Source of the DNA: Methanogenium sp.
GTDB lineage: Archaea; Halobacteriota; Methanomicrobia; Methanomicrobiales; Methanomicrobiaceae
Direction: 5' to 3'
DNA length: 64,000 bases
Assembly (NCBI GenBank): GCA_030595665.1
Contig: JAUVCV010000007.1
Coordinates: 1-64,000 of the forward strand
Position numbers and translations under genes: made by a program. A model generated the notes under the pieces. It did not search any database and was not told where the DNA came from. It saw only the letters and a list, made by a program, of their open reading frames with translations. Positions 1-64,000 of this stretch are shown one piece after another. Each line of letters opens with the position of its first letter. Positions within the stretch are counted from its first letter, which is position 1.

Positions 1-27
1 ATTGGTGGATATTTTAGGAGGATGTAT

Positions 28-52
28 GGGCAGTCTTAATTGAGAACTGCCC
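28..52. repeat. Short inverted repeat near left edge
   Basis: GGGCAGT at 28-34 is the exact reverse complement of ACTGCCC at 46-52, giving a 7-bp stem with an 11-base loop. There is no T-run after it on the plus strand. It could be part of a terminator or untranslated region belonging to a gene outside the window. I assign no function. Confidence 0.4.
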
Positions 53-118
53 GCTCCGGGCTTCTGTGTGGACTTGTTTTTTCCGTAATTCCTGGCCTCA
101 TAATGTAATATTTGAGCG

Positions 119-424
119 TTATTTGGCTGCAAATGCCAGTATTTGGTCCAAAATGACGCGAATCGTAATCCGTAACTTAGGGAGGGGGCAAACAGCACAT
201 CCAGTGCCCATCATCCGGAATATGGCCTCATCATTGATATTGTGGAACTCTGGTCTGTTTTTGGTCAAAAATAAATCTGTATGTCCTGTAAAATCGTTCT
301 TCCGGTCGCTATTTTTCCAGAGGATTTCTACAGAGCCAAAATAGTTGAATTTATGGGTGAAAATGGATCGTCTGATAATCTGGTGCCGGCACAGATATTC
401 TGATGAACCGGTGCCGGTGATCAC
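119..424 (-). CDS. Possible small protein of unknown function, coupled to the YwbE-like gene
   Basis: This is a 101-residue reading frame starting with GTG. The GTGA shares bases with the TGA stop of the YwbE-like gene just upstream on the same strand, an arrangement typical of translational coupling. The predicted protein has alternating beta-like segments and a central GTGCAVCPLP motif. No signal peptide or membrane segment is evident. I do not recognise the family. A competing plus-strand frame covers the same DNA, and the start is not supported by a clear ribosome-binding site, so this could be spurious. Confidence 0.4.
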   Translation of the reverse strand: MITGTGSSEYLCRHQIIRRSIFTHKFNYFGSVEILWKNSDRKNDFTGHTDLFLTKNRPEFHNINDEAIFRMMGTGCAVCPLPKLRITIRVILDQILAFAAK

Positions 425-633
425 TCGTCCCCGCCAAAATCCTGCACCCGGCCGACCTGCCCGTCGGTCAACCGCACCTTGATCCCGTGCGGATGGGATG
501 AGGAGTTTGTGAGAATGTCTTTTACAATACCATCTGTCAGTTTTCCGGTTCTTTGATCATTTTTGAGGACGATCCTGACCATGTCACCCGGGGAGATATT
601 CCGCCTCTGCCTGCCGTCACGTTTCTTTTCCAT
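421..633 (-). CDS. YwbE-like conserved protein (DUF2196)
   Basis: The 70-residue protein matches the small YwbE/DUF2196 family over its whole length. The diagnostic pattern is visible: a basic N-terminus, GDMVRIVLKNDQRTGKLTDG, then a SSHPHGIKVRL segment and a final GQVGRVQ. The family is widespread in bacteria and methanogens. Its role is not established to my knowledge; the compact basic beta fold suggests nucleic-acid or ribosome binding, which is inference. The start ATG lies at 631-633. The next frame downstream on this strand overlaps its stop by a GTGA. Confidence 0.85.
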   Translation of the reverse strand: MEKKRDGRQRRNISPGDMVRIVLKNDQRTGKLTDGIVKDILTNSSSHPHGIKVRLTDGQVGRVQDFGGDE

Positions 634-1260
634 CTTCCTGTCTCCTCATATGGTGTCGTAAAATATGTGCCTTCTTTATTTTTGTGGTATCAGGGGAAAA
701 GGGTGCGGGCACATGCAGATCAGGAAGGTATTGGGAATGAGGGACTGCTCATGCATTCTGATGATCTGTCACGAAAGCACGGGAAATATTTCATTTTCGT
801 GCGTATGGCGTGATTGAAAATAATCGGTTTTAAATAATATATTTTTTATTGTATATATTATGTTATCCAATGTTTGATGATATGCATGGCATATCTATAT
901 ATGTTGTGCCGGTCATGTAAGTGTGTTGGCTTCTCTGCCTATCCGGGGGGAATGGTAGGGGAACCTCACTTTTTTTTATGTAGTATGTATAGTTTCGATT
1001 TTTCCGTGGATCTTTGTTTTTGGATAGCTATTTTTTGCCGGTGTGCACCCTTTCAGGTACTGGTAATCAGGTTTGAACCCCCCTGCTGATGCCCTGAACC
1101 TTCTTTGTCATACGTAATCCTATCAGTCTGCTGTTTGATAATTCCTGGATTCTGGTGGTTGTTTATGGCGGTGGGTTATAGTGGTGGTGCTGGTTCCATC
1201 CCCTTTTTTCCGTATTCCTTCGGATCAAATATTAATACTAGTCCCTCCCTAGGAATGGTG
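634..1260. other. Long non-coding gap upstream of the response regulator
   Basis: This gap of about 630 bases holds no convincing gene. It contains an inverted repeat (CACGAAA at 770-776 against TTTCGTG at 795-801, with a GAAATATTTC palindrome in the loop). It also has a very AT-rich block at about 825-870 that could serve as a promoter. A TATA-like AAATATTAATA at about 1228-1238 sits just before the response regulator. Plus-strand open frames in this stretch have no ribosome-binding site and no recognisable protein character. Confidence 0.5.
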
Positions 1261-1887
1261 ATGAAACATGAGAGCTACCTGAGTTCTCTGATCGATGCGA
1301 AGATACTCATTGTCGAGGATGAGGTTATCATCGCAATGGGTCTCGAAGATTCTGTCCATGACTTTGGGTATCTGGTTGCAGGGCGGGCGACGACAGGGCA
1401 GCGGGCAATTGATCTTGCCATGGAGACACAACCGGATCTGGCCCTTATTGACATCCGTCTGGACGGGGATATGGATGGCATTGAAGCGGCAGAGAAGATC
1501 TCAGGACGCCTGAAGATTCCGGTGATATTTCTCACTGCCTACTCAGATGAGGAAACCCTCTCACGGGCGATACGGACGAATCCGTATGGATATTTGATAA
1601 AGCCGATTCGGCCGCGGGAGCTCTATACCACAATTGAGACATCTATCTACAAACACCGGGCCATTATGGCAGATGAGGCCCGTGTTGCCTGCCTCTCCGC
1701 GGTAACAAGCAAACTGGAAAATCCGGTGGAACAGGTCAAAGCCAGTCTGAATGGTCTTGTATCAAGCATACAGAAAAACACAATGGACCTGGACGATGTA
1801 GAGGTCATCCTCCAGGCACAGGTGGATGAACTTGAACAGGTCCGGGTGGATCTTCGTGAGCTCAATGATACCATATTCCGTGCCTGA
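1261..1887 (+). CDS. Stand-alone response regulator (REC domain plus coiled-coil-like tail)
   Basis: The predicted 208-residue protein begins at the ATG preceded by AGGA (1251-1254) at good spacing; the frame is open further upstream, but that part is not protein-like. Residues 13-125 form a receiver domain. The acidic pocket is E19/D20, the phospho-acceptor is D64 in ALIDIRL, the switch residue is T92 in FLTAY, and the conserved lysine is K114 in YLIKP. After the receiver domain there is no DNA-binding output domain. Instead about 80 residues look helical and coiled-coil forming. Such regulators in methanogens usually work with PAS-type histidine kinases, but no kinase is adjacent here, so the partner is unknown. 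Confidence 0.9.
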   Translation: MKHESYLSSLIDAKILIVEDEVIIAMGLEDSVHDFGYLVAGRATTGQRAIDLAMETQPDLALIDIRLDGDMDGIEAAEKISGRLKIPVIFLTAYSDEETLSRAIRTNPYGYLIKPIRPRELYTTIETSIYKHRAIMADEARVACLSAVTSKLENPVEQVKASLNGLVSSIQKNTMDLDDVEVILQAQVDELEQVRVDLRELNDTIFRA

Positions 1888-1923
1888 CATCTCCCTTTTG
1901 GCATGTCGGTATCACTATTTTTA

Positions 1924-2139
1924 TAAATTAAGCGTAAATCCCTTGGTCTTTAACCAAGGGGATGTAAGCGTAGTTACCGATAGAGTTAAATCATTTAATA
2001 CTAATCCGGTATCATCCAATTGCGATAACCAAGCAATTGTTTCACCCTCGGGACGAGGGGTAGGGCCTGTGGACTGATGAACATTAGTTTTGGGTATGAA
2101 GCAGGAAGCCACTAAGTCTTTAGCTTAGGGGTAGTTCAC
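1924..2139 (+). mobile_element. TnpB-less IS200/IS605 (IS1341-type) relic with omega-RNA-like scaffold
   Basis: The left part carries a perfect hairpin: CCCTTGGT (1940-1947) and ACCAAGGG (1953-1960) around loop CTTTA. The right part carries the hallmark 3' end of IS1341-type elements: a TCACCCTCGGGACGAGGGGT hairpin (about 2041-2060), a GAAGCAGGAAGCCA block, a CTAAG/CTTAG hairpin with a TCTTTAG loop, and the closing GGTAGTTCAC at about 2130-2139. In active elements this region is transcribed as the omega-RNA that guides TnpB, with the guide taken from the flank just downstream. No tnpB or tnpA is present. The assignment rests on motif resemblance; exact ends are inferred. Confidence 0.7.
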
Positions 2140-2155
2140 GACAGGCAGAACTGAA

Positions 2156-3028
2156 ATGTTGGCATATGAGGTCTGGGTGTATGAACCTGAATACCCGCTG
2201 AATCTGGATGCCACACTCTCCTGCGGCCAGCTCTTTCGATGGAAAAAGCAGGAGGACACCTGGGAGGGAGTGGTCGATGGTAAACTCATCACCCTTCGCC
2301 AGGACGGTGGGAAGCTGTACTTTACCGGCTGTTCTGAGGAATTTCTTATCTCGTATCTGCACCTCGACTGTGCTCATGACGACATTGTATCCGGATTCTC
2401 TTGTGACTCTTATATCACTGATGCAGTCTGCCGCATCGGCGGCCTGCGCATCGTTCGCCAGGACCCGTGGGAATGTCTCATCTCATATCTCTGTGCCCAG
2501 AATGCAAATATCCCGTTCATCACCCGGATGATCGAGAATCTGTGCCGGGCCGCAGGGAAACCGATCACAGCACCAGACGGGACAATCCGGTATGCTTTTC
2601 CCACACCGGATGCCCTCTGTGCCCTCACCCTTGAAGAGAAACGTGGGTGCAGTCTTGGATACCGGGCGCCATATATTCATAAAACTGCTGCAGCCATCGC
2701 CGCTGATCCCGGATGGGCAGACCACATCAGAAAGATGTCCTTTGAAGAGGCACGCCGGGCACTGATGGCATATCCTGGTATCGGCCCGAAGGTGGCAGAC
2801 TGTGTGCTCCTCTTCGGTTTCCAGAAGTATGAGTCCTTCCCGGTGGATGTCTGGATGCGAATGATCATGCACCGTCTCTATGGTGTTGGTGACCCGGAAA
2901 AATCGCTTACCACGGCAGAGTATGAGCGGATTCGTCGGTTTGCACAGGAGCATTTCGGCCCGTATGCAGGCTATGCACAGGAGTATCTCTTTGCTATCCG
3001 TGAATCGTATTCAGATGGGAAATTCTGA
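2156..3028 (+). CDS. ogg: 8-oxoguanine DNA glycosylase/AP lyase, OGG1-like
   Basis: The 290-residue protein removes 8-oxoguanine from DNA and cleaves the abasic site. Residues about 5-110 match the OGG N-terminal beta domain (SCGQLFRWKK near 22-31). Residues about 110-285 form the HhH-GPD domain. The helix-hairpin-helix reads YPGIGPKVADC with the catalytic lysine at K212, and the essential aspartate is D231 in FPVDVW. It differs from the short archaeal AGOG and OGG2 types, which lack the N-terminal domain. The start lies 17 bases after the IS-relic end, so its original promoter may have been replaced or be inside the relic. It converges with the hydrolase gene downstream. Confidence 0.92.
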   Translation: MLAYEVWVYEPEYPLNLDATLSCGQLFRWKKQEDTWEGVVDGKLITLRQDGGKLYFTGCSEEFLISYLHLDCAHDDIVSGFSCDSYITDAVCRIGGLRIVRQDPWECLISYLCAQNANIPFITRMIENLCRAAGKPITAPDGTIRYAFPTPDALCALTLEEKRGCSLGYRAPYIHKTAAAIAADPGWADHIRKMSFEEARRALMAYPGIGPKVADCVLLFGFQKYESFPVDVWMRMIMHRLYGVGDPEKSLTTAEYERIRRFAQEHFGPYAGYAQEYLFAIRESYSDGKF

Positions 3029-3040
3029 GCTAAAATCGAG

Positions 3041-3047
3041 AAAAAAA
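3041..3047 (-). terminator. T-run terminator for the AdoHcy hydrolase-family gene
   Basis: Seven As on the plus strand, that is T7 on the minus strand, lie immediately beyond the stop of the hydrolase gene and between two convergent genes. Oligo-T runs are the usual intrinsic stop signal for archaeal RNA polymerase. Confidence 0.5.
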
Positions 3048-3050
3048 TGT

Positions 3051-4289
3051 TTACGTGCCTGCATTCCAGGAATGCAGGTATATTTTCTGTTCAGGAGAGA
3101 GTTCATCGATGGAAACGCCAAGAGATGCCAGTTTGAGGTATGCAACTTTTGCATCAATCTCGTATGGCACTTCATAGACGCCGCCCTTCAGGCTGCCGCC
3201 GTTTTTATACATATATTCTGTGCAGAGTGCCTGCAGGGCAAAGGAAAGGTCCATCACTTCTACCGGGTGGCCCATGCCTTTTGTGGTTGCGAGGTTCACC
3301 AGGCGTCCTTCTGCAAGCACACTGATACGGTTGCCGTTCACAAGATATGTGTCGATGCTGTCCCGAGTCTCTTTTGACTCTGCATGTTCTTCCAGCCACG
3401 GGATCTCAATCTCCACATTGAAGTGGCCGGCGTTTGCAAGAATTGCACCGTTTTGCATCAGTGGGAAGTGATCGCCTGTGATGATTGATGTGTTGCCGGT
3501 TGTGGTCACAAAAATCTCACCGATGGCCGCTGCCTCTTTCATGTTCATCACGTGGTAGCCGTCCATGTGTGCTTCAAGGGCACGGCGGGGGTCTACTTCG
3601 GTGACAATGACCTTTGCGCCAAGACCGTGTGCCATCCGGGCCAGTCCGCGGCCGCAGTAGCCGTATCCTGCCACTACAAACCATTTGCCGCCGATGAGGG
3701 TGTTGGTGGTGATCATGATGGAGGAGAGAGCACTCTCGCCGGTGCCGTGGATATTGTCAAAGGAGCGTTTCATCGGGGTGTCGTTCACCGCGATGACCGG
3801 GAACTCAAGGGCTCCCTCGTCTGCCATTGCCCGCAGGCGCTGGATGCCGGTGGTTGTCTCCTCGCAGCCACCAATGATCGTATCGAGCAGATCCCGGCGA
3901 AGTGTGTGAATCCGGTGGATGAGGTCCATGCCGTCATCAATGGTGATATTTGGGGACGCATCAAGAACCTTGTCCATTGCCGCATAATACTCGTCCACAC
4001 CGCACCCGCGTGTTGCGTAGCAGTGCACGCCGGGCACCCGCCCGAGTGCCAGCGCCACATCGTCCTGGGTGGAGAGTGGGTTGCATCCGGTGATGTGAAC
4101 CTCTGCCCCACCAGCGGCCATCGTCTCGACAAGGACCGCGGTCTTTGCCTCAACGTGGAGGGCCATACCGACGGTGGCCCCGGCAAGCGGCTGTTCTTTT
4201 TCAAACCGCTTGCGAATCTCTGCAAGCACCGGCATATACTGCCGGGCCCAGCTCATTTTCAGTTCTCCTGAGTCCATGTTCATCTTCAC
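3051..4289 (-). CDS. Adenosylhomocysteinase family protein (likely S-inosyl-L-homocysteine hydrolase in methanogens)
   Basis: The 412-residue protein belongs to the SAH hydrolase family, which splits S-adenosylhomocysteine (or, for the characterised Methanocaldococcus enzyme, S-inosylhomocysteine) to homocysteine and nucleoside using bound NAD. Visible landmarks are the N-terminal substrate domain with [22 protein letters not shown], and the NAD-binding glycine-rich loop AGYGYCGRG near residue 209. The C-terminus ends with HSWNAGT rather than the KPxxYRY tail of classical enzymes. ATG codons occur at residues 1, 3, 5 and 12. AGGA precedes the first and GGAG precedes the twelfth (4256); family similarity begins before residue 12, so I keep the longer form. 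It likely recycles methyl-transfer by-products. Confidence 0.88.
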
Positions 4290-4459
4290 TATCCTGTCAA
4301 TATCATATGTTACGGTGGTTTAAGGGACTTTTTATCATGCCGAACAGGAAGTGGGTGGGAGTGGGAATGTTGGTACAACCGGATGGTGCATGGCATCCAC
4401 ACTGGCCTCATGTTGATACACAATTATCATATGCCCGGCCTTACACACCATCTACTACG

Positions 4460-5266
4460 ATGGCTCTCACAAAACGTATTATCCCTTGTCTGGATTTAAA
4501 GGACGGCAGGGTTGTGAAAGGGGTTAATTTCCTCGGTCTGCGGGATGCCGGCGACCCGGTGGAACTGGCCGCCCGGTATAATGAGCAGGGTGCTGATGAG
4601 GTGGTCTTTCTGGACATCACCGCATCAAAGGAAGCCCGCGGTATCATCATTGATGTGATTGAACGAGCGGCAGACAAACTCTTTTTGCCTCTCACCGTTG
4701 GTGGTGGTATCCGTTCCATCGACGACATCCGGGAGATTCTCCGGGCAGGTGCAGACAAGGTCAGTATCAACACCAGTGCTGTGCAGCACCCGGAACTCAT
4801 CTCTGAAGGGGCGGTGATGTTTGGGTCACAGTGCATTGTTGTCGCAATGGACGTACGCCGTAACGATGAGATGCGCGAAGGTGTCACACCCATTACCATG
4901 CCGGACGGGTCAGTCGTCTGGTATGAAGTGGTCATCTACGGCGGCAGCCATCCGACAGGCATCGATGCGGTGGAATGGGCAAAAGAGGTTGAACGCCGTG
5001 GTGCGGGTGAGATTCTTCTGACATCCATGGAGACCGACGGCGTAAAACAGGGTTTTGATGTGGGGGTGACCGCGGCTGTATCCGATGCCGTCGGCATTCC
5101 GGTGATTGCAAGTGGGGGTGTTGGGACACTCGAACACTTCTATGACGGTTTTGTCGTGGGCCATGCCGACGCCTGCCTTGCCGCAAGTGTCTTTCACTTC
5201 GGTGAGATGACCGTAAAAGAGGTAAAAGAGTATCTCAGAGACAGAGACGTGCCTGTACGCATCTGA
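4460..5266 (+). CDS. hisF: Imidazole glycerol phosphate synthase, cyclase subunit
   Basis: HisF uses ammonia from HisH to close the imidazole ring, giving imidazole glycerol phosphate and AICAR in histidine synthesis. The protein is 268 residues, slightly longer than the usual 252. It shows the two (beta-alpha)8 half-barrel repeats, the catalytic aspartates D12 (IPCLDLKDG) and D131 (VVAMD), and phosphate-binding TVGGGIRS and ASGGVG loops. The frame is open for another 105 codons upstream, but the ATG at 4460 matches the family N-terminus. A TATA-like element at about 4421-4430 would make the transcript nearly leaderless. No other his genes are adjacent. Its 3' end overlaps the end of convergent pheT by 32 bases. 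Confidence 0.95.
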
Positions 5267-6863
5267 GATCTATTTCCATTGCACATATGGGTGCGTCCAG
5301 TTCAAAGGCCCGGATGACATCCGGGTTTATTTCCCCGAATACCCCTGCCTTTTTTCCGTCCACGATGATATCAGCCCGGCGTCCGGGAATGAATGCGGGG
5401 TCTTCTGACTCTTCTATTTCATAGGCAATCTGCATCTCCCGCATCAGGGCGTCTGTGCAGGCGTAGATTTCTGAGAAGTCTGCCTCTGTGTGGATGCTCA
5501 CGGCGGCCACCTTCTGGAAGGTTTCGGTTCCTTCAACACAGTCACCGATGGCAAAGAGGCGCTGCGGCAGTTCACGGTGGTGGTTTATCTGGAGTGTTTC
5601 CACCAGCATCGGGAGAATGTCGGTGCGCATGACAGTCTGCTCCTCTGATATCGGGCGCTGCAGCCGCAATAGTCCGGGATTTGGTTCCCGCTGCATCGCG
5701 GTGTAGAGCACCCGTTCGTTTGTGAGGGTGAAGGGCATCATCTCCAGGAATCCGAGACCGGCGAGAATTTCACGCACGCCGTCCATCATGACCATCACCG
5801 GATGGGGTTTGCCTGTGGTGAACGATTCCGGCAGGGCGGCATCGAAGTTCTCGAAGCCGTAGGAGATGGCCACGTCCTCAAAGATATCCCAGTCGTGCAT
5901 GATGTCCGACCGGTAGCAGGGCACGGTGACTGTGACCACATCCTCACTTTCTGCCACCGCTCCGAACCGCATGGTCTGGAGATGGGCGACCATCTCATCT
6001 GCGGTGAGGGGGATGCCCAGGAGGCGGCGGCACTCATCGACACTGACCGTCCGGATGGAGGGGGCGAGGGAAGGCATCGGTGTGCCATCTATCTCCACGC
6101 TCTCGATGGTGGCCCCGGCATCCGCAAGGGCGGTGCAGATGTTGTTGACCGCGGTCATCACGGCTTTCATATCTGTTCCTGTGCAGTCAAGGAGGATATT
6201 CCGTGTTGCTGTTGTTACCTTCGTCAGTTCACCGTTGATGATGGGCGGGAAGGAGAGGACATTGTCCTTTGCGTCGGTGATGAGCGGGAACTGGGCATAG
6301 TCCCGGACGAGGTGGGCATAGTCCATGCCCTTTGGGTGGCGTTCGAGGATCTCCTCCAGGTTCATCTCCTCTTCGAAGTCGAGGGGGACAAAGGCACGGT
6401 CACGGGGTGCTGCCTGATAGTAAAACGGCGGGGTGACGGTGTCCAGATCGTGCACACCAATCGCCACCTTGCCACGGCCTCTGCCGACCGCCCAGTGCAG
6501 GGCTTCCTGCAGACCCATCAGGCTCTCGATGGCCTCTTCCGTTAATGAGACATTGCGGATGACCGCAGACCCGAGGAAGGGCCGGATCTCTGCAAGGCCG
6601 GGGTCTACCCGGAAGCTGATGCCGGAGGGGGTGACGGGATATTCATTGATACCTGATTTCAGTCCTAAAAATCCCTGCATCGCCCGTGCAACCCCTTCGG
6701 TGGAGAAGAGGTCAGGCCGGTCAGGGAAGAACTCCACATCGATATGATCCTCTTCGATACGTTCAATGTCGGCACCGATCATCGGCACCCGGTCGATGAT
6801 GGTATCACGATCGGTGCCGGTCAGGGTCTCCAGATATTTGTAGGGCAGTTTGATGATTGGCAT
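5235..6863 (-). CDS. pheT: Phenylalanyl-tRNA synthetase beta subunit (archaeal type)
   Basis: The 542-residue protein is the beta subunit of the heterotetrameric class II PheRS that charges tRNA-Phe. It has the short archaeal/eukaryotic architecture, without the bacterial N-terminal EMAP-like domain. Landmarks are the N-terminal LTGTDRDTI region, [17 protein letters not shown] near 40-56, a B5-like segment with [10 protein letters not shown] near 275-285, and a C-terminal catalytic-like fold containing [10 protein letters not shown] and [10 protein letters not shown]. Its start codon shares one base with the pheS stop, so the pair is translationally coupled. The 3' end runs 32 bases into the convergent hisF coding end. 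Confidence 0.94.
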
Positions 6864-8299
6864 TAGTCTTTCCCTCCCTGCATCATGGGGGTGTCACGTA
6901 TCCAGTCCACGTCACTGCGGTAGAGCTGGCGCAGGTCACGCAGACCCATCTTCAGCATCGCAACACGGGATACGCCGAGTCCCCAGGCAAGCACCGGGTA
7001 TTTCACGCCCCACGGGTCGGTGACTTCCTCGCGGAAGATACCCGCCCCGCCTAGTTCAACCCAGCCGAGGCCGTCCACGTAGACTTCCGGTTCGACCGAG
7101 GGCTCGGTGTACGGGAAGTAGGCCGGGCGGAAACGGACGTTTTCGAATCCCATTCTTCCATAGAACTCCTTTAAGAATCCCATGAGGTGGCGGAACGAGA
7201 CGTCCTTGTCCATCACGATACCCTCAAGCTGCTCGAACTCCGGAGTATGGGTGGGGTCAATGGCCTCACGCCGGTAGACCCTCCCGATACAGAAGGCCTT
7301 CACCGGTTCATCGGGGTGATCCTTGAGGTACTGGATGGAAAGGCCGGTGGTATGGGTTCGCAGCACATTGGTCTGTGCCTTGGCAGGCACCCACGTGCCG
7401 CCCCATCCGACGGATGAGGTGGTGCCGCCGTGTTCGTGCACGTCACGGACTCGTTCCCAGTTCTCCGGCAGAGGGGTGGTGCTGTCCAGATAGAAGGTGT
7501 CCTGCATCTCCCGTGCCGGGTGATCCTGTGGCTGGAAGAGGGCGTCAAAGTTCCAGAATGAACTCTGCACCACATCCCCGTAGATTTCAATGAATCCCAT
7601 CTCAAGGAGCACATTGCGCATCTCGTTGATGAGGCGCTGGTAGGGGTGTACCTTGCCGGGGATGATACGTTTGGGTAGTTTGTCTACGCTGTAGCGCCGG
7701 AGGTTCAGGTCTTTCCAGTCACCCGAGAGGATCTGTTCCCGGGTGAGGGTGCCCACCTCCTCTCTCAGGTCAATGCCCGCTTCGACAAGGGCTTTTCCGG
7801 TTTCTGTTATTGCAACCCGATAGGTGGTGGTCTCGGTCTCTTCGGCGAGACCGCGTTTCACCAGTTCAGGGATACCTTCCCTGTTTGTGTCAGGGTCACG
7901 GAGTGCCACTTCATCCGCACCTTCCGGTGCATCGCCGGTCTTTTTTACCAGTCCTTTTTCGATGGTGACCCAGCCCTTCTTCTTCATCCAGCCGATGGCA
8001 ATCCGGGAGAGTGGATGTGCCTGCATCTCCTTCATGCTAATCTCATTTTGGAATGAGGCATAGACCTGTCGTTCCGGCAGACCGAGGGTGGCGTACTGCT
8101 CTCCTTCTGTCGTAAGTGAGTAGCTGACCGTGATGGTTCGGTCAAGGCTGGCAATACCCTTGTCGGCGCAGAGGTGGGCGAACTGTACCACCGCTGCTGC
8201 GGTTGTGTTCAGTTCCCCGGCAATAACCTCTGGTGTAGCCTCTTTTATTGTGTTTAAGACCACCATCAGACGCTTTTCATTATATGTCAGTTCAGCCAT
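6863..8299 (-). CDS. pheS: Phenylalanyl-tRNA synthetase alpha subunit
   Basis: The 478-residue alpha subunit carries the catalytic class II core. The N-terminal 200 residues contain winged-helix-like modules typical of the archaeal/eukaryotic alpha chain. The core follows: [19 protein letters not shown], the [19 protein letters not shown] segment, the motif 2 region around [20 protein letters not shown], and motif 3 [13 protein letters not shown] near the end. It lies between trpS and pheT; the start shares one base with the trpS stop and its own stop shares one base with the pheT start. Confidence 0.95.
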
Positions 8300-9555
8300 T
8301 ATCGCTCATCCACCTTATGTTCCACTTCATCCATCCGCTCTTTAAAGTCCGAAAGGAATTCTTTGACCCGTTCATAGGTTGCCTTCTTGCAGGTGCCGCA
8401 CATCAGTTCACCTGCCTTGCAGGCCCGGCAGATTTCGGTGAGTTCGTCGTCGTCTTCGACCATGTGGAAGAGGTTGAGGAGGTAGACTGAGCACTTCTCC
8501 GGTTCTCCGCCAAGCTTCTTCTGTTCCTCAAGGGTCATCCGGCCGCCGGTGACAGCGCCCATGATCTTCTTTTTGACCGCTTTTTCCGTGTCACAGAATC
8601 CGATAAAGCTCTCCGGGACACTGGACGACATCTTGCCGCCCTGCAGGCCCTGCATAAAGTAATGATAGGTGGCAGACGGGGAGTAAAATCCGAATCCGCC
8701 GTGTGCAATCTCGATGCTGCGGACTTTTGCATCCACTTCAGCGAGGCCTGCCCCTTTGATATCAACATGCCCCTCGTATTTCTTAGACCCGTGGAATGCC
8801 TTGTGCACGGCGGCAAGGGCTTCTTCAGGTGCGTTTTTGGAGCGTACACTCACATATCCGTCCCGCATCTCGACCGTGAAGAAGCGGAGTTTGTGTGCGA
8901 CGTCACGGGTGAGGCGGATGTGGGGGTCCTGGTCAATGCCCACCGGGACGATGGTGGGTGCGGGACCAGCATCTTCCTGTGGGAAGAGGATATCCGCGAC
9001 CTGCGTTGCGACACTCATTGCGTGTGCGAGGGTGGTCTCCTGACCAAACCCATAGATTGCCTGCAGATCGGAGAAATTCATTTTTATTGCCGCTTCAAAG
9101 GCGAGGTCTTTGAGGCGGTTATTGGTGCTCTGGTAGTAGGTATTCCCCTCATATCCCAGTGCGTAGAGACAGGTGAGATACTCTCTGCCGTATTCGTTGC
9201 ATTTGTCCCATGAGATATTGCGCACGGCATGTGCCTCACGGTCAGCGACCGCTACATACCCGTTACCGCCCTGCTGCACGTGCCAGGCAACCTCCTTCAT
9301 CACCATCAGGTGACCGAGGTGGGGATGCCCGGATGGCATAAACCCGGTCAGCACATGAAAGGGCGTGTTATTATTCATGGCATCCACGATGGGACGATAG
9401 TCACGGTGCCCGATCACAATGCCCCGGCGCATAAATGCGGGGGAGTTCTTGATTTTCGGGAGCATGGGCTCAATAGGTTCGATTCCAAACTCAGTAAAGA
9501 GTTTTTCCGTGTCGATGGACTGGTTTGCAGACCATGGGTTAATCTCCGAATGCAT
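8299..9555 (-). CDS. trpS: Tryptophanyl-tRNA synthetase
   Basis: The 418-residue class I synthetase charges tRNA-Trp. The HIGH-like signature is SGHPHLGHL near 75-83 and the KMSSS loop is GGKMSSSVPESF in the second half. The long N-terminal segment before the Rossmann fold and the C-terminal CRACKAGELMCGTC cysteine cluster are typical of archaeal TrpRS and may bind a metal. It sits 13 bases downstream of endA and directly abuts pheS, so the genes form a synthetase operon in which the upstream partners act in tRNA processing and DNA repair. Confidence 0.95.
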   Translation of the reverse strand: MHSEINPWSANQSIDTEKLFTEFGIEPIEPMLPKIKNSPAFMRRGIVIGHRDYRPIVDAMNNNTPFHVLTGFMPSGHPHLGHLMVMKEVAWHVQQGGNGYVAVADREAHAVRNISWDKCNEYGREYLTCLYALGYEGNTYYQSTNNRLKDLAFEAAIKMNFSDLQAIYGFGQETTLAHAMSVATQVADILFPQEDAGPAPTIVPVGIDQDPHIRLTRDVAHKLRFFTVEMRDGYVSVRSKNAPEEALAAVHKAFHGSKKYEGHVDIKGAGLAEVDAKVRSIEIAHGGFGFYSPSATYHYFMQGLQGGKMSSSVPESFIGFCDTEKAVKKKIMGAVTGGRMTLEEQKKLGGEPEKCSVYLLNLFHMVEDDDELTEICRACKAGELMCGTCKKATYERVKEFLSDFKERMDEVEHKVDER

Positions 9556-9568
9556 AGGAACAGATCAC

Positions 9569-10564
9569 TCACAATTTGATTCGTGCAAATTCAACGAATT
9601 CAATACCATTTTGTTCGGTACATGCAAAAAGCATCTTCTTCCGAACACTGTGGGCCAACCTGACTGAACGTGATATCACGCTCATAGGAAGGGACGCATC
9701 AGCGGGAAGGGCGTGGACCAGGAGTTCTGAGTGTTTTTTCTCTCCTGAGTAGACACGGAAGTGGTGGCCGAATTTGTAGGCAGTACGGGGGACATGGCCA
9801 CGGGTGCGCAGGTATGCATATACCTGAGACTTTTCTTTCCATTCGGCGTCCTCTTTCGGGATATCCTTTCGGATGGCCGTTCCGTTCTCATCTCCTGTTA
9901 AGGTGAGGCACCCTGTGTCCAGCAGGTAGAGGGTTTCCATCGGGGAGAGCATCAGGTGTGTGGTGTCAAGTTTTGTGCCAAACCACAGGGGGTCGGGGAA
10001 TGCCTCGGTGTCCTGTGTGATAACAGAATTTCCTGCACGAATGGCGGTTACCGGTGGGATGTCCGGTACCGGACCTGTTTCCTTCAGGAGGTCAGTCTTC
10101 ACATCATAATAGGTGAGTTCGTCTTCGTCGTCGACTGCGGCGAGGACAAACTGTTTGCGCATATGCACCGCTGATTCCACTTCCCCTGCGAGGTCACGGA
10201 AGGTGATGAGGTCACGTTCCGAGAGCACACGGATAAGATAATTTGTTCTCCCTGTGCCGGGTCTCTCTCCCCGCCGGAATACGCGGAAGTCCTGGGGGCC
10301 GGGCAGAATCACATAGCCTCTTTCCCGCATATCCCGATAGACCAGAAACCGCCGCATGAATCCCGGCAGGGATGAGAAGTATGTGATGAGTGACTCAAAA
10401 CTCTCACCCGCTACCGTGATCTTATTTTTCAGCACCAGATACAGGGCCTCTTCCGGAGATAGAGTGAGCCCGTCTTCTGTCTTCCGGCCATACCCGCTCT
10501 GGTCATACAGGGCATGTCCGTCCTTCCCGAGCACCACCGTGGTGCCGTCCCGTCTTGCCTTCAC
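9569..10564 (-). CDS. endA: tRNA-splicing endonuclease, homodimeric (duplicated) type
   Basis: EndA cuts bulge-helix-bulge introns from archaeal pre-tRNAs and pre-rRNA. The 331-residue length and two tandem half-domains identify the alpha2 form, in which the N-terminal copy has lost catalysis. The C-terminal copy keeps the triad Y272 (GHHFRVY), H278 (EKKHSE) and K309 (AHSVRKK). The start is GTG at 10562-10564. A TATA box at 10589-10596 lies about 25-32 bases upstream, so the mRNA is probably leaderless. The gene opens the endA-trpS-pheS-pheT unit. Confidence 0.92.
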   Translation of the reverse strand: MKARRDGTTVVLGKDGHALYDQSGYGRKTEDGLTLSPEEALYLVLKNKITVAGESFESLITYFSSLPGFMRRFLVYRDMRERGYVILPGPQDFRVFRRGERPGTGRTNYLIRVLSERDLITFRDLAGEVESAVHMRKQFVLAAVDDEDELTYYDVKTDLLKETGPVPDIPPVTAIRAGNSVITQDTEAFPDPLWFGTKLDTTHLMLSPMETLYLLDTGCLTLTGDENGTAIRKDIPKEDAEWKEKSQVYAYLRTRGHVPRTAYKFGHHFRVYSGEKKHSELLVHALPADASLPMSVISRSVRLAHSVRKKMLFACTEQNGIEFVEFARIKL

Positions 10565-10588
10565 TGTTAGTAAAATTGGGGATGATAT

Positions 10589-10596
10589 CTTAAATA
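10589..10596 (-). promoter_or_regulatory. TATA box for the endA-trpS-pheST unit
   Basis: The minus strand reads TATTTAAG, about 25-32 bases before the endA GTG. This spacing matches an archaeal promoter giving a leaderless or nearly leaderless transcript. Confidence 0.55.
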
Positions 10597-10616
10597 GTTG
10601 GGTGGGGAGGCATCCA

Positions 10617-11480
10617 TCAGACCGGTCTCTCCTTTTCCTCTCCTGCTATTTTCCGGGCGCATGCAATATTCCCGCGATCGTCGCGGCGTTCGTCCACCGG
10701 TGTTTCACAGATGAATGGGAGGCCCTGCAGTGCCGGGTGGGTGACCACTGACCGGATGCCTTCCGTGCCTATTGTTCCGAGGCCGATGTGTTCATGACGG
10801 TCACGCCTTCCATCGAGTTCTGATATGGTATCATTGAGGTGGATGACCTTCAGGTGGGAGAGACCAATCGCATCGTCAAAGTTTCGGACGACCGTGTCCG
10901 TTGCCTTCGGTGTCCGGAGGTCATAGCCTGCCGCAAATGCGTGGCAGGTGTCAAAACAGACGCCGACCTGTCCGTATCCGGCCACCCCTTCCATGATGGT
11001 GGCGATATCTTCAAAGGTGGTGCCGATGCTGTTTTTTGTCCCTGCGGTATTTTCGAGGAGAATCATCACATCTCCTTTTGAGGCTGCTGCTCCCCTGCCA
11101 ATGGCTGTTATTGCCCGTTCCCGTGCCTCAGCAGCATCACCCCCAAGGCTGCTGCCCAGGTGGGTGACAAGATAAGGGATGCCCAGCATGTGGCACCGTT
11201 CTACTTCTCCCGTTATTGCTGCAACCGACTTCTCCCAGACCTCCTCCCGTGGGGTGGCAGGGTTGGGAAGATAGGGCATGTGCGCCACCACCGGGTTGAT
11301 TCCGCTCTCCCGGACGGCCAGCCGAAATGCTGTTGTGTCTTCTTCTGTCAGAGGTTTTACCTTCCATCCGCGGGGGTTCCGTGTGAATATCTGGCAGGTA
11401 GTGCAGGTCCGTTCTTCTGCACGGCCGATGGCTTTGGCGAGGGATCCTGCAATGGAGACGTGGCATCCGATATTAATCAT
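10617..11480 (-). CDS. nfo: Endonuclease IV (AP endonuclease)
   Basis: The 287-residue protein is a Nfo-type apurinic/apyrimidinic endonuclease for base excision repair, with a TIM-barrel and a trinuclear zinc site. Family landmarks are IGCHVSIAGSL at the N-terminus, QIFTRNPRGW, VTHLGS, MILLENTAG, VCFDTCHAFAAGYD, and LKVIHLNDTISELDGRRDRHEHIGLGTIG. The His/Glu/Asp metal ligands appear intact. It pairs logically with the Ogg glycosylase elsewhere in the window, since that enzyme's products need an AP endonuclease. No clear Shine-Dalgarno precedes the ATG. Confidence 0.95.
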   Translation of the reverse strand: MINIGCHVSIAGSLAKAIGRAEERTCTTCQIFTRNPRGWKVKPLTEEDTTAFRLAVRESGINPVVAHMPYLPNPATPREEVWEKSVAAITGEVERCHMLGIPYLVTHLGSSLGGDAAEARERAITAIGRGAAASKGDVMILLENTAGTKNSIGTTFEDIATIMEGVAGYGQVGVCFDTCHAFAAGYDLRTPKATDTVVRNFDDAIGLSHLKVIHLNDTISELDGRRDRHEHIGLGTIGTEGIRSVVTHPALQGLPFICETPVDERRDDRGNIACARKIAGEEKERPV

Positions 11481-11574
11481 GGCTGTCTGAAATGCATTGG
11501 TATTTTGCGGGCAAAAAGGGGTGGCATACCGATTGGCGGAATGCCATAAGCCGTGTATATCCGTCTGGTCCGGG

Positions 11575-12546
11575 TTATTCCATCAGCCGGCGGACGGCGG
11601 CACACACCGCGTCGCCCACCTCTTTGGTGGAGGCCGTCCCGCCGGTATCAGGTGTGGTGATGCCCGCTTCTGCTGTCAGGTGGAGGGCGTCATCAATGAG
11701 GGCTGCACCCTGAGTATCTCCGATATGGGAGAGGAGCATCGCTGCCGACCGTATAGCGGCGACCGGGTTTGCGATACCCTGCCCCGCAATATCCGGTGCG
11801 CTCCCGTGGACCGGCTCAAAGAGGGCATGGCGGTTACCGATGTTTGCGCTGGGCAGCATTCCCAGTCCTCCCACCAGATAGGCGGCGGCGTCTGAGAGGA
11901 TATCTCCGAAGATGTTTGTGGTGACGATCACATCATAACGCTCCGGGTGCATCAGGACGTCCAGTGTCAGGGAATCAATGAATGCGGTCGTGTAAGATAC
12001 TCCTTCCTCATCTGCGATATCCATGCAGATGTCCCGGAAGAACACGTCCGATTTGATGACATTTGCCTTGTTTCCGATGGTGAGGTGGTTTTTGCGTTCC
12101 CGGGCAATCTGGCAGGCGGTTCGCGCAATCCGCTCGCTCCCCTTTCGGGTGATGACCCGCAGGGTTGAGGCCCGGTCTTCCTCCTGCCATTCAATACCGG
12201 AGTAAAGGCCTTCGGTGTTCTCCCGGACGACTATGATGTCCACTCCTTCTCCCTGTATGGGACGGAGGTTCGCGTAGAGGTCCAGTTCCTTTCGTATTTG
12301 CAGGACGACGCTGCGGTAATCGGATGCAGGGGGAGTGGTCACAGCACCGAAGAGGATGGCATCCGCATCCCGCAGAAGGGAGATGTCATCTGTGGTGCAT
12401 GCTGTACCTGTTTTCTGCCATTTGCCGTAACCGACCGCCACGGCATAAAATTCATACTCCTGGTGGAGGAGAGCAAGGATGTCCTGTGCCACCGGGATGA
12501 CTTCCTGTCCGATGCCGTCACCTTCCACTACTGCAATCGCGGTCAT
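11575..12546 (-). CDS. aksF: Homoisocitrate dehydrogenase of coenzyme B biosynthesis (isocitrate/isopropylmalate dehydrogenase family)
   Basis: The 323-residue protein belongs to the beta-decarboxylating dehydrogenase family (LeuB/Icd/homoisocitrate DH). Visible landmarks are VVEGDGIGQEV near the N-terminus, DLYANLRPIQGEG, the VVRENTEGLYSG substrate loop, the catalytic NKANVIKSD lysine region, TNIFGDILSDAA, and FEPVHGSAPDIAGQ at the NAD-binding end. Sequence alone does not separate AksF from LeuB. The operon with aksA, aksD and aksE argues for AksF, which oxidises homoisocitrate and its longer homologues during chain elongation toward 2-oxosuberate. Its ATG overlaps the stop of the upstream unknown gene by ATGA. 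Confidence 0.85.
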   Translation of the reverse strand: MTAIAVVEGDGIGQEVIPVAQDILALLHQEYEFYAVAVGYGKWQKTGTACTTDDISLLRDADAILFGAVTTPPASDYRSVVLQIRKELDLYANLRPIQGEGVDIIVVRENTEGLYSGIEWQEEDRASTLRVITRKGSERIARTACQIARERKNHLTIGNKANVIKSDVFFRDICMDIADEEGVSYTTAFIDSLTLDVLMHPERYDVIVTTNIFGDILSDAAAYLVGGLGMLPSANIGNRHALFEPVHGSAPDIAGQGIANPVAAIRSAAMLLSHIGDTQGAALIDDALHLTAEAGITTPDTGGTASTKEVGDAVCAAVRRLME

Positions 12547-13394
12547 TTCTTATTTCTCCCCCTTGTAATGTTCTCTTGTTCTTCCGTTGCAATTTTCTTG
12601 TTCCAGCCTTCACAGACGGCAAAGACTGCATCAGTGATGGTTCGTGGGGTGGCCCCCCAGTGGACGACTGATCCATAGTATCCGTTATGTACACCGGTGC
12701 CGGCCCGTTCGGAGCGGCAGCAGCGGGCGATGAATGGTTCTGCCGCCACCTGGTTTGCCGGGCAGATGTCGGTGACGGAGAACGCTGCGTCATCCCCATA
12801 ACATTCGGCAAGCACCTGCCGTGCGGTCAGGCACCCTGCCACCGTCTCATCCCCCCTGAGATGGTCGTTGTCAATCGTCCGGGAGAATCCTGCTGCCCGG
12901 CAGGGATAGACCTCTGCATTGGTCTTCCGGATGTCTGTGATATGGTAGGAGAACTGCACATTGCACTCCCCGAAGAGACCGGTTTCTTCCAGACTCCGGA
13001 TGATATGGGCAAGATTCGGACGGGGCGGTTCTGCGTCATAGACATGGATGGTGAGGAGTTTCTCCTCTGACGGGTCGCATATAAAGGTCCGGTGTTCATC
13101 AAGACCTGTGAAGACTGTGCACCGTTTTCCGGTCTCCTGCGCCCGCCTGATGAGGTTGGTGCGGTTGTGGAGGTTCACCTTTTCCGGGTACATGCAGACA
13201 TCCGCAACACCTGCCAGGAGGGATGAGGACTGAATTTCCCTGAGCATCGTGTTCCCCTCTTTTGGCTTCACCTCAAGCACTTCGTATCCGGTTTCGGTGC
13301 GGTGGATGAGGTAGCGTGAGAGGAAATACACTATGTCTCCCGCGGGTTTCTCATCCGCCGATCCGACGGTCTTGCACTCTTCCGGGAAGATCAT
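12543..13394 (-). CDS. Uncharacterised protein embedded between aksE and aksF
   Basis: The 283-residue product starts at the ATG at 13394, which overlaps the aksE stop (ATGA), and its own stop overlaps the aksF start (ATGA). The frame is open upstream inside aksE, but that portion is Pro/Arg-rich shadow sequence. I do not recognise the family. The protein is soluble with no signal peptide, and has several cysteines, including DICPANQ and ARCCRSERAGTG, followed by a glycine-rich VHNGYYGSVVHWG segment near residues 235-255 that looks like the most conserved part. Position inside the operon on both sides makes a role in coenzyme B synthesis or in the assembly of the aconitase-like Fe-S enzyme plausible, but unproven. 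Confidence 0.75.
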   Translation of the reverse strand: MIFPEECKTVGSADEKPAGDIVYFLSRYLIHRTETGYEVLEVKPKEGNTMLREIQSSSLLAGVADVCMYPEKVNLHNRTNLIRRAQETGKRCTVFTGLDEHRTFICDPSEEKLLTIHVYDAEPPRPNLAHIIRSLEETGLFGECNVQFSYHITDIRKTNAEVYPCRAAGFSRTIDNDHLRGDETVAGCLTARQVLAECYGDDAAFSVTDICPANQVAAEPFIARCCRSERAGTGVHNGYYGSVVHWGATPRTITDAVFAVCEGWNKKIATEEQENITRGRNKK

Positions 13395-13861
13395 TTGTTT
13401 CTCCAGTAGGGGACCAGCCCGCCTGCCGCAAGAATCTCCTGCATCCGTCCGGAAAGGGGGCGGACCGGGTGGCGCACCCCGTCTGCTTCTACCCACCCCT
13501 CCTCCAGTGAGATGGTGACCGTGCTCCCTTCATGGCAGGTGAGGCCCTCGCATTCGATGACCGGCAGGCCGACATTAATCGCATTGCGAAAGAATATCCG
13601 GGCAAAAGAGGGCGCCACAACGGCAACAGCACCTGCTTCCCGTATGGCGACCGGTGCCTGTTCGCGGGACGACCCACATCCCATATTGTTGCCTGCCACA
13701 AGGACCGCTCCATTCAGGCGGGGGGCAAGTGTGGGATCGAGGTCTTCAAAGACATGCTCAGCCCAGACGGAGGTGTCTTTCGTCCGGAGGTAACGCCCGG
13801 CGATGACCTGATCTGTGTCGATGTCAACGCCGATGCAGACTGCGGGGCCTGAGAATGTCAT
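13391..13861 (-). CDS. aksE: Homoaconitase small subunit
   Basis: The 156-residue protein is the swivel (small) subunit of an aconitase-like hydro-lyase. It shows DIDTDQVIAGRYL at the N-terminus and the substrate-binding GCGSSREQAP loop near 62-71. The loop after the GRYL motif reads YLRT with Arg26. In work on methanogen enzymes, YLRT marks homoaconitase, while isopropylmalate isomerase has a more hydrophobic loop there, so this residue supports AksE over LeuD. It overlaps aksD by ATGA upstream and the unknown gene by ATGA downstream. Confidence 0.9.
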   Translation of the reverse strand: MTFSGPAVCIGVDIDTDQVIAGRYLRTKDTSVWAEHVFEDLDPTLAPRLNGAVLVAGNNMGCGSSREQAPVAIREAGAVAVVAPSFARIFFRNAINVGLPVIECEGLTCHEGSTVTISLEEGWVEADGVRHPVRPLSGRMQEILAAGGLVPYWRNK

Positions 13862-15072
13862 AGGATACCCTCCGGTGAAGTGATTTCACCTTTCAGCGCA
13901 CTCGCCGCAGCCGTTGCCACCGACCCGAGATAGTACTCTGCCCCGACACCCATCCGGTTTTTGAAGTTGCGGTTGGCAGTCGAAAGGGCTGTTTCCCCCT
14001 CTCCGAGGACACCCATGTGCATCCCGAGGCAGGGGCCGCATCCCGGCGGGCCGACCATGCACCCGGCAGCGATGATTGCGGCAAGGACACCGCTCTCCGC
14101 CGCCTTTTGCATGATCGCACGGGACGCCGGCACGACGATGGTGCGGCATGTGACCTCTTTGCCGCGGACGATCTGGGCGAAGCGTTCCAGATCCTCGTAG
14201 CGCCCGTTGGTGCAGGTGCCGACGAAGACCTGGTCCAGAGGGGTGCCTGCGTAGTCGGCGACCGGGGCCACGGTGTCCACCCGGTGCGGGACCGAGAGGA
14301 CGGGCTCCATGTTGGAGAGATCAACCGAGAGTTCACGGCAGTAGGTGGCGTCCTCTGGTTCCTGTCGCTCTACCTGGTGACCGTAGCGGGCAAGGTAATC
14401 CTGTGTTGTTTTGTCGGCGTAGAATAGACCGGTTTTTGCACCGCATTCCACTGCCATGTTGCAGAGGGTGAGGCGGCCCGCAATTGTTAGTGCAGCGGCC
14501 CCGTCGCCGGTGTACTCCAGCGCACGGTAAGTGCCGCCGTCCATGCCGATGTTGCCGGTGACCGTGAGGACGATGTCCTTTGCCTCGCAGCACTCTGGCA
14601 GACGACCGGTGAGCTCGATATTTATGGTCTCCGGGACACGGAACCAGGTGCTTCCCTCGGCCCATATGGCTGCCATGTCGGTTGCCCCCACACCGGTGGA
14701 AAAAGCACCGAAGGCACCGGTCGTACAGGAATGAGAGTCTGCCCCGACGACCACTTCGCCGGGCAGCACCCGTCCTTCGCTCATTAGCTGATGACATATC
14801 CCGCCGCCGACGTCGGTGAGGGCAAAGCCTGCAGCTGCGGAAAATTCCCTGAGTTCCTTCTGGAGTGTCGCCGTATGTGAGGTGTTTGCCGGTGAGATAT
14901 GGTCGTAGATGATGGAGACCGTTTCCGGGCGGGCCGGTTTTGCGACGCCCATCTTCCGGAATGCCTCCATTGCAAGCACACCGGTGCCATCATGTGCAAA
15001 GGCCCGGTCGACTTCATGGTCCACGTAGGTACCTGCGGGGCCGCCGAGGATACGTTCGGAGAGGGTGCTCAT
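13858..15072 (-). CDS. aksD: Homoaconitase large subunit
   Basis: The 404-residue protein is the Fe-S catalytic subunit that, with AksE, isomerises homocitrate to homoisocitrate and its C7 and C8 homologues in coenzyme B synthesis. Landmarks are VVGADSHSCTTGAFGAF, the cluster cysteines in GTCTNGRYEDL and in PPGCGPCLGMH, and NRNFKNRMG near the C-terminus. Length matches LeuC/AksD-type large subunits. Assignment to AksD rather than LeuC comes from the YLRT loop in the partner subunit and from the adjacent homocitrate synthase. Confidence 0.9.
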   Translation of the reverse strand: MSTLSERILGGPAGTYVDHEVDRAFAHDGTGVLAMEAFRKMGVAKPARPETVSIIYDHISPANTSHTATLQKELREFSAAAGFALTDVGGGICHQLMSEGRVLPGEVVVGADSHSCTTGAFGAFSTGVGATDMAAIWAEGSTWFRVPETINIELTGRLPECCEAKDIVLTVTGNIGMDGGTYRALEYTGDGAAALTIAGRLTLCNMAVECGAKTGLFYADKTTQDYLARYGHQVERQEPEDATYCRELSVDLSNMEPVLSVPHRVDTVAPVADYAGTPLDQVFVGTCTNGRYEDLERFAQIVRGKEVTCRTIVVPASRAIMQKAAESGVLAAIIAAGCMVGPPGCGPCLGMHMGVLGEGETALSTANRNFKNRMGVGAEYYLGSVATAAASALKGEITSPEGIL

Positions 15073-16202
15073 GCCTCCTCCCCATGGTCCCGTGCCTCAC
15101 GGAGAAGATTCATGAGGACCTCGTCTGTGATATTGCATTTCCCCTCGGAGATCTCCTTGACCCGGCAGAGCATCCAGTGCACCTGGTCAGGGGAGAGTGA
15201 ACATCCCTTGGAAGCGATCACATGTTCGATGGCCTTCCTGCCGGTATGTTTGCCGAGGATATACTGGCGCTGTCTGCCCACCATTTCGGGGCGGAGATAC
15301 TCGTAGGTCTCCGGGTCATCGAGCATTGCTGCGATATGGATGCCGCTTTCATGGGAGAAGGCATTCTTCCCGACAACAGGCTTCGTGTCCATCATCGCAA
15401 TGCCGCTACACCTCTCAACCAGTGCCGAGAGTTCGGGAAGGCGGGTGAGGTCATAACGGTCCACGCCACCTTTCAGGCGCAGGAGGGCGAGCACCTCTTC
15501 AAGCCGGGCGTTGCCGGTTCGTTCCCCGATGCCGTTTACTGTGGTGTGCAGCTGAAACGCCCCGCATGCTGCTGCGGTGATTGTGTTTGCGGTGGCGCAG
15601 CCGAGGTCATTGTGGCAGTGGATGGCAAGCTTGTTTGGGATTTTACTGCCGGTCTCTTCCATGAATTGTATCATATCAACCGGCGTCAGGCAGCCGAGGG
15701 TATCGGCAAATCCGGAGTACTCTGCACCATGCTCTGCCCCTGCCACATACATCTTCTGCAGAAAGACGGGGTCAGTGCGGGATGCATCTTCTGCGGCAAA
15801 ACGGACACGAAGTCCGTGATCATGTGCATAATCTACCATGGCAAGGCCACGTTCCAGCATTTCATCCGGTGAGCACCGGTATTTGATCCGTATATGCAGG
15901 TCTGATGTCGCAATGAAAATGCTCACGAGGTCCACTTCGCAGTCAATGGCCGCGTCAATATCGCCCTGTGTGGCACGTGCCAGACAGCAAATCCGTGCGT
16001 CAAGTCCCATTCTGCAGATCTTCTGTACGCACCGGTATTCATTATCTGAAACTACCGGAAATCCGGCCTCAATGACTTCCACTCCGGTTTCATCCAGAAG
16101 TGAGGCGATCTTCATCTTCTCTTCACAGGTGAATGACACGCCTGGTGTCTGTTCACCGTCACGGAGTGTCACGTCACAAATCTCAACATTCCACGGTTTC
16201 AT
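15069..16202 (-). CDS. aksA: Homocitrate synthase (AksA) of coenzyme B biosynthesis
   Basis: The 377-residue protein is a member of the LeuA/NifV family. It condenses acetyl-CoA with 2-oxoglutarate and then with the C6 and C7 oxoacids to build 2-oxosuberate. Landmarks are VTLRDGEQTPGVSF at the N-terminus, LAIHCHNDLGCATANT, the HTTVNGIGERTGNA loop and GKNAFSHESGIH. There is no C-terminal LeuA regulatory domain, as expected for AksA/NifV. The ATG lies 20 bases inside the end of the TPP-enzyme gene and the stop overlaps aksD by ATGA. Confidence 0.92.
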   Translation of the reverse strand: MKPWNVEICDVTLRDGEQTPGVSFTCEEKMKIASLLDETGVEVIEAGFPVVSDNEYRCVQKICRMGLDARICCLARATQGDIDAAIDCEVDLVSIFIATSDLHIRIKYRCSPDEMLERGLAMVDYAHDHGLRVRFAAEDASRTDPVFLQKMYVAGAEHGAEYSGFADTLGCLTPVDMIQFMEETGSKIPNKLAIHCHNDLGCATANTITAAACGAFQLHTTVNGIGERTGNARLEEVLALLRLKGGVDRYDLTRLPELSALVERCSGIAMMDTKPVVGKNAFSHESGIHIAAMLDDPETYEYLRPEMVGRQRQYILGKHTGRKAIEHVIASKGCSLSPDQVHWMLCRVKEISEGKCNITDEVLMNLLREARDHGEEA

Positions 16203-17427
16203 GGTCTTCTCCCTCGGGGCATTTGCCCCTGATGATTACGCATTTCAATCGGTCTTCCGGCACCAGTGCATTCCGGATGGCTTCAATGTCAGCGGCGTTC
16301 ACAACAACCGGCGATGCCCAGCCGATGTAGGGCAGGATATCCGGTGCGGTCTGTTTTCCGGTCATCCCCAGGACACCGTTTTCAACAATTACAACCAAGA
16401 CGGACAGTCCTTTTTCATGGATGTCTGCAAGGGCACTCAGCCCGGAATGCATCAGTGCATAGTCGCCCATCAGTGCCACACCGGTGCTGGTGGCCGCCAC
16501 CGCTGGAGCTGATCCCAGTCCGTATCCTGCGATGCCCACTTCCCAGGGGGGATTTTTGGCAAGGAGGCCGCATCCGATATCGAGGACGGGGTTCAGTCCC
16601 TTCTCCTGCATCACTGCAAGAAGAGGGATATACGGGCACTCCCTGCAGAAGGTGCGGGCAAACCCGCGTGACTGCATTGTTTCCGGTGCCCATGTTGTTC
16701 CGTTCTCTTCCTGCTCTCTTCCATTCTCTTCTGTTTCCCATCCTGGTGGGGAAACCGTTGAACAGGATGGCACCGGTCCCACATGCGGGGGATAGATAAG
16801 CGCAGGAATGGTGTTTGTTTGTGCCCACCTGACCATCTCCCTGCGCCGTAGTTCTGCCATCTCTGTTCTGCCCCGCATCGTGAGTGACGGGTCGGCGATT
16901 GTTCCCTTCCGGGAGGTGCGGGCAGGTGGGGTGCCGGATGCTGGTGCCGCGAGGACTGCCGCTGTCACCCGCACCAGAGCAATGCGGGAAAACTGTTCAG
17001 ATGCCTGAAATGCTGCTTCAGCCACAGTGCCAAGGTCACCAGCTGCCGGGGCGAACAGCGGGGATTCTGCCAGCGGTCCGATACAGCGGGAGTCCTGAGC
17101 ATTCTGCGAACCCTTCACCTCGGTGTCATCCCCGACGACGATGACAAGCCCCGCGGAGATGCCCTGAACGGCGGCATTCATGAGGGGGTCCATGCAGGCG
17201 TTCAGGCCCACGTTTTTCAGGATGACGCAGGCACGGTGCCCGGAGATGGCGTCCCCGAGTGCATACTCGAGTGCTACCTTCTCGTTTGCGGTGCAGACCG
17301 CCCCGCATGCCTCTCCCAGGGTGGTAACGGGATAGCCAGGCACGGTGTAAAAGCGGTCTGCCGCTCTCCGGAGTGCAGCGGAAAGGCATGCCTCACCGGT
17401 TTTTGCGTAATGTGCAGAAGAAGTCAT
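16183..17427 (-). CDS. IorA-like thiamine pyrophosphate enzyme lacking a ferredoxin domain
   Basis: The 414-residue protein starts at the ATG at 17427, which overlaps the radical SAM gene stop (ATGA). Residues about 1-170 resemble the pyrimidine-binding domain of indolepyruvate:ferredoxin oxidoreductase alpha, with the catalytic-type glutamate in NEKVALEYALG, LKNVGLNACMDPLMNAA and GSQNAQDSR. Residues about 255-410 form the TPP-binding domain: CRECPYIPL, DIGCGLL, GDYALMHSG, then VENGVLGMTGKQ. The C-terminal two-cluster ferredoxin module of IorA is absent and no iorB is adjacent, so an oxidative role is doubtful. Given direct fusion to the aks operon, I infer a non-oxidative decarboxylase, with 2-oxosuberate as a natural candidate substrate. 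Confidence 0.8.
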   Translation of the reverse strand: MTSSAHYAKTGEACLSAALRRAADRFYTVPGYPVTTLGEACGAVCTANEKVALEYALGDAISGHRACVILKNVGLNACMDPLMNAAVQGISAGLVIVVGDDTEVKGSQNAQDSRCIGPLAESPLFAPAAGDLGTVAEAAFQASEQFSRIALVRVTAAVLAAPASGTPPARTSRKGTIADPSLTMRGRTEMAELRRREMVRWAQTNTIPALIYPPHVGPVPSCSTVSPPGWETEENGREQEENGTTWAPETMQSRGFARTFCRECPYIPLLAVMQEKGLNPVLDIGCGLLAKNPPWEVGIAGYGLGSAPAVAATSTGVALMGDYALMHSGLSALADIHEKGLSVLVVIVENGVLGMTGKQTAPDILPYIGWASPVVVNAADIEAIRNALVPEDRLKCVIIRGKCPEGEDHETVEC

Positions 17428-18389
17428 ACGTCTCTCCCGGCGACCAGATCGCACCCGCCGCAGAGGGTGCACATGGTCTGTGCCTGTGTGGGGTCAAGCC
17501 CTGCTTTTTTCAGTTCTTCTCTGGCAAATTTTGTTATCCGGAGTATGTCTTCAGCTGTTGGGCGGGGAAGCCCCGGCAGGTTTGGTGAAGGGGAGAGTGG
17601 CCGGATCACAGGAATCACTCCGATCTCTGTGAGACGGTGGATACATGCCTCCATTTCTGTGTATGTCTCTCCCAGACCGAGGATCACATTGGAGAAGACC
17701 CGGTTTCTGCCGAATACAGAGACTGAATCTTCCAGTATGGTCCACGTCCCCTCATAATCAAGGCCGGGGCACATATTTTGGAAAAGGGCCTCTGTCGCGG
17801 TCTCAATATTGAACTTTACCTCACAGGCACCGGCATCTTTGAGTCGCTGTGGGGTGCCCGGTATGGGGTAAATAGAGACGCCAACCGGGATGCCGAAGCC
17901 TGCCACCGCATCCACAACGGCAATGGCCCGTAATTCATCCTCCTCAACAGAGCCTATCACCCCGCTCGTAAGTGAAATTGCATCAATGTCACTTGCCACC
18001 TGTTCAATCATGCCGGTGACCTCCTCAACGCTCTTGATGTGTTTGGGAAGAGAGGGCACCGCACAGTAGCGGCATGAGAAGATGCACCCCTCGGAAAGGG
18101 TGATAAATGCCTGCCGGGGACAGTGGTATCCGGCGTCTTCGATGTGGCCTTCCACATCAATATCCGGCCCGGTGAGGCGTGCACTGCCGTCAGCATCAGC
18201 GGTCAGTTTTAGGAGAGAATGGTCATCAATGGCAAGGCGGATACGGCCATGGGATGTGGCAAAAAAGACCGAACCGGTGCTGCCTGCTCCCGGTCCGGCA
18301 GTAGACTGTCCGGGGTGGAATGGGTAAATCCCCGTGAGGCGCACCGTCCCATATGCAAGAATCCGGGCTTTCAGGGTTCCCCATTGCAT
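17424..18389 (-). CDS. Radical SAM protein with C-terminal cysteine motif
   Basis: The 321-residue protein contains the radical SAM cluster motif CIFSCRYC near residues 103-110, preceded by a beta-rich N-terminal region of about 90 residues. A second cysteine group, CTLCGGC, stands near the C-terminus (about 309-315) and could bind an auxiliary cluster or metal. GIPVGVSIYPIPGTP and VILGLGETYTEME are typical SAM-barrel segments. It overlaps the upstream Mmp11-like gene by 19 bases and the downstream TPP enzyme by ATGA. Its substrate is unknown. Sulfur or carbon chemistry on a coenzyme B intermediate is a reasonable inference from context only. Confidence 0.85.
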   Translation of the reverse strand: MQWGTLKARILAYGTVRLTGIYPFHPGQSTAGPGAGSTGSVFFATSHGRIRLAIDDHSLLKLTADADGSARLTGPDIDVEGHIEDAGYHCPRQAFITLSEGCIFSCRYCAVPSLPKHIKSVEEVTGMIEQVASDIDAISLTSGVIGSVEEDELRAIAVVDAVAGFGIPVGVSIYPIPGTPQRLKDAGACEVKFNIETATEALFQNMCPGLDYEGTWTILEDSVSVFGRNRVFSNVILGLGETYTEMEACIHRLTEIGVIPVIRPLSPSPNLPGLPRPTAEDILRITKFAREELKKAGLDPTQAQTMCTLCGGCDLVAGRDV

Positions 18390-19261
18390 ATGGACAGTGC
18401 CTCATTGTACCGGGTTGCAAACGGGATGGCTGCTGCAGCACCGATGATGCCCCGCCCGTCCAGGCGGATTTCAATGTGCTCACGAATTTCATTGAGATCA
18501 TCCCGGGTGACCTCGCCGCGTTTTACCCGCCACCCGTAATCCATGAGGGGTGCCGGTGAGAACCCGCGGAAGACTGCCATGCCGGTATCATCCGAGAGGG
18601 TATATTCACACAGGAGTTCTTCGAACGCGTTCACCAGTGCTTCGGGTTCTGAGGTCGCAAATTCACATGCCACACCCACACAGTTTTTTGTCCGGTAGGG
18701 CACCGGGAAGAGCTGGACGATGGTGTGGGACAGGTATCTGGTTTCTGTGGTCTGCACTGCTTCAGCGATGTTGTGTGCGAGTGTCCAGGTGGCGCCTTCT
18801 TCCGGAGTGTCGGTGTCATCCACACCAATTATGACCCGTTCACGCCGGGGAAGCCAGATTTGTGCCCCTGCCTCACGCCCGCCGCCACAGGGGTCGCTTG
18901 TTGAACGGATGACGCCTGCTGCTGTTGCCCGGCAGACGGTGGCACCCACACCGCCGCCACCTACGCCGCGGTAGGTGATGCCGATTTCATTGTCGGTGAC
19001 TTCAACCGCGGCAATCCCTGCCGGGAAGTAGGATCCTTCCAGCGGGAGTTTTGTCTCTCCTGCTGAGAGCAGGAAGCGCTGGGTGTTGCCGATCATGCGG
19101 ACAGACTGTACCAGGGGGCTTTTCTGGTAATTGTGGCCGGCCCACATTGCCCCGCCGGTACAGGTGAATTCTTCGATGAGTTCTACTGTTGTGCCGTATG
19201 CATCTGTGACTGCACAGATCTCCGGATACCGGATTGAATACGGGTCAGAGATGTTCGCCAT
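18371..19261 (-). CDS. Methanogenesis marker protein 11-like protein (TiaS-like kinase motif)
   Basis: The 296-residue protein starts at ATG 19261, 17 bases inside the upstream gene. It matches the methanogen-restricted Mmp11 type. A glycine-rich stretch GVGGGGVGATVCRA near 107-120 is followed by the motif IIGVDDTDTPEEGATW near 152-167. The IGxDDTDT motif is shared with the ATP-using domain of TiaS, the tRNA-Ile agmatidine synthetase. Further landmarks are KNCVGVACEFA and SDDTGMAVFRGFSP. It is paralogous to the gene just upstream. The biochemical function is unknown; association with the CoB operon is seen directly. Confidence 0.75.
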   Translation of the reverse strand: MANISDPYSIRYPEICAVTDAYGTTVELIEEFTCTGGAMWAGHNYQKSPLVQSVRMIGNTQRFLLSAGETKLPLEGSYFPAGIAAVEVTDNEIGITYRGVGGGGVGATVCRATAAGVIRSTSDPCGGGREAGAQIWLPRRERVIIGVDDTDTPEEGATWTLAHNIAEAVQTTETRYLSHTIVQLFPVPYRTKNCVGVACEFATSEPEALVNAFEELLCEYTLSDDTGMAVFRGFSPAPLMDYGWRVKRGEVTRDDLNEIREHIEIRLDGRGIIGAAAAIPFATRYNEALSICNGEP

Positions 19262-20201
19262 ATAACCCGGCCGCTTCAATGCCTGCGTTTGCCCAGAGCA
19301 CTGCACCGAGTGCCCCTATTCTGCCCTTCCCCGCACAGGTGTCGATATAGGTGATGCCCAGACGTTTTGCCTCTGCTTCACATTCCTGCTGGTTTAAGAC
19401 TTCGGTCTTCACTTTTGTCATATAGGGTGACTCTTCCGGAAGGCTGATCCCGCGGTATACGGCAATGCCGGTGTCATCACTGACTGCATTTTTCTGGATG
19501 AAGTCGCGCACATAGACAAGTAGTTCTTCGATTTTATCCGGGCGCACGGCGAAATTCAGGGCTGAGCCCACGCAGTTTGTTGTCTTGTCCGGAACCTTTG
19601 GGTTCAGCTGGATGAGGCGCATATTCAGATATTCCACGCCTTCAATCGGGCATGCCTCAGCACACTGGCTGGCAAGCACCCAGGTGGCTCCTTCCTCTTT
19701 GGTATCGGTGTCATCGATACCGATGGTCACTTTCTCATAGCGGGGGGTGAAAATTCGGGACCGGCTGAGACGGGCGCCGCCTATCTTCAGGTCATCTTCT
19801 GATTCATATTCGGTCCGGATGACTCCGGGTGCCTGCGGGAGGCATGCTGCGACACCGACGCCAGCGCCGGCGATACCTGCCCAGGACGTGACAACTTCGT
19901 CACCGCAGATCTCCACGCCTTCGAGTGCCTGGCCGCCCAGTTCCTTGTCGGCAGGGCCAAAACGGGCAGGATAATGACCAATTTTTGCCTGCATGGTCAT
20001 CGATGTACCCTCGACAGTGATGCCGGTGACTGCACCGCCGGCACGCTTCCGGTTCATCACGTCCCATTCAATGGCCCCACGGCACCGGCACTCCTCCAGA
20101 ATCTCTGCCCGTCCTGCGTTTTCATCTACCATCACCAACAGGCGCTGAGAAAAGAGGCGCCCGAATCGTTTCTGTATCTCGTCAGGTGTGAGTATTATCA
20201 T
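19245..20201 (-). CDS. Second Mmp11/TiaS-like paralogue, first gene of the coenzyme B operon
   Basis: The 318-residue protein shares its layout with the next gene: WAGIAGAGVGVAACLPQ (glycine-rich), VTIGIDDTDTKEEGATW, KTTNCVGSALNFAVRP, and SDDTGIAVYRG. The N-terminal 70 residues contain CRCRGAIEWDV and differ from the paralogue. It opens the nine-gene operon. GGTGA precedes the ATG and a TATA box lies at 20251-20258. I cannot tell from sequence which of the two is the reference methanogenesis marker protein 11. Confidence 0.75.
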   Translation of the reverse strand: MIILTPDEIQKRFGRLFSQRLLVMVDENAGRAEILEECRCRGAIEWDVMNRKRAGGAVTGITVEGTSMTMQAKIGHYPARFGPADKELGGQALEGVEICGDEVVTSWAGIAGAGVGVAACLPQAPGVIRTEYESEDDLKIGGARLSRSRIFTPRYEKVTIGIDDTDTKEEGATWVLASQCAEACPIEGVEYLNMRLIQLNPKVPDKTTNCVGSALNFAVRPDKIEELLVYVRDFIQKNAVSDDTGIAVYRGISLPEESPYMTKVKTEVLNQQECEAEAKRLGITYIDTCAGKGRIGALGAVLWANAGIEAAGLYGEHL

Positions 20202-20250
20202 ATGTGTTTGTCACCGAAATTTTCGTTAACAGGATTATCGGCAACAAAGG

Positions 20251-20258
20251 TATTTAAG
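20251..20258 (-). promoter_or_regulatory. TATA box for the coenzyme B operon
   Basis: The minus strand reads CTTAAATA. The expected transcription start is about 25 bases downstream, leaving a leader of roughly 25 bases before the ATG at 20201. No other good promoter is visible within the overlapping nine-gene run that follows. Confidence 0.55.
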
Positions 20259-20278
20259 GAATGCGCAGTGCACCGGAG

Positions 20279-20286
20279 AAAAAAAA
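20279..20286 (-). terminator. T8 terminator after ftr
   Basis: Eight As on the plus strand give T8 on the minus strand, six bases beyond the ftr stop. It separates ftr from the coenzyme B operon promoter. Confidence 0.5.
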
Positions 20287-20291
20287 GAGTT

Positions 20292-21173
20292 TTAGAGAAT
20301 TTCGGAGAGTGAGAATTTGTACGGACCAAGGGTGCCGCCATAGTTTCCGGAGGTGATCAGCTTGATGCCGGGTACGGTGACTGCTGCCTCAACGCCTGCC
20401 TTGGTAGCTGCTTTGATGGCTGCTTCATCAACACCGTCAATCACGATCTCATAGATGCATGCAACACCCTCGGGAACCTTTGTGTCTTCCACCTGGTCAC
20501 GGATGCTTGGGCAGTATTTTTCATTGGTAGTTGCTACCATGAACTTGTATGCCTTTGAACCGACCTTTGAGCCGGATGCGACAACCGGGAATGAGGTGAT
20601 TGAGCCTGGAACAGTCTTAATTGCCTCAACTGCTTTCTCAGATGCCTCGAGTGCTGCTTCAACGGACTCTCCCATGATAAAGAAATTGCCGCCTGCAATG
20701 CCTTTGACAATGCCGAATTGTTCCTCTCCGATGTATTCACCATTCATGATGGGGATGGCCCAGCATTTGCGCCCGCCAACTTCCACTTTGTGCTCAAATT
20801 TGTCACCAAAGAAGTGGAGTTTGACATCGATGCGTTCCTCTGCCTCAGGCATGCCGTCAAAGACTGCTGCGGTAGGTGAGGTGAGGACACACTCTGCAAG
20901 GCGCTCGACAACCTGTTCTTTGAGCTTCTTCTTGCCGCCGGTAAAGAACATGACTGCAACGCCCGGGCGTCCGTCCGGTGTCTCTTCCGGAGTGAGGATC
21001 CGCTCAATCCCTGCTTCACAGGGGCATCCGATTCCTGATGTGGCAAAGCCGGTTGCTTCTGTTGCTGCGTTCACTGCCCATTTCTCATTAATTGCTGTGA
21101 TAATGACACGGCATGCCCAGTTGGAGAATGCCTCTGCATACTCATCTTCGATTAAAACACCATTTAATTCCAT
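20292..21173 (-). CDS. ftr: Formylmethanofuran:tetrahydromethanopterin formyltransferase
   Basis: Ftr moves the formyl group from formylmethanofuran to H4MPT, the second step of CO2 reduction to methane. The 293-residue protein begins at ATG 21173 (MELNGVLIEDEYAEAF), with AGAGG seven bases upstream; the longer open frame carries 30 non-conserved residues. Landmarks include the GFATSGIGCPCEAGIE segment, GRPGVAVMFFTG, FGIVKGIAGGNFFIMG, CPSIRDQV and the C-terminal TSGNYGGTLGPYKF. A TATA-like GCTTATAG on the minus strand at about 21222-21229 is the probable promoter. Confidence 0.95.
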   Translation of the reverse strand: MELNGVLIEDEYAEAFSNWACRVIITAINEKWAVNAATEATGFATSGIGCPCEAGIERILTPEETPDGRPGVAVMFFTGGKKKLKEQVVERLAECVLTSPTAAVFDGMPEAEERIDVKLHFFGDKFEHKVEVGGRKCWAIPIMNGEYIGEEQFGIVKGIAGGNFFIMGESVEAALEASEKAVEAIKTVPGSITSFPVVASGSKVGSKAYKFMVATTNEKYCPSIRDQVEDTKVPEGVACIYEIVIDGVDEAAIKAATKAGVEAAVTVPGIKLITSGNYGGTLGPYKFSLSEIL

Positions 21174-21384
21174 ATTAAACCTCTTGATACCAATCCAATA
21201 TGTGGTGCATTGTCTTACTATAAGCTTTCTTTTTCGCTGTTCTTTGTGGCAGATGAAAGGCAACCGAAGGGGGTGTCGAGAGTATGGTTGATGTCATGTA
21301 TGTCGATATATTCCCTTTTATTATTCAAAGAAATGCTAATTTAGCCTTTTTTTTGCTAAAATGTATGTCCAACAAATGAGATAG

Positions 21385-21392
21385 ATTTAAAT
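21385..21392 (+). promoter_or_regulatory. TATA box for the gene at 21433
   Basis: ATTTAAAT at 21385-21392 is followed by the 21397-21411 palindrome and then by AGAGGAG (21418-21424) before the ATG at 21433. The spacing predicts transcription start close to 21413-21418. Confidence 0.55.
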
Positions 21393-21396
21393 TTAG

Positions 21397-21411
21397 TGAG
21401 ATGAAATCTCA
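21397..21411 (+). promoter_or_regulatory. Candidate operator palindrome TGAGAT-GAA-ATCTCA
   Basis: A perfect inverted repeat with 6-base arms and a 3-base spacer sits between the TATA box and the predicted start of transcription. This is where an archaeal repressor would block RNA polymerase. A half-site-like TGAGAT also occurs at about 21377. No regulator can be assigned. Confidence 0.45.
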
Positions 21412-21432
21412 TATTATAGAGGAGATTGGTAC

Positions 21433-21828
21433 ATGGGCGATTCCGGAGACGTAATGAATTCATATGTTACCCGCGACCTGAGAAAGATGTTCTCACCGGG
21501 TGAGGGATGGAATATTGAGCGAGAGCCTGAGTGCGGCGGTGCATCATTTGCATATGCCGTCTCAAGGAAACGCTTTGGCAAAACAGCATACTATCCTGTA
21601 GATGTCAGCATGGAAGCAGCTGTCTCTGCGGAGAAGGCATGTGTAATACAGCAGCAGTGCGATGTGGCTCGTGAAGCAGGGGTGGCAATTGAACCACTGA
21701 TGCTCTTTGTGCCGACCGGTGCAGATGTTTCCGAAGTGCCTGCTGATGTCATGGTCAAATACCTGAAAGTGCTCAAAGTTGAGAACGGACAGGTCATCTG
21801 GTGGAAGAAGGTTCTTCCTGCAGTATAA
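21433..21828 (+). CDS. Conserved-looking protein of unknown function
   Basis: The 131-residue protein has a good ribosome-binding site and its own promoter. It appears soluble: a charged N-terminal 30 residues, a FAYAVSRKRFGKTAYYPVDVS beta-rich segment in the middle, a helical segment containing SAEKACVIQQQCDVAREAG, then EPLMLFVPTGADVSEVP and a C-terminal basic VIWWKKVLPAV. I recognise no domain. Neighbours are ftr (divergent) and the MoeA pair (convergent), so it is a monocistronic unit, possibly controlled through the palindrome in its promoter. Confidence 0.75.
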   Translation: MGDSGDVMNSYVTRDLRKMFSPGEGWNIEREPECGGASFAYAVSRKRFGKTAYYPVDVSMEAAVSAEKACVIQQQCDVAREAGVAIEPLMLFVPTGADVSEVPADVMVKYLKVLKVENGQVIWWKKVLPAV

Positions 21829-21851
21829 ATTTTTCAAAAATTAATTAAATT

Positions 21852-23714
21852 TCAGGGAATTCTTCTTATTATCCCTGTTTTTTCTGTACGGTATCCGCCA
21901 AGACGGTGCAGTGTCTCTTTGAAATCATCAGAGGCCACCGTATCAAAAAGCATACGGACTTCGGGCATTGTTTCATAAGTCGTTGTTCGTGTCACCAGTT
22001 CATAGCGTTCTGTCCCGATGGGAGTGAACGCAAGTCCAAGGGCCTTTGCTGCACTATATACGCCGATGCCTGCTTCTGCTTCGCCTGAACGGACTGCAAG
22101 GGCTACGGCAAGATGAGTGGTAGCCTCATGATCATATCCTTCGATGGTTGCAGGGTCTGTTCCTTTTTCTTTCAGGAGATGGTCAAAGAGAATACGTGTC
22201 CCAGAGCCCTTCTGGCGGTTGATGAACCGTTTGCCTGGCAATTCATCAAACGTAATCGGTTCAGGTGCGATGATGCCCTGTTCACGCTCTGCTCCGCATA
22301 TGAGGGTGAGTGGTGTTCCGGGTAGATACTTCTCCAGATAGCGGGTATTGTAGGTACCATCATCTGCGAGAAGATGCATCGGTGCCACATGGCAGGTATC
22401 CTGTTTCAGGGAGAGGACGCCCCCCATGCTGCCGGTATGGGTGGGGTGGAGGGTCACAGAATATTTCTGGAGCATGTCACCGAGATAGTCGATACACGGG
22501 TCATGGCTGCCGGTGATGAGGAGAGATTCTGCAGCAGTGTTCCGGGGGACCATCAGGGTTGCCTTCATTTCCTCACCGGCCATTACTCCCTCTTTTCGTG
22601 CGGGAATTTTCATGTAGGCATTGGCACGGACGGCACTCATTTGTACGCCGGCACCGCGGGACTGGGGGACGGCCACCCACCGGTCGCTGACTTTCCCTAC
22701 CGAGAGCAAAACAAATTCATCTGTTCCCCCTGCTGAATCCAGTCGTGTGGAGAGGGCAACAGGGACCGTTTCAGGCACGGGCGGCTGCAGGCCATATGCA
22801 CCCATTATCGGTCCGATGATCTCTCGGATAATGGTGTATGCAGCAAGTGGGTATCCGGGTGTTCCGATGACAGGTTTCCCTTCAATGGTACCGATTATCA
22901 CCGGGCGTGCCGGCTTGATGGCAACACCGTGGATAAACACCTCGCCCAGATCTTCGATGATGGATGCCGTGTAATCACGTGTTCCTTTGGAGGAACCGGC
23001 AGAGATGATCAGCATATCATTCTCCCTGACGGCCCGGATGACTGCCTCACGGATTTTATCGGGTTCATCCGGCACGATGCCGTAATGGGTTGGTTTGGCA
23101 CCAAGGTCACGGAGGCATGCGGCTGCCATCTGCATATTGCTCTCAATAACCTGACCTATTTCCGGTCTGGAGCCTACGGGCACCAGTTCACTCCCGGTTG
23201 CAATGAGTCCTGTCCGCACGGTTCTCACAGGGACTTCTGCGACTCCATATGCTGCCAGTGCACCGATCTCGTGGGGGCGGATACGGTGCGATGAAGGAAC
23301 AATCATCTCAGATTCGCCGATGTCTTCACCCACCGGCCGTATGTGTTGCCATGGGGAGGCGGCCCTGCGAATGAGGTAATGTTCCCCCTCACTCTCCTCC
23401 ACGTCCTCGATCATGATGACTGCGTCGTAATCTGAGGGAACCACATTGCCGGTATTGACCCGCAGGAACTTCTGAAGGATCACCGGGCGTTGTTCACCGG
23501 CACCTATTGTATCCTGGCTCTTCACTGCAATACCGTCCATCGCAGAGAGGTGTACCGATGGGACCGACTGCCGGGTAAAGACCGGTGCTGCCGTCACTCT
23601 TCCCGCTGACTCAGAAATGGGTATCTCCTCTATTGTGGGTATGAACGGGAATGATGAGAGCGTTTTTTTCAGAGCTTCCTCAAGGGAAACCAGTTCGAGA
23701 TATCGTGTTACCAC
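21852..23714 (-). CDS. MoeA-like molybdopterin molybdenumtransferase fused to a periplasmic-binding-like domain
   Basis: The 620-residue protein has two parts. Residues about 1-400 are MoeA-like: SVHLSAMDGIAVKSQDT, the GSSKGTRDYT loop, GTPGYPLAAYTI and a beta-rich C-terminal subdomain. Residues about 405-620 resemble the periplasmic-binding/LysR-substrate-type domain, with GSHDPCIDYLGDML, GSMGGVLSLKQ, and FINRQKGSGTRILFD. No signal peptide is present, so the binding domain is cytoplasmic. This fusion recurs in archaea; the second domain may sense molybdate, tungstate or a cofactor intermediate (inference). It overlaps the next moeA by 7 bases. Confidence 0.88.
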   Translation of the reverse strand: MVTRYLELVSLEEALKKTLSSFPFIPTIEEIPISESAGRVTAAPVFTRQSVPSVHLSAMDGIAVKSQDTIGAGEQRPVILQKFLRVNTGNVVPSDYDAVIMIEDVEESEGEHYLIRRAASPWQHIRPVGEDIGESEMIVPSSHRIRPHEIGALAAYGVAEVPVRTVRTGLIATGSELVPVGSRPEIGQVIESNMQMAAACLRDLGAKPTHYGIVPDEPDKIREAVIRAVRENDMLIISAGSSKGTRDYTASIIEDLGEVFIHGVAIKPARPVIIGTIEGKPVIGTPGYPLAAYTIIREIIGPIMGAYGLQPPVPETVPVALSTRLDSAGGTDEFVLLSVGKVSDRWVAVPQSRGAGVQMSAVRANAYMKIPARKEGVMAGEEMKATLMVPRNTAAESLLITGSHDPCIDYLGDMLQKYSVTLHPTHTGSMGGVLSLKQDTCHVAPMHLLADDGTYNTRYLEKYLPGTPLTLICGAEREQGIIAPEPITFDELPGKRFINRQKGSGTRILFDHLLKEKGTDPATIEGYDHEATTHLAVALAVRSGEAEAGIGVYSAAKALGLAFTPIGTERYELVTRTTTYETMPEVRMLFDTVASDDFKETLHRLGGYRTEKTGIIRRIP

Positions 23715-24910
23715 AGGATCACCTCAACGTCTGCGCCCTTCTCATATCCTTCCCTGCCATCAGGGACGCGGAGCAGCCCGTCACTTTCAATGAGTGTGTT
23801 GGTGAGACCGGATTTGCCGAAGAGTGGATATGCATCGCGGCCCTCGAGCCTGATACGTATATAATCCTCCCGCCCGCGTGCAGACGGGACCGGGGCAGCA
23901 CAGTGGGCAGGCACAGTTATACGTGTGACCTTGCTCCCTGTCATGGCAGCGATGAGCACATCACAAAGTGCCACCAGGACCACATAGGCAGATGCCGGGT
24001 GGCCGGGAAGGCCCAGCACAGGGACACTGTCAATGGTGCCAATGATGGTCGGTTTGCCGGGTGCAAGCGCAATGCCATGTGCATGGACCGTGCCAAGATC
24101 TGCAAGAATATCAGCACACATGTCCCGCTCGCCTTTGGAACTGCCGCCGGAGATGCAGACAAGATCGCACTCGGCGACCGCCTGCCTGATGGCTTTCTCG
24201 AGGGGAGCGCGTTCGTCAGGAATGATGCCATAGATATGTGGGATGAGTCCCCGGGTTTGTGCATACCCGCGACAGAGGTATGTGTTCACGTCCCGTATCT
24301 CTCCGGGTCGGGGTGTCTTATCCGGGCTGATGAGCTCATTCCCTGTGCTGATAATCCCTATAACCGGCTGCCTGCGGACCGACACAGTGGTGATGCCGAG
24401 TGCACCCATGACTCCAAGGTCACGGGGTGAAAGGCGTCTGCCTGCCGGAAACACAATGTCCCCGTTTCGAAAATCATCTCCCTGAAGAGTAAGGTTCTCT
24501 CCTGGTGCGACCGCACGGTAGACGAGGACCTCGTCCCCTGACTCCTCTGCATACTCGATCATCGCAGCAGCATCAGCACCCTCCGGGATGACAGCACCTG
24601 TCGGGACATATCTGCATTCGCCTGGTGCGACATGTCCGGCATCTCCTTCCCCCATACCGACACGACCGGTGATGGTAAGCATGGCGGGCATTGCCTCTCC
24701 TGCACCGACGGTGTCAGCTGCACGGACAGCATATCCGTCCACAACCGTTCGGGTGAATCCGGGTATATCTTCTGCTGCTGTGGCCGGCCGAAAGAGCACT
24801 CTGCCGTATGCCTCAGGAAGAGGTACGATCTCCTCTTCCATGAGTGGTGCAATCCTTCGGAGTATCTCCTCGGCTTCAGAGACAGGAATAAGCTCAAGAA
24901 AAATACTCAT
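23708..24910 (-). CDS. moeA: Molybdopterin molybdenumtransferase MoeA
   Basis: MoeA inserts molybdate or tungstate into adenylated molybdopterin. The 400-residue length fits the family. Landmarks are PGFTRTVVDGYAVRAADT near 53-70, the SGGSSKGERDMCADI loop, PGKPTIIGTI and GLPGHPASAYV. Unlike its neighbour it has no extra C-terminal domain. The pair probably serves the Mo/W-bis-pterin dinucleotide of the formylmethanofuran dehydrogenase encoded just downstream on the other strand. Its ATG overlaps the stop of the small upstream gene by ATGA. Confidence 0.92.
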   Translation of the reverse strand: MSIFLELIPVSEAEEILRRIAPLMEEEIVPLPEAYGRVLFRPATAAEDIPGFTRTVVDGYAVRAADTVGAGEAMPAMLTITGRVGMGEGDAGHVAPGECRYVPTGAVIPEGADAAAMIEYAEESGDEVLVYRAVAPGENLTLQGDDFRNGDIVFPAGRRLSPRDLGVMGALGITTVSVRRQPVIGIISTGNELISPDKTPRPGEIRDVNTYLCRGYAQTRGLIPHIYGIIPDERAPLEKAIRQAVAECDLVCISGGSSKGERDMCADILADLGTVHAHGIALAPGKPTIIGTIDSVPVLGLPGHPASAYVVLVALCDVLIAAMTGSKVTRITVPAHCAAPVPSARGREDYIRIRLEGRDAYPLFGKSGLTNTLIESDGLLRVPDGREGYEKGADVEVILW

Positions 24911-25089
24911 TTGAAACAGCCCAGCTGGCAGCCCCTGATTTTGACCCGGGGGTCACGGCTGTTGCAGTAGCGGGCGATGGCTGTTTTTGAGATGTCATAT
25001 TTCTCAGAGATCTCGAATGCCTGCATACAGGTGATCTCATTTTCAATGGCGTATTCTTCGAATATTTTTGCCAGGTCGTTTGTTGTCAT
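24907..25089 (-). CDS. Small HTH-like protein upstream of moeA
   Basis: The 60-residue protein overlaps moeA by ATGA. Residues about 18-45 look like a helix-turn-helix (QAFEISEKYDISKTAIARYC), followed by a basic stretch and a CQLGCFK tail with two cysteines. It may regulate the moeA operon or bind a metal through the cysteines. I do not recognise a named family. Translational coupling and a plausible fold make it a real gene. Confidence 0.7.
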   Translation of the reverse strand: MTTNDLAKIFEEYAIENEITCMQAFEISEKYDISKTAIARYCNSRDPRVKIRGCQLGCFK

Positions 25090-25504
25090 GCTAACATAAG
25101 GTAGTCTCTTATTGAAATTAGGTTTACTGTGTGGAAATATCAGCGTGCGGATATTATTTTTACTTGTACTGAAAGAAAGAAGCCTGTATCCTGAATTTTT
25201 ATCCGCGGAATGGTGAAAAAATGGGTGTGTGGCATTTTAAACTGAGGATTTAAGGATGGGGGGATAACCGTCATTAAATTGCAGAATACGAGAATATTTT
25301 TTTGGATTTATTTGGTTATTATCGGTGGGTGTGGCTATTTAAAATCAATCGAATAATATTAATATTTAATGATTGTAAATGTTTTTTATCAGAAAATGGG
25401 GGCTATGCTCCGTTCTTTTGGAAGCGCCCTACTTCAATACCTTTATCTATTCTTTCCAACAACTTTTCCTGTAATCGATTTGATCGATACTGGTGCGTGA
25501 AACC
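25090..25504. other. Intergenic region with promoters for moeA and fwd-hdr operons
   Basis: The 415 bases between divergent operons contain no convincing gene. A plus-strand TATA box ATTTAAAA lies at 25337-25344, followed by an AT-rich stretch, so the fwd-hdr transcript probably has a leader of about 135 bases. A further GATTTAAG at about 25247 could be a second promoter. The minus-strand promoter of the moeA unit is less clear. Confidence 0.5.
25337..25344 (+). promoter_or_regulatory. TATA box for the fwd-hdr operon
   Basis: ATTTAAAA lies upstream of a long AT-rich leader. It is the best TATA match ahead of the ten-gene fwd-hdr cluster. Confidence 0.5.
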
Positions 25505-25780
25505 ATGGCATTTGCATTGCATATTAACATGGAGCGGTGTACCGGTTGTAACGCATGTGTGGTTGCATGTCCCGTCGATGCACTGGAGCTGTTTACAGTA
25601 GATCCGGTGACCGATGAGAAGATCTACCAGGTGAAGAATGGCAAGGCCATTGTTCTCGATGTAGATCACGAACTCTGCGCCGGGTGTGGCGTATGTGTTG
25701 AGGCATGTCCATTTAATGTGATACGGCTGGCAGGACCGTGGGATACGAAATCCAAATCCTTGGCAGAAGGTATGGAGTGA
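25505..25780 (+). CDS. Two-cluster 4Fe-4S ferredoxin of the formylmethanofuran dehydrogenase operon
   Basis: The protein is about 91 residues from the ATG at 25505 (a GTG four codons earlier is an alternative). It holds two CxxCxxCxxxCP motifs, CTGCNACVVACP and CAGCGVCVEACP, linked by an insert. It resembles the FwdG/FwdH-type ferredoxin subunits that pass electrons to the tungsten/molybdenum centre. It is the first gene of the fwd-hdr operon, 9 bases before fwdF. I leave the exact subunit letter open. Confidence 0.85.
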   Translation: MAFALHINMERCTGCNACVVACPVDALELFTVDPVTDEKIYQVKNGKAIVLDVDHELCAGCGVCVEACPFNVIRLAGPWDTKSKSLAEGME

Positions 25781-25789
25781 GGTTTAAAC

Positions 25790-26953
25790 ATGGATACATT
25801 CTTCCCGAAATTCTCCAAAAAGAGAGATGGCGTTAACGTCATTATGGAGCAGAAGCTCCTCACGAGCGTCAGCAACCTGATTCTTAACGGACAGACATGT
25901 ACAGGATGTGGAATCTGTGCAGAAGCCTGCCCGGAGGAAGCAATCAGTCTTGGACTGGTAGGTGCTGTTCGTCGTGGTGCTGTTGACTACGCAGAGCCCA
26001 TAAACATTGATGAGAAAAAATGCTCATATTGTGGTGTCTGTGTTGTTATGTGCCCGTTCAACTCCCTGACTCTCAAAGTTGACGGCGAGGAAGCTCTTCC
26101 GATTATCGAGCGTGAAGGGTTCCCTGAATATGATATGGTCACGAAGATTGACCAGGACAAGTGCATCCGCTGTACCATCTGTGAGGACGTCTGTCCTCGC
26201 GATGCAATCAGCCGTGAAGTCCCTGTATTTGAGGGAACGGTCGACGGAGCACTTGAAAAGCAGTCAGTACTGACAGCAAAGATCACTTTCACCGTTGATG
26301 ATGAAAAGTGTACTCGCTGTGGTATCTGTTCTGAACTTTGTCCGGCAATTGATGTAAAACGCAAACCATTCTCCGCAGAGTTCGGAGCAATTGTGGGCGA
26401 TGTCGTCTGGGACGAGAAACAGTGTGACGCCTGTCAGGTCTGTGTCGAAGCATGCCCTGAAGAGGCAATCACCGTTGAGAGGGTAGTTGAATCAGCAAAG
26501 CTCACTGGCAAGGTCGAAATCCTTGAAGAGAACTGCTGTACCTGCAACTGGTGTGCAATCAACTGTCCGACCGAGGCAATCACCGTTGAGAAGATCTTTG
26601 AAGGTGACATTGAATTCAATGCAGACAAGTGCCCATCCGGGTGTTCCACCTGTGTTGAGGTCTGTCCCGCAAATGCAATCTACCTCCCTACCCCGAAGGC
26701 TGCAAAGGACCTGAAGGGCGAGAATGAACCGGTAATTGCAGTCAATAAAGACTTCTGTATTCTCTGTGGTGCGTGCGTGAATGCATGTCCTGGTGAGGAT
26801 ATCATCACACTGAGCCGTACTAACATCCGTGTGAAGGGCAAGGAAACTGATCTCTTCCTGAGAATCAAGGACAAGCTCTGCACTCCTCGCACCTCCCGGG
26901 TAAAAGAGACTGCGAAGGACGAGGTTGAACTCAAGATGATGGAAACTGCGTGA
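25790..26953 (+). CDS. fwdF: Polyferredoxin subunit of formylmethanofuran dehydrogenase
   Basis: The 387-residue protein contains eight 4Fe-4S cluster motifs by my count, from CTGCGICAEACP near residue 36 to CILCGACVNACP near 320; some have variant spacing, for example CPSGCSTCVEVCP. FwdF forms a wire of iron-sulfur clusters that carries low-potential electrons to FwdB/D. Its place between the ferredoxin and hdrC fits the large Hdr-Fwd complex described for Methanospirillum, where polyferredoxin bridges bifurcation and CO2 fixation. A segment of about 18 residues precedes the conserved part, so a later ATG at 25844 is possible. Confidence 0.92.
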   Translation: MDTFFPKFSKKRDGVNVIMEQKLLTSVSNLILNGQTCTGCGICAEACPEEAISLGLVGAVRRGAVDYAEPINIDEKKCSYCGVCVVMCPFNSLTLKVDGEEALPIIEREGFPEYDMVTKIDQDKCIRCTICEDVCPRDAISREVPVFEGTVDGALEKQSVLTAKITFTVDDEKCTRCGICSELCPAIDVKRKPFSAEFGAIVGDVVWDEKQCDACQVCVEACPEEAITVERVVESAKLTGKVEILEENCCTCNWCAINCPTEAITVEKIFEGDIEFNADKCPSGCSTCVEVCPANAIYLPTPKAAKDLKGENEPVIAVNKDFCILCGACVNACPGEDIITLSRTNIRVKGKETDLFLRIKDKLCTPRTSRVKETAKDEVELKMMETA

Positions 26954-26962
26954 GGAAAAGAA

Positions 26963-27547
26963 ATGGCAAATGTAAAAGATTACGGCAATGCCGAACTGGA
27001 AGAGAAACTCAGTGATACGAGTTATTATACAACTGATTCTAATCCTCAGTTTCTCGAAGATGTGAAGAAAATCAGTCGTACGGCTGCTAATATGTGCTTC
27101 CAGTGCGGAACATGCACTGGTTCATGTCCGTCAGCACCACGCAGTTCGTACCGGATTCGTCTCTTCATGCGAAGGGGTGTTCTCGGTCTCGAGAAAGAGG
27201 CGCTCAATGACCCGGATCTGTGGCTCTGTACCACCTGTTATTCATGTACAGACCGCTGTCCACGTGGCCTTGCACCAACTGATGTAATTATGGCAATGAG
27301 GAATCTTGCGTTCAAGGTTGATATTGTGCCACGCAACTTCCTTAAGACTGTTCAGTTGATATACAAAACCGGACACGGTGTGCCAAATAATGATGTCAAC
27401 CGTGCAGCACGTGTAAAATTAGGTCTCCCTGCAGACCCACCAACAACACACAGTTATCCCGAATTTATTCCGGGAATTCAGAAGATCATGGATTTCTACG
27501 GTATGAAAGATAAAGCAGACCGGATTCTCGCCGAGGAGAGTAAGTAA
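26963..27547 (+). CDS. hdrC: CoB-CoM heterodisulfide reductase subunit C
   Basis: The 194-residue iron-sulfur protein has two classical 4Fe-4S motifs, CFQCGTCTGSCP (about 45-56) and CTTCYSCTDRCP (about 88-99). HdrC relays electrons from HdrA to HdrB in the soluble HdrABC complex. It is followed immediately by hdrB (stop TAA at 27545-27547, ATG at 27548). Confidence 0.95.
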   Translation: MANVKDYGNAELEEKLSDTSYYTTDSNPQFLEDVKKISRTAANMCFQCGTCTGSCPSAPRSSYRIRLFMRRGVLGLEKEALNDPDLWLCTTCYSCTDRCPRGLAPTDVIMAMRNLAFKVDIVPRNFLKTVQLIYKTGHGVPNNDVNRAARVKLGLPADPPTTHSYPEFIPGIQKIMDFYGMKDKADRILAEESK

Positions 27548-28450
27548 ATGTCTGGAAATATGAAGCAGTATGCGTTCTTCCTTGGATGTATTGCGCCAAA
27601 CCGGTACCCCGGTTGTGAGGCTGCAGCTATTAAAACCAGTGAAAAGCTGGGTATTGAACTTCTGCCGCTGAAAGGAGCAAGCTGCTGTCCTGCACCTGGT
27701 GCGTTCGGTGCAATTGACCTGAAGGTCTGGTATGCACTTGCAGCACGTAACATCGTGCTTGCAGAAGAGATGAACATGGACATCACCCTGATCTGTAACG
27801 GATGTTACAAGTCCATATATGAAGTCAATGAGATCCTGAAGCACAACGATGAACTCCGTGATGGTGTGAACGAAGTGCTTGCAGAAGTTGATATGGAATT
27901 CAAGGGTTCCATTGATGTCTGGCACCTGATTGAACTCTATTACGATGAGAAGATCTGTGGGGTTGAGAAGGTTCGTGCGAGCGTTACCCGTCCACTTACC
28001 GGAACAAAGATTGCACCACACTATGGATGCCATCTGCTCAAGCCCAAGAAAGAGCGCCACTTCGGTGACACAGAGAACCCCATGTGGTTTGAGGAACTCA
28101 TTGATGCACTGGGAGCAGAATCCGTTCAGTACCGCAACAAAATGCAGTGCTGTGGTGCCGGTGGTGGTGTCCGTGGATTTGATCTGACTCACTCACTGGA
28201 TATCACAAATGAGAAGCTGATCAATGTACAGGAAGTCGGAGCTGACGCAATCACTGAATTCTGTCCGTTCTGCCAGCTTCAGTACGATCGTGGTCAGGTT
28301 GAAATTAAGGAGAAATTCGGTCAGGAATATAACCTTCCGGTTCTTCATTACAATGAACTCCTTGGTCTTGCACAGGGTATGACTCCACAGGAGCTTGCTC
28401 TTGATCTACATGCTGTTGACTGTAACTCATTCCTGGAGAAGATCGTTTGA
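27548..28450 (+). CDS. hdrB: CoB-CoM heterodisulfide reductase subunit B
   Basis: The 300-residue catalytic subunit carries two CCG-type cysteine domains that ligate the noncubane 4Fe-4S clusters where CoM-S-S-CoB is split. The first comprises LGCIAPNRYPG, SCCPAPG and CNGCYKS. The second comprises HYGCHLL, QCCGAGGGVRG and FCPFC. It was the last-step enzyme partner placed beside the first-step Fwd enzyme, consistent with flavin-based bifurcation coupling. Confidence 0.95.
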   Translation: MSGNMKQYAFFLGCIAPNRYPGCEAAAIKTSEKLGIELLPLKGASCCPAPGAFGAIDLKVWYALAARNIVLAEEMNMDITLICNGCYKSIYEVNEILKHNDELRDGVNEVLAEVDMEFKGSIDVWHLIELYYDEKICGVEKVRASVTRPLTGTKIAPHYGCHLLKPKKERHFGDTENPMWFEELIDALGAESVQYRNKMQCCGAGGGVRGFDLTHSLDITNEKLINVQEVGADAITEFCPFCQLQYDRGQVEIKEKFGQEYNLPVLHYNELLGLAQGMTPQELALDLHAVDCNSFLEKIV

Positions 28451-28462
28451 GAGGTGAGATGA

Positions 28463-30487
28463 ATGGCTGATACAAAAGAAGAATCACGAATTGGTGTATT
28501 TATCTGTCACTGCGGTACAAACATCGCAGGATCCCTCTCTATTGAGGATGTAAAGAAATACGCAGAGACTCTTGATGGTGTTGTTGTCGCAGATGACTAC
28601 CAGTATATGTGTTCAACTCCTGGACAATCAAAGATCATCGATGCAATCAAAGAGCACAACCTGAACGGTGTTGTCGTTGCAGCATGTTCGCCACGTCTCC
28701 ACGAGCCGACGTTCCGTACTGCAACAGAGGAAGGTGGACTGAACAAGTTCCGGTTTGAGATGGCAAACATCCGTGACCAGAACTCCTGGGTGCACATGCA
28801 TGACTGGGAAGGCGCAACTGAAAAGGCAAAGGATCAGGTCCTCATTGCTGTTGCAAAATGCCGTATGCTTGAAGACCTCCAGCCGAAGAGTGTGCCTGTG
28901 GAACACGCTGCACTTGTTCTTGGAGCTGGTATCGGCGGTATGCAGGCAGCACTCGACCTTGCAAGCGCAGGTATCAAGACATACCTTGTTGAGAAGCTCC
29001 CGACTGTCGGTGGACGTATGTCCCAGCTGGACAAGACCTTCCCGACACTTGACTGTTCACAGTGTATTCTGACCCCAAAGATGGTGGATGTCGGACGTCA
29101 CCCCAACATTGAACTCAGAACGTACACGGAAGTTGAGAAAGTAGAAGGCTACATTGGTAACTTCACGATCACTCTCCGGAAGAAGGCACGTGGTGTCCTC
29201 GACCCAACCGAAGCAGAAGCACGTGGATATGTCGGCGGCGGCTGTAACGGCTGTGGAGACTGTGCTGAAGTATGTCCTGTCATCAAGCCAAATCCATTTG
29301 AGATGGGCATGGCACCACGCAAGGCAATTTACATCTACCACGCGCAGGTTATGCCTCTGCTCTATACCATTGACTTTGACTCCTGTGTGAAGTGTGGTCT
29401 TTGTGTTGATGCGTGCGGTCCTGAGAAGCGTGCGATTGACCTTGAGAGTGTCGACACCTTTGAGGAGATCAAAGTCGGAACCTGCATTCTCGCCATTGGA
29501 TATGATTACATTCCAATCGAAGAGAAGAGGGAATGGGGATACAAGCAGTTTGACAATGTTATCACCGGTCTTGAGTTTGAGCGCCTGATCTGTGCATCCG
29601 GTCCTACCACCGGCCACCTGATCCGTCCGTCTGACGGTCAGACTCCGATGAAAGTCGGATTTGTGCTCTGTGCAGGTTCCCGTGACAACACGGGCGGCGT
29701 CGCAAAGCCGTACTGCTCACGGTTCTGCTGTATGTATTGCCTGAAACACGCTCACCAGATCATGGAAAAGATCCCCGGTGCTGTGCCGTACCTCTTCTAC
29801 ATGGATATCCGTGCCTTCGGAAAGATGTACGAAGAGTTCTACTATCGTGTCCAGAGTGAAGGTGCAAAGTTTATCCGCGGTCGTGTGGCAAACATTCTGG
29901 AAGACCCGACCACGAAGAATCTGACTGTTTATACAGAAGACACCCTTCTTGGAAGGCCTGTTGCGATGGAGATGGACATGGTTGTTCTTGCAGCAGCAGT
30001 TCAGCCGAAGGCTGATGCTGAGAAGATCCGCCAGATGTTCGGTGTCTCCAAGTCACAGGACGGATGGCTTCTTGAGGCTCACCCGAAACTCAACCCATGT
30101 GGTACCACCACTGCAGGTATCTACCTTGCCGGTGTCTGCCAGGGACCAAAGGATATTCCTGACACCGTCGCACAGGCAGAGGGTGCAGCATCCGCAGCAT
30201 CGATTCCAATCCACACCGGAGAAGTGCAGCTTGAGCCGTACTTTGCACAGTGCAATGAAGAAATCTGTGCTGGCTGTGGTATGTGTCTGAATCAGTGCCC
30301 ATATGGTGCACTCGCACTTGTTGAGAAGAATGGCCGCACTGTGATGGAAGTTACCGAAGCAAAGTGTAAAGGCTGTGGTACCTGTGGAGGATTCTGTCCG
30401 GGCGGTGCAATTAAGATGCAGCACTTCACTTCACCACAGATATGTGCTCAGATAGATGCGTTCCTTCTCAAAGGAGAGGATTACTAA
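28463..30487 (+). CDS. hdrA: CoB-CoM heterodisulfide reductase subunit A (flavin bifurcation subunit)
   Basis: The 674-residue protein carries the bifurcating FAD. An N-terminal cysteine region (FICHCGTNI, AACSPRLHEPTF) precedes the Rossmann FAD motif VLGAGIGGMQAA at about 152-163. An inserted ferredoxin domain has CNGCGDCAEVCP and CVKCGLCVDACG. A cysteine segment SRFCCMYCLKHAH follows, where some methanogens have selenocysteine; here it is an uninterrupted cysteine frame. Two C-terminal 4Fe-4S motifs are CAGCGMCLNQCP and CKGCGTCGGFCP. The stop shares one base with the mvhD start. Confidence 0.96.
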   Translation: MADTKEESRIGVFICHCGTNIAGSLSIEDVKKYAETLDGVVVADDYQYMCSTPGQSKIIDAIKEHNLNGVVVAACSPRLHEPTFRTATEEGGLNKFRFEMANIRDQNSWVHMHDWEGATEKAKDQVLIAVAKCRMLEDLQPKSVPVEHAALVLGAGIGGMQAALDLASAGIKTYLVEKLPTVGGRMSQLDKTFPTLDCSQCILTPKMVDVGRHPNIELRTYTEVEKVEGYIGNFTITLRKKARGVLDPTEAEARGYVGGGCNGCGDCAEVCPVIKPNPFEMGMAPRKAIYIYHAQVMPLLYTIDFDSCVKCGLCVDACGPEKRAIDLESVDTFEEIKVGTCILAIGYDYIPIEEKREWGYKQFDNVITGLEFERLICASGPTTGHLIRPSDGQTPMKVGFVLCAGSRDNTGGVAKPYCSRFCCMYCLKHAHQIMEKIPGAVPYLFYMDIRAFGKMYEEFYYRVQSEGAKFIRGRVANILEDPTTKNLTVYTEDTLLGRPVAMEMDMVVLAAAVQPKADAEKIRQMFGVSKSQDGWLLEAHPKLNPCGTTTAGIYLAGVCQGPKDIPDTVAQAEGAASAASIPIHTGEVQLEPYFAQCNEEICAGCGMCLNQCPYGALALVEKNGRTVMEVTEAKCKGCGTCGGFCPGGAIKMQHFTSPQICAQIDAFLLKGEDY

Positions 30488-30912
30488 TGACAGATGAGAA
30501 CTGGAACCCAAAAATTATCGCAATCATCTGTAACTGGTGTTCATACGCAGGAGCAGACCTTGCCGGTGGTGCTCGTATTCAGTACCCACCTGATGTCCGT
30601 GCCATCCGTGTGATGTGTACCGGACGTGTCGACCCGCTCTTCATTATGAAGGCGTTCCAGGATGGTGCAGATGGAATGCTCATCTCAGGGTGCCACTTCG
30701 GTGACTGCCACTACCTTGAGGGTAACTACAAATGTGCAAAGCGCATGTTCCTCGTAAAGACCCTCCTGAAGAATATCGGTCTTAATGACAAGCGTCTGAG
30801 AATGACCTTCGTCTCTGCATCTGAGGGTGCAAAGTGGGGAGAGGTCATGGAAGATGTTGTTAAAACGGTCAAAGAACTTGGCCCAAGCCCGATCAAAAAG
30901 TACCAGAGATAA
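30487..30912 (+). CDS. mvhD: MvhD-type 2Fe-2S subunit (electron input to HdrA)
   Basis: The 141-residue protein matches MvhD/FrhD-like delta subunits: ICNWCSYAGADLAGG, MCTGRVDPLFIMKAF and the CHFGDCHYLEGNYKC cysteine motif. MvhD links HdrA to an electron donor, either the MvhAG hydrogenase or formate dehydrogenase FdhAB. Neither MvhAG nor FdhAB genes are in this window, so the donor cannot be read here. The start overlaps the hdrA stop by one base. Confidence 0.93.
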   Translation: MTDENWNPKIIAIICNWCSYAGADLAGGARIQYPPDVRAIRVMCTGRVDPLFIMKAFQDGADGMLISGCHFGDCHYLEGNYKCAKRMFLVKTLLKNIGLNDKRLRMTFVSASEGAKWGEVMEDVVKTVKELGPSPIKKYQR

Positions 30913-30931
30913 CTGAATCGGAGATGAAGGT

Positions 30932-31324
30932 GTGGCAGCTATTCAGATAAACCTGATTTCAGGTAGGACGATCCAGCAGGGCGTCTCGATGGAAAGTGGC
31001 AAGGAAAAGCCTGCCTATCGGGATGCCTGCGGGATCCTTGAACTCGATGACGCTGAATTTAAGCGTCTCGGGTGCTTTAAGAACACGAATGTTCGTGTTT
31101 CCAGTGAGTTTGGAACAGTTGTTGTCAAGGCAATTGGCGCAACCCAGGGCCCGCACCCCGGGCTTGGGTGGATTCCTATGGGGCCGTGGGCCAATGCACT
31201 TGTTGACCCTAATACCTACTCCACCGGGATGCCAACATTCAAGGGCACTCCAGTGACGGTTGATGCCGCTGAGGAAGAAATTGTCCTTGACGCCATTGCT
31301 CTGATTACAGAGGAGTGCTTATAG
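30932..31324 (+). CDS. fwdD: Formylmethanofuran dehydrogenase subunit D
   Basis: The 130-residue protein is the molybdopterin-dinucleotide-binding domain that completes the FwdB active site. Landmarks are LISGRTIQQGVSME at the start, a DACGILELDD segment and GPHPGLGWIPMGPWANALV. The start is GTG, preceded by GGAG at good spacing. FwdD is shorter than in relatives where it is fused to FwdB. Confidence 0.92.
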   Translation: MAAIQINLISGRTIQQGVSMESGKEKPAYRDACGILELDDAEFKRLGCFKNTNVRVSSEFGTVVVKAIGATQGPHPGLGWIPMGPWANALVDPNTYSTGMPTFKGTPVTVDAAEEEIVLDAIALITEECL

Positions 31325-31336
31325 GCGGTGTGAAAG

Positions 31337-32653
31337 ATGGTTAAAATAGTAACAGATGTCGTCTGTCCATTTTGTGGGACGCTCTGCGATGATCTTGAGG
31401 TTGCCCTTTCCGATGATGGAAAGGAGATCCTTGAGGTTTACAATGCCTGTGCCATTGGAGCGACAAAGTTTCTCCATTCCCAGGCATCGGATCGTATAAC
31501 CCGCCCCCGGAAGAAGCAGGAAGATGGCTCCTGGAAAGAAGTAACGTATGATGAGGCAGCCGATTATACTGCAAAGATGCTCGTTGATGCTAAGAAGCCA
31601 CTTATGTACGGCTGGTCATCAACCAGTTGCTCTGCGCAGGGTGTTGGAGCTGAGATCGGTGAGGAAGTAGGTGCATGTATGGACAATACTGCAACAGTAT
31701 GTCACGGTTCAACCCTGATTGCTGTGCAGGATGTTGGTGTGCCATCAGCGACTCTCGGTGAGATTGCAAACCGTGCAGACCGTGTGGTCTTCTGGGGATG
31801 CAACCCGGCACATGCCCACCCGCGTCACATGTCGCGGTACTCAATATTCCCCCGTGGTTTCTTCACTGGCAAGGGTTCAAAGTCAAGAAAGATGTTCGTG
31901 GTTGATCCACGGAACACTGACACCGCCAAGATGGCAGATGTACATCTCCAGCTTGAACAGGGTCATGACTATGAGCTCCTGAGTGCAGTTCGTGTCGCCA
32001 TTCGTGGCGAAAAACTCCCTGATTTTGTTGCAGGCATTCCGAAAGAGCAGATCTACGAAGTTGCGGATTCGCTCAAGTCCGGTCGGTTTTCGGTCATCTT
32101 CTTCGGTATGGGTGTGACCCACTCACTCGGGAAGAACCACAACATCGACATGGCAATCATGGTCACCCGTGACCTCAATGACTACACGAAAGCGGCCATT
32201 GTACCGATGCGGGGCCATTACAATGTAACTGGCTCCGGACAGGTCTGGGGATGGCAGTTCGGTTTCCCGTTCTGTCTTGACCTGACCCGTGGATTTGCCC
32301 GGTATAACCCTGGTGATTCATCGTCTAACGATTTGCTTATCCGTGATGAACTGGACGCAGTTTTTGTACTTGGGTCTGACCCGGGTGCGCACTTCCCGGT
32401 TGGTTCCGTGAGGAAGATTGCAAAGCTTCCGTCTGTCTGTATCGATCCGCACATCACCCCGACATCCGCAGTATCAAAGATGCATGTCCCGGTGGCATTT
32501 GTGGGCGTTGAAGTCGGCGGGTGTGCATATCGTATGGACAATGTCCCAATTGAGACTAAGAAGGTTGTTGAACCTCCTGAGGGAATGCTTACAGATGAGG
32601 AATTCCTCCAGCTGGTTCTCACCCGTGTACGGGAACTGAAGGGGGCAGCATAA
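31337..32653 (+). CDS. fwdB: Formylmethanofuran dehydrogenase catalytic subunit B
   Basis: The 438-residue protein holds the W/Mo bis-pterin active site that reduces CO2 to formate before transfer to methanofuran. An N-terminal 4Fe-4S site is visible as VVCPFCGTLCDDL with a further cysteine in NACAIG. The metal-ligating residue is the cysteine in NTATVCHGST near residue 118, so this is the cysteine rather than selenocysteine form. Whether tungsten or molybdenum is used cannot be decided by eye, so the name could equally be fmdB. Confidence 0.94.
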   Translation: MVKIVTDVVCPFCGTLCDDLEVALSDDGKEILEVYNACAIGATKFLHSQASDRITRPRKKQEDGSWKEVTYDEAADYTAKMLVDAKKPLMYGWSSTSCSAQGVGAEIGEEVGACMDNTATVCHGSTLIAVQDVGVPSATLGEIANRADRVVFWGCNPAHAHPRHMSRYSIFPRGFFTGKGSKSRKMFVVDPRNTDTAKMADVHLQLEQGHDYELLSAVRVAIRGEKLPDFVAGIPKEQIYEVADSLKSGRFSVIFFGMGVTHSLGKNHNIDMAIMVTRDLNDYTKAAIVPMRGHYNVTGSGQVWGWQFGFPFCLDLTRGFARYNPGDSSSNDLLIRDELDAVFVLGSDPGAHFPVGSVRKIAKLPSVCIDPHITPTSAVSKMHVPVAFVGVEVGGCAYRMDNVPIETKKVVEPPEGMLTDEEFLQLVLTRVRELKGAA

Positions 32654-32655
32654 TC

Positions 32656-34377
32656 ATGACAGATTATCTAATCAAAAATGGTTTTGTCTTTGACCCTGTT
32701 CAGGGAATTAACGGAGACAAAGTAGATGTCGCCATCAAAGACGGCAAGATCGTCGATGCAGGCGATGTTACAAATCCAACCGTCATCGATGCCACCGGCA
32801 TGACCGTGATGGCGGCAGGTGTTGACATACACGCACACGTCGCAGGTCCTAAAGTGAATATGGGCCGGAATTTCCGTCCGGAAGATAAACTATTCAATTG
32901 CACAGCAGGCAGCGGTATCAAGCGTATGGAGGGCGGATTTTCCGTTCCAACCGTTCTCAGAACCGCTTACCTGTATGCACGGATGGGATTCGGCTTCTCT
33001 ATGGAGGCAGCAATGCCGCCTCTGTATGCACGCCATACTCATGAGGAAATTCGCGACACCCCGATCATCGACCAGGGTGCACTCCCTGTCTTTGGTAACA
33101 ACTGGTTTGTCCTTGAGTACCTCAAGGAAGATGAGATTGAGAACACTGCAGCATACATTGCATGGCTTCTCAACCAGACCAAGGGATTTGGCATTAAGTG
33201 TGTGAACCCGGGCGGTACCGAGTCTTGGGGATGGGGACTGAACTGTGAGAAAGTTGATGATGTGGTCCCGTACTTTGACGTGACTCCACGGCAGATCGTC
33301 TCTGGCCTTATCAAAGCAAACGAGTACCTCGGCCTTCCGCATTGTACGCACATACATGGCAACAGTCTTGGTGAACCGGGCAACTACGGAATAACCCTTG
33401 ACACCCTGAAGATTGCAGAGGGCATCAAGCCGCAGAATGACTTCGGTCGTGAGGTTGTGCTTCACAACACCCACCTGCAGTTCCACTGCTACGGTGGTGA
33501 AAGCTATGCGTCCAAGTCCTTTGAGTCCAAGTCAAAGGAAGTTGTTAACTACATCAACTCTGTTGACAACATCAGCTACGACCTTGGTGTCGTAACCCTT
33601 GACGAAACCACCACGATGACAGCAGACGGTCCATTCGAGCACCACCTCTCCCACATGAACAATCTCAAGTGGGCAAACACAGATGTGGAGCTTGAGACCG
33701 GATCCGGTATTGTTCCGTTCATTTACAACCCGAAGACATTCATCGCCGGTGCCCAGTGGGCAATTGGTCTTGAATGTGGTCTCTTCATCAAGGATCCGAT
33801 GCGTGCATACGTCACCACTGATGCACCGAATGCAGGTCCTCTTTGCCGTTACCCACGTGTCTACAAGTGGCTCATGAGTGCAAAGGCTCGTGATGACGTG
33901 CTTGACAACACGCTCAAGTACGGCGACAGGATCCGCGAGCGGTGTTACATTGGTGAACTTGACCGCGAAATATCACTCTACGAACTTGCAATGATGACCC
34001 GCGCAGGACCGGCAAAGACCCTTGGTCTCAGCCACATGTTCGGTTCACTCAAACCAGGTCTTGAGGGTGATGTCGCTGTCTATCCGTACAACCCGGAAAC
34101 TGACACTGATGACCCTGAGAAGATCGAGTATGCATTCGGTAATGCAGCGTATCTCATCAAGGGCGGCAAACTGATCGTGAAGGAGGGTGAGATTGTCGAC
34201 ATGGGCAACAAGCGTACCTTCTGGGTCAATGCCAAAGTCAATGAAAACCCAATGGTTGAGCGTGATATTGCAGAGAAGTTCCGCCGGTATTACACCGTGA
34301 CGCAGAACAACTATACGGTTAAGGGACCACACTTTGTGCCAAATCCGTATGTCATCGAGGTCGATTCAACAAAGTGA
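32656..34377 (+). CDS. fwdA: Formylmethanofuran dehydrogenase subunit A (amidohydrolase)
   Basis: The 573-residue protein is the metal-dependent amidohydrolase that condenses formate, delivered through an internal tunnel, with methanofuran. Metal-site landmarks are VDIHAHVAGP near 56-65, CTHIHGNSLGEPG and HNTHLQFHCYGG. It ends with a cyclic-amidohydrolase-like beta segment. The start lies two bases after the fwdB stop. Confidence 0.95.
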   Translation: MTDYLIKNGFVFDPVQGINGDKVDVAIKDGKIVDAGDVTNPTVIDATGMTVMAAGVDIHAHVAGPKVNMGRNFRPEDKLFNCTAGSGIKRMEGGFSVPTVLRTAYLYARMGFGFSMEAAMPPLYARHTHEEIRDTPIIDQGALPVFGNNWFVLEYLKEDEIENTAAYIAWLLNQTKGFGIKCVNPGGTESWGWGLNCEKVDDVVPYFDVTPRQIVSGLIKANEYLGLPHCTHIHGNSLGEPGNYGITLDTLKIAEGIKPQNDFGREVVLHNTHLQFHCYGGESYASKSFESKSKEVVNYINSVDNISYDLGVVTLDETTTMTADGPFEHHLSHMNNLKWANTDVELETGSGIVPFIYNPKTFIAGAQWAIGLECGLFIKDPMRAYVTTDAPNAGPLCRYPRVYKWLMSAKARDDVLDNTLKYGDRIRERCYIGELDREISLYELAMMTRAGPAKTLGLSHMFGSLKPGLEGDVAVYPYNPETDTDDPEKIEYAFGNAAYLIKGGKLIVKEGEIVDMGNKRTFWVNAKVNENPMVERDIAEKFRRYYTVTQNNYTVKGPHFVPNPYVIEVDSTK

Positions 34378-34389
34378 GGTGATGGAGAT

Positions 34390-35190
34390 ATGGCAAAAGT
34401 AATTCTTACCCCAACCCAGACCCCCACACTCTTCCTTGAGGCAGAGAACATCACACCCGATGTCCTTGCAGGGAAGAATGCAGCGGAGATTGCAGCACTG
34501 CACGGATTCGTCGGCAAAACCACGGTCACCCTTGGTGACTACTTCACTGTTGAAGGTGCAGGCGGCCAGACAGCAGCCGACACCACCGTTGTTATCAACG
34601 GCGATGTCAGCCGTGTGAAGTATATCGGCATGAAGATGTCCGCAGGCGAGCTTATTGTCAACGGTAATGCAGACATGTATGTCGGCGGCTGGATGACAGG
34701 CGGAAAAATCACCGTGAACGGTGATATTGATGCATTCGCAGGACTTGGCATGACCGGCGGCGAGTTGATCGTCAATGGAAATGCAGGGAATTATCTCGGC
34801 GCAGCATATCGTGGCGACTGGCGTGGTATGCAGGGCGGAGAAATTCGTGTCAGCGGCAGTGCCGGCAGTGATGTCGGTACATTCATGCGTGGCGGCACTA
34901 TTGTCGTCGGTGGCAACATCGATGTGCATGTCGGCACACACATGGAAGGTGGCACAATCATCGTCAAAGGGGACGCAAAGACCCGTGTCGGTGGACAGAT
35001 GGTGAAAGGAACAATTTACGTTTATGGTGACATTGACGTAATGATGCCAGGGTTCCAGTATCGCAATGATGTTGACCTTGAAGTAGATGGTGATAATGGA
35101 CACTTTGCCCTGTACGAAGGAGACATGGGCGAACGTCACTCTAAGAAGAAGGGTGTTGTCATCTACGGTCAGCTTTATATGAAATACTAA
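34390..35190 (+). CDS. fwdC: Formylmethanofuran dehydrogenase subunit C
   Basis: The 266-residue protein shows the repeated GG-rich beta-helix pattern of the glutamate synthase alpha C-terminal domain. Units such as MSAGELIVNGNADMYVGGWM and MTGGKITVNGDIDAFAG recur about every 20 residues across positions 75-225. FwdC binds beside FwdA and is thought to help place methanofuran. It is the last gene of the operon and a T10 run follows. Confidence 0.94.
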   Translation: MAKVILTPTQTPTLFLEAENITPDVLAGKNAAEIAALHGFVGKTTVTLGDYFTVEGAGGQTAADTTVVINGDVSRVKYIGMKMSAGELIVNGNADMYVGGWMTGGKITVNGDIDAFAGLGMTGGELIVNGNAGNYLGAAYRGDWRGMQGGEIRVSGSAGSDVGTFMRGGTIVVGGNIDVHVGTHMEGGTIIVKGDAKTRVGGQMVKGTIYVYGDIDVMMPGFQYRNDVDLEVDGDNGHFALYEGDMGERHSKKKGVVIYGQLYMKY

Positions 35191-35194
35191 ATCC

Positions 35195-35204
35195 TTTTTT
35201 TTTT
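35195..35204 (+). terminator. T10 terminator after fwdC
   Basis: Ten consecutive Ts begin four bases after the fwdC stop, the standard archaeal stop signal for the fwd-hdr transcript. Confidence 0.65.
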
Positions 35205-35438
35205 ACGTGTGTGGTATTCATCCACATTCAGTCAATTCAACAAGTGCATCCTTTGCATTCACCGGCTCTCACATGTAAAAAGTAATCCGTTCTCATTTTA
35301 TCCGGTGCTACCATGTTTATTGTCGGGATAGGAGAATATTAATATTCAGCACTTTTTTATATGTTCTGATTGTGGTGCCCGGTCTAAACTGAATAACAGA
35401 ATCTAATTAGTGTTAGGGACAAAATAACTCTTCAACTG

Positions 35439-37232
35439 ATGCCAATGGATGATAATTCCTCTTCTTTTAGAAAAATAATGCTGATAGGGATTGTCGTTGG
35501 TGTCATTTCCGGAATAGGGGCACTCCTTTTTTTCTGGGGTCTTAAATTTGGCACTCATTTCGTGATGGAAAATATCGTTGGCTATCATTTGCCGGTAGAA
35601 GGCCAGTCGTTTGAAACGATTGCCGGATGGACTCCTCCGGCATCGATATGGCTGATTCTCCCGGTGATCTGCAGTGGAGCTTTTCTGTCCGGGCTTCTGG
35701 TCTACAAATTTGCACCTGAGGCTGAAGGGCACGGGACGGATGCTGCAATAAAAGCATTTCACGGTGAAGGTAAGATCCGCTGGAGAGTTCCGATAGTAAA
35801 GGCTGTTGCCTCCATTCTTACTATTTCGACCGGAGGAAGTGCAGGAAGGGAAGGCCCGACTGCACAGATTTCAGCAGGTTTTGGTTCGATTGCAGCCGAT
35901 GCTCTGAAGCTTTCGCCCCGTGAACGGAGAATTGCACTTGCGACCGGAATCGGGGCGGGTATAGGGACGATATTCAAAGCACCACTTGGAGGTGCCATAC
36001 TTGCCGCAGAGATTCTCTATACGCGTGACTTTGAATCAGAAGCTATCATGCCTTCATTTCTTGCATCAATAATCGGATATTCCATATTTGGATTTTTTGA
36101 AGGATATGATCCTGTCTTTGGGAAAGCTGCTATTCATTGGGAAATAACACAAATTCCTCTCTTCCTGGTGCTGGGGATTATCTGTGCGTTAGTGGGATTA
36201 TTATATATTAAGGTCTTTTACGGAACGAGATCGACATTTACTCAGTTCTTTGAGAAGCATCATATCCCTAAATATCTAAAGCCGGTAACTGGTGCATTTT
36301 TTATTGGTGTACTGGTGATCACGCTCTCCTACATTTCACCGGAAATGATGATTACGGCACTCGCAAGTCTTGGTACCGGATATGGATTCCTGCAGCTTGC
36401 CATATATAATATGCTTCCTTTGAGCGTTCTTCTTCTGCTGCCGTTTACAAAAATTCTTACAACATCACTTACGATTGGTTCCGGGGGCAGTGGTGGTGTC
36501 TTTGCTCCGGGACTTGCTGTGGGGGGTGCTGCCGGCGGAGCATTCGGCATGGTGCTGCATGGTTTGATACCCCAGATAGTGCCTCTTGCTTCTGTTCCTG
36601 CATTTGTCATTGTGGGAATGATAGCCCTTTTCGGCGGGATTGCAAATGCACCAATTGCGGTAATGATAATGGTTGTCGAAATGACCAGCGATTTTTCCCT
36701 TTTGGTGCCTGCAATGGGTGCTGTTGCGGTATCAAATGTTTTGACCGGTGAGAATACAATATTTAAGGAACAGGTGAAAACAAAGGCGCAGTCTCCGGCA
36801 CATAGGGGGGAGTATCAGATTGAGATTCTGGAAGATATAATCGCGGGGAGTGCCATGAGAAAAAGGGACGATCTTATCTGTCTTTCACCTGAGGATTCAT
36901 GGGCACATATGGTCGATATCATGGATCAGACCCAGCACACCGGGTTCCCTGTTGTTGAAAACGGAAAACTTGTAGGTATCGTCACTCACCGGAATGTAAA
37001 ACCTGGAAATCATGAGTTGTCAACAATAAAAAACGTAATGAATACATCTTTATATACGATTTATCCTGATTCTAGTCTGGAAACGGCCCTTTCAATAATG
37101 ATGGAGAAAAATCTTCATCATCTTCCGGTTGTTGACAGGAAAAATCCTGATATACTTCTTGGTTTTATTACCTCAACTGATATTATGCGTTCATATACCC
37201 GGAAGATGCGCGAACTCTCAAAACCGGATTGA
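35439..37232 (+). CDS. ClC family chloride channel or H+/Cl- antiporter with CBS pair
   Basis: The 597-residue membrane protein starts at ATG 35439 (a second ATG is two codons on). The ClC core spans about 1-430 with many hydrophobic helices. The selectivity elements are GGSAGREGPTAQ near 132-143, with the gating glutamate in GREGP, and the GSGGSGGVFAPGLAVGGAAGG loop near 349-369. Two CBS domains follow (about 470-590), with ENGKLVGIVTHRN and DSSLETALSIMMEKNLHHLP; they probably bind an adenine nucleotide. The preserved gating glutamate is compatible with either antiport or channel function. The gene stands alone, with a TATA-like TTTTATAT at 35355-35362. Confidence 0.9.
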   Translation: MPMDDNSSSFRKIMLIGIVVGVISGIGALLFFWGLKFGTHFVMENIVGYHLPVEGQSFETIAGWTPPASIWLILPVICSGAFLSGLLVYKFAPEAEGHGTDAAIKAFHGEGKIRWRVPIVKAVASILTISTGGSAGREGPTAQISAGFGSIAADALKLSPRERRIALATGIGAGIGTIFKAPLGGAILAAEILYTRDFESEAIMPSFLASIIGYSIFGFFEGYDPVFGKAAIHWEITQIPLFLVLGIICALVGLLYIKVFYGTRSTFTQFFEKHHIPKYLKPVTGAFFIGVLVITLSYISPEMMITALASLGTGYGFLQLAIYNMLPLSVLLLLPFTKILTTSLTIGSGGSGGVFAPGLAVGGAAGGAFGMVLHGLIPQIVPLASVPAFVIVGMIALFGGIANAPIAVMIMVVEMTSDFSLLVPAMGAVAVSNVLTGENTIFKEQVKTKAQSPAHRGEYQIEILEDIIAGSAMRKRDDLICLSPEDSWAHMVDIMDQTQHTGFPVVENGKLVGIVTHRNVKPGNHELSTIKNVMNTSLYTIYPDSSLETALSIMMEKNLHHLPVVDRKNPDILLGFITSTDIMRSYTRKMRELSKPD

Positions 37233-37687
37233 TACCTAATTTTGAAATTGGCATTTTGACTAATAAAGTGAGAACCGGCACATCCAACAAAAAAAACTCC
37301 GTAATATTGTTTTCTGAAAAATCATGTTTTTGATAACGGTATTATTCAGCAGAATGGGGAATCTTTCATCGTCATTGACGGGAGAACCGTGGTGGTCTCT
37401 CTCTGCTGTAACCGGCCCGTCGCGGACTGCCGGATTGAAAGAACATTCGGTCGGGCAGAATGGACAAAAATAGTGTAGAACATATCTGGATGGCATATTA
37501 TTTCATTAATAATTCAAAATGTAAACGAATCTAATTGTATTGCGCAGATCTGATGTTGTGAAGAATATGGGTGTATTTTGGTCGCACAGCCAATTAAATC
37601 AACATAGCTCTTTGATAATGGCACAAATTCATGCCGTTGGTGTAGAACTTCTATTGGGAACGTGAATACTAATACGCTGGAGAAAGT
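37233..37687. other. Intergenic region with a start-less 57-codon open stretch
   Basis: This gap of 455 bases holds no complete gene I can support. On the plus strand codons 37305-37475 stay open and read like protein (for example VVSLCCNRPVADCRIERTFG) but have no in-frame ATG, GTG or TTG start. It may be a gene remnant or chance. A GGAG just before 37688 is the ribosome-binding site of the next gene. Confidence 0.4.
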
Positions 37688-38581
37688 ATGGTACAGGTAA
37701 TGAAGCACTCGTATGATCCTGATTCTCAAAGTGGGGTAATCGTGGAGGGAGGGGAGGAGACATACACTGTCAGACTCCGCATCCCGGCGGGTATTGTTAC
37801 ACCGGAACAGTTGCGGGGCATTGCTGACGCTGCAAAGAAGTACGGTGGGGATGGTATTCATCTCACCACACGGCAGACTGTGGAAATTCCGCATGTGCCT
37901 GAGGTAAATCTGTCAGCACTTGGCGAGGCGCTTATGGAGAACGGGACGCCGTTTGGTGCAGAATTCCATAATGTGGTCAATGTGACGGCATGTCCGGGGA
38001 ATGAACGGTGTCGGCTGGCAAATATTGATGCTATATCGCTTGCTCTCCGTATGGACAAGAAATACTTTGGGCGTGAAATGCCGGTCAAAACCCGTATTGG
38101 TATATCTGCATGCCCAAATGCCTGTGTGAGTGAACGACTTTGTGAAGTTGGGGTGACAGGTCATTTAAAGCCTGTCCGTCATCCGGAACAGTGTACGGGG
38201 TGTGGGGCATGTGTTGAGTATTGCAAAGAAGATGCTCTTTCCGTCATAAACGGTGTTATTGTCCTTAATGATGAACGTTGTATTCGCTGTGGTGCCTGTG
38301 TGCATACCTGTCCGTATGGGGTAATTACTGCAGAAGATCCGGTGTACGAGATCACCTTCGGCGGCAGACGTGGGCGTCATCCAAAGATTGGCCGGTGCCT
38401 GGTGATAGTAAATTCTCTGGAAGCAGCGGAGATGGCAGTTGATGAGGCAATGTACCGTATCTACCGCCAGGCAGTGGGCACTCACCTTCTCGCAGACCAG
38501 CTGGATGATATTGGGTTTGAACTGATTGTGAAATCTGTCCTAGCCAAACTTCCGGAAGGCTCCGTTGTAAAAAGTCTGTGA
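37688..38581 (+). CDS. Small siroheme/4Fe-4S reductase-like protein (dissimilatory sulfite reductase-like, methanogen type)
   Basis: The 297-residue protein has a nitrite/sulfite reductase half-domain, with GDGIHLTTRQTVEIP near 58-72. The coupled siroheme-4Fe-4S ligands follow: CPGNERC near 104-110 and CPNAC near 145-149. A ferredoxin insert with CTGCGACVEYC and CIRCGACVHTCP comes next, then the reductase fold resumes. Such small proteins are common in methanogens; their physiological electron acceptor (sulfite, nitrite or other) is uncertain. It lies just upstream of mcr but has its own ribosome-binding site and is separated from mcr by about 420 bases. Confidence 0.85.
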   Translation: MVQVMKHSYDPDSQSGVIVEGGEETYTVRLRIPAGIVTPEQLRGIADAAKKYGGDGIHLTTRQTVEIPHVPEVNLSALGEALMENGTPFGAEFHNVVNVTACPGNERCRLANIDAISLALRMDKKYFGREMPVKTRIGISACPNACVSERLCEVGVTGHLKPVRHPEQCTGCGACVEYCKEDALSVINGVIVLNDERCIRCGACVHTCPYGVITAEDPVYEITFGGRRGRHPKIGRCLVIVNSLEAAEMAVDEAMYRIYRQAVGTHLLADQLDDIGFELIVKSVLAKLPEGSVVKSL

Positions 38582-39004
38582 ATGTCTGTCCGGATGGGGG
38601 GTATTTCTAATTCCTCTCCCATTCTCTATATAATCTGTGTTGTTTTGGGTCAAATGCGCGTTAATTATTGGAAACGAAAGCTAAAAAGAAGCGCATCATA
38701 CAAATGATAAAAAAGATTACTCTTTGTTGTATCTTGTGCTACGAATTGGTATGCTTCGTAATACCTTGTATGGATATTACCTAAACTAACGGTTGATTTG
38801 TCTATTTGTCACAGTTTAGTTTTTATTTTTTTCAGATTATATTATTTCGGATTAGGAATACTTATATCCTGACATTGTGTATATCTTTCTTGTCCCATGC
38901 GGGGACGTGCAGTAGTTACTATCATCGATTTCCGTCAGGATTTATTCCTGTCTTTGTTCAGAAAATGAAATGCATTGCACAAAAGGGTAATTGGAGGAAA
39001 ATAA
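38582..39004. other. mcr upstream region and leader
   Basis: This region of 423 bases has no gene. It contains two overlapping hairpins that cannot form together: TACGAA/TTCGTA (38740-38745 with 38755-38760) and GGTAT/ATACC (38748-38752 with 38761-38765). A TATA box lies at 38860-38867, followed by a leader of about 115 bases. GGAGG at about 38994-38998 is the McrB ribosome-binding site. Confidence 0.5.
38860..38867 (+). promoter_or_regulatory. Probable TATA box of the mcr operon
   Basis: ACTTATAT lies about 140 bases before the mcrB ATG, predicting transcription start near 38888-38893 and an untranslated leader of about 115 bases. Other AT-rich stretches just upstream could also serve. Confidence 0.5.
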
Positions 39005-40306
39005 ATGGCAAAATATTCCGACACTATCGATCTCTATTCAGATGACGGAAAACTTCTGAAGAGTGGCGTTACCATTGACAGGGTCAGCCCACTCATCAAC
39101 CCGGCATCAAAGAAGATCATCGACCTCACCAAGAGGTCAATTGCAGTCAACCTCGGCGGCATTGAGAAAGGTCTCAAAGCCGGTAAACTCGGCAAGGGTA
39201 CTATTCCTGGCCGTGAGCTTGACCTGCCGATTATGGCTAACAAAGACGCAATCATCGCTCAGATAAAAGAGATGGTTGACGTTGAGGGCGGCGACACAGT
39301 TGTTCACGAATACAAGGGCGGCAATCTGCTCCTCGTTGAGGTCCCGAAGGCACGTCTCGATTCAGCAGGAACCTACGATGCAGCTATCTCAGCTGTTGCA
39401 GCAGCAACCACCTATACAGTTGTTGACCAGTTTAACGTCGATGCATTCAACGCATCCACCGTTAAGGCAGCATGCTGGGGTGGATACCCACACACTATGG
39501 ATATGCCAGGCTCAGGTGTAACATCTGTTCTTAACATTCCACAGAACAATGAGGGTATCGGCTTTGCACTGCGTAACATCGGTGTCAACCACTTCGTTAT
39601 GATGACCGGAAGGAATGCAATGCAGGGTGCAGCTCTCTCAGCAACCCTCGAGACCGCAGGAGAGTTCGAGATGGGTGGCGCAATCGGCCCATTCGAGCGC
39701 CACATGCTTCTGCAGTACGCATACCAGGGCCTTAACGCAAACAACCTCGTCTACGAACTCACCAAAGAGAACGGTCAGTCCGGTACCATCGGTACTGTTG
39801 TCCAGTCCCTTGTTGAGCGTGCAATCGAAGACAAGGTCATCGTTGCAGGCAAGAAGGGCGGCTACTTCCAGTACTACGACACCAAGGATCCAATGATGTG
39901 GAACGCATACGCAGCAGCAGGAACACTTGCAGCAACCCTGGTCAACTGTGGTGCAGGACGTTTCGCACAGGCAGTATCTTCAACAATGCTTTACTTTAAC
40001 GATCTGCTTGAGCACGAGACTGGTCTCCCCAGCACTGACTTCGGTCGTGTAATGGGAACTGCAGTTGGTTTCTCCTTCTTCAGCCACTCCATCTATGGTG
40101 GCGGTGGTCCAGGTATCTTCAATGGTAACCACGTCGTAACACGTCACGCAAATGGCTGTGCAATTCCATGTGTCGTTGCAGCATGTGCACTTGATGCAGG
40201 TACACAGATGTTCACTCCTGAAGGCACTTCTGCTATCATGGGCGAAACATACGGCCAGATTGACGAGTTTAACAAACCGATTCAGCATATCGCTGACGGC
40301 GTCTGA
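39005..40306 (+). CDS. mcrB: Methyl-coenzyme M reductase subunit beta
   Basis: McrB is a structural and active-site subunit of the (alpha-beta-gamma)2 enzyme that converts methyl-CoM and CoB into methane and the heterodisulfide. The 433-residue length is typical. Landmarks are the N-terminal YSDTIDLYSDDGKLL, MDMPGSGVTSVLNIPQNNEG near 163-182, EMGGAIGPFERHMLLQYAYQ, and SIYGGGGPGIFNGNHVVTRH, which lies at the coenzyme-binding channel. GGAGG precedes the ATG. Confidence 0.97.
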   Translation: MAKYSDTIDLYSDDGKLLKSGVTIDRVSPLINPASKKIIDLTKRSIAVNLGGIEKGLKAGKLGKGTIPGRELDLPIMANKDAIIAQIKEMVDVEGGDTVVHEYKGGNLLLVEVPKARLDSAGTYDAAISAVAAATTYTVVDQFNVDAFNASTVKAACWGGYPHTMDMPGSGVTSVLNIPQNNEGIGFALRNIGVNHFVMMTGRNAMQGAALSATLETAGEFEMGGAIGPFERHMLLQYAYQGLNANNLVYELTKENGQSGTIGTVVQSLVERAIEDKVIVAGKKGGYFQYYDTKDPMMWNAYAAAGTLAATLVNCGAGRFAQAVSSTMLYFNDLLEHETGLPSTDFGRVMGTAVGFSFFSHSIYGGGGPGIFNGNHVVTRHANGCAIPCVVAACALDAGTQMFTPEGTSAIMGETYGQIDEFNKPIQHIADGV

Positions 40307-40323
40307 ACAGAGAACTGATTTGA

Positions 40324-40800
40324 ATGACTGAAGCTGCCTTTGATTATCCCCAGTGCCGGATCACACCCCTCCGCATGCTCAAACCGGATTCCGCGGAAGC
40401 GCTCCTCAATGAGGTTGTGAAGATTCCCGGAATACGCCGGATGATGATAAATGGTCCAAATCTCCCACGTACGGTCCCTTATGGACCTGCACGGGGGAAA
40501 CCCAATCCCAATTCAAATCGTAAAGTGATTGATGTTGGGGGGTCTGAATTTGAACTTCATGTTCAGGTTGGAACCATTATCCTCGAGGTGTTGGATGAGA
40601 GTGTGACTCAAAAAATCCGTGCACTATGTGATCGGTTTTTCACGAAATTCCCGTATCAGCTCCAGACCGGGAAGAAGTATATGAAAACCCAGCCAACGAC
40701 TGCAGACTATGCTAAATACGGTCCTAACGTGGATCCGAGTCTTATAGGCCTCGTGGATCCGCGGAATAAAGAAGGGCCGATTATAATTCAGGGAAGATGA
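40324..40800 (+). CDS. mcrD: Methyl-coenzyme M reductase operon protein D
   Basis: The 158-residue McrD is not part of mature MCR but associates with it, probably during assembly or insertion of coenzyme F430. Landmarks are RMMINGPNLPRTVPYGPARG near 39-58 and the C-terminal tail QTGKKYMKTQPTTADYAKYG. It is in the usual place between mcrB and mcrC. Confidence 0.93.
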   Translation: MTEAAFDYPQCRITPLRMLKPDSAEALLNEVVKIPGIRRMMINGPNLPRTVPYGPARGKPNPNSNRKVIDVGGSEFELHVQVGTIILEVLDESVTQKIRALCDRFFTKFPYQLQTGKKYMKTQPTTADYAKYGPNVDPSLIGLVDPRNKEGPIIIQGR

Positions 40801-40806
40801 GTATCC

Positions 40807-41433
40807 ATGCCGATTGGTCGCATAACCCAGGTTGTTGACTGCCGTGAGTCCATGGGAATGGGTAAAGGCGGAGGCCTTGCTCAGCGTGGCACTATTTCAG
40901 AGTGTCGTCATCCCGATGTGATTGTCGTCGGCATGTCCCCAGGGAGGCGCCATGTGACGAAGCCGGTATGTGATATTACGTCTGCCCTGAGGAGAGAGGG
41001 CGTGGAATTTTCGGTGAGTACTCTTGTACTCAACGCCGGAAGTGGCGTCCCTGCCGATGCTCCAAAGATCGCCGGTTCTGTCCTGGGGGCTAATTTTGGT
41101 CTTTCAGGAAAAGAGGTATCACAGATCGAGCAGCATAAAGTGGCTGTTCTGCACCACGGGAATGTACGTTCCCATGTGGTGGAGAAGGTGCGTTTTATTC
41201 TCTCACAGGCAAATGTCCGCGCAGTTGTTGTCTCACAGGCACCAATTGACTATGAAGATCTCGCAAAAATCGGTGTCAAAACCGCATATGTCATGCCATC
41301 ACCGGAGCACATCCGTACAAAGGGTGAGGTGGCTGCAATTGTCAGCGGTGTGACCAGGGGTCAGACCCCGCCGCGAGATAAATTGGCTGAAGTTGTTCAG
41401 GCAGTACTGAATGTAATGAAAACTCATATTTGA
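40807..41433 (+). CDS. mcrC: Methyl-coenzyme M reductase operon protein C
   Basis: The 208-residue McrC is an accessory protein implicated in ATP-dependent reductive activation of MCR. Landmarks are QVVDCRESMGMGKGGGLAQR at the start, GMSPGRRHVTKPVC, LNAGSGVPADAP and a basic C-terminus SGVTRGQTPPRDK. It follows mcrD by six bases and precedes mcrG. Confidence 0.93.
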   Translation: MPIGRITQVVDCRESMGMGKGGGLAQRGTISECRHPDVIVVGMSPGRRHVTKPVCDITSALRREGVEFSVSTLVLNAGSGVPADAPKIAGSVLGANFGLSGKEVSQIEQHKVAVLHHGNVRSHVVEKVRFILSQANVRAVVVSQAPIDYEDLAKIGVKTAYVMPSPEHIRTKGEVAAIVSGVTRGQTPPRDKLAEVVQAVLNVMKTHI

Positions 41434-41445
41434 GGTGAAATAAAT

Positions 41446-42210
41446 ATGGCATACAAACCACAGTATGGTCCGGGTACCTCCCACGTCGCTGAGAACAGGC
41501 GCCGTCAGATGAACCCTGACATCGAACTCGACAAAGTTCGAAATGTAACTGATGAAGATATTGTGCTGATTCTCGGTCACCGTGCACCGGGATCTGCATA
41601 CCCAACTGCACACCCACCACTCGCAGAGCAGCAGGAACCTGACTGCCCAATCCGCAAGATTGTCAAGCCAACCGATGGTGCAAAAGCAGGAGACCGCGTC
41701 CGCTACGTCCAGTTCGTTGATTCCATGTACAATGGTCCTTCCCAGCCGTACCAGCGTACCTACACAGAATGTTATCGCTTCCGCGGTATTGACCCCGGTA
41801 CACTCTCCGGTCGTCAGATCGTTGAGTGCCGTGAGCGTGACCTCGAGGGATATGCAAAGTGGCTCATTGAGACCGAGATGTTTGACCCCGCTCTGACAAG
41901 CGTCCGTGGCGCAACCGTGCACGGACACTCACTCCGTCTTGCAGAAGACGGCCTGATGTTCGACATGCTCCAGAGGTGTATTATTGGTGACGAAGGTGTC
42001 GTTACCTACGTGAAAGACCAGATTGGGGAGCCTCTCGATCGTGCTGTCTCACTGGGCAAGCCCCTTGACGACGCATGGGTAAAGGCACACTCGACTATCT
42101 TCCACTCACTCGTTGGTTCATCATACCGTGATGACAAGGAGTACATTGAATACATCCAGCGCATCCACTCGCTGAGAACAAAATACGGCTTCATGCCGGT
42201 TGAGGAGTGA
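41446..42210 (+). CDS. mcrG: Methyl-coenzyme M reductase subunit gamma
   Basis: The 254-residue gamma subunit completes the active-site channel. Landmarks are YGPGTSHVAENRRRQMNP, DEDIVLILGHRAPGSAYPT, FVDSMYNGPSQPYQRTY and SGRQIVECRERDLEG; residues of this last region contact the F430 carboxylates in solved structures. AGGTGA precedes the ATG. McrA begins six bases downstream. Confidence 0.97.
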   Translation: MAYKPQYGPGTSHVAENRRRQMNPDIELDKVRNVTDEDIVLILGHRAPGSAYPTAHPPLAEQQEPDCPIRKIVKPTDGAKAGDRVRYVQFVDSMYNGPSQPYQRTYTECYRFRGIDPGTLSGRQIVECRERDLEGYAKWLIETEMFDPALTSVRGATVHGHSLRLAEDGLMFDMLQRCIIGDEGVVTYVKDQIGEPLDRAVSLGKPLDDAWVKAHSTIFHSLVGSSYRDDKEYIEYIQRIHSLRTKYGFMPVEE

Positions 42211-42215
42211 TTTGA

Positions 42216-43922
42216 ATGGCAAAAATAGAGAGATCACAGAAGCTTTTCCTTGACGCACTCAAAGAGAAGTTCCAGGGCCAGGATCCTGAGTCCGTAAAGA
42301 CCACGTTCTACAACTTCAATGGTGTCCGCCAGTCTCCGCGTAAGCGCGAATTTATGGCTGCAGCAAAGGGCATCGAGATGGAGCGCGGTATCTCCATGTA
42401 TGATCCAGAGCACTGCCACCTTGGTGGACTGCCAATGGGTCAGAGACAGCTCATGACCTACGAAGTATCCCAGACCGGGGTCTTCGTAGAGGGTGATGAC
42501 CTCCACTTCGTTAACAATGCTGCCATGCAGCAGATGTGGGATGACATTCGTCGTACTGTCGTTGTCGGCATGGATCTTGCTCACGCAACACTCCAGAAGC
42601 GTCTCGGTAAGGAAGTTACCCCTGAGACTATCAATGAATACCTCCACATCCTCAACCATGCAATGCCCGGTGCAGCAGTGGTTCAGGAACACATGGTCGA
42701 GACCCATCCGGGCCTTGTCGATGACTGTTACTGTAAGGTCTTCACTGGCGACGACGCAATGGCAGACGACATTGAGCCACAGTTCCTGATCAACATTGAC
42801 AAGCTCTTCACCTCCGAACAGGCAGAAGTCCTGAAAGAACAGGTCGGCAAGTCAATGTACCAGGCAATCCACATCCCAACCATTGTCTCCCGTACCTGTG
42901 ATGGTGGAACAACCTCCAGATGGTCTGCAATGCAGATTGGAATGTCATTCATCGCAGCATACAGAATGTGTGCAGGTGAAGCAGCAGTCGCTGACCTTTC
43001 ATTCGCCGCAAAGCACGCCGGTGTCTCACAGATGGCATCCATCCTTCCGGCACGCCGTGCCCGTGGTCCAAACGAGCCTGGTGGAATCAAATTCGGTGTC
43101 TTCTCCGATATTATTCAGGCAAACCGTAAATATCCGAACGACCCCGCACGTGCATCCCTTGAGGTTGTCGGTGCAGGTACTATGCTCTTCGACCAGATCT
43201 GGCTTGGTTCCTACATGTCCGGTGGTGTCGGTTTCACCCAGTATGCAACAGCAGCATACACCGATAACATCCTCGATGAGTACACCTACTACGGTATGGA
43301 CTACCTGAAGGACAAGTACGGCTTCGACTACTCCAACCCGGACCCCGCAGCAACCATCGCTCCAACCCAGGAGATCGTCAACGACCTTGCAACTGAGGTT
43401 AACCTCAATGCAATGGAACAGTATGAGGGTTACCCAACCATGATGGAAGACCACTTTGGTGGTTCACAGCGTGCTGGTGTTATGGCAGCAGCCTGTGGTC
43501 TGACCTGTTCGATTGGTACCGGAAACTCCAATGCCGGTCTGAACGGATGGTATCTTTCCATGCTTATGCACAAGGAAGGATGGTCACGTCTTGGTTTCTT
43601 CGGATACGATCTTCAGGACCAGTGTGGTTCAGCAAACTCCCTTTCAATGGAGCCTGACCGCGGTCTGATGGGCGAACTCCGTGGACCAAACTATCCAAAC
43701 TACGCAATGAATGTCGGTCACCAGGGAGAATACGCAGCTATCGTCGGTGGTGCGCACTACGGACGCGGCGACGCATTCTGCTTTGACCCACTGATCAAGA
43801 TCTGTTTCGCAGATCCGTCACTCACATTCGACTTCTCCGAACCCCGCCGCGAATTCGCAAAGGGTGCAATACGTGAGTTCAAGCCAGCAGGCGAGCGCTC
43901 ACTGATCATACCAGCAAGGTAA
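42216..43922 (+). CDS. mcrA: Methyl-coenzyme M reductase subunit alpha
   Basis: The 568-residue alpha subunit carries most of the active site. Positions that are post-translationally modified in characterised enzymes are all present: H267 (FAAKHAG), R281 (PARRARG), Q418 (GGSQRA), G463 (FFGYDL, the thioglycine site) and C470 (LQDQCGS). The familiar [15 protein letters not shown] signature lies at 336-350. The protein is slightly longer than 550-residue relatives because of short insertions before residue 260. A T10 run follows the gene. Confidence 0.98.
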
Positions 43923-43932
43923 GATCAACTCA

Positions 43933-43942
43933 TTTTTTTTTT
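43933..43942 (+). terminator. T10 terminator after mcrA
   Basis: Ten Ts begin ten bases after the mcrA stop, separating the mcr and mtr transcription units, though read-through is possible because the gap to mtrE is only about 200 bases. Confidence 0.6.
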
Positions 43943-44031
43943 CGTTAACAAAAGCAGGCATGTGCTTATATTACAACGTAGCCTGTATTCCGTTCCTATC
44001 GTAAAATAGTGATTCTCTTTTTTTCGAAACC

Positions 44032-44039
44032 TTTAATAA
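44032..44039 (+). promoter_or_regulatory. TATA box of the mtr operon
   Basis: TTTAATAA at 44032-44039 is preceded by a purine-rich GAAACC stretch that could be the BRE. The predicted leader is about 60 bases and contains the GTAACGTGTTAC palindrome at 44079-44090. A second TATA-like CTTATATT lies at about 43963. Confidence 0.5.
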
Positions 44040-44078
44040 AATCCCTATCGAGGTTTAATTGAACCAAAAAGGGTTTGT

Positions 44079-44090
44079 GTAACGTGTTAC
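44079..44090 (+). promoter_or_regulatory. Palindrome GTAAC-GT-GTTAC in the mtr leader
   Basis: A perfect 5-base inverted repeat lies between the predicted start of transcription and mtrE. The ten-base core AACGTGTTAC occurs again at 49857-49866, downstream of mtrH. It could be a protein-binding site; no regulator is known to me. Confidence 0.35.
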
Positions 44091-44123
44091 TCTGGTGCTT
44101 TGGCACACAGGGAGGATGCCTGA

Positions 44124-45038
44124 ATGGAAGAAATACTATTTGGCATCGGTATCAGCGCTTTAGCCGGCGCTCTTGCCACCGTGGCTGGCGCTGCGGAGGA
44201 TACTGAATCTGATATCGGATCACAGGGTGACCCGAACTCGCAGGTTCAGCTGGCTCCGCAGATGGGGTATGTTCACAGGATTTACAACAAAGCTATATCC
44301 GGTGAACCCCCTGCATATGGTCTATGGGTGGCATTAGCTGCTGGAATTGCCTGGGCGTTGATGGCGATTCAGTACAATGCGATTCTTGCTCTCATCATTG
44401 GTTCTGCGGTCGCAGTCTTTGTGCAGGGCGTGTACGCCACGACTGCATATCTCGGTCGTACGGCAAGTCTCGCAAAATTTGAACAGCCGGTTTATATCGA
44501 TATTTTGAAATCGGTTACAACTGTGACTATGGCCCACGCATTCGTAGCGGTTTTCACCACTGTTACTATGTGTTTCCTTATCATCGAGGCACTGGGACAT
44601 CCGTTCCCGCTCCCATTAATGGGTCTCGTATGGGGAATCGCACTTGGAGCAGCAGGGTCTGCAACTGGTAACCCGTTCTATGGAAAAGAACGCCAGTATC
44701 AGAATTACCCCTTCGGTGCAGGGTTACCTATCTCCGCATCCGGTGACATTGTCCGGTATGCAGAGGCAGGACAGAGAAGTTCACTTGACAATGGATGGTT
44801 CACATCCAAGGGAGCAGGTCCCGCATCCGGTATCTGTTTCGGTCTTATCGTGTTCTTCGAATTATGGCGTACCATTCTCTTCGAGCCATTCGCAGCAGGC
44901 TGGGGAGCAGTGATCGCCGGTGCCGTAATTATCATCGTCTTCATGGTTATCGACCGCATGGTTGAGACATGGGCACGCAAGACCTACGGTCCATACACTA
45001 CAGCAGAAGCAGTTACAGAAGAGGAGGCAACAGCATGA
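44124..45038 (+). CDS. mtrE: Tetrahydromethanopterin S-methyltransferase subunit E
   Basis: MtrE is an integral membrane subunit of the Na+-translocating methyltransferase and is thought to form the ion path with MtrC and MtrD. The 304-residue protein has about six hydrophobic helices. Landmarks are GAAEDTESDIGSQGDPNSQV near 24-43 and TGNPFYGKERQYQNYPFGAG. GGGAGG precedes the ATG. Its stop overlaps mtrD by ATGA. Confidence 0.95.
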   Translation: MEEILFGIGISALAGALATVAGAAEDTESDIGSQGDPNSQVQLAPQMGYVHRIYNKAISGEPPAYGLWVALAAGIAWALMAIQYNAILALIIGSAVAVFVQGVYATTAYLGRTASLAKFEQPVYIDILKSVTTVTMAHAFVAVFTTVTMCFLIIEALGHPFPLPLMGLVWGIALGAAGSATGNPFYGKERQYQNYPFGAGLPISASGDIVRYAEAGQRSSLDNGWFTSKGAGPASGICFGLIVFFELWRTILFEPFAAGWGAVIAGAVIIIVFMVIDRMVETWARKTYGPYTTAEAVTEEEATA

Positions 45039-45865
45039 GTGCATTAGGTGGCGGTTCAGCTGGCGGTGAGGGTATTAACCCGGCTGCATCAGTGATCGCA
45101 CTTGTTATCGTACTTGCATCAGTTGGTATTGCCTATGTTGTCTACCCGGCAGCACTCATTCCCCTTATCGGCGTCATCGTCGGCGGCGTGCTCATCTCCT
45201 TTGGTGTGCACTTTGTCCCGGTTGGCGGTGCACCTGCAGCAATGGGCCAGGCACCCGGTATTGCTACTGGTGTTGCAATGCTCGCTGCCGGAGGTGGCCT
45301 TGCAGGTCTCTTCGGAGGCGCATGGGCAGCTGAGATGGGTATCTGGGTAGCACTCGGAGCAGGCGCAATGGGCGGCGGTCTCCTGATGGCAATTACCTGT
45401 CTGATGGTGAACGTTGTTTACGTCTATGCAATGGGTATTCCCGCTGCATCCGGAAAGGTCGACAAAGACCCAATTACCGGTGATACGTACGAAGGATACA
45501 GATCTCAGGGAACAGAGGGTCACGGACTTCCGTTCATCTCCTACGTTGGCGGTGTTATTGGTGGTATCTTAGCCGGTGCAGGTGGTACGCTGATCTATCT
45601 CGAACTTCTCTCCGTCTATCAGGAAGCACTGCCTTCATTCCTTGGAATGACCCCAGAGGGTATGCAGACGCTTGCAGTATCCCTTGCAGGTATCTTTGCA
45701 GTCGGCATGTTCCTTGTAGCAGCAGTTCTTACCGCGTACAACATTACCGGTACAATCGAAGGTCCTCACGACCCGAAGTTCAAGAGATGGCCCCGTGCAG
45801 TAATCGGATCGTCTGCAGCATGTGCAGCATGCGGTCTTGTTGCAATTCTTCTGGTGGTAATCTGA
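45035..45865 (+). CDS. mtrD: Tetrahydromethanopterin S-methyltransferase subunit D
   Basis: The predicted 276-residue membrane subunit begins at ATG 45035, overlapping the mtrE stop by ATGA; the frame is open 22 codons further upstream but that part is not membrane-like. It has glycine-rich hydrophobic helices and the loop SGKVDKDPITGDTYEGYRSQ near residues 141-160. It works with MtrC and MtrE in the ion-pumping module. Confidence 0.94.
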   Translation: MSALGGGSAGGEGINPAASVIALVIVLASVGIAYVVYPAALIPLIGVIVGGVLISFGVHFVPVGGAPAAMGQAPGIATGVAMLAAGGGLAGLFGGAWAAEMGIWVALGAGAMGGGLLMAITCLMVNVVYVYAMGIPAASGKVDKDPITGDTYEGYRSQGTEGHGLPFISYVGGVIGGILAGAGGTLIYLELLSVYQEALPSFLGMTPEGMQTLAVSLAGIFAVGMFLVAAVLTAYNITGTIEGPHDPKFKRWPRAVIGSSAACAACGLVAILLVVI

Positions 45866-45876
45866 GGTGTTAGAGA

Positions 45877-46740
45877 ATGACAGTTAAAATTGAAGCATCA
45901 GAAGGCGGAATGGACCACAATGTCATGCTTGGCATTGGGCTCGTTGGCGCACTGGTCTGTATCTATCTGGTCTACCTTAACACCCTGATGTCAACGGAAG
46001 TCTTTGCCTTCTTCGGCGGGCTTGCGGCTATCATCGCACTTTGGTGGGGTACTGACTCAATTAAGAACCTCTGCAGCTACGGTCTTGGTACTGGTGTGCC
46101 ATCCGCAGGTATGATCGCACTTGGTTCCGGTGTTGTTGCCATGCTTTTTGCAACAAAACTCGCAGGAATCAGTCCGCTTCTTGTGCCTGTCGGCTGTGTC
46201 GTTGTTGCAGCAATCCTCGGAGCAATCCTCGGATTCATTTCAGACAAGGTTCTCAACATGAACATCCCGGTCATGACCCGCATGATTGCAGAGCTCACCG
46301 TTGTCGGTTCACTGACAACGCTTGGCTTTACTGCAATGGTTGCAGGCACGTTCTCATTCGGAGATCTCATCACCGGTGCAACATCAGTCTTTGGCGTTGA
46401 AATTGCAAGCTACGCATCATCTGTTATCGGCGGATGTGTGCTCGCAACAATCTTCATGCTTGGTGCAATCGCAATCCAGCACCCCTTCAATGCATGTCTT
46501 GGTCCTAATGAATCATGGGACCGTACACAGATGTGCGCAATTGAATGCGGTGCTTTGAGCATGATCGTTATTGCAATCATGTCACTTGCATTCCTCTCAC
46601 TTCCCGCAGTCGTCATCTCATTTGTTATTTCAATCATCCTCTGGGGATGGTCCTACAGTGAGTTGATCAAGCTCTCGAAGCGTGATGCATTTGCATGGCT
46701 TGATTCTCAGCCTATCCGTGAAGTCGGAGGTGAACAGTAA
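45877..46740 (+). CDS. mtrC: Tetrahydromethanopterin S-methyltransferase subunit C
   Basis: The 287-residue integral membrane subunit has about eight hydrophobic segments and a cytoplasmic HPFNACLGPNESWDRT loop typical of MtrC. It forms the membrane core with MtrD and MtrE. The stop TAA shares its last base with the mtrB ATG. Confidence 0.94.
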   Translation: MTVKIEASEGGMDHNVMLGIGLVGALVCIYLVYLNTLMSTEVFAFFGGLAAIIALWWGTDSIKNLCSYGLGTGVPSAGMIALGSGVVAMLFATKLAGISPLLVPVGCVVVAAILGAILGFISDKVLNMNIPVMTRMIAELTVVGSLTTLGFTAMVAGTFSFGDLITGATSVFGVEIASYASSVIGGCVLATIFMLGAIAIQHPFNACLGPNESWDRTQMCAIECGALSMIVIAIMSLAFLSLPAVVISFVISIILWGWSYSELIKLSKRDAFAWLDSQPIREVGGEQ

Positions 46741-47024
46741 TGGGATATATCCAGGTACTACCTGAGTATGGTCTCGTCGCTGACCCCCTCGTCGGGCTTG
46801 TGACCACCGCAGGGGCATCCTTCGGTCCGGTCGTTGAGCGTGTCGAGAAACTCGACAAGGTTGCTGATGACATTGTTAACATGCTCTCCGGAGAAGGAGA
46901 CTTCCTTGCATCGTTCCCTGGCAGAGGCCAGGCTCTGCTCTATGCAGGTGGTGTCACAGCAATGTGGTATGGTCTTGCGGTCGGATTTTTCATCGCGGGG
47001 ATAATCGCGTTTGGATTCTTATGA
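46740..47024 (+). CDS. mtrB: Tetrahydromethanopterin S-methyltransferase subunit B
   Basis: The 94-residue subunit has a hydrophilic N-terminal two-thirds (YGLVADPLVGLVTTAG) and one C-terminal membrane helix at about 73-93. MtrB is a small helper subunit of the complex. One-base overlap with mtrC indicates coupled translation. Confidence 0.92.
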   Translation: MGYIQVLPEYGLVADPLVGLVTTAGASFGPVVERVEKLDKVADDIVNMLSGEGDFLASFPGRGQALLYAGGVTAMWYGLAVGFFIAGIIAFGFL

Positions 47025-47035
47025 GGTGATATGAT

Positions 47036-47557
47036 ATGGCAGATAAGAAATCCCCGGCCTCAGGCTGGCCAGTTATCAAGGGCGATTACATATCCGGCAG
47101 TGCAGATAGCTGTGTTGCAGTCTGTTCTTTCGGGTCTCACCTTGACGAACAGGGTATCTGTGATGCAGGCGCTGCTATCTGTGGTTCCTGTAAGACAGAA
47201 AACCTTGGGCTTGAGAAGCTGATTGCAAATACCATCTCAAATCCGAACATCCGTTTCATCATCTTCTGCGGAACAGAAGTGAAGGGTCACTTATCCGGCC
47301 AGTCACTGAAGGCTCTGCACGCAAATGGTGTCGAGGGCGGTAAGATCGTTGGTTCCAAGGGTGCTATTGCATTTATTGAGAATCTTGATGCAGCCGCAAT
47401 CGGGCGTTTCCAGGAGCAGGTCGAAGTCATCGACATCATGGAAAGCGAAGACATGGGTGCTATCACCGCAAAAATCAACGAGTGTGTTGGGAAAGATCCC
47501 GGTGCATTCGATGCAGACCCGATGGTAATCGAGGTCAGCGACGATGAAGGCGGTGCT
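47036..47557 (+). repeat. Direct repeat, copy 1: 5' part of mtrA
   Basis: These 522 bases recur at 47972-48493. By hand I count about 19 differences, all synonymous third-position changes. Only one falls in the first 160 bases and the rest lie in the 3' two-thirds. Both copies encode the same 174 residues. Confidence 0.9.
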
Positions 47558-47758
47558 GAGGGTACAGAGGGCGTCGAAGCTGAGATGTCCGCTGAACTTG
47601 CTCTGATCCATGCCCGGATGAAAACAATCCAGATGATGGTCACTGATATGGGATACCGCAACCGCTATGCAGCGGGTGTGTATTCCGGTAAAGTCGAAGG
47701 AATAATGATCGGACTGATCATATCGTTTGTCCTTTTGGGCTTCCTTTTGATGGGGTGA
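47036..47758 (+). CDS. mtrA: Tetrahydromethanopterin S-methyltransferase subunit A (corrinoid), canonical copy
   Basis: The 240-residue subunit binds the corrinoid that accepts the methyl group from methyl-H4MPT and passes it to CoM. The cobalt-ligating histidine is H85 in [10 protein letters not shown]. Residues 1-174 form the soluble corrinoid domain, followed by an acidic linker ([11 protein letters not shown]), a helical stalk and a C-terminal membrane anchor (about 220-239). Residues 1-174 are identical to those of the MtrA-MtrG fusion encoded 936 bases downstream. GAGGTGAT precedes the ATG. Confidence 0.95.
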
Positions 47759-47763
47759 TATAA

Positions 47764-47970
47764 ATGACAGATGAAAAACAACCCACAACAATCCGTACTG
47801 CAGCGATTGATGGCATGATGTCTGAGATCACGTACAAAGGGCAGATTCTTGCACGTACCAACAAGCTTGACTCTGCAATTAGTGCCAGCGGTATCATAGG
47901 ATTTTCTTTCGGTCTGGTCATTTCTATTGTCCTTGTGATGGTACCTGTATTATTACTGGGAGGTATCTGA
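47764..47970 (+). CDS. mtrF: Tetrahydromethanopterin S-methyltransferase subunit F
   Basis: The 68-residue protein has a hydrophilic N-terminal half with [20 protein letters not shown] and one C-terminal membrane helix (about 43-66), as in other MtrF proteins. MtrF resembles the C-terminal part of MtrA. It lies between the two mtrA-type genes, 5 bases after the first and 1 base before the second. Confidence 0.88.
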
Positions 47971-47971
47971 A

Positions 47972-48493
47972 ATGGCAGATAAGAAATCCCCGGCCTCAGG
48001 CTGGCCCGTTATCAAGGGCGATTACATATCCGGCAGTGCAGATAGCTGTGTTGCAGTCTGTTCTTTCGGGTCTCACCTTGACGAACAGGGTATCTGTGAT
48101 GCAGGCGCTGCTATCTGTGGTTCCTGTAAGACAGAGAACCTTGGACTTGAGAAGCTGATTGCAAACACCATCTCAAATCCGAACATCCGTTTCATCATTT
48201 TCTGCGGAACAGAAGTGAAGGGTCACTTATCCGGCCAGTCACTGAAGGCTCTGCACGCAAATGGTGTCGAGGGCGGTAAGATCGTCGGTTCCAAGGGTGC
48301 TATTGCATTCATTGAAAATCTTGACGCAGCCGCAATCGGGCGCTTCCAGGAGCAGGTCGAAGTCATCGACATCATGGAAAGCGAAGACATGGGCGCGATC
48401 ACCGCAAAGATCAACGAGTGTGTCGGGAAAGACCCCGGTGCATTCGACGCAGACCCGATGGTAATCGAAGTCAGCGATGATGAAGGCGGTGCC
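47972..48493 (+). repeat. Direct repeat, copy 2: mtrA-derived part of the fusion gene
   Basis: This is the second copy of the 522-base repeat described at 47036-47557. It ends at codon 174 (GGA), exactly where the MtrA linker gives way to the MtrG part. Confidence 0.9.
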
Positions 48494-48712
48494 GGCGGTG
48501 CAGTCTCTGCCACAGCAAACCCACAGTTCCTCGAGATTGAGGCAAAACTCAATGCTATCGAGACGAAACTGGAGTTTGCTGATGCAGAACTTGCTCAGCG
48601 CTTTGGCCGTAAGGTCGGCCGTGACATAGGCATTCTCTATGGCCTTGTCGCTGGTCTGATTGTATTCATGATGTTATTGGTATTACTCCCAAAGTTAGGC
48701 GGATTTATCTGA
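47972..48712 (+). CDS. MtrA-MtrG fusion: second corrinoid subunit joined to MtrG
   Basis: The predicted 246-residue protein has residues 1-174 identical to MtrA, including H85. From about residue 176 the MtrA stalk is replaced by an MtrG sequence: [40 protein letters not shown] and a membrane helix at about 222-242. Standalone mtrG normally stands exactly here (order mtrA-F-G-H) and no other mtrG is present, so this gene supplies MtrG as a fusion. It adds a second corrinoid domain that would be tethered to the MtrG stalk. The reading frame is intact. Confidence 0.9.
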
Positions 48713-48725
48713 GGAGGGAGAAAAA

Positions 48726-49763
48726 ATGTTCAAATTTGAGAAAGAACAGACGGTACACGACTTCAACGGTACCAAGATTGGCGGGCAGCCCGGAGAATAT
48801 CCACGGGTTCTCGGTGCGTCTATCTTCTATAACAAGCACGAGTGCGTTATTGATGATATGAAGGGCATAATTGACAAGGATCGCGCAGAGGCGCTCTGGA
48901 ACAGGTGTCAGGAACTTTCTGACCAGACAGGTGTGAAACACTTTATCCAGATCATCTCTGAATCAGGAGAGGCATTTGAGAAATACTTCTCATGGTTTGA
49001 CTCCATTGACAGCAAGACAGCATTCCTGATGGACTCATCTGAACCTAAGGCACTTGCTCACGCATGTGGGTACGTGACTGAGGTTGGACTGGCAGACCGT
49101 GCTATCTACAACTCAATCAATGGTTCAATCCTTCCGGAGAGCATTGAGGCACTCAAGAACAGTGACGTTAACGCAGCTATTGTGCTGGCATTTAACCCTG
49201 GCGACCCAACCGTAAAGGGCCGTGAGGCAGTGCTCGCAGAGGGTGGCGTCGCTGGTCAGGAGAAATCCATGCTTGCAATTGCAGAAGAGTGCGGCATTAC
49301 CCGCCCTATCCTTGATACCGCAGCAACACCGCTCGGTCTTGGGTCAGGCGGTTCATTCCGTGAGATTCTTGCGTGCAAGGCAATTCACGGTCTCCCAACC
49401 GGTGGTGCATACCACAACATGACCGTCTCCTGGACGTGGCTCAAACGCTGGAGAGGAACCAAAAAGACTCCCTCAGTGCTTGTAAGTCAGTATGAGGGCA
49501 AGGACCTCCTTCTTGAGCAGATGTCACACCACCACTTTGGTGGCATGGAGGGCATCAAGCAGACTGCGTGGGCAGCACCCGATATCGGATGTAACATCAT
49601 GGCAGCAACCCTTGGTGCAGACCTTATCATGTACGGACCTATCGAGAATTGTGAGGGTGCATCTACCGCAATCGCATTCACCGATATTGTCCTTGCAGAA
49701 GCAGCAAAAGAGCTTGGCGTGAACGTCGCAACCGATGACCACCCACTCTTCAAGCTGGTCTAA
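48726..49763 (+). CDS. mtrH: Tetrahydromethanopterin S-methyltransferase subunit H
   Basis: MtrH is the peripheral subunit that transfers the methyl group from methyl-H4MPT to the MtrA corrinoid. The 345-residue protein is a TIM-barrel of the pterin methyltransferase type. Landmarks are FEKEQTVHDFNGTKIGGQPG at the start, YNSINGSILPESIE, FNPGDPTVKGRE, LDTAATPLGLGSGGSFREI and GPIENCEGASTAIAFTDIV. GAGGAG precedes the ATG. It is the last gene of the mtr operon. Confidence 0.96.
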   Translation: MFKFEKEQTVHDFNGTKIGGQPGEYPRVLGASIFYNKHECVIDDMKGIIDKDRAEALWNRCQELSDQTGVKHFIQIISESGEAFEKYFSWFDSIDSKTAFLMDSSEPKALAHACGYVTEVGLADRAIYNSINGSILPESIEALKNSDVNAAIVLAFNPGDPTVKGREAVLAEGGVAGQEKSMLAIAEECGITRPILDTAATPLGLGSGGSFREILACKAIHGLPTGGAYHNMTVSWTWLKRWRGTKKTPSVLVSQYEGKDLLLEQMSHHHFGGMEGIKQTAWAAPDIGCNIMAATLGADLIMYGPIENCEGASTAIAFTDIVLAEAAKELGVNVATDDHPLFKLV

Positions 49764-49773
49764 TCCCAATATC

Positions 49774-49781
49774 TTTTTTTT
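49774..49781 (+). terminator. T8 terminator after mtrH
   Basis: Eight Ts begin about ten bases after the mtrH stop. Confidence 0.55.
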
Positions 49782-49938
49782 GATTCGGTATCTGCCATCC
49801 TGAGAGACAGCATGGCAACATCTGCGCAACATCTCTGTAAAACAGATATCTAAGAGAACGTGTTACTTTCTTTGAATTTTATCATATCTCTTTGAAGTGT
49901 GCTGTTCTAAACCCGGGGTTTTCCTGCGTATTGGGTCC

Positions 49939-49945
49939 AAAAAAA
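49939..49945 (-). terminator. T7 terminator after nadC
   Basis: Seven As on the plus strand (T7 on the minus strand) lie about 23 bases beyond the nadC stop, between convergent mtrH and nadC. Confidence 0.4.
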
Positions 49946-49967
49946 TAGAATTTCAGTGAGATACTCT

Positions 49968-50822
49968 TCAAAAAATTCTGACGGTGCTCATGGCACCTTT
50001 GATGTCAAGGGAAATATCAATATTTTTTACGGTATGGGTGAGGCTTCCCATGCTGATGGTATCAATTCCCAGCACAGCATAGGACTCAAGTGTCTCCGGC
50101 GTAATATTCCCTGAGACTTCAATTACTACATTTTCCCGTAATCCGTTTTCCATGAGAAGGTCAAGGGTTCCCTGCACGTCCCTGGGGAGCATATTATCAA
50201 GGAGAATGATGTCTGCCCCTGTGCGTGCGGCAGTGAGTGCATCCTCTGCTGTCTCCACTTCCACTTCGACATTCACATACCTGCTGTATGCCCGTGCCTT
50301 CTGAACTGCCTCTTTGAGGGGAACGAGTGCCAGATGATTGTCCTTGATGAGGATCATATCAGAGAGGCTCATGCGGTGTGGGTCAGCGCCACCTGTTACC
50401 AGTGCCTGCTTGTCGCAGAGGCGCAGTCCGGGTGCGGTCTTTCGGGTGCCTGCAATGCGAACTTTTGGGTTTGCCTTTTCTGCTGTATGCACCGCCCGGC
50501 GGGTTGCCGTTGCAATACCGCTCATTCTGCTCATCAGGTTAAGCATGGTTCGCTCTACCATCAGGATACCTGCTGCAGTGCCTTCGAGTTCTGCAATGAG
50601 GGTGCCTGCCTGAATCTCTGCACCTTCAGATACTCTCCGTGTGAAGGAAATGTTGCAGTGTTTGCAGAGTTCATTTGCTTCAAAAATCCCGGATATGACT
50701 GCATTCTCTTTTCCGGTGATGCGGGCCGTGCACCTGCGGTCCGGGATCACTGCCCGTGATGTGACATCACCTGAAGGGATGTCTTCATTCAGATACCGGA
50801 GGAGGTCTTCCCGAAGTGCCAT
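49968..50822 (-). CDS. nadC: Quinolinate phosphoribosyltransferase (decarboxylating)
   Basis: NadC converts quinolinate and PRPP into nicotinate mononucleotide. The 284-residue protein matches the family throughout: EDIPSGDVTSRAV near 13-25, GTRKTAPGLRLCDKQA (substrate-binding arginines and lysine), MILIKDNHL, VEVEVETAEDA, ILLDNM and EVSGNITPETL. It follows nadA by seven bases in the nadX-nadA-nadC operon. Confidence 0.95.
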   Translation of the reverse strand: MALREDLLRYLNEDIPSGDVTSRAVIPDRRCTARITGKENAVISGIFEANELCKHCNISFTRRVSEGAEIQAGTLIAELEGTAAGILMVERTMLNLMSRMSGIATATRRAVHTAEKANPKVRIAGTRKTAPGLRLCDKQALVTGGADPHRMSLSDMILIKDNHLALVPLKEAVQKARAYSRYVNVEVEVETAEDALTAARTGADIILLDNMLPRDVQGTLDLLMENGLRENVVIEVSGNITPETLESYAVLGIDTISMGSLTHTVKNIDISLDIKGAMSTVRIF

Positions 50823-50829
50823 AAATCTT

Positions 50830-51735
50830 TTATTCCTTTTGGAGTGCCATCATTCTTTCGATGGGACCGCGTGCCCGTTTCATGAGATGTGCGGGGAGAG
50901 TTACTGCATACTCTCCGGTGATGAGTGAGTGTTCCAGCATGTCGAGGGTTATTTTTTTCATGTCCTTACAAATGGCGTCTTCCCTGATCATGAATTTCTT
51001 ATCCGGGAAGAGTTTTTCAAGCCGGTATCCAATGCCCTTTTCGGTGAGAAGCATCCATGAATCAGCAAGATCTGCCATCTTTACCATCCCGCCGGTTGAT
51101 GCTACCACATCAGCACCTTTCCTGACCTCACGTGGACATTCAGGGTGACAAATTGTTGTAAAACCCTTCTCTGCTGCTGCTATGACATCATCACAGGAGA
51201 ACATTTCATGGACATAACAGTGTCCGCCTTCCGGCAGAGGTATGATTTTTTTATCCGGTACCCGTGATGCAACATAATCTGCCAGATTTGAGTCCGGGCC
51301 GAAGAGAACCGTCTTTTCTTTGAGTGAGCGCACCACCTCAACAGCGTTTGCAGACGTACAGACAATATCTGCCTCTGCCTTTGCTGCGGTGTCGCTGTTC
51401 ACGTAGAGGACAACTGCCGCATCCGGGTGAGCAATGCGAGCCTCCCGCACCATCTCCGGGGTGAGGAAGTCTGCAAGAGGGCATCCTGCATCCTTTGCAG
51501 GGAGGATGACGGTCTTCTCCGGGTTGAGCACTTTTGCGGTCTCTGCCATAAACCGGACACCGCAGAGGATGATGGTGTCTTCTGTGACACTACGGGCCTT
51601 CACGGCAAGTTCCAGACTGTCCCCGATGATGTCTGCTGCATCCTGTATTTCCGGAGGCTGGTAGTTATGGACAAGTATGATCGCGTTTTTTTCTTTTTTG
51701 AGTTGTTCAATTCGTTTCAACTGGTTGGTATTCAT
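50830..51735 (-). CDS. nadA: Quinolinate synthase
   Basis: NadA condenses iminoaspartate with dihydroxyacetone phosphate to quinolinate, using an oxygen-sensitive 4Fe-4S cluster. The 301-residue protein has the three cluster cysteines, in ILCGVRFMAET, VCTSANAVEVV and TICHPECPREV. HNYQPPEIQDAADIIGDSLE near the N-terminus is the substrate region. It pairs with aspartate dehydrogenase rather than aspartate oxidase (NadB), as expected for an anaerobe. Confidence 0.95.
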   Translation of the reverse strand: MNTNQLKRIEQLKKEKNAIILVHNYQPPEIQDAADIIGDSLELAVKARSVTEDTIILCGVRFMAETAKVLNPEKTVILPAKDAGCPLADFLTPEMVREARIAHPDAAVVLYVNSDTAAKAEADIVCTSANAVEVVRSLKEKTVLFGPDSNLADYVASRVPDKKIIPLPEGGHCYVHEMFSCDDVIAAAEKGFTTICHPECPREVRKGADVVASTGGMVKMADLADSWMLLTEKGIGYRLEKLFPDKKFMIREDAICKDMKKITLDMLEHSLITGEYAVTLPAHLMKRARGPIERMMALQKE

Positions 51736-51739
51736 GGTT

Positions 51740-52507
51740 TTAGGTCCCTATCTGGATGGGGTTATCGAGATTTCGCAATAATGACAGGATGGAGAGTGCG
51801 GCAAGGTAGCTTGTCGCTGGATTTTCAGGGCTTGGACGGTTACTTACCTTGATGTTAATGTCCCCAAATTCGCCTTCGACAATAATTTCGTGGGTATTCC
51901 GGTCAGTGTTTGGGTCTGCCCAAAGTTCAACTTCAACTTCATGGCCTGAAGCCAGTTCGATTGCAATGGCAACGTTGATATTTTTTGGGTACTGTCGGAT
52001 ACAGTCACGTGCGGTTCCCTTAAAGAGGAGCATTGGACGGTCTGCATCAATGCCCAGTGAACGGGGATTTTTGGTCGTCCGCAAAAGCACTTTGCTGACT
52101 TCCGCAATCTGGCAGACTTTCATGTTGTCAAGGCCGGTGATGGCACCACTCGGGATGTAGATTTTTTTGCCTTTCTCTACTGCACACGCTTTAAGATGAT
52201 CCCTGAACGGGTCATCCGAGAGAGCTCCCACGCTAAGGATTATCATGTCCTTTCCCGCGAGAAGGATTGCTTCTGCATGGGCCCGCACTGCAGAAACAGA
52301 CGCTGCCTCTACAACGAGATCCAGATCCTGTGCAAGGAACTCATCAAATGACTCGTATGCCTTTGCCCCGCACGCATCCTGTACTGCCTTTGCTTTGTCA
52401 TAAACTGCGTCATGGAGGGCTACAATATTAACTCCCTCGTGTTTGCGTGCGATGATTTCACCGACATTCCCGCACCCCAGTAATCCAATCCTGCGCATTT
52501 GTACCAT
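51740..52507 (-). CDS. nadX: L-aspartate dehydrogenase
   Basis: This enzyme oxidises aspartate to iminoaspartate with NAD(P), the first step of NAD synthesis in this pathway. The protein is 255 residues from the first ATG, or 252 from the fourth codon (52498), which gives the family-like N-terminus MRRIGLLGCGNVG; a TATA-like AATTAAAA about 25 bases before that codon would give a leaderless start there. Further landmarks are VVEAASVSAVRAHA, IPSGAITGLDNMK and the C-terminal catalytic NRPSPENPATSYLAA. Confidence 0.92.
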   Translation of the reverse strand: MVQMRRIGLLGCGNVGEIIARKHEGVNIVALHDAVYDKAKAVQDACGAKAYESFDEFLAQDLDLVVEAASVSAVRAHAEAILLAGKDMIILSVGALSDDPFRDHLKACAVEKGKKIYIPSGAITGLDNMKVCQIAEVSKVLLRTTKNPRSLGIDADRPMLLFKGTARDCIRQYPKNINVAIAIELASGHEVEVELWADPNTDRNTHEIIVEGEFGDINIKVSNRPSPENPATSYLAALSILSLLRNLDNPIQIGT

Positions 52508-52595
52508 AAAAATTGGTTTTAATTGTTTATCTTCTTTGCCGGAGGGGGGGGTGTGATTGGTATAGTTTCTTAGTGGGTCATAATCTGCACAAATA

Positions 52596-52602
52596 TTTAT
52601 AT
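52596..52602 (+). promoter_or_regulatory. TATA box of the candidate RNA or aro leader
   Basis: TTTATAT lies about 25-30 bases before the first base of the long stem at 52630, which places the expected transcription start right at the 5' edge of the structure. Confidence 0.5.
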
Positions 52603-52623
52603 CTGAGGTATCCCCATACTTTG

Positions 52624-52715
52624 GTCAATGTGTGGAGATCGATTTTTGCCCGTGATGGCTCTTAGCCCCAGCACAGGCTCTTCACACTGCACATATCGTT
52701 ATTATCAGTTTTTTT
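52624..52715 (+). ncRNA. Candidate structured small RNA ending in a T-run
   Basis: A nine-pair stem forms between GTGTGGAGA (52630-52638) and TCTTCACAC (52679-52687), with one G-U pair. Stacked directly inside it is a second stem, GCCCGTG (52648-52654) with CACAGGC (52672-52678), with one mismatch. A small apical hairpin (TGGC at 52656-52659 with GCC-CA at 52665-52670) closes it. T7 at 52709-52715 follows. A TATA box is correctly placed upstream. It may be an independent RNA or a leader of the aro operon. I recognise no known RNA family. Confidence 0.5.
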
Positions 52716-52819
52716 GGCCCTACTGCGAAGTGAGCGCAATCTTTAACCGGTTTGCGTTTACTCTCTGAGTGGTAGGTGCATTTTATTCTGTTCGGCAGCT
52801 ACTGCCGGGAGTGACTACC

Positions 52820-53623
52820 ATGAGAGGAAAACAAATCCGACTGGAAAGAATCATGAACCGTGACACGGGCACAACAGTAATCGTTCCTATGGACCACGGG
52901 GTATCGAGCGGACCGATTGCAGGCGTTATCGATCTGGAAGAGAGTGTGAACCTGGTGGCACAGGGGGGGGCCAATGCAGTCATCGGCCACATCGGACTTG
53001 CCCTGCACGGCCACCGGAAAGGCGGGCCTGACATCGGCCTGATTCTCCATCTCTCTGCAAGCACAGACATGGGTCCTGATCCGAATAACAAGGTAATCGT
53101 AAATACGGTTCCCAATGCCCTGAAGATGGGAGCAGACTGTGTCTCGGTGCACTGCAATATCGGTGCTGACTCCGAGGCGCGGATGCTTGAAGACCTCGGT
53201 CGTATCGCAGTCGATTGTATGGAATGGGGCATGCCACTTCTTGCGATGATGTACCCACGTGGGCCGAATATTGTCAATGAAAAGGGTGTAGATGAGGTCA
53301 AACATGCGGCACGGGTGGCATCAGAACTGGGTGCTGATATTGTGAAGACCCCCTACACCGGTGATCCTGACTCTTTCCGTGAGGTCACCGCCGGATGTCA
53401 TGTCCCGGTGGTGGTCGCAGGCGGCGCACGCGGTGATGACTTTGCGACCCTGCAGATGATCGAAGGGGCGATGGAAGGCGGTGCTGCGGGCATCTCCATC
53501 GGCAGAAATGCCTTCCAGCATCCACACCCGGACTTATTTGTCCGTGCAATGGCGCAGGTGGTTCACGAACACCGCAGCGCAGAGGAGGCAGCAGAGATCC
53601 TCAGAGCAGGTGGCCGCGTATGA
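52820..53623 (+). CDS. 2-amino-3,7-dideoxy-D-threo-hept-6-ulosonate synthase family aldolase, copy 1
   Basis: This 267-residue class I aldolase starts at ATG 52820 with GGGAG upstream; the frame is open 17 codons earlier but without support. It belongs to the archaeal family that makes the aromatic precursor ADH from an aldehyde sugar and aspartate semialdehyde, replacing DAHP synthase. Landmarks are VIVPMDHGVSSGP with the conserved aspartate, HLSASTDMGPDPNNK, ADCVSVHCNIG, and the Schiff-base lysine in ADIVKTPYTGD. Position at the head of the aro operon supports an aromatic role. The gene overlaps the next by ATGA. Confidence 0.85.
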   Translation: MRGKQIRLERIMNRDTGTTVIVPMDHGVSSGPIAGVIDLEESVNLVAQGGANAVIGHIGLALHGHRKGGPDIGLILHLSASTDMGPDPNNKVIVNTVPNALKMGADCVSVHCNIGADSEARMLEDLGRIAVDCMEWGMPLLAMMYPRGPNIVNEKGVDEVKHAARVASELGADIVKTPYTGDPDSFREVTAGCHVPVVVAGGARGDDFATLQMIEGAMEGGAAGISIGRNAFQHPHPDLFVRAMAQVVHEHRSAEEAAEILRAGGRV

Positions 53624-54405
53624 TCGGAAAGGCCATCCGTCTGGAGCGGATCATGGACCGGAATACCGGTCGGTCGGTTATCATCCCGATGGACCATGGT
53701 TTCTCAGTCGGGCAGATTTACGGGCTTCATGATATGCCCAGGGTCATCTCTGCAGTGAGTGAGGGCGGTGCGAATGCGATTGTCCTTCATAAGGGCATGG
53801 TGCGCCACGGTCACCGGAAGGCGGGCTCTGACATCGGCCTCATCGTCCATCTTTCGGCGAGTACGTCTCTTAACCCGGACCCGAATGACAAGGTCTCCGT
53901 CTGTTCGGTAGAAGAGGCCATATCCCTCGGTGCAGACTGTGTCTCCATTCATATCAATCTGGGAGCCCCGAACGAGTCAAAGATGATCGAGGAGGCAGGT
54001 GTCATCTCCTGGCAGTGCACCCGCTGGGGCATGCCGCTTCTGGTCATGATCTACCCCCGTGGTGAGGGTATTGACCCTGCTGATCCGGAGGCAATCGGTC
54101 TCTGTGTGCGGGTGGCAGAAGAACTGGGCGCTGATATCATCAAGACCAGTTACACCGGTGACCCGGAAAGTTTTGCAGCAATTACCGGTGCCTGTGCGGT
54201 GCCGGTATTGGTCGCAGGTGGCGAGAAAGGTGGTGACCTGGAGACGCTTATGATAATCCGGGAGGCAATCGGTGCCGGTGCTGCTGGCGTTGCGATGGGA
54301 AGAAATGCCTTCCAGCGTGACGATCCGGCACGGTTCATTCGTGCCATCACGCATGTGGTCCACCGGGATGCAACGCCTGAAGATGCACTCGGGGGCGGTG
54401 CATGA
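53620..54405 (+). CDS. Class I aldolase of the ADH synthase/DhnA family, copy 2
   Basis: The 261-residue protein is a close paralogue of the preceding gene: VIIPMDHGFSVGQ, HLSASTSLNPDPNDK, ADCVSIHINLG and the catalytic lysine in ADIIKTSYTGD are all conserved. In Methanocaldococcus two related aldolases act in sequence: one forms 6-deoxy-5-ketofructose 1-phosphate and the other joins it with aspartate semialdehyde. The tandem pair may be those two activities. I cannot tell which is which. Both ends overlap neighbours by ATGA. Confidence 0.82.
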   Translation: MIGKAIRLERIMDRNTGRSVIIPMDHGFSVGQIYGLHDMPRVISAVSEGGANAIVLHKGMVRHGHRKAGSDIGLIVHLSASTSLNPDPNDKVSVCSVEEAISLGADCVSIHINLGAPNESKMIEEAGVISWQCTRWGMPLLVMIYPRGEGIDPADPEAIGLCVRVAEELGADIIKTSYTGDPESFAAITGACAVPVLVAGGEKGGDLETLMIIREAIGAGAAGVAMGRNAFQRDDPARFIRAITHVVHRDATPEDALGGGA

Positions 54406-55388
54406 AGACATTCTGGGTGGATGTCCGCTCATGTGGGAAGGAATGCGCGACGACAGCCATTGAGCAGGGGGCAGACGCCCTGGTTGCAACAGGAGCCGGC
54501 CCCCTGCATGCGCTCGGGAGGGTGATAGTTATAGCATCGGATGGCGATCTGGTCTTAGGTACTGATGTGCATGAAGTCTGTATTGACGGGAAGGAAGGCG
54601 AGACAGAGGCACTCCGTCTGGCAGAGATGGCACCGGTGATTGTCACAACCACTGACTGGTCGGTGATTCCGCTGGAGAATCTGGTTTCACAATCCGGTCG
54701 TATCATTGCGAGCGTGCGCACCGCAGAAGAGGCACAGACGGCCCTCACAGTTCTTGAACGTGGCACGGCAGGTATCTGTCTTGTTACAGATGATCCGGCA
54801 GAAATAATCCGGACCGCTGCCTGTGTCCGTGCCATCACTCCCCACTATGACCTTGTGCCCTTTACGGTGACCGCCATATCACCGGGCATCATGGGCGATC
54901 GGGTCTGTGTTGACACCTGTTCTCTGATGCAGGAAGGCGAGGGGATGCTCATTGGCAATACCTCGTCTGCCTTCCTTCTGGTGCAGGCCGAGACACTGGA
55001 GAACCCGTATGTCGCACCCCGTCCATTCCGGGTGAACGCAGGGGCTGTGCATGCCTACGTGATGATGGCTGACGGGAAGACCAAATATCTCTCAGAGGTC
55101 GTGGCAGGCGACCGCGTGCTTGTTGCCCGTGAGGACGGTACCACAACAATGGCGATGGTCGGCAGGGTGAAGACCGAACGGCGGCCCATGGTCCTAGTTG
55201 AAGTGGAGCAGGACGGGATGAAATCATCTCTTGTGCTCCAGAATGCAGAGACCGTCCGCCTTGTGAGTGATGAAGGCACCGCAATATCGGTTGCCGCCCT
55301 GAAACCTGGTGATACCGTCCTCGGGCACCGACAGCAGGGGGGGCGTCATTTTGGCGTGGCCGTTCTGGAGACGATACGTGAAACCTGA
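54402..55388 (+). CDS. 3-dehydroquinate synthase II (archaeal type)
   Basis: The 328-residue protein matches the archaeal AroB-like family (MJ1249 type) that oxidatively deaminates and cyclises ADH to 3-dehydroquinate using NAD. Landmarks are KTFWVDVRSCGKECATTAIE at the start, GIMGDRVCVDTCSLMQEGEG and GNTSSAFLLVQAETLENPYV, PFRVNAGAVHAYV, and KTKYLSEVVAGD. It is unrelated to bacterial AroB. The stop lies 11 bases into the next gene. Confidence 0.92.
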   Translation: MKTFWVDVRSCGKECATTAIEQGADALVATGAGPLHALGRVIVIASDGDLVLGTDVHEVCIDGKEGETEALRLAEMAPVIVTTTDWSVIPLENLVSQSGRIIASVRTAEEAQTALTVLERGTAGICLVTDDPAEIIRTAACVRAITPHYDLVPFTVTAISPGIMGDRVCVDTCSLMQEGEGMLIGNTSSAFLLVQAETLENPYVAPRPFRVNAGAVHAYVMMADGKTKYLSEVVAGDRVLVAREDGTTTMAMVGRVKTERRPMVLVEVEQDGMKSSLVLQNAETVRLVSDEGTAISVAALKPGDTVLGHRQQGGRHFGVAVLETIRET

Positions 55389-56217
55389 CGACAATACTGT
55401 GGGTATCATTGGTGGCCGGGGGGAGATGGGCCGTTTCTTCCGTGATGTCTTCGAGAAAGAAGGCTACCTGGTGATTATCTCCGGGCGCACGACAGAGCTT
55501 AGTTCCCGTGATCTTGCACAGCAGGCACGGATTGTAGTAGTCTCGGTTCCCATCCGTGATACGGTGGCCGTCATCGATGATATTGCCCCGTTTCTTTCCG
55601 GTGGCCAGATAATCTGCGATCTCACTTCAATAAAGCAGGGGGCGATGGAAGCGATGCTTGCCACCCCTGCACAGGTAATTGGCCTGCACCCGATGTTCGG
55701 GCCGGGGGTATCGTCACTTGCCGGTCAGACGGTGATTGCTGTTCCCGCCCGATGCATGCCTGCCGCAGGGGATGAGATTCTGGGGCTCCTCTCCCGGCAG
55801 GGGGCACGGGTGACGGTTGCAACAGCACCGGAACATGACCGTATGATGGCAGTTATTCAGGGTCTGATGCATTTCTCCACACTCGTTGTCGCTGAGACGA
55901 TGCGTGAAATTGATGCTGCTCCTGAAAATCTGCTCCGCTATCAGAGCCCGATATACCAGATAGAGACCGGGATTATTGGGAGAATCCTCGGGCAGGATGC
56001 GGACCTCTATGGCCCCATCCTTCAGGACAATCCTGAGGTGCGTGAGGTGGTGACGGCATTCTCTGCTGCCGCAGCACGCCTCCGGGATATTGTCTGCACC
56101 CATGATACTGACGGGTTTGCAGCGTTTTTTGAGGAAAATGCCGCATTCTTCGGACCGGTCATCCCTGCGTCCATGGAGACAACAAACCGGCTCATACAGG
56201 GGCTGGTGGAGAAATGA
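55378..56217 (+). CDS. tyrA: Prephenate dehydrogenase
   Basis: The 279-residue protein starts with GTG at 55378, overlapping the previous gene by 11 bases; this start gives the family-like N-terminus leading into VGIIGGRGEMGRFF, the NAD-binding loop. Further landmarks are VSVPIRDT, DLTSIKQGAMEAM, GLHPMFGPGV (the active-site histidine region) and IQGLMHFSTLVVAETM. It oxidatively decarboxylates prephenate to hydroxyphenylpyruvate for tyrosine. There is no chorismate mutase domain. The stop overlaps pheA by ATGA. Confidence 0.9.
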   Translation: MKPDDNTVGIIGGRGEMGRFFRDVFEKEGYLVIISGRTTELSSRDLAQQARIVVVSVPIRDTVAVIDDIAPFLSGGQIICDLTSIKQGAMEAMLATPAQVIGLHPMFGPGVSSLAGQTVIAVPARCMPAAGDEILGLLSRQGARVTVATAPEHDRMMAVIQGLMHFSTLVVAETMREIDAAPENLLRYQSPIYQIETGIIGRILGQDADLYGPILQDNPEVREVVTAFSAAAARLRDIVCTHDTDGFAAFFEENAAFFGPVIPASMETTNRLIQGLVEK

Positions 56218-57008
56218 TCCTCGGATGTCTGGGGCCGGAAGGCACGTTCAGTCATGAGATGGCACGTGCCCTTACTGATGATGAGATTCTCCTTTTTCCA
56301 ACCGTAACAGATGTATTCCGGGCGGTAACAGAGGCAAAGTGCGACGGCATTGTGCCGGTGGAGAATAGTGACGCCGGTGCAGTCGGCCCGGTGATGGACT
56401 GCCTGTCCCGTGTTCCTGTTGTAATCACCGGGGAGGCATATTTGCCGGTTGTTCACCATTTTGCAGCGTATGTTCCTGCAGGTGAAGTAAGTGCCATCTA
56501 TGCCCATCCTCAGGCGCATGATCAGTGTCTCCGGTTCACCGACAGTCTTGGTGTGCCGGTCATCCATACGGAGAGCAACAGTGCAAGTGCCGCAATGGCC
56601 GCCTCTCATCCCGGCACCGGTGCCATCACAACAGAGACTGCCGCCCGTATGGCTGGTTTGTCTCTCCGGCAGCGCCGTGTCCAGAACACGAGAGACAATA
56701 CTACGCGGTTTTTGCGCATATCGGCACACCGCCCCGAAACCCGGCCAACGACCGGGAAGTGTTCTCTGATAATCGATCCCGGTGCAGACCGGCCGGGCCT
56801 CCTGTATGAACTGCTGGGAGCGTTTGACCGGTGCGGTCTGAACCTCACCCGTATTGAGTCACGGCCGTCCAAACGTGCCATGGGGAACTACATATTCTTC
56901 ATTGACGTGGAGATAGGGCCCGGCCTCCCGGAGGCACTGGAGGCAGTCGGGAGGCTGGCTCTCGTCAAAGACCTTGGTTGGTATGGCCGGCTGGAGGGAA
57001 AAAAATGA
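56214..57008 (+). CDS. pheA: Prephenate dehydratase
   Basis: The 264-residue protein converts prephenate to phenylpyruvate. Landmarks are LGPEGTFSHEMA at the start, DGIVPVENSDAGAVG, QNTRDNTTRFL carrying the catalytic TRF motif, and a C-terminal ACT domain (about 185-260) with PGLLYELLGAF and LNLTRIESRPSK, the phenylalanine-binding ESRP motif. Feedback inhibition by phenylalanine is therefore likely. No chorismate mutase domain is present. It overlaps aroA by ATGA. Confidence 0.93.
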   Translation: MILGCLGPEGTFSHEMARALTDDEILLFPTVTDVFRAVTEAKCDGIVPVENSDAGAVGPVMDCLSRVPVVITGEAYLPVVHHFAAYVPAGEVSAIYAHPQAHDQCLRFTDSLGVPVIHTESNSASAAMAASHPGTGAITTETAARMAGLSLRQRRVQNTRDNTTRFLRISAHRPETRPTTGKCSLIIDPGADRPGLLYELLGAFDRCGLNLTRIESRPSKRAMGNYIFFIDVEIGPGLPEALEAVGRLALVKDLGWYGRLEGKK

Positions 57009-58276
57009 GTCTCCACCTCCCGGCAGTTTCCGGGATCAGGGCCTGTATTGCAGCACCGCCCTCAAAGAGTTATACACACCGGGCACTCATTGCAGCCGCG
57101 TGTGCAGATGGGAGGTCGGTGATCCATGACCCGTTGCAGTCAGAGGATACAGAGGTGACCATCACTGCCCTCCGTCAGCTTGGAGCAGAAATTACTGTCA
57201 TCGGCACGGGCGACCTCTTAGTGGAAGGCACCGGAGGGAAATTCTCCCCCTCTCCGGGATGCACCATTGAATGCCGCAGTTCCGGTACGTCCATGCGGAT
57301 GCTTCTCTCGCTTGCTCTTCTTGCAGATGTCCCGGTATGTCTGACGGGAAGTCAGCGAATGCAGTCCCGGCCGGTGGCACCTCTGGTGAATGCGCTGAAC
57401 AGTGCCGGCGGGAAGATTCGGTATCTGAAAGAATCCGGGTTTCCGCCGGTATGCGTGGACGGGGAATTCCGGGGTGGTAATATGGAAATAGATGCCTCCG
57501 CAAGCAGTCAGTTCCTCTCGTCTGCGTTGATGGCGGCACCGTGCGGCGCAGAAAAGACGGTGATCACTACTCCCGGCAAGCCGGCGTCGCGGGCCTATCT
57601 TGATATCACGGCTGAGGTGATGGCCACCTTCGGGGCTCCGGTGGAGCGGGACGGATATCGGCGTTTCTCCGTATCTCCGGGTGGATATCTGCCGGCAGAG
57701 TATACTGTCGAGGGAGACTACTCCTCTGCCTCATACTTCTTTGCAATCGCCGCTGTCTGCAGCGGGACGGTGGAGGTCACGCACCTGAATCCTGTGTCCT
57801 GCCAGGGTGACCGGGTGTTTCTCAGCCTGCTTGCGGAGATGGGATGTCGGGTCACGGAAGGCAGCCACTCTGTTACGGTCACATCAGACGGCAGGCTCAG
57901 GGGCATTACTGTTGCCATGGGTGATGCACCGGATATTGTTTTGACGCTCGCAGCAGTGGCACCCTTTGCTGACGGGCCGACCACCATCACCGGTATCCGC
58001 AACCTGCGGGTAAAAGAGAGTGACCGAATATCTGCGGTGGTCAGAATTGCTGCCCTTGGTGGGGCCGTAGCGAATGTATCAGATGATACGCTCACTATTA
58101 CTCCCGGGAAACTTCCGGGGGGCGGCACTATTGACCCGGATGACGACCACCGAACCGCGATGAGTGCAGCGGTGGTCGCCCTGAAGCGGGGCGATGTGGA
58201 AATCCTGCACCCGGAATGTGTGCAGAAATCCTATCCCGGATTTTGGGATGCACTCCGGAAAGGAGGAATTTTATGA
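57005..58276 (+). CDS. aroA: 3-phosphoshikimate 1-carboxyvinyltransferase (EPSP synthase)
   Basis: The 423-residue protein begins at ATG 57005, overlapping the pheA stop by ATGA. Landmarks are IAAPPSKSYTHRALIAAA (shikimate-3-phosphate and PEP binding), ECRSSGTSMRMLLSLALL, MQSRPVAPLVNAL, DASASSQFLSSALMAA, and RVKESDRISAV near residue 336. It adds enolpyruvate to shikimate 3-phosphate. The stop overlaps the kinase-dehydrogenase fusion by ATGA. Confidence 0.94.
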   Translation: MSLHLPAVSGIRACIAAPPSKSYTHRALIAAACADGRSVIHDPLQSEDTEVTITALRQLGAEITVIGTGDLLVEGTGGKFSPSPGCTIECRSSGTSMRMLLSLALLADVPVCLTGSQRMQSRPVAPLVNALNSAGGKIRYLKESGFPPVCVDGEFRGGNMEIDASASSQFLSSALMAAPCGAEKTVITTPGKPASRAYLDITAEVMATFGAPVERDGYRRFSVSPGGYLPAEYTVEGDYSSASYFFAIAAVCSGTVEVTHLNPVSCQGDRVFLSLLAEMGCRVTEGSHSVTVTSDGRLRGITVAMGDAPDIVLTLAAVAPFADGPTTITGIRNLRVKESDRISAVVRIAALGGAVANVSDDTLTITPGKLPGGGTIDPDDDHRTAMSAAVVALKRGDVEILHPECVQKSYPGFWDALRKGGIL

Positions 58277-59655
58277 GAATTGTTCTCATCGGGCCCCGGG
58301 GTAGCGGGAAGACAACCATTGGTGCGCTTCTCGCAGAGGGCCTGGGCTACCGGCTCTTCGACACCGACGGGATGGTGGAGCGGGCGGAAGGCATGTCTAT
58401 CCCTGCAATCTTTGAAGAGCGGGGAGAACCTGCATTCCGTGCTGCAGAAACCGCAGCCATTCGTGCACTGCCGCCGGAGGGAGTTGTGGTGGCAACGGGC
58501 GGCGGTGCCATCCTTTTGAGTGACAATGTGCAGGCACTCCGCACCGGCAGCCTCACCGTGTTTCTGGACGCAGATGATGCGGTCCTTGCGGCACGGACAG
58601 AAGGGAGCACCCGCCCGCCGTTAACGGGCCTCTCCCACGCAGAAGAGGTGGCCGCCGTTCGTAAGGCCCGGCTGCCTCTGTACCGGGGAGCAGCCGACTT
58701 CTGCATTGATACCGGCGGCCTCTCTCATGCTGATACCGTCACCCGGATACAGGCATGTATAGATGAACGCCGGTCAGTTGCGGGCTGCCGTGAGTTTGTT
58801 ACATTTCTGCAGCAGACACGGATGGAAAGGGATGAATGGCAGGTCACCATAGAGCGCCTCTGCGGAGCGGAAGGCATGCCCCTGCACGGTATCTTTGCTG
58901 TCATCGGAAACCCCTGTCTGCACAGCAGAAGTCCTGAACTTTTCACTGCCCTCTTTGCAGCCTGTGGGGTGGACGGCATCTATACCCGTATCGAGTGGCC
59001 CGACCTTGGTGCCATTATGGCAGCAGCCCGGGCAGCCGGGGTAAAGGGTCTTTCGGTGACCATTCCGTTCAAGTCAGATGTTATGCAATACTGTGATGAG
59101 ATAACAGCAGACGCCCATGCGATTGGTGCGGTGAATACGGTTGTCCGGTGCGGTGACTGGTGTGTCGGTGCAAATACCGACTGGACGGGTATCCGGCAAC
59201 CGCTTGCAGGCACCCCGCCTGGTCGTGCGGTGGTATTCGGGGCAGGGGGCGCTGCCCGTGCGGCAGTGTATGCCCTGCAGGACCTTGGGATGGAAGTAAC
59301 TGTGCTGAACCGGACGGTGGAACGGGCCCATATCATTGCCCGTCACTTTGGGTGCGAATACGGCACCCCTGATACCTATGATCCGGAAAAGACGGATGTG
59401 ATTGTGAACGCAACCCCGGTAGGAATGGAGGGAGCGGGGGGCAGTGTCCTTGCGGCTGGAGATCTTCGGGCACACCAGACCGTTTTTGACCTTGTCTATA
59501 CCCCGCCGGAGACAAAGCTTCTCCGACAGGCACGGGCTACAGGCTGCCGTTGTATCCGTGGCACAGAACTGTTTGTATATCAGGCACAGGAACAGATGCG
59601 GCTCTTTACGGGTATTACCGTGGATGCTGCACTGATACGGGAGATATTGGGATGA
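58273..59655 (+). CDS. Fused shikimate kinase (bacterial AroK type) and shikimate dehydrogenase
   Basis: The 460-residue protein has two enzymes in one chain. Residues 1-165 are an AroK-like P-loop kinase: IGPRGSGKTTIG (Walker A, 6-17), FDTDGMVE, GEPAFRAAE, VVATGGGAIL, and a lid with STRPPL. Residues about 200-460 are shikimate dehydrogenase: VIGNPCLHSRSPELF, TIPFKSDV with the catalytic lysine, GAVNTVV, GANTDWTG, VFGAGGAARAAV and NATPVGM. Thus it reduces dehydroshikimate and phosphorylates the product. Most archaea use an unrelated GHMP-type shikimate kinase, so the kinase half may be of bacterial origin (inference). Both ends overlap neighbours by ATGA. Confidence 0.92.
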   Translation: MRIVLIGPRGSGKTTIGALLAEGLGYRLFDTDGMVERAEGMSIPAIFEERGEPAFRAAETAAIRALPPEGVVVATGGGAILLSDNVQALRTGSLTVFLDADDAVLAARTEGSTRPPLTGLSHAEEVAAVRKARLPLYRGAADFCIDTGGLSHADTVTRIQACIDERRSVAGCREFVTFLQQTRMERDEWQVTIERLCGAEGMPLHGIFAVIGNPCLHSRSPELFTALFAACGVDGIYTRIEWPDLGAIMAAARAAGVKGLSVTIPFKSDVMQYCDEITADAHAIGAVNTVVRCGDWCVGANTDWTGIRQPLAGTPPGRAVVFGAGGAARAAVYALQDLGMEVTVLNRTVERAHIIARHFGCEYGTPDTYDPEKTDVIVNATPVGMEGAGGSVLAAGDLRAHQTVFDLVYTPPETKLLRQARATGCRCIRGTELFVYQAQEQMRLFTGITVDAALIREILG

Positions 59656-60653
59656 ATACGTTTGGACGATATTTTCGCTGCACGATGTTTGGCGAGAGCC
59701 ACGGGCCGGCACTGGGTGTGGTCGTTGACGGCTGCCCCCCGCAGATACCCTTTGACACAGAACACCTGAAACCTCTGATGGAACGGCGGCGGCCGGGAAA
59801 AAATCCTCTGTCCACGCCCCGTCAGGAGCAGGATGAGGTGGAGATTCTGTCAGGAATTTTTGAAGGGAAAACAACCGGTATGCCGGTTGCGATGATCACA
59901 CGAAACCGGGATGCACAGAGCAGTGCGTATGACACACTCCGTGATACAGCACGGCCCGGCCATGCCGATCTTTCCTATTACCAGAAATATGGATGCCGGG
60001 ATCATCGGGGCGGCGGCAGAAGTTCAGGCCGTGAAACCGTCTCACGGGTGATGGCAGGGGCTCTTGCGATGCAGGTGCTTGCCACACGGGGCATCCATAT
60101 CGAAAGCAGTATATGTGAGATCGGCGGCGAGTCAGCACCGGATCGTTTTGAGGAGACAATCCTCCGGGCCAAAGAGGAGCATGACTCTGTGGGCGGGATT
60201 CTGGAAGTGACCGCCACCGGGTGCCCGCCGGGGCTTGGTGCTCCTGCGGCCGGAAAACTGGATGCTGAGATTGCCCACGCAATGCTCTCCATTGGTGCGG
60301 TGAAGGGTGTGGAGTTTGGGTCCGGGTTTGCCGCAGCCCGGATGCGTGGTTCGGTTCATAATGACGCCATCACGTCTGCGGGATATTCTTCCAACAATGC
60401 GGGGGGTATTCTTGGTGGTATCTCGACCGGTGCTCCTGTCATTGTGCGGATTGCGGTGAAACCGACCCCTTCCATCGCACAGCCGCAGCAGACCGTTTCA
60501 ATGGATTTGAGAGATGCTATGGTCACTGTGGAGGGTCGACATGATCCCTGTATTGTGCCACGGATAGGGGTTGTCGCAGAGAGTATGCTTGCTCTTGTCC
60601 TTGTAGATGCCCTCTGTGAACAGGACGTTGTTCTGTCCTTCCGGTCACGCTGA
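59652..60653 (+). CDS. aroC: Chorismate synthase
   Basis: The 333-residue protein starts at ATG 59652, overlapping the previous stop by ATGA. Chorismate synthase eliminates phosphate from EPSP with reduced FMN. Landmarks are FRCTMFGESHGPALGVVVDG at the start, RRPGKNPLSTPRQEQD, GHADLSYYQKYG, RDHRGGGRSSGRET, VEFGSGF and SNNAGGILGGISTG. It is somewhat shorter than the usual 360 residues at the C-terminus but retains the active-site segments. It is the last intact gene of the aro operon. Confidence 0.94.
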   Translation: MNTFGRYFRCTMFGESHGPALGVVVDGCPPQIPFDTEHLKPLMERRRPGKNPLSTPRQEQDEVEILSGIFEGKTTGMPVAMITRNRDAQSSAYDTLRDTARPGHADLSYYQKYGCRDHRGGGRSSGRETVSRVMAGALAMQVLATRGIHIESSICEIGGESAPDRFEETILRAKEEHDSVGGILEVTATGCPPGLGAPAAGKLDAEIAHAMLSIGAVKGVEFGSGFAAARMRGSVHNDAITSAGYSSNNAGGILGGISTGAPVIVRIAVKPTPSIAQPQQTVSMDLRDAMVTVEGRHDPCIVPRIGVVAESMLALVLVDALCEQDVVLSFRSR

Positions 60654-60678
60654 GAATTAGGATGAGGATGGAGGTGGG

Positions 60679-61175
60679 ATGATGGGAGATGCCGGTGTTT
60701 CAATCCGGCAGTATACAGACGATGACTTTGCCGCCGTCTGTGTCTTCAATGGTAGGGGCAAAATGAACTTTATGCAGGGGCAGTCTTTGTCCGGCAGGCA
60801 GGGGCCCTGTATGGTTCAACATTTCTCTGCGCCATCTGTGATGGTGTGGTCTGTGGATATGCCATCGGTGCACCAGTCACCGGCGGGAGCACAGCTGCAT
60901 GGATCATCCGCCTCGGGGTTATGCCGTCCCATCTCGGCCGGGGAATTGGGCGTGCTTTGATGCAGGCCCCTGAAGAGCGGTTTGAGGCTTTGGGGGTACG
61001 GGAACTGTATCTCTCCGTACACCCGGAAAACCGCCCGGCCCGGTCTCTGTATGATTCTCTGGATTACATGTTCACAGAGACAATATGTGAGTACTTTGGT
61101 GAGGGGGAAGACCGCATGATCATGAAAAAAATCCTGAATACTACTAAATCCTCATCATTATCTCCCTGCCGGTGA
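60679..61175 (+). pseudogene. GNAT acetyltransferase gene interrupted by a frameshift
   Basis: The first frame (from ATG 60679) gives a GNAT-like N-terminus, VSIRQYTDDDFAAVCVF. From about 60760 the protein-like sequence moves to another frame: NELYAGAVFVRQAG, CDGVVCGYAIGAPVTGG, then the acetyl-CoA loop LGVMPSHLGRGIGRALM and YLSVHPENRPARSLYDSL. A single-base change in the AGGGGCAAAA stretch (about 60754-60763) would explain the switch. It may be a real pseudogene, a sequencing error, or phase variation. A separate GTG start at 60846 could make only a truncated C-terminal part. Confidence 0.75.
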
Positions 61176-61204
61176 AACGATATTCCTGCGAAACGGAGCC
61201 ATAT

Positions 61205-62416
61205 ATGGATACCCTGCGAAATAAAACCATCTACGCCGAGTCATACGGCTGTACGTTCAATCACGCTGATACTGAGAAGATCGTTGCTCTTGCAGAGCGG
61301 CAGGGATGTGTACAGGTGCCTGCTGACGAAGCAGAGTGCATCATCATCAATACCTGCACAGTAGTGGGGGCAACCGAACGGACGATGCTGCGCCGTATCC
61401 GGGCATATGCCGGAAAAGAGATTGTTGTAACAGGGTGCATGCCGGTGGTGCAGCGTGAACTCCTCCTTGAAACCGATCCAACTCTCCACCTGATTTTGCC
61501 GGAAGAGATGTATCTCACATGCCCGGAGGTGGGGGCGATGACTGACCCCCATACCGGGGTTGTTCAGATCGGTACCGGCTGTCTTGGGTCATGTACCTAT
61601 TGTATCACCCGGCCGGCCAGGGGCCCCCTGAAGAGTTTTTCCGCTGAAGCAATTGTTGCTGAAGTGGAACAGCTGGCAGCACAGGGTGCTTATGAAATTC
61701 AGCTCACCGGACAGGATGTGAGCGCCTGGGGTATGGACATCGGGCAGGACCTTGCTTACCTGCTGGAGCAGATTGCCGGTGTAAAGGGTGATTTCCGTCT
61801 CCGGGTTGGGATGATGAATCCCGCGACAGCCGGGCGCATCATCGATCGCCTTGCACCGGCATTTGCCCACGAAAAGATTTTTGGGTTTGTGCATCTGCCG
61901 GTGCAGTCAGGGTCTGATGCAGTCCTCGCGTCAATGAACCGGGGATATACAGCAGCAAAGTTTGAAGCGGTGGTGGCAGCGTTCCGTGCAGTAATTCCTG
62001 ATGTGCGGGTTTCAACAGACATCATCGCAGGATTTCCCACCGAGGGGTGTGCTGAGTTTGATGAGACTCTTGAGATGATCGGACGCGTACGGCCGACCAA
62101 GGTAAATATCACCCGCTTCTCGGTGAGAGAGGGGACGCCTGCGGCCCGTCACCATGATCTTCCCGATTGGGTGAAAAAGGAACGGTCCCGTGCCTTAACC
62201 CGCCTCACCGAACGGATATATGATGAAGAAAATCTCCGATGGATTGGGCGTGAACTCCCGGTGCTTGTCACCGAACAGAAGAAGAGTGGGTCTGTGATTG
62301 CACGGGATGCAACCTATCAGAATATTGTCATACCAGAAGAGATCCCGCTGGGGACCCGTCTCCGGGTGAAGGTGACCGGGCACCACCGTCATTATCTGCT
62401 GGCAGAATCGGTCTGA
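61205..62416 (+). CDS. tRNA-t6A37 methylthiotransferase, CDKAL1/MtaB type
   Basis: The 403-residue radical SAM enzyme adds a methylthio group to t6A37 of tRNAs. The start is ATG 61205 with GGAG upstream; the frame opens earlier, at 61172. An N-terminal UPF0004-type domain has ESYGCTFNHADTEK, INTCTVVGATER and VVTGCMPVVQ (three cluster cysteines). The radical SAM motif is GCLGSCTYCITRPARG near 121-136. LPVQSGSDAVLASMNRGYT and STDIIAGFPTE follow. A C-terminal TRAM-like domain (about 340-400) probably binds tRNA. It matches the archaeal/eukaryotic e-CDKAL1 group by its overall form. Confidence 0.92.
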   Translation: MDTLRNKTIYAESYGCTFNHADTEKIVALAERQGCVQVPADEAECIIINTCTVVGATERTMLRRIRAYAGKEIVVTGCMPVVQRELLLETDPTLHLILPEEMYLTCPEVGAMTDPHTGVVQIGTGCLGSCTYCITRPARGPLKSFSAEAIVAEVEQLAAQGAYEIQLTGQDVSAWGMDIGQDLAYLLEQIAGVKGDFRLRVGMMNPATAGRIIDRLAPAFAHEKIFGFVHLPVQSGSDAVLASMNRGYTAAKFEAVVAAFRAVIPDVRVSTDIIAGFPTEGCAEFDETLEMIGRVRPTKVNITRFSVREGTPAARHHDLPDWVKKERSRALTRLTERIYDEENLRWIGRELPVLVTEQKKSGSVIARDATYQNIVIPEEIPLGTRLRVKVTGHHRHYLLAESV

Positions 62417-62521
62417 GTTTTTCTATTTCTTTCTTTTCCATTTCTATTGTCTCCCTTTTTTGCGTATTTGTGGTTCAATGCTTGCGAAGGGTTAATACCT
62501 CTTTTTGTATAACGATTCCAT

Positions 62522-63082
62522 ATGCAGGGTTCATGCGATCTGGAGAAGATTGAAGAAGGATTTCAGGCAGCAATTGCCTGTGCAAAGAAGAGTACAGAAG
62601 GGGTTGATGGCCTCTCCCCGGAGATTCATGCGGCAGAAGTGTCTATGATCTTGCGTCTTGCAGCAGACGCTGCAGCGATAGTTCCAACAGCAGGTCTCTT
62701 GATGATGCTCAGGGGAAAACAGGATGGGAAGGGCGCGCTCTATGACACGGTCTACTTTGACCAGAAGATGTTGATTCTGGGAAAGACTGATCCTATGCCC
62801 TACCGGCCGGATGACACCACAAAGAAGGTGGATAATCAGTATCTTGTGCTGGGCGAAGACGGCCTTTTCTCTGAACTGATGTATAGCAGTGACGGATTTT
62901 TAATTGATGTGTACCAGAAAGAACTCTCCGCAGATGATGCAGTTGCCCTGTATGGGTTTGAAGCAGCAGTGATGCTCTATAAGGCTGTGCAGCAATATGC
63001 AAAGGATGAATCCGGTCTGCATGAGGCAATGGGAAAAGTCCTTGAGTTTCTTCTTGCAGAAGAGAAAGATGCCGGAAACTGA
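62522..63082 (+). CDS. Protein of unknown function
   Basis: The 186-residue protein appears soluble. Residues about 8-70 are helical and alanine-rich (FQAAIACAKKSTEG, AADAAAIVP). The middle holds beta-like segments (TVYFDQKMLILGK, NQYLVLGEDGLFSELMY). The C-terminus is again helical. I see no known motif and no signal peptide. A TATA-like TTTTTGTATAA lies about 10-20 bases before the ATG, so the promoter may be elsewhere. The gene is followed by about 200 bases without a gene. Confidence 0.7.
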   Translation: MQGSCDLEKIEEGFQAAIACAKKSTEGVDGLSPEIHAAEVSMILRLAADAAAIVPTAGLLMMLRGKQDGKGALYDTVYFDQKMLILGKTDPMPYRPDDTTKKVDNQYLVLGEDGLFSELMYSSDGFLIDVYQKELSADDAVALYGFEAAVMLYKAVQQYAKDESGLHEAMGKVLEFLLAEEKDAGN

Positions 63083-63289
63083 CACAGATTTTGAACAGCA
63101 GTTCATACTGCCACACAATTTTTCCGGTGATGATTTATCGGGTTTATGCATGAAACCAGGTGGTTCTATAGTGGAACTGTTTTCATTTCATTCATTTATC
63201 CCCGAACCCGCTGATGTATGAAAAGGGAGCGGGACGCGCCTGAGGGCGTTATGTCCGGCACCTGATACGCGAAGAAGGAAGGTACCCTG

Positions 63290-63772
63290 ATGATTAGACA
63301 TTCGAAGATATTACTCGCTGGTTTGGCTGTGACTTTCTGCCTCTTTGCACTCGTCATCTTCCCGGTGAGTGCAGACACTGGTGCGGATGCAGACAGAGCT
63401 GTTTATCCTGAACCGCGGCTGGTGAATTGTTTTGTTCTTCTTGAGGAGCAGGGCATAGATGTGACCGAAATACGGGCCGCATTTGAATCAGGGGACAAAG
63501 ATGTGGTTCATTTTCTTATGGGAGAATTCCGTGATGAAGGCCTGCCTGGTATGGGCGAAGAATGTGATGTTTCGTCCGGAGGCAGTGAATGTAGTAGTGA
63601 CCGTACTGGTGAATTGAAACGTAAAGAGCAGATTGAGAAGCATATTGCGATGATTGAGGAGCAGGGTGTTGATGTAGCAGACATCCGTGCTGCTTTTGAA
63701 AGGGGTGACAGGGATACTGTTCGTATGCTCTTTGCAGAACTTCACGCAGAATGTGCGCAGGAATTGGGCTGA
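63290..63772 (+). CDS. Secreted protein with two short helical repeats
   Basis: The 160-residue protein starts with a signal peptide: a basic IRHSK, a hydrophobic stretch to about residue 27 and an SADTG cleavage region. The exported part holds two copies of a roughly 30-residue repeat, LEEQGIDVTEIRAAFESGDK (about 51-70) and IEEQGVDVADIRAAFERGDR (about 122-141), each followed by a V-x-x-LF/M-E tail. A Ser/Gly/Cys-rich segment with two cysteines links them. Function is unknown; similar EQGVDV-type repeats occur in exported methanogen proteins (from memory). GGAAGG lies before the ATG. Confidence 0.75.
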   Translation: MIRHSKILLAGLAVTFCLFALVIFPVSADTGADADRAVYPEPRLVNCFVLLEEQGIDVTEIRAAFESGDKDVVHFLMGEFRDEGLPGMGEECDVSSGGSECSSDRTGELKRKEQIEKHIAMIEEQGVDVADIRAAFERGDRDTVRMLFAELHAECAQELG

Positions 63773-64000
63773 GACAACGGTTATTGAGAATCCTTCTGAA
63801 CCGGAAGAAATTATGGGCATCCCGTCCGTGAATGAACACCTGACAGATGATACAAATCCGTGCATGCCAAACGGGGTGAATGCATGGATTCTGTTTATCT
63901 GCATGTTTTCTGAAAATACCTGATAGCCGGATTATCGGCCACACCCGGACGAATACACACCATTACTAAATCCGTTTCTCTGCATCAGATATTGTACATT
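63773..64000. other. Right edge, no supported gene
   Basis: After the stop of the secreted protein gene I see no complete gene, repeat or RNA in the last 228 bases. The frames that remain open here lack ribosome-binding sites and protein character. Confidence 0.4.

Follow-up and report, generated by a model that had tools for sequence, protein, structure and literature searches.

The Mtr complex is a sodium-pumping methyltransferase central to methanogenesis, and Methanomicrobiales are major hydrogenotrophic methanogens. In the structures solved from M. marburgensis and M. mazei, the corrinoid domain of MtrA is carried on a flexible linker and the axial membrane bundle consists of MtrG helices (PMC10998594, PMC12774963). 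The stalk helices of MtrA, MtrB, MtrF and MtrG all have their N-termini in the cytoplasm, and a short sheet between MtrB and MtrG has been reported (PMC10998594). The M. mazei complex contains six MtrH and three MtrA; the proximal MtrH faces MtrA and the distal MtrH faces away, and the authors consider it unlikely that MtrA reaches the distal one (PMC12774963). In that complex the N-termini of MtrB, MtrF and MtrG form an extended sheet where the MtrH dimer docks (PMC12774963).

A fusion of MtrA to MtrG was published in 2015 by Wang et al. under the name mtrA-2b, which gene conversion keeps homogenised with mtrA-1, and its order-wide distribution in Methanomicrobiales was reported from eight orthologs (PMC4632066). 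It is also among the recurrent concertedly evolving genes (PMC6053082). An MtrA-MtrF fusion occurs in Methanococcales, and within Methanocellales the literature names it in M. arvoryzae only (PMC4632066). Among the four Methanocellales genomes read here, three carry MtrA-F (L217, L218 and L219) with 99.6-100% DNA identity to mtrA-1, and in the fourth (L220) mtrF is standalone. The fusion to MtrG, its spread through the order and its concerted evolution with mtrA-1 are already known since 2015, and the remaining interest lies in the function of the second domain and in the linked remodelling of the stalk tip. Added here are a 232-genome survey, the conservation of the cobalt ligands, dN/dS between the copies and the linked changes in MtrB and MtrH. 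Our literature search found no paper testing the role of the extra domain and no proteomic detection of an MtrA-G chain. Fusions are not mentioned in the searched portions of the text of two recent cryo-EM studies, and the species used in them have one corrinoid arm per protomer.

The stretch of Methanogenium sp. DNA analysed here (the window; 64,000 nucleotides) contains an mtr operon with the order mtrE-D-C-B-A-F-[A-G]-H immediately downstream of mcrA. The fusion gene sits between mtrF and mtrH, and a normal mtrA-1 is present in the same operon (Table 1). The initial annotation had described an intact gene whose first 174 residues equal MtrA, including the cobalt ligand H85, and whose remainder is MtrG, and the reading frame, the Pfam profiles and the sequence identity confirm that description. 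The frame runs from ATG to TGA without an internal stop. Its MtrA part scores 275.5 bits against PF04208 (E 1.9e-82, cut-off 25) and 290.9 against TIGR01111 (curated cut-off 249.15), and its MtrG part scores 78.1 bits against PF04210 (E 4.6e-22, cut-off 27) and 73.4 against TIGR01149 (curated cut-off 50.65). The first 174 residues are identical to those of the neighbouring MtrA-1; over the first 167 codons the DNA of the two genes differs at 17 of 501 nucleotides, all of them synonymous, with no amino-acid changes. H85 is equivalent to His84 of M. marburgensis and His85 of M. mazei. Among named organisms, the one with the most similar fusion protein is Methanogenium marinum, at 96% identity. 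Elsewhere in the window, nadC, nadA and nadX (aspartate dehydrogenase) make up a de novo NAD cluster on the minus strand directly beyond mtrH (49968-52507), and two overlapping tandem paralogs (52769-53623 and 53620-54405) both score as 2-amino-3,7-dideoxy-D-threo-hept-6-ulosonate synthase.

Table 1 Features of the mtr locus in the window
Feature	Position	Strand	Details
mtrA-G fusion gene (mtrA-2b), 246 aa	47972..48712	+	PF04208 at residues 4-172 and PF04210 at residues 184-237, in one uninterrupted frame
Second corrinoid (MtrA) domain, residues 1-174	47972..48493	+	Protein equal to MtrA-1; H85, E55, G109-A-I-x-F-x-E-N116; connectase-type site KDPGA at 153-157
Linker [11 protein letters not shown], in place of the N-terminal strand of standalone MtrG	48494..48526	+	Alignment with outgroup MtrG
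MtrG part, made up of a cytoplasmic helix and one transmembrane helix	48521..48709	+	PF04210 profile positions 10-63; match to 9qtq chain S and 8q3v chain G
mtrA-1, the normal mtrA, whose product has its own stalk/membrane helix; gene-conversion donor or acceptor with the fusion	47036..47758	+	
mtrF, standalone, flanked by both mtrA copies	47764..47970	+	
mtrB, with MtrH-docking N-terminal segment (as in M. mazei) kept and ERxDxxxY strand absent	46740..47024	+	
mtrH, 345 aa	48726..49763	+	
Order-specific insertion in MtrH, ~residues 245-282	49458..49572	+	Directly after the equivalents of M. mazei R239/K242/K243, at the pterin-cavity exit
mtrE, mtrD, mtrC: membrane globe, CoM and sodium sites	44124..46740	+	

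In the source genome (G000; 2.23 Mb, 59 contigs), a profile search matched MtrA twice and MtrG once, all in the window and MtrG only as part of the fusion, and no separate mtrG was found by this search in a genome that is 91% complete. As the only MtrG match of the genome lies within the fusion, the proposal that the fusion replaces standalone MtrG, with no separate mtrG in the operon, holds. A search for another genomic mtrG and a survey of mtr operons in Methanomicrobiales had both been suggested as checks, and both were carried through. An MtrG match is present in 179 of the 232 genomes of the order (the same 232 make up the class-level set), in exactly one copy in each of the 179, and a separate mtrG elsewhere is thereby ruled out as far as the genomes allow. 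MtrG frames free of contig-end interruption are mostly ~240-320 aa long, i.e. fused, and every complete locus read in the order, single-contig genomes included, contains MtrA-1, MtrF and MtrA-G in that order. Outside the order, among the matches listed from 393 genomes of the phylum, the MtrG frame is at most 143 aa, too short for a fusion. Because the loci are fused order-wide and the listed frames outside the order are this short, the MtrA-G fusion is a trait of Methanomicrobiales, every uninterrupted copy read in the order being fused. The initial annotation had left the choice between an order-wide trait and a local novelty; the first of these stands and the second does not. Five short MtrG frames were fetched from the order (G090, G060, G064, G160 and G165), and all of them lie at contig ends, as expected if the near-identical mtrA repeat breaks assemblies. 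The sole short-MtrG exception in the interior of a contig is L061 (G166:C2), on a large contig, in which both mtrA copies are frame-broken. This double frameshift is probably a sequencing error, possibly shared through conversion.

Conservation and selection were examined in the 67 genomes in which both mtrA copies are complete. Neither copy varies across this set at the cobalt ligand H85, at its partner E55 or at G109, I111, E115 and N116 in the conserved segment; the roles of residues of the cobalt-ligand network of MtrA have been described (PMC4915002, PMC12774963). Gene conversion between the fusion and mtrA-1 is evident at the level of sequence. The mean DNA identity of the copies is 0.949 within genomes vs 0.745 between genomes, and the within-genome identity falls at about residue 169, where the anchors start. 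In a tree, both copies are sisters in 51 of the 67 genomes, and the remaining 16 mix only inside small groups of close relatives. The two copies in the window share 96.6% DNA identity, and the best other genome reaches 94.0%. At the protein level, the second domain has a median identity of 98.8% to MtrA-1, and the pooled dN/dS between the copies is 0.070. Since conversion by itself could keep even a copy without function similar to the other, the informative cases are the nine weakly homogenised genomes, in which the copies share 80-85% DNA identity. Their dN/dS is 0.04-0.12 despite weak homogenisation, so conservation is not due just to conversion. The second domain is kept by purifying selection on the protein, that is, selected for function.

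Three further changes accompany the fusion at the stalk tip and at MtrH. The N-terminal strand of outgroup MtrG, PxVVVDPxxY, is replaced in the aligned fusions throughout the order by a linker ending in (A/S/N)-P-Q-F-L-E; in the window fusion this canonical strand is likewise absent, and the MtrG profile match begins at position 10. A strand of the ERxDxxxY type is present in all full-length outgroup MtrB sequences read and is absent from 93 of 93 sequences of the order (72 determined by pattern and 21 by reading). Going by the short sheet between MtrB and MtrG (PMC10998594), we take this MtrB strand to be the likely partner of the MtrG strand. The third change is an insertion of 20-30 residues in MtrH. 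All 76 complete sequences of the order carry it (window 48726-49763 and L096-L174); the 15 outgroups and the four Methanocellales all lack it. The insertion comes after the basic residues that line the pterin-cavity exit in M. mazei, next to the active-site exit. The changes in MtrG, MtrB and MtrH lie on one branch and therefore count as a single observation, not as three independent ones. As a requirement for a second arm the MtrH insertion was rejected, being absent from the three Methanocellales with MtrA-F. The pterin of Methanomicrobiales is tatiopterin, and an alternative reason for the insertion may be that it suits the different pterin tail of the order.

With moderate confidence, we read the gene as an MtrG whose cytoplasmic N-terminus bears a second, working corrinoid domain, together with a full model of arm delivery that includes service of the distal MtrH. 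The topology permits a corrinoid domain on MtrG, since the N-termini of the stalk helices are cytoplasmic. In the solved complexes MtrG is a structural helix found once per protomer and no other mtrG was found, so each protomer should have two corrinoid domains, which lends indirect support, as regards domains, to the earlier proposal of two corrinoids per protomer; the B12-binding residues of the second domain are maintained by purifying selection. The three MtrG helices in the axial bundle of the Mtr trimer strongly imply three fusion chains and six corrinoid domains in every complex, and there should be six corrinoid arms per complex instead of three. Between the DPG of the linker site and the PQFLE that starts the MtrG helix, the fusion has 25-28 residues. 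The second domain would hang from the stalk tip by a similarly long, flexible linker, next to the strands of MtrB on which the MtrH dimer docks, and would take methyl groups from MtrH and hand them to the MtrCDE cavity like MtrA-1. Because M. mazei has six MtrH for three MtrA and the distal one is considered out of reach, the most likely task of the extra arm is to serve the second MtrH: the MtrG-borne arm would load at the distal, otherwise idle, MtrH of each dimer. This pairing is drawn from the structure of a non-fused complex and may apply here. The extra arm would speed up methyl delivery to the sodium pump or raise its occupancy, with a loaded arm ready more often; a rate-limiting step outside methyl pick-up would leave extra arms useless for rate. 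The natural fusions sit exactly on G (Methanomicrobiales) and F (Methanocellales, and Methanococcales as published in PMC4632066), which are subunits of the MtrH-docking sheet.

The most serious alternative is that the second domain is a spare shuttle kept for dosage or redundancy, with conversion purging mutations. It would work with the same proximal MtrH and supply more local corrinoid, with no new docking role. The high identity within genomes and the sister position of most paralog pairs are in keeping with this explanation, and Wang et al. argue for the removal of mutations (PMC4632066). However, a spare alone does not account for the linked changes, in which MtrG and MtrB lost their strands and MtrH gained its insertion, and it leaves unexplained why the duplicate was fused to stalk subunits of the MtrH-docking sheet in independent lineages. 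We regard it as unlikely, though well short of negligible.

A regulatory or protective module is considerably less probable. In this case the second domain would act, for instance, as a corrinoid for redox sensing or storage and, under stress, would occupy MtrH or the entrance to MtrCDE. A comparable effect is known from M. mazei, where MtrI blocks the MtrCDE cavity via the oxidised corrinoid of MtrA; MtrI is reported only in Methanosarcinales (PMC12774963), so other orders might use another device. The second domain is nevertheless identical or nearly identical to the catalytic one, without the divergence that would be expected of a specialised regulator.

It is also highly improbable that the fusion is processed during or after translation, with a free MtrA domain and a free MtrG as the working products. 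Connectase could then swap heads between the MtrA-1 and MtrG anchors. Connectase cuts MtrA at KD|PGA and then re-ligates it (PMC10154401), and a site of the KDPGA type is present in both copies. The connectase family (PF09894) has a patchy distribution in the order (73 of 231 genomes), and the copies are more alike in the genomes that have it (median 0.995 vs 0.962; p ~0.001 at genus level, uncorrected for relatedness). On the other hand, none of the seven genomes in the genus of the window has connectase, so it is not available here, and the Methanocellales lack it, yet their MtrA and MtrA-F DNA is almost or fully identical. Connectase is thus not the general cause of homogenisation: its role as the driver is suggested within the order and contradicted by Methanocellales. 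Head swapping between the two anchors may occur in species with connectase. A free MtrG arising from an internal translation start was likewise rejected, as no start with a ribosome-binding site is conserved. An internal start with a weak ribosome-binding match occurs in 7 of the 67 genomes; in the window, the MtrG helix is preceded by a single in-frame start, an ATG at residue 163 that has no Shine-Dalgarno sequence.

To the last alternative, that an assembler joined mtrA to mtrG through the mtrA repeat, we give practically no credence: near-identical 520-base repeats do break assemblies, as the short frames at contig ends illustrate, but the repeats in the window differ at 17 sites and are therefore distinguishable, and the same architecture in all complete loci read, including independent genomes assembled as one contig, refutes an artefact and upholds the fusion.

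The reading of the gene as an MtrG with a second working corrinoid arm bears on a puzzle posed by the M. mazei complex, namely why six MtrH accompany three MtrA and whether the distal MtrH works, since the arms would be twice as many. It would also make the Mtr of Methanomicrobiales a natural, ready-made variant in which to probe how the number of arms relates to methyl transfer and sodium pumping. More tentatively, and with somewhat less than even confidence, the Methanomicrobiales complex could be seen as a rebuilt double-arm machine, in which six corrinoid domains serve all six MtrH, including the membrane-distal ones considered idle in M. mazei, and the stalk tip and the mouth of MtrH were remodelled along with the fusion. 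More broadly, Mtr would evolve by grafting working modules, such as a corrinoid head or an MtrH-docking segment, onto stalk helices (compare MtrA-F and MtrB(1-26)-MtrG).

Two other unusual mtr arrangements were encountered. A genome of the Methanocella order (L218; G266:C212:5600-10100, reverse strand, frame 2683-3001) has a second mtrG with a copy of MtrB residues 1-26 as its N-terminus. The MtrG part of this chimera is 89% identical in DNA to the adjacent normal mtrG, and the gene has a ribosome-binding site and lies immediately upstream of mtrH. In M. mazei, MtrH docks on residues 1-26 of MtrB, and the chimera may add docking sites for MtrH. In the order of G504, several genomes show an additional, divergent mtrF-like match next to a weakly matching frame of 234-278 aa (G430:C109:3719-4083, G554:C15:12144-12511, G537:C41:6802-7178 and similar), which suggests a second mtr-like locus.

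Compared with known systems, the window gene is mtrA-2b itself: it shares with the MtrA-MtrG gene described from Methanomicrobiales (PMC4632066) the gene order, the fusion and the concerted evolution, and there is structurally no difference. A related system is mtrA-2a (MtrA-MtrF) of Methanococcales and Methanocella arvoryzae, which likewise places a second MtrA domain on a stalk helix and is homogenised with mtrA-1. It differs in being fused to MtrF instead of MtrG, and in Methanocellales the N-terminal strand of MtrG is kept and MtrH has no insertion. With canonical MtrA (PDB 8q3v and 9qtq; soluble domain 5l8x), the second domain shares the corrinoid fold family, the His ligand and the flexible linker to a stalk helix, whereas canonical Mtr has one corrinoid domain per protomer, carried on MtrA only. 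The stalk and the axial membrane helix are shared with canonical MtrG (8q3v chain G and 9qtq chain S), which has a short N-terminal strand where the fusion has its corrinoid domain.
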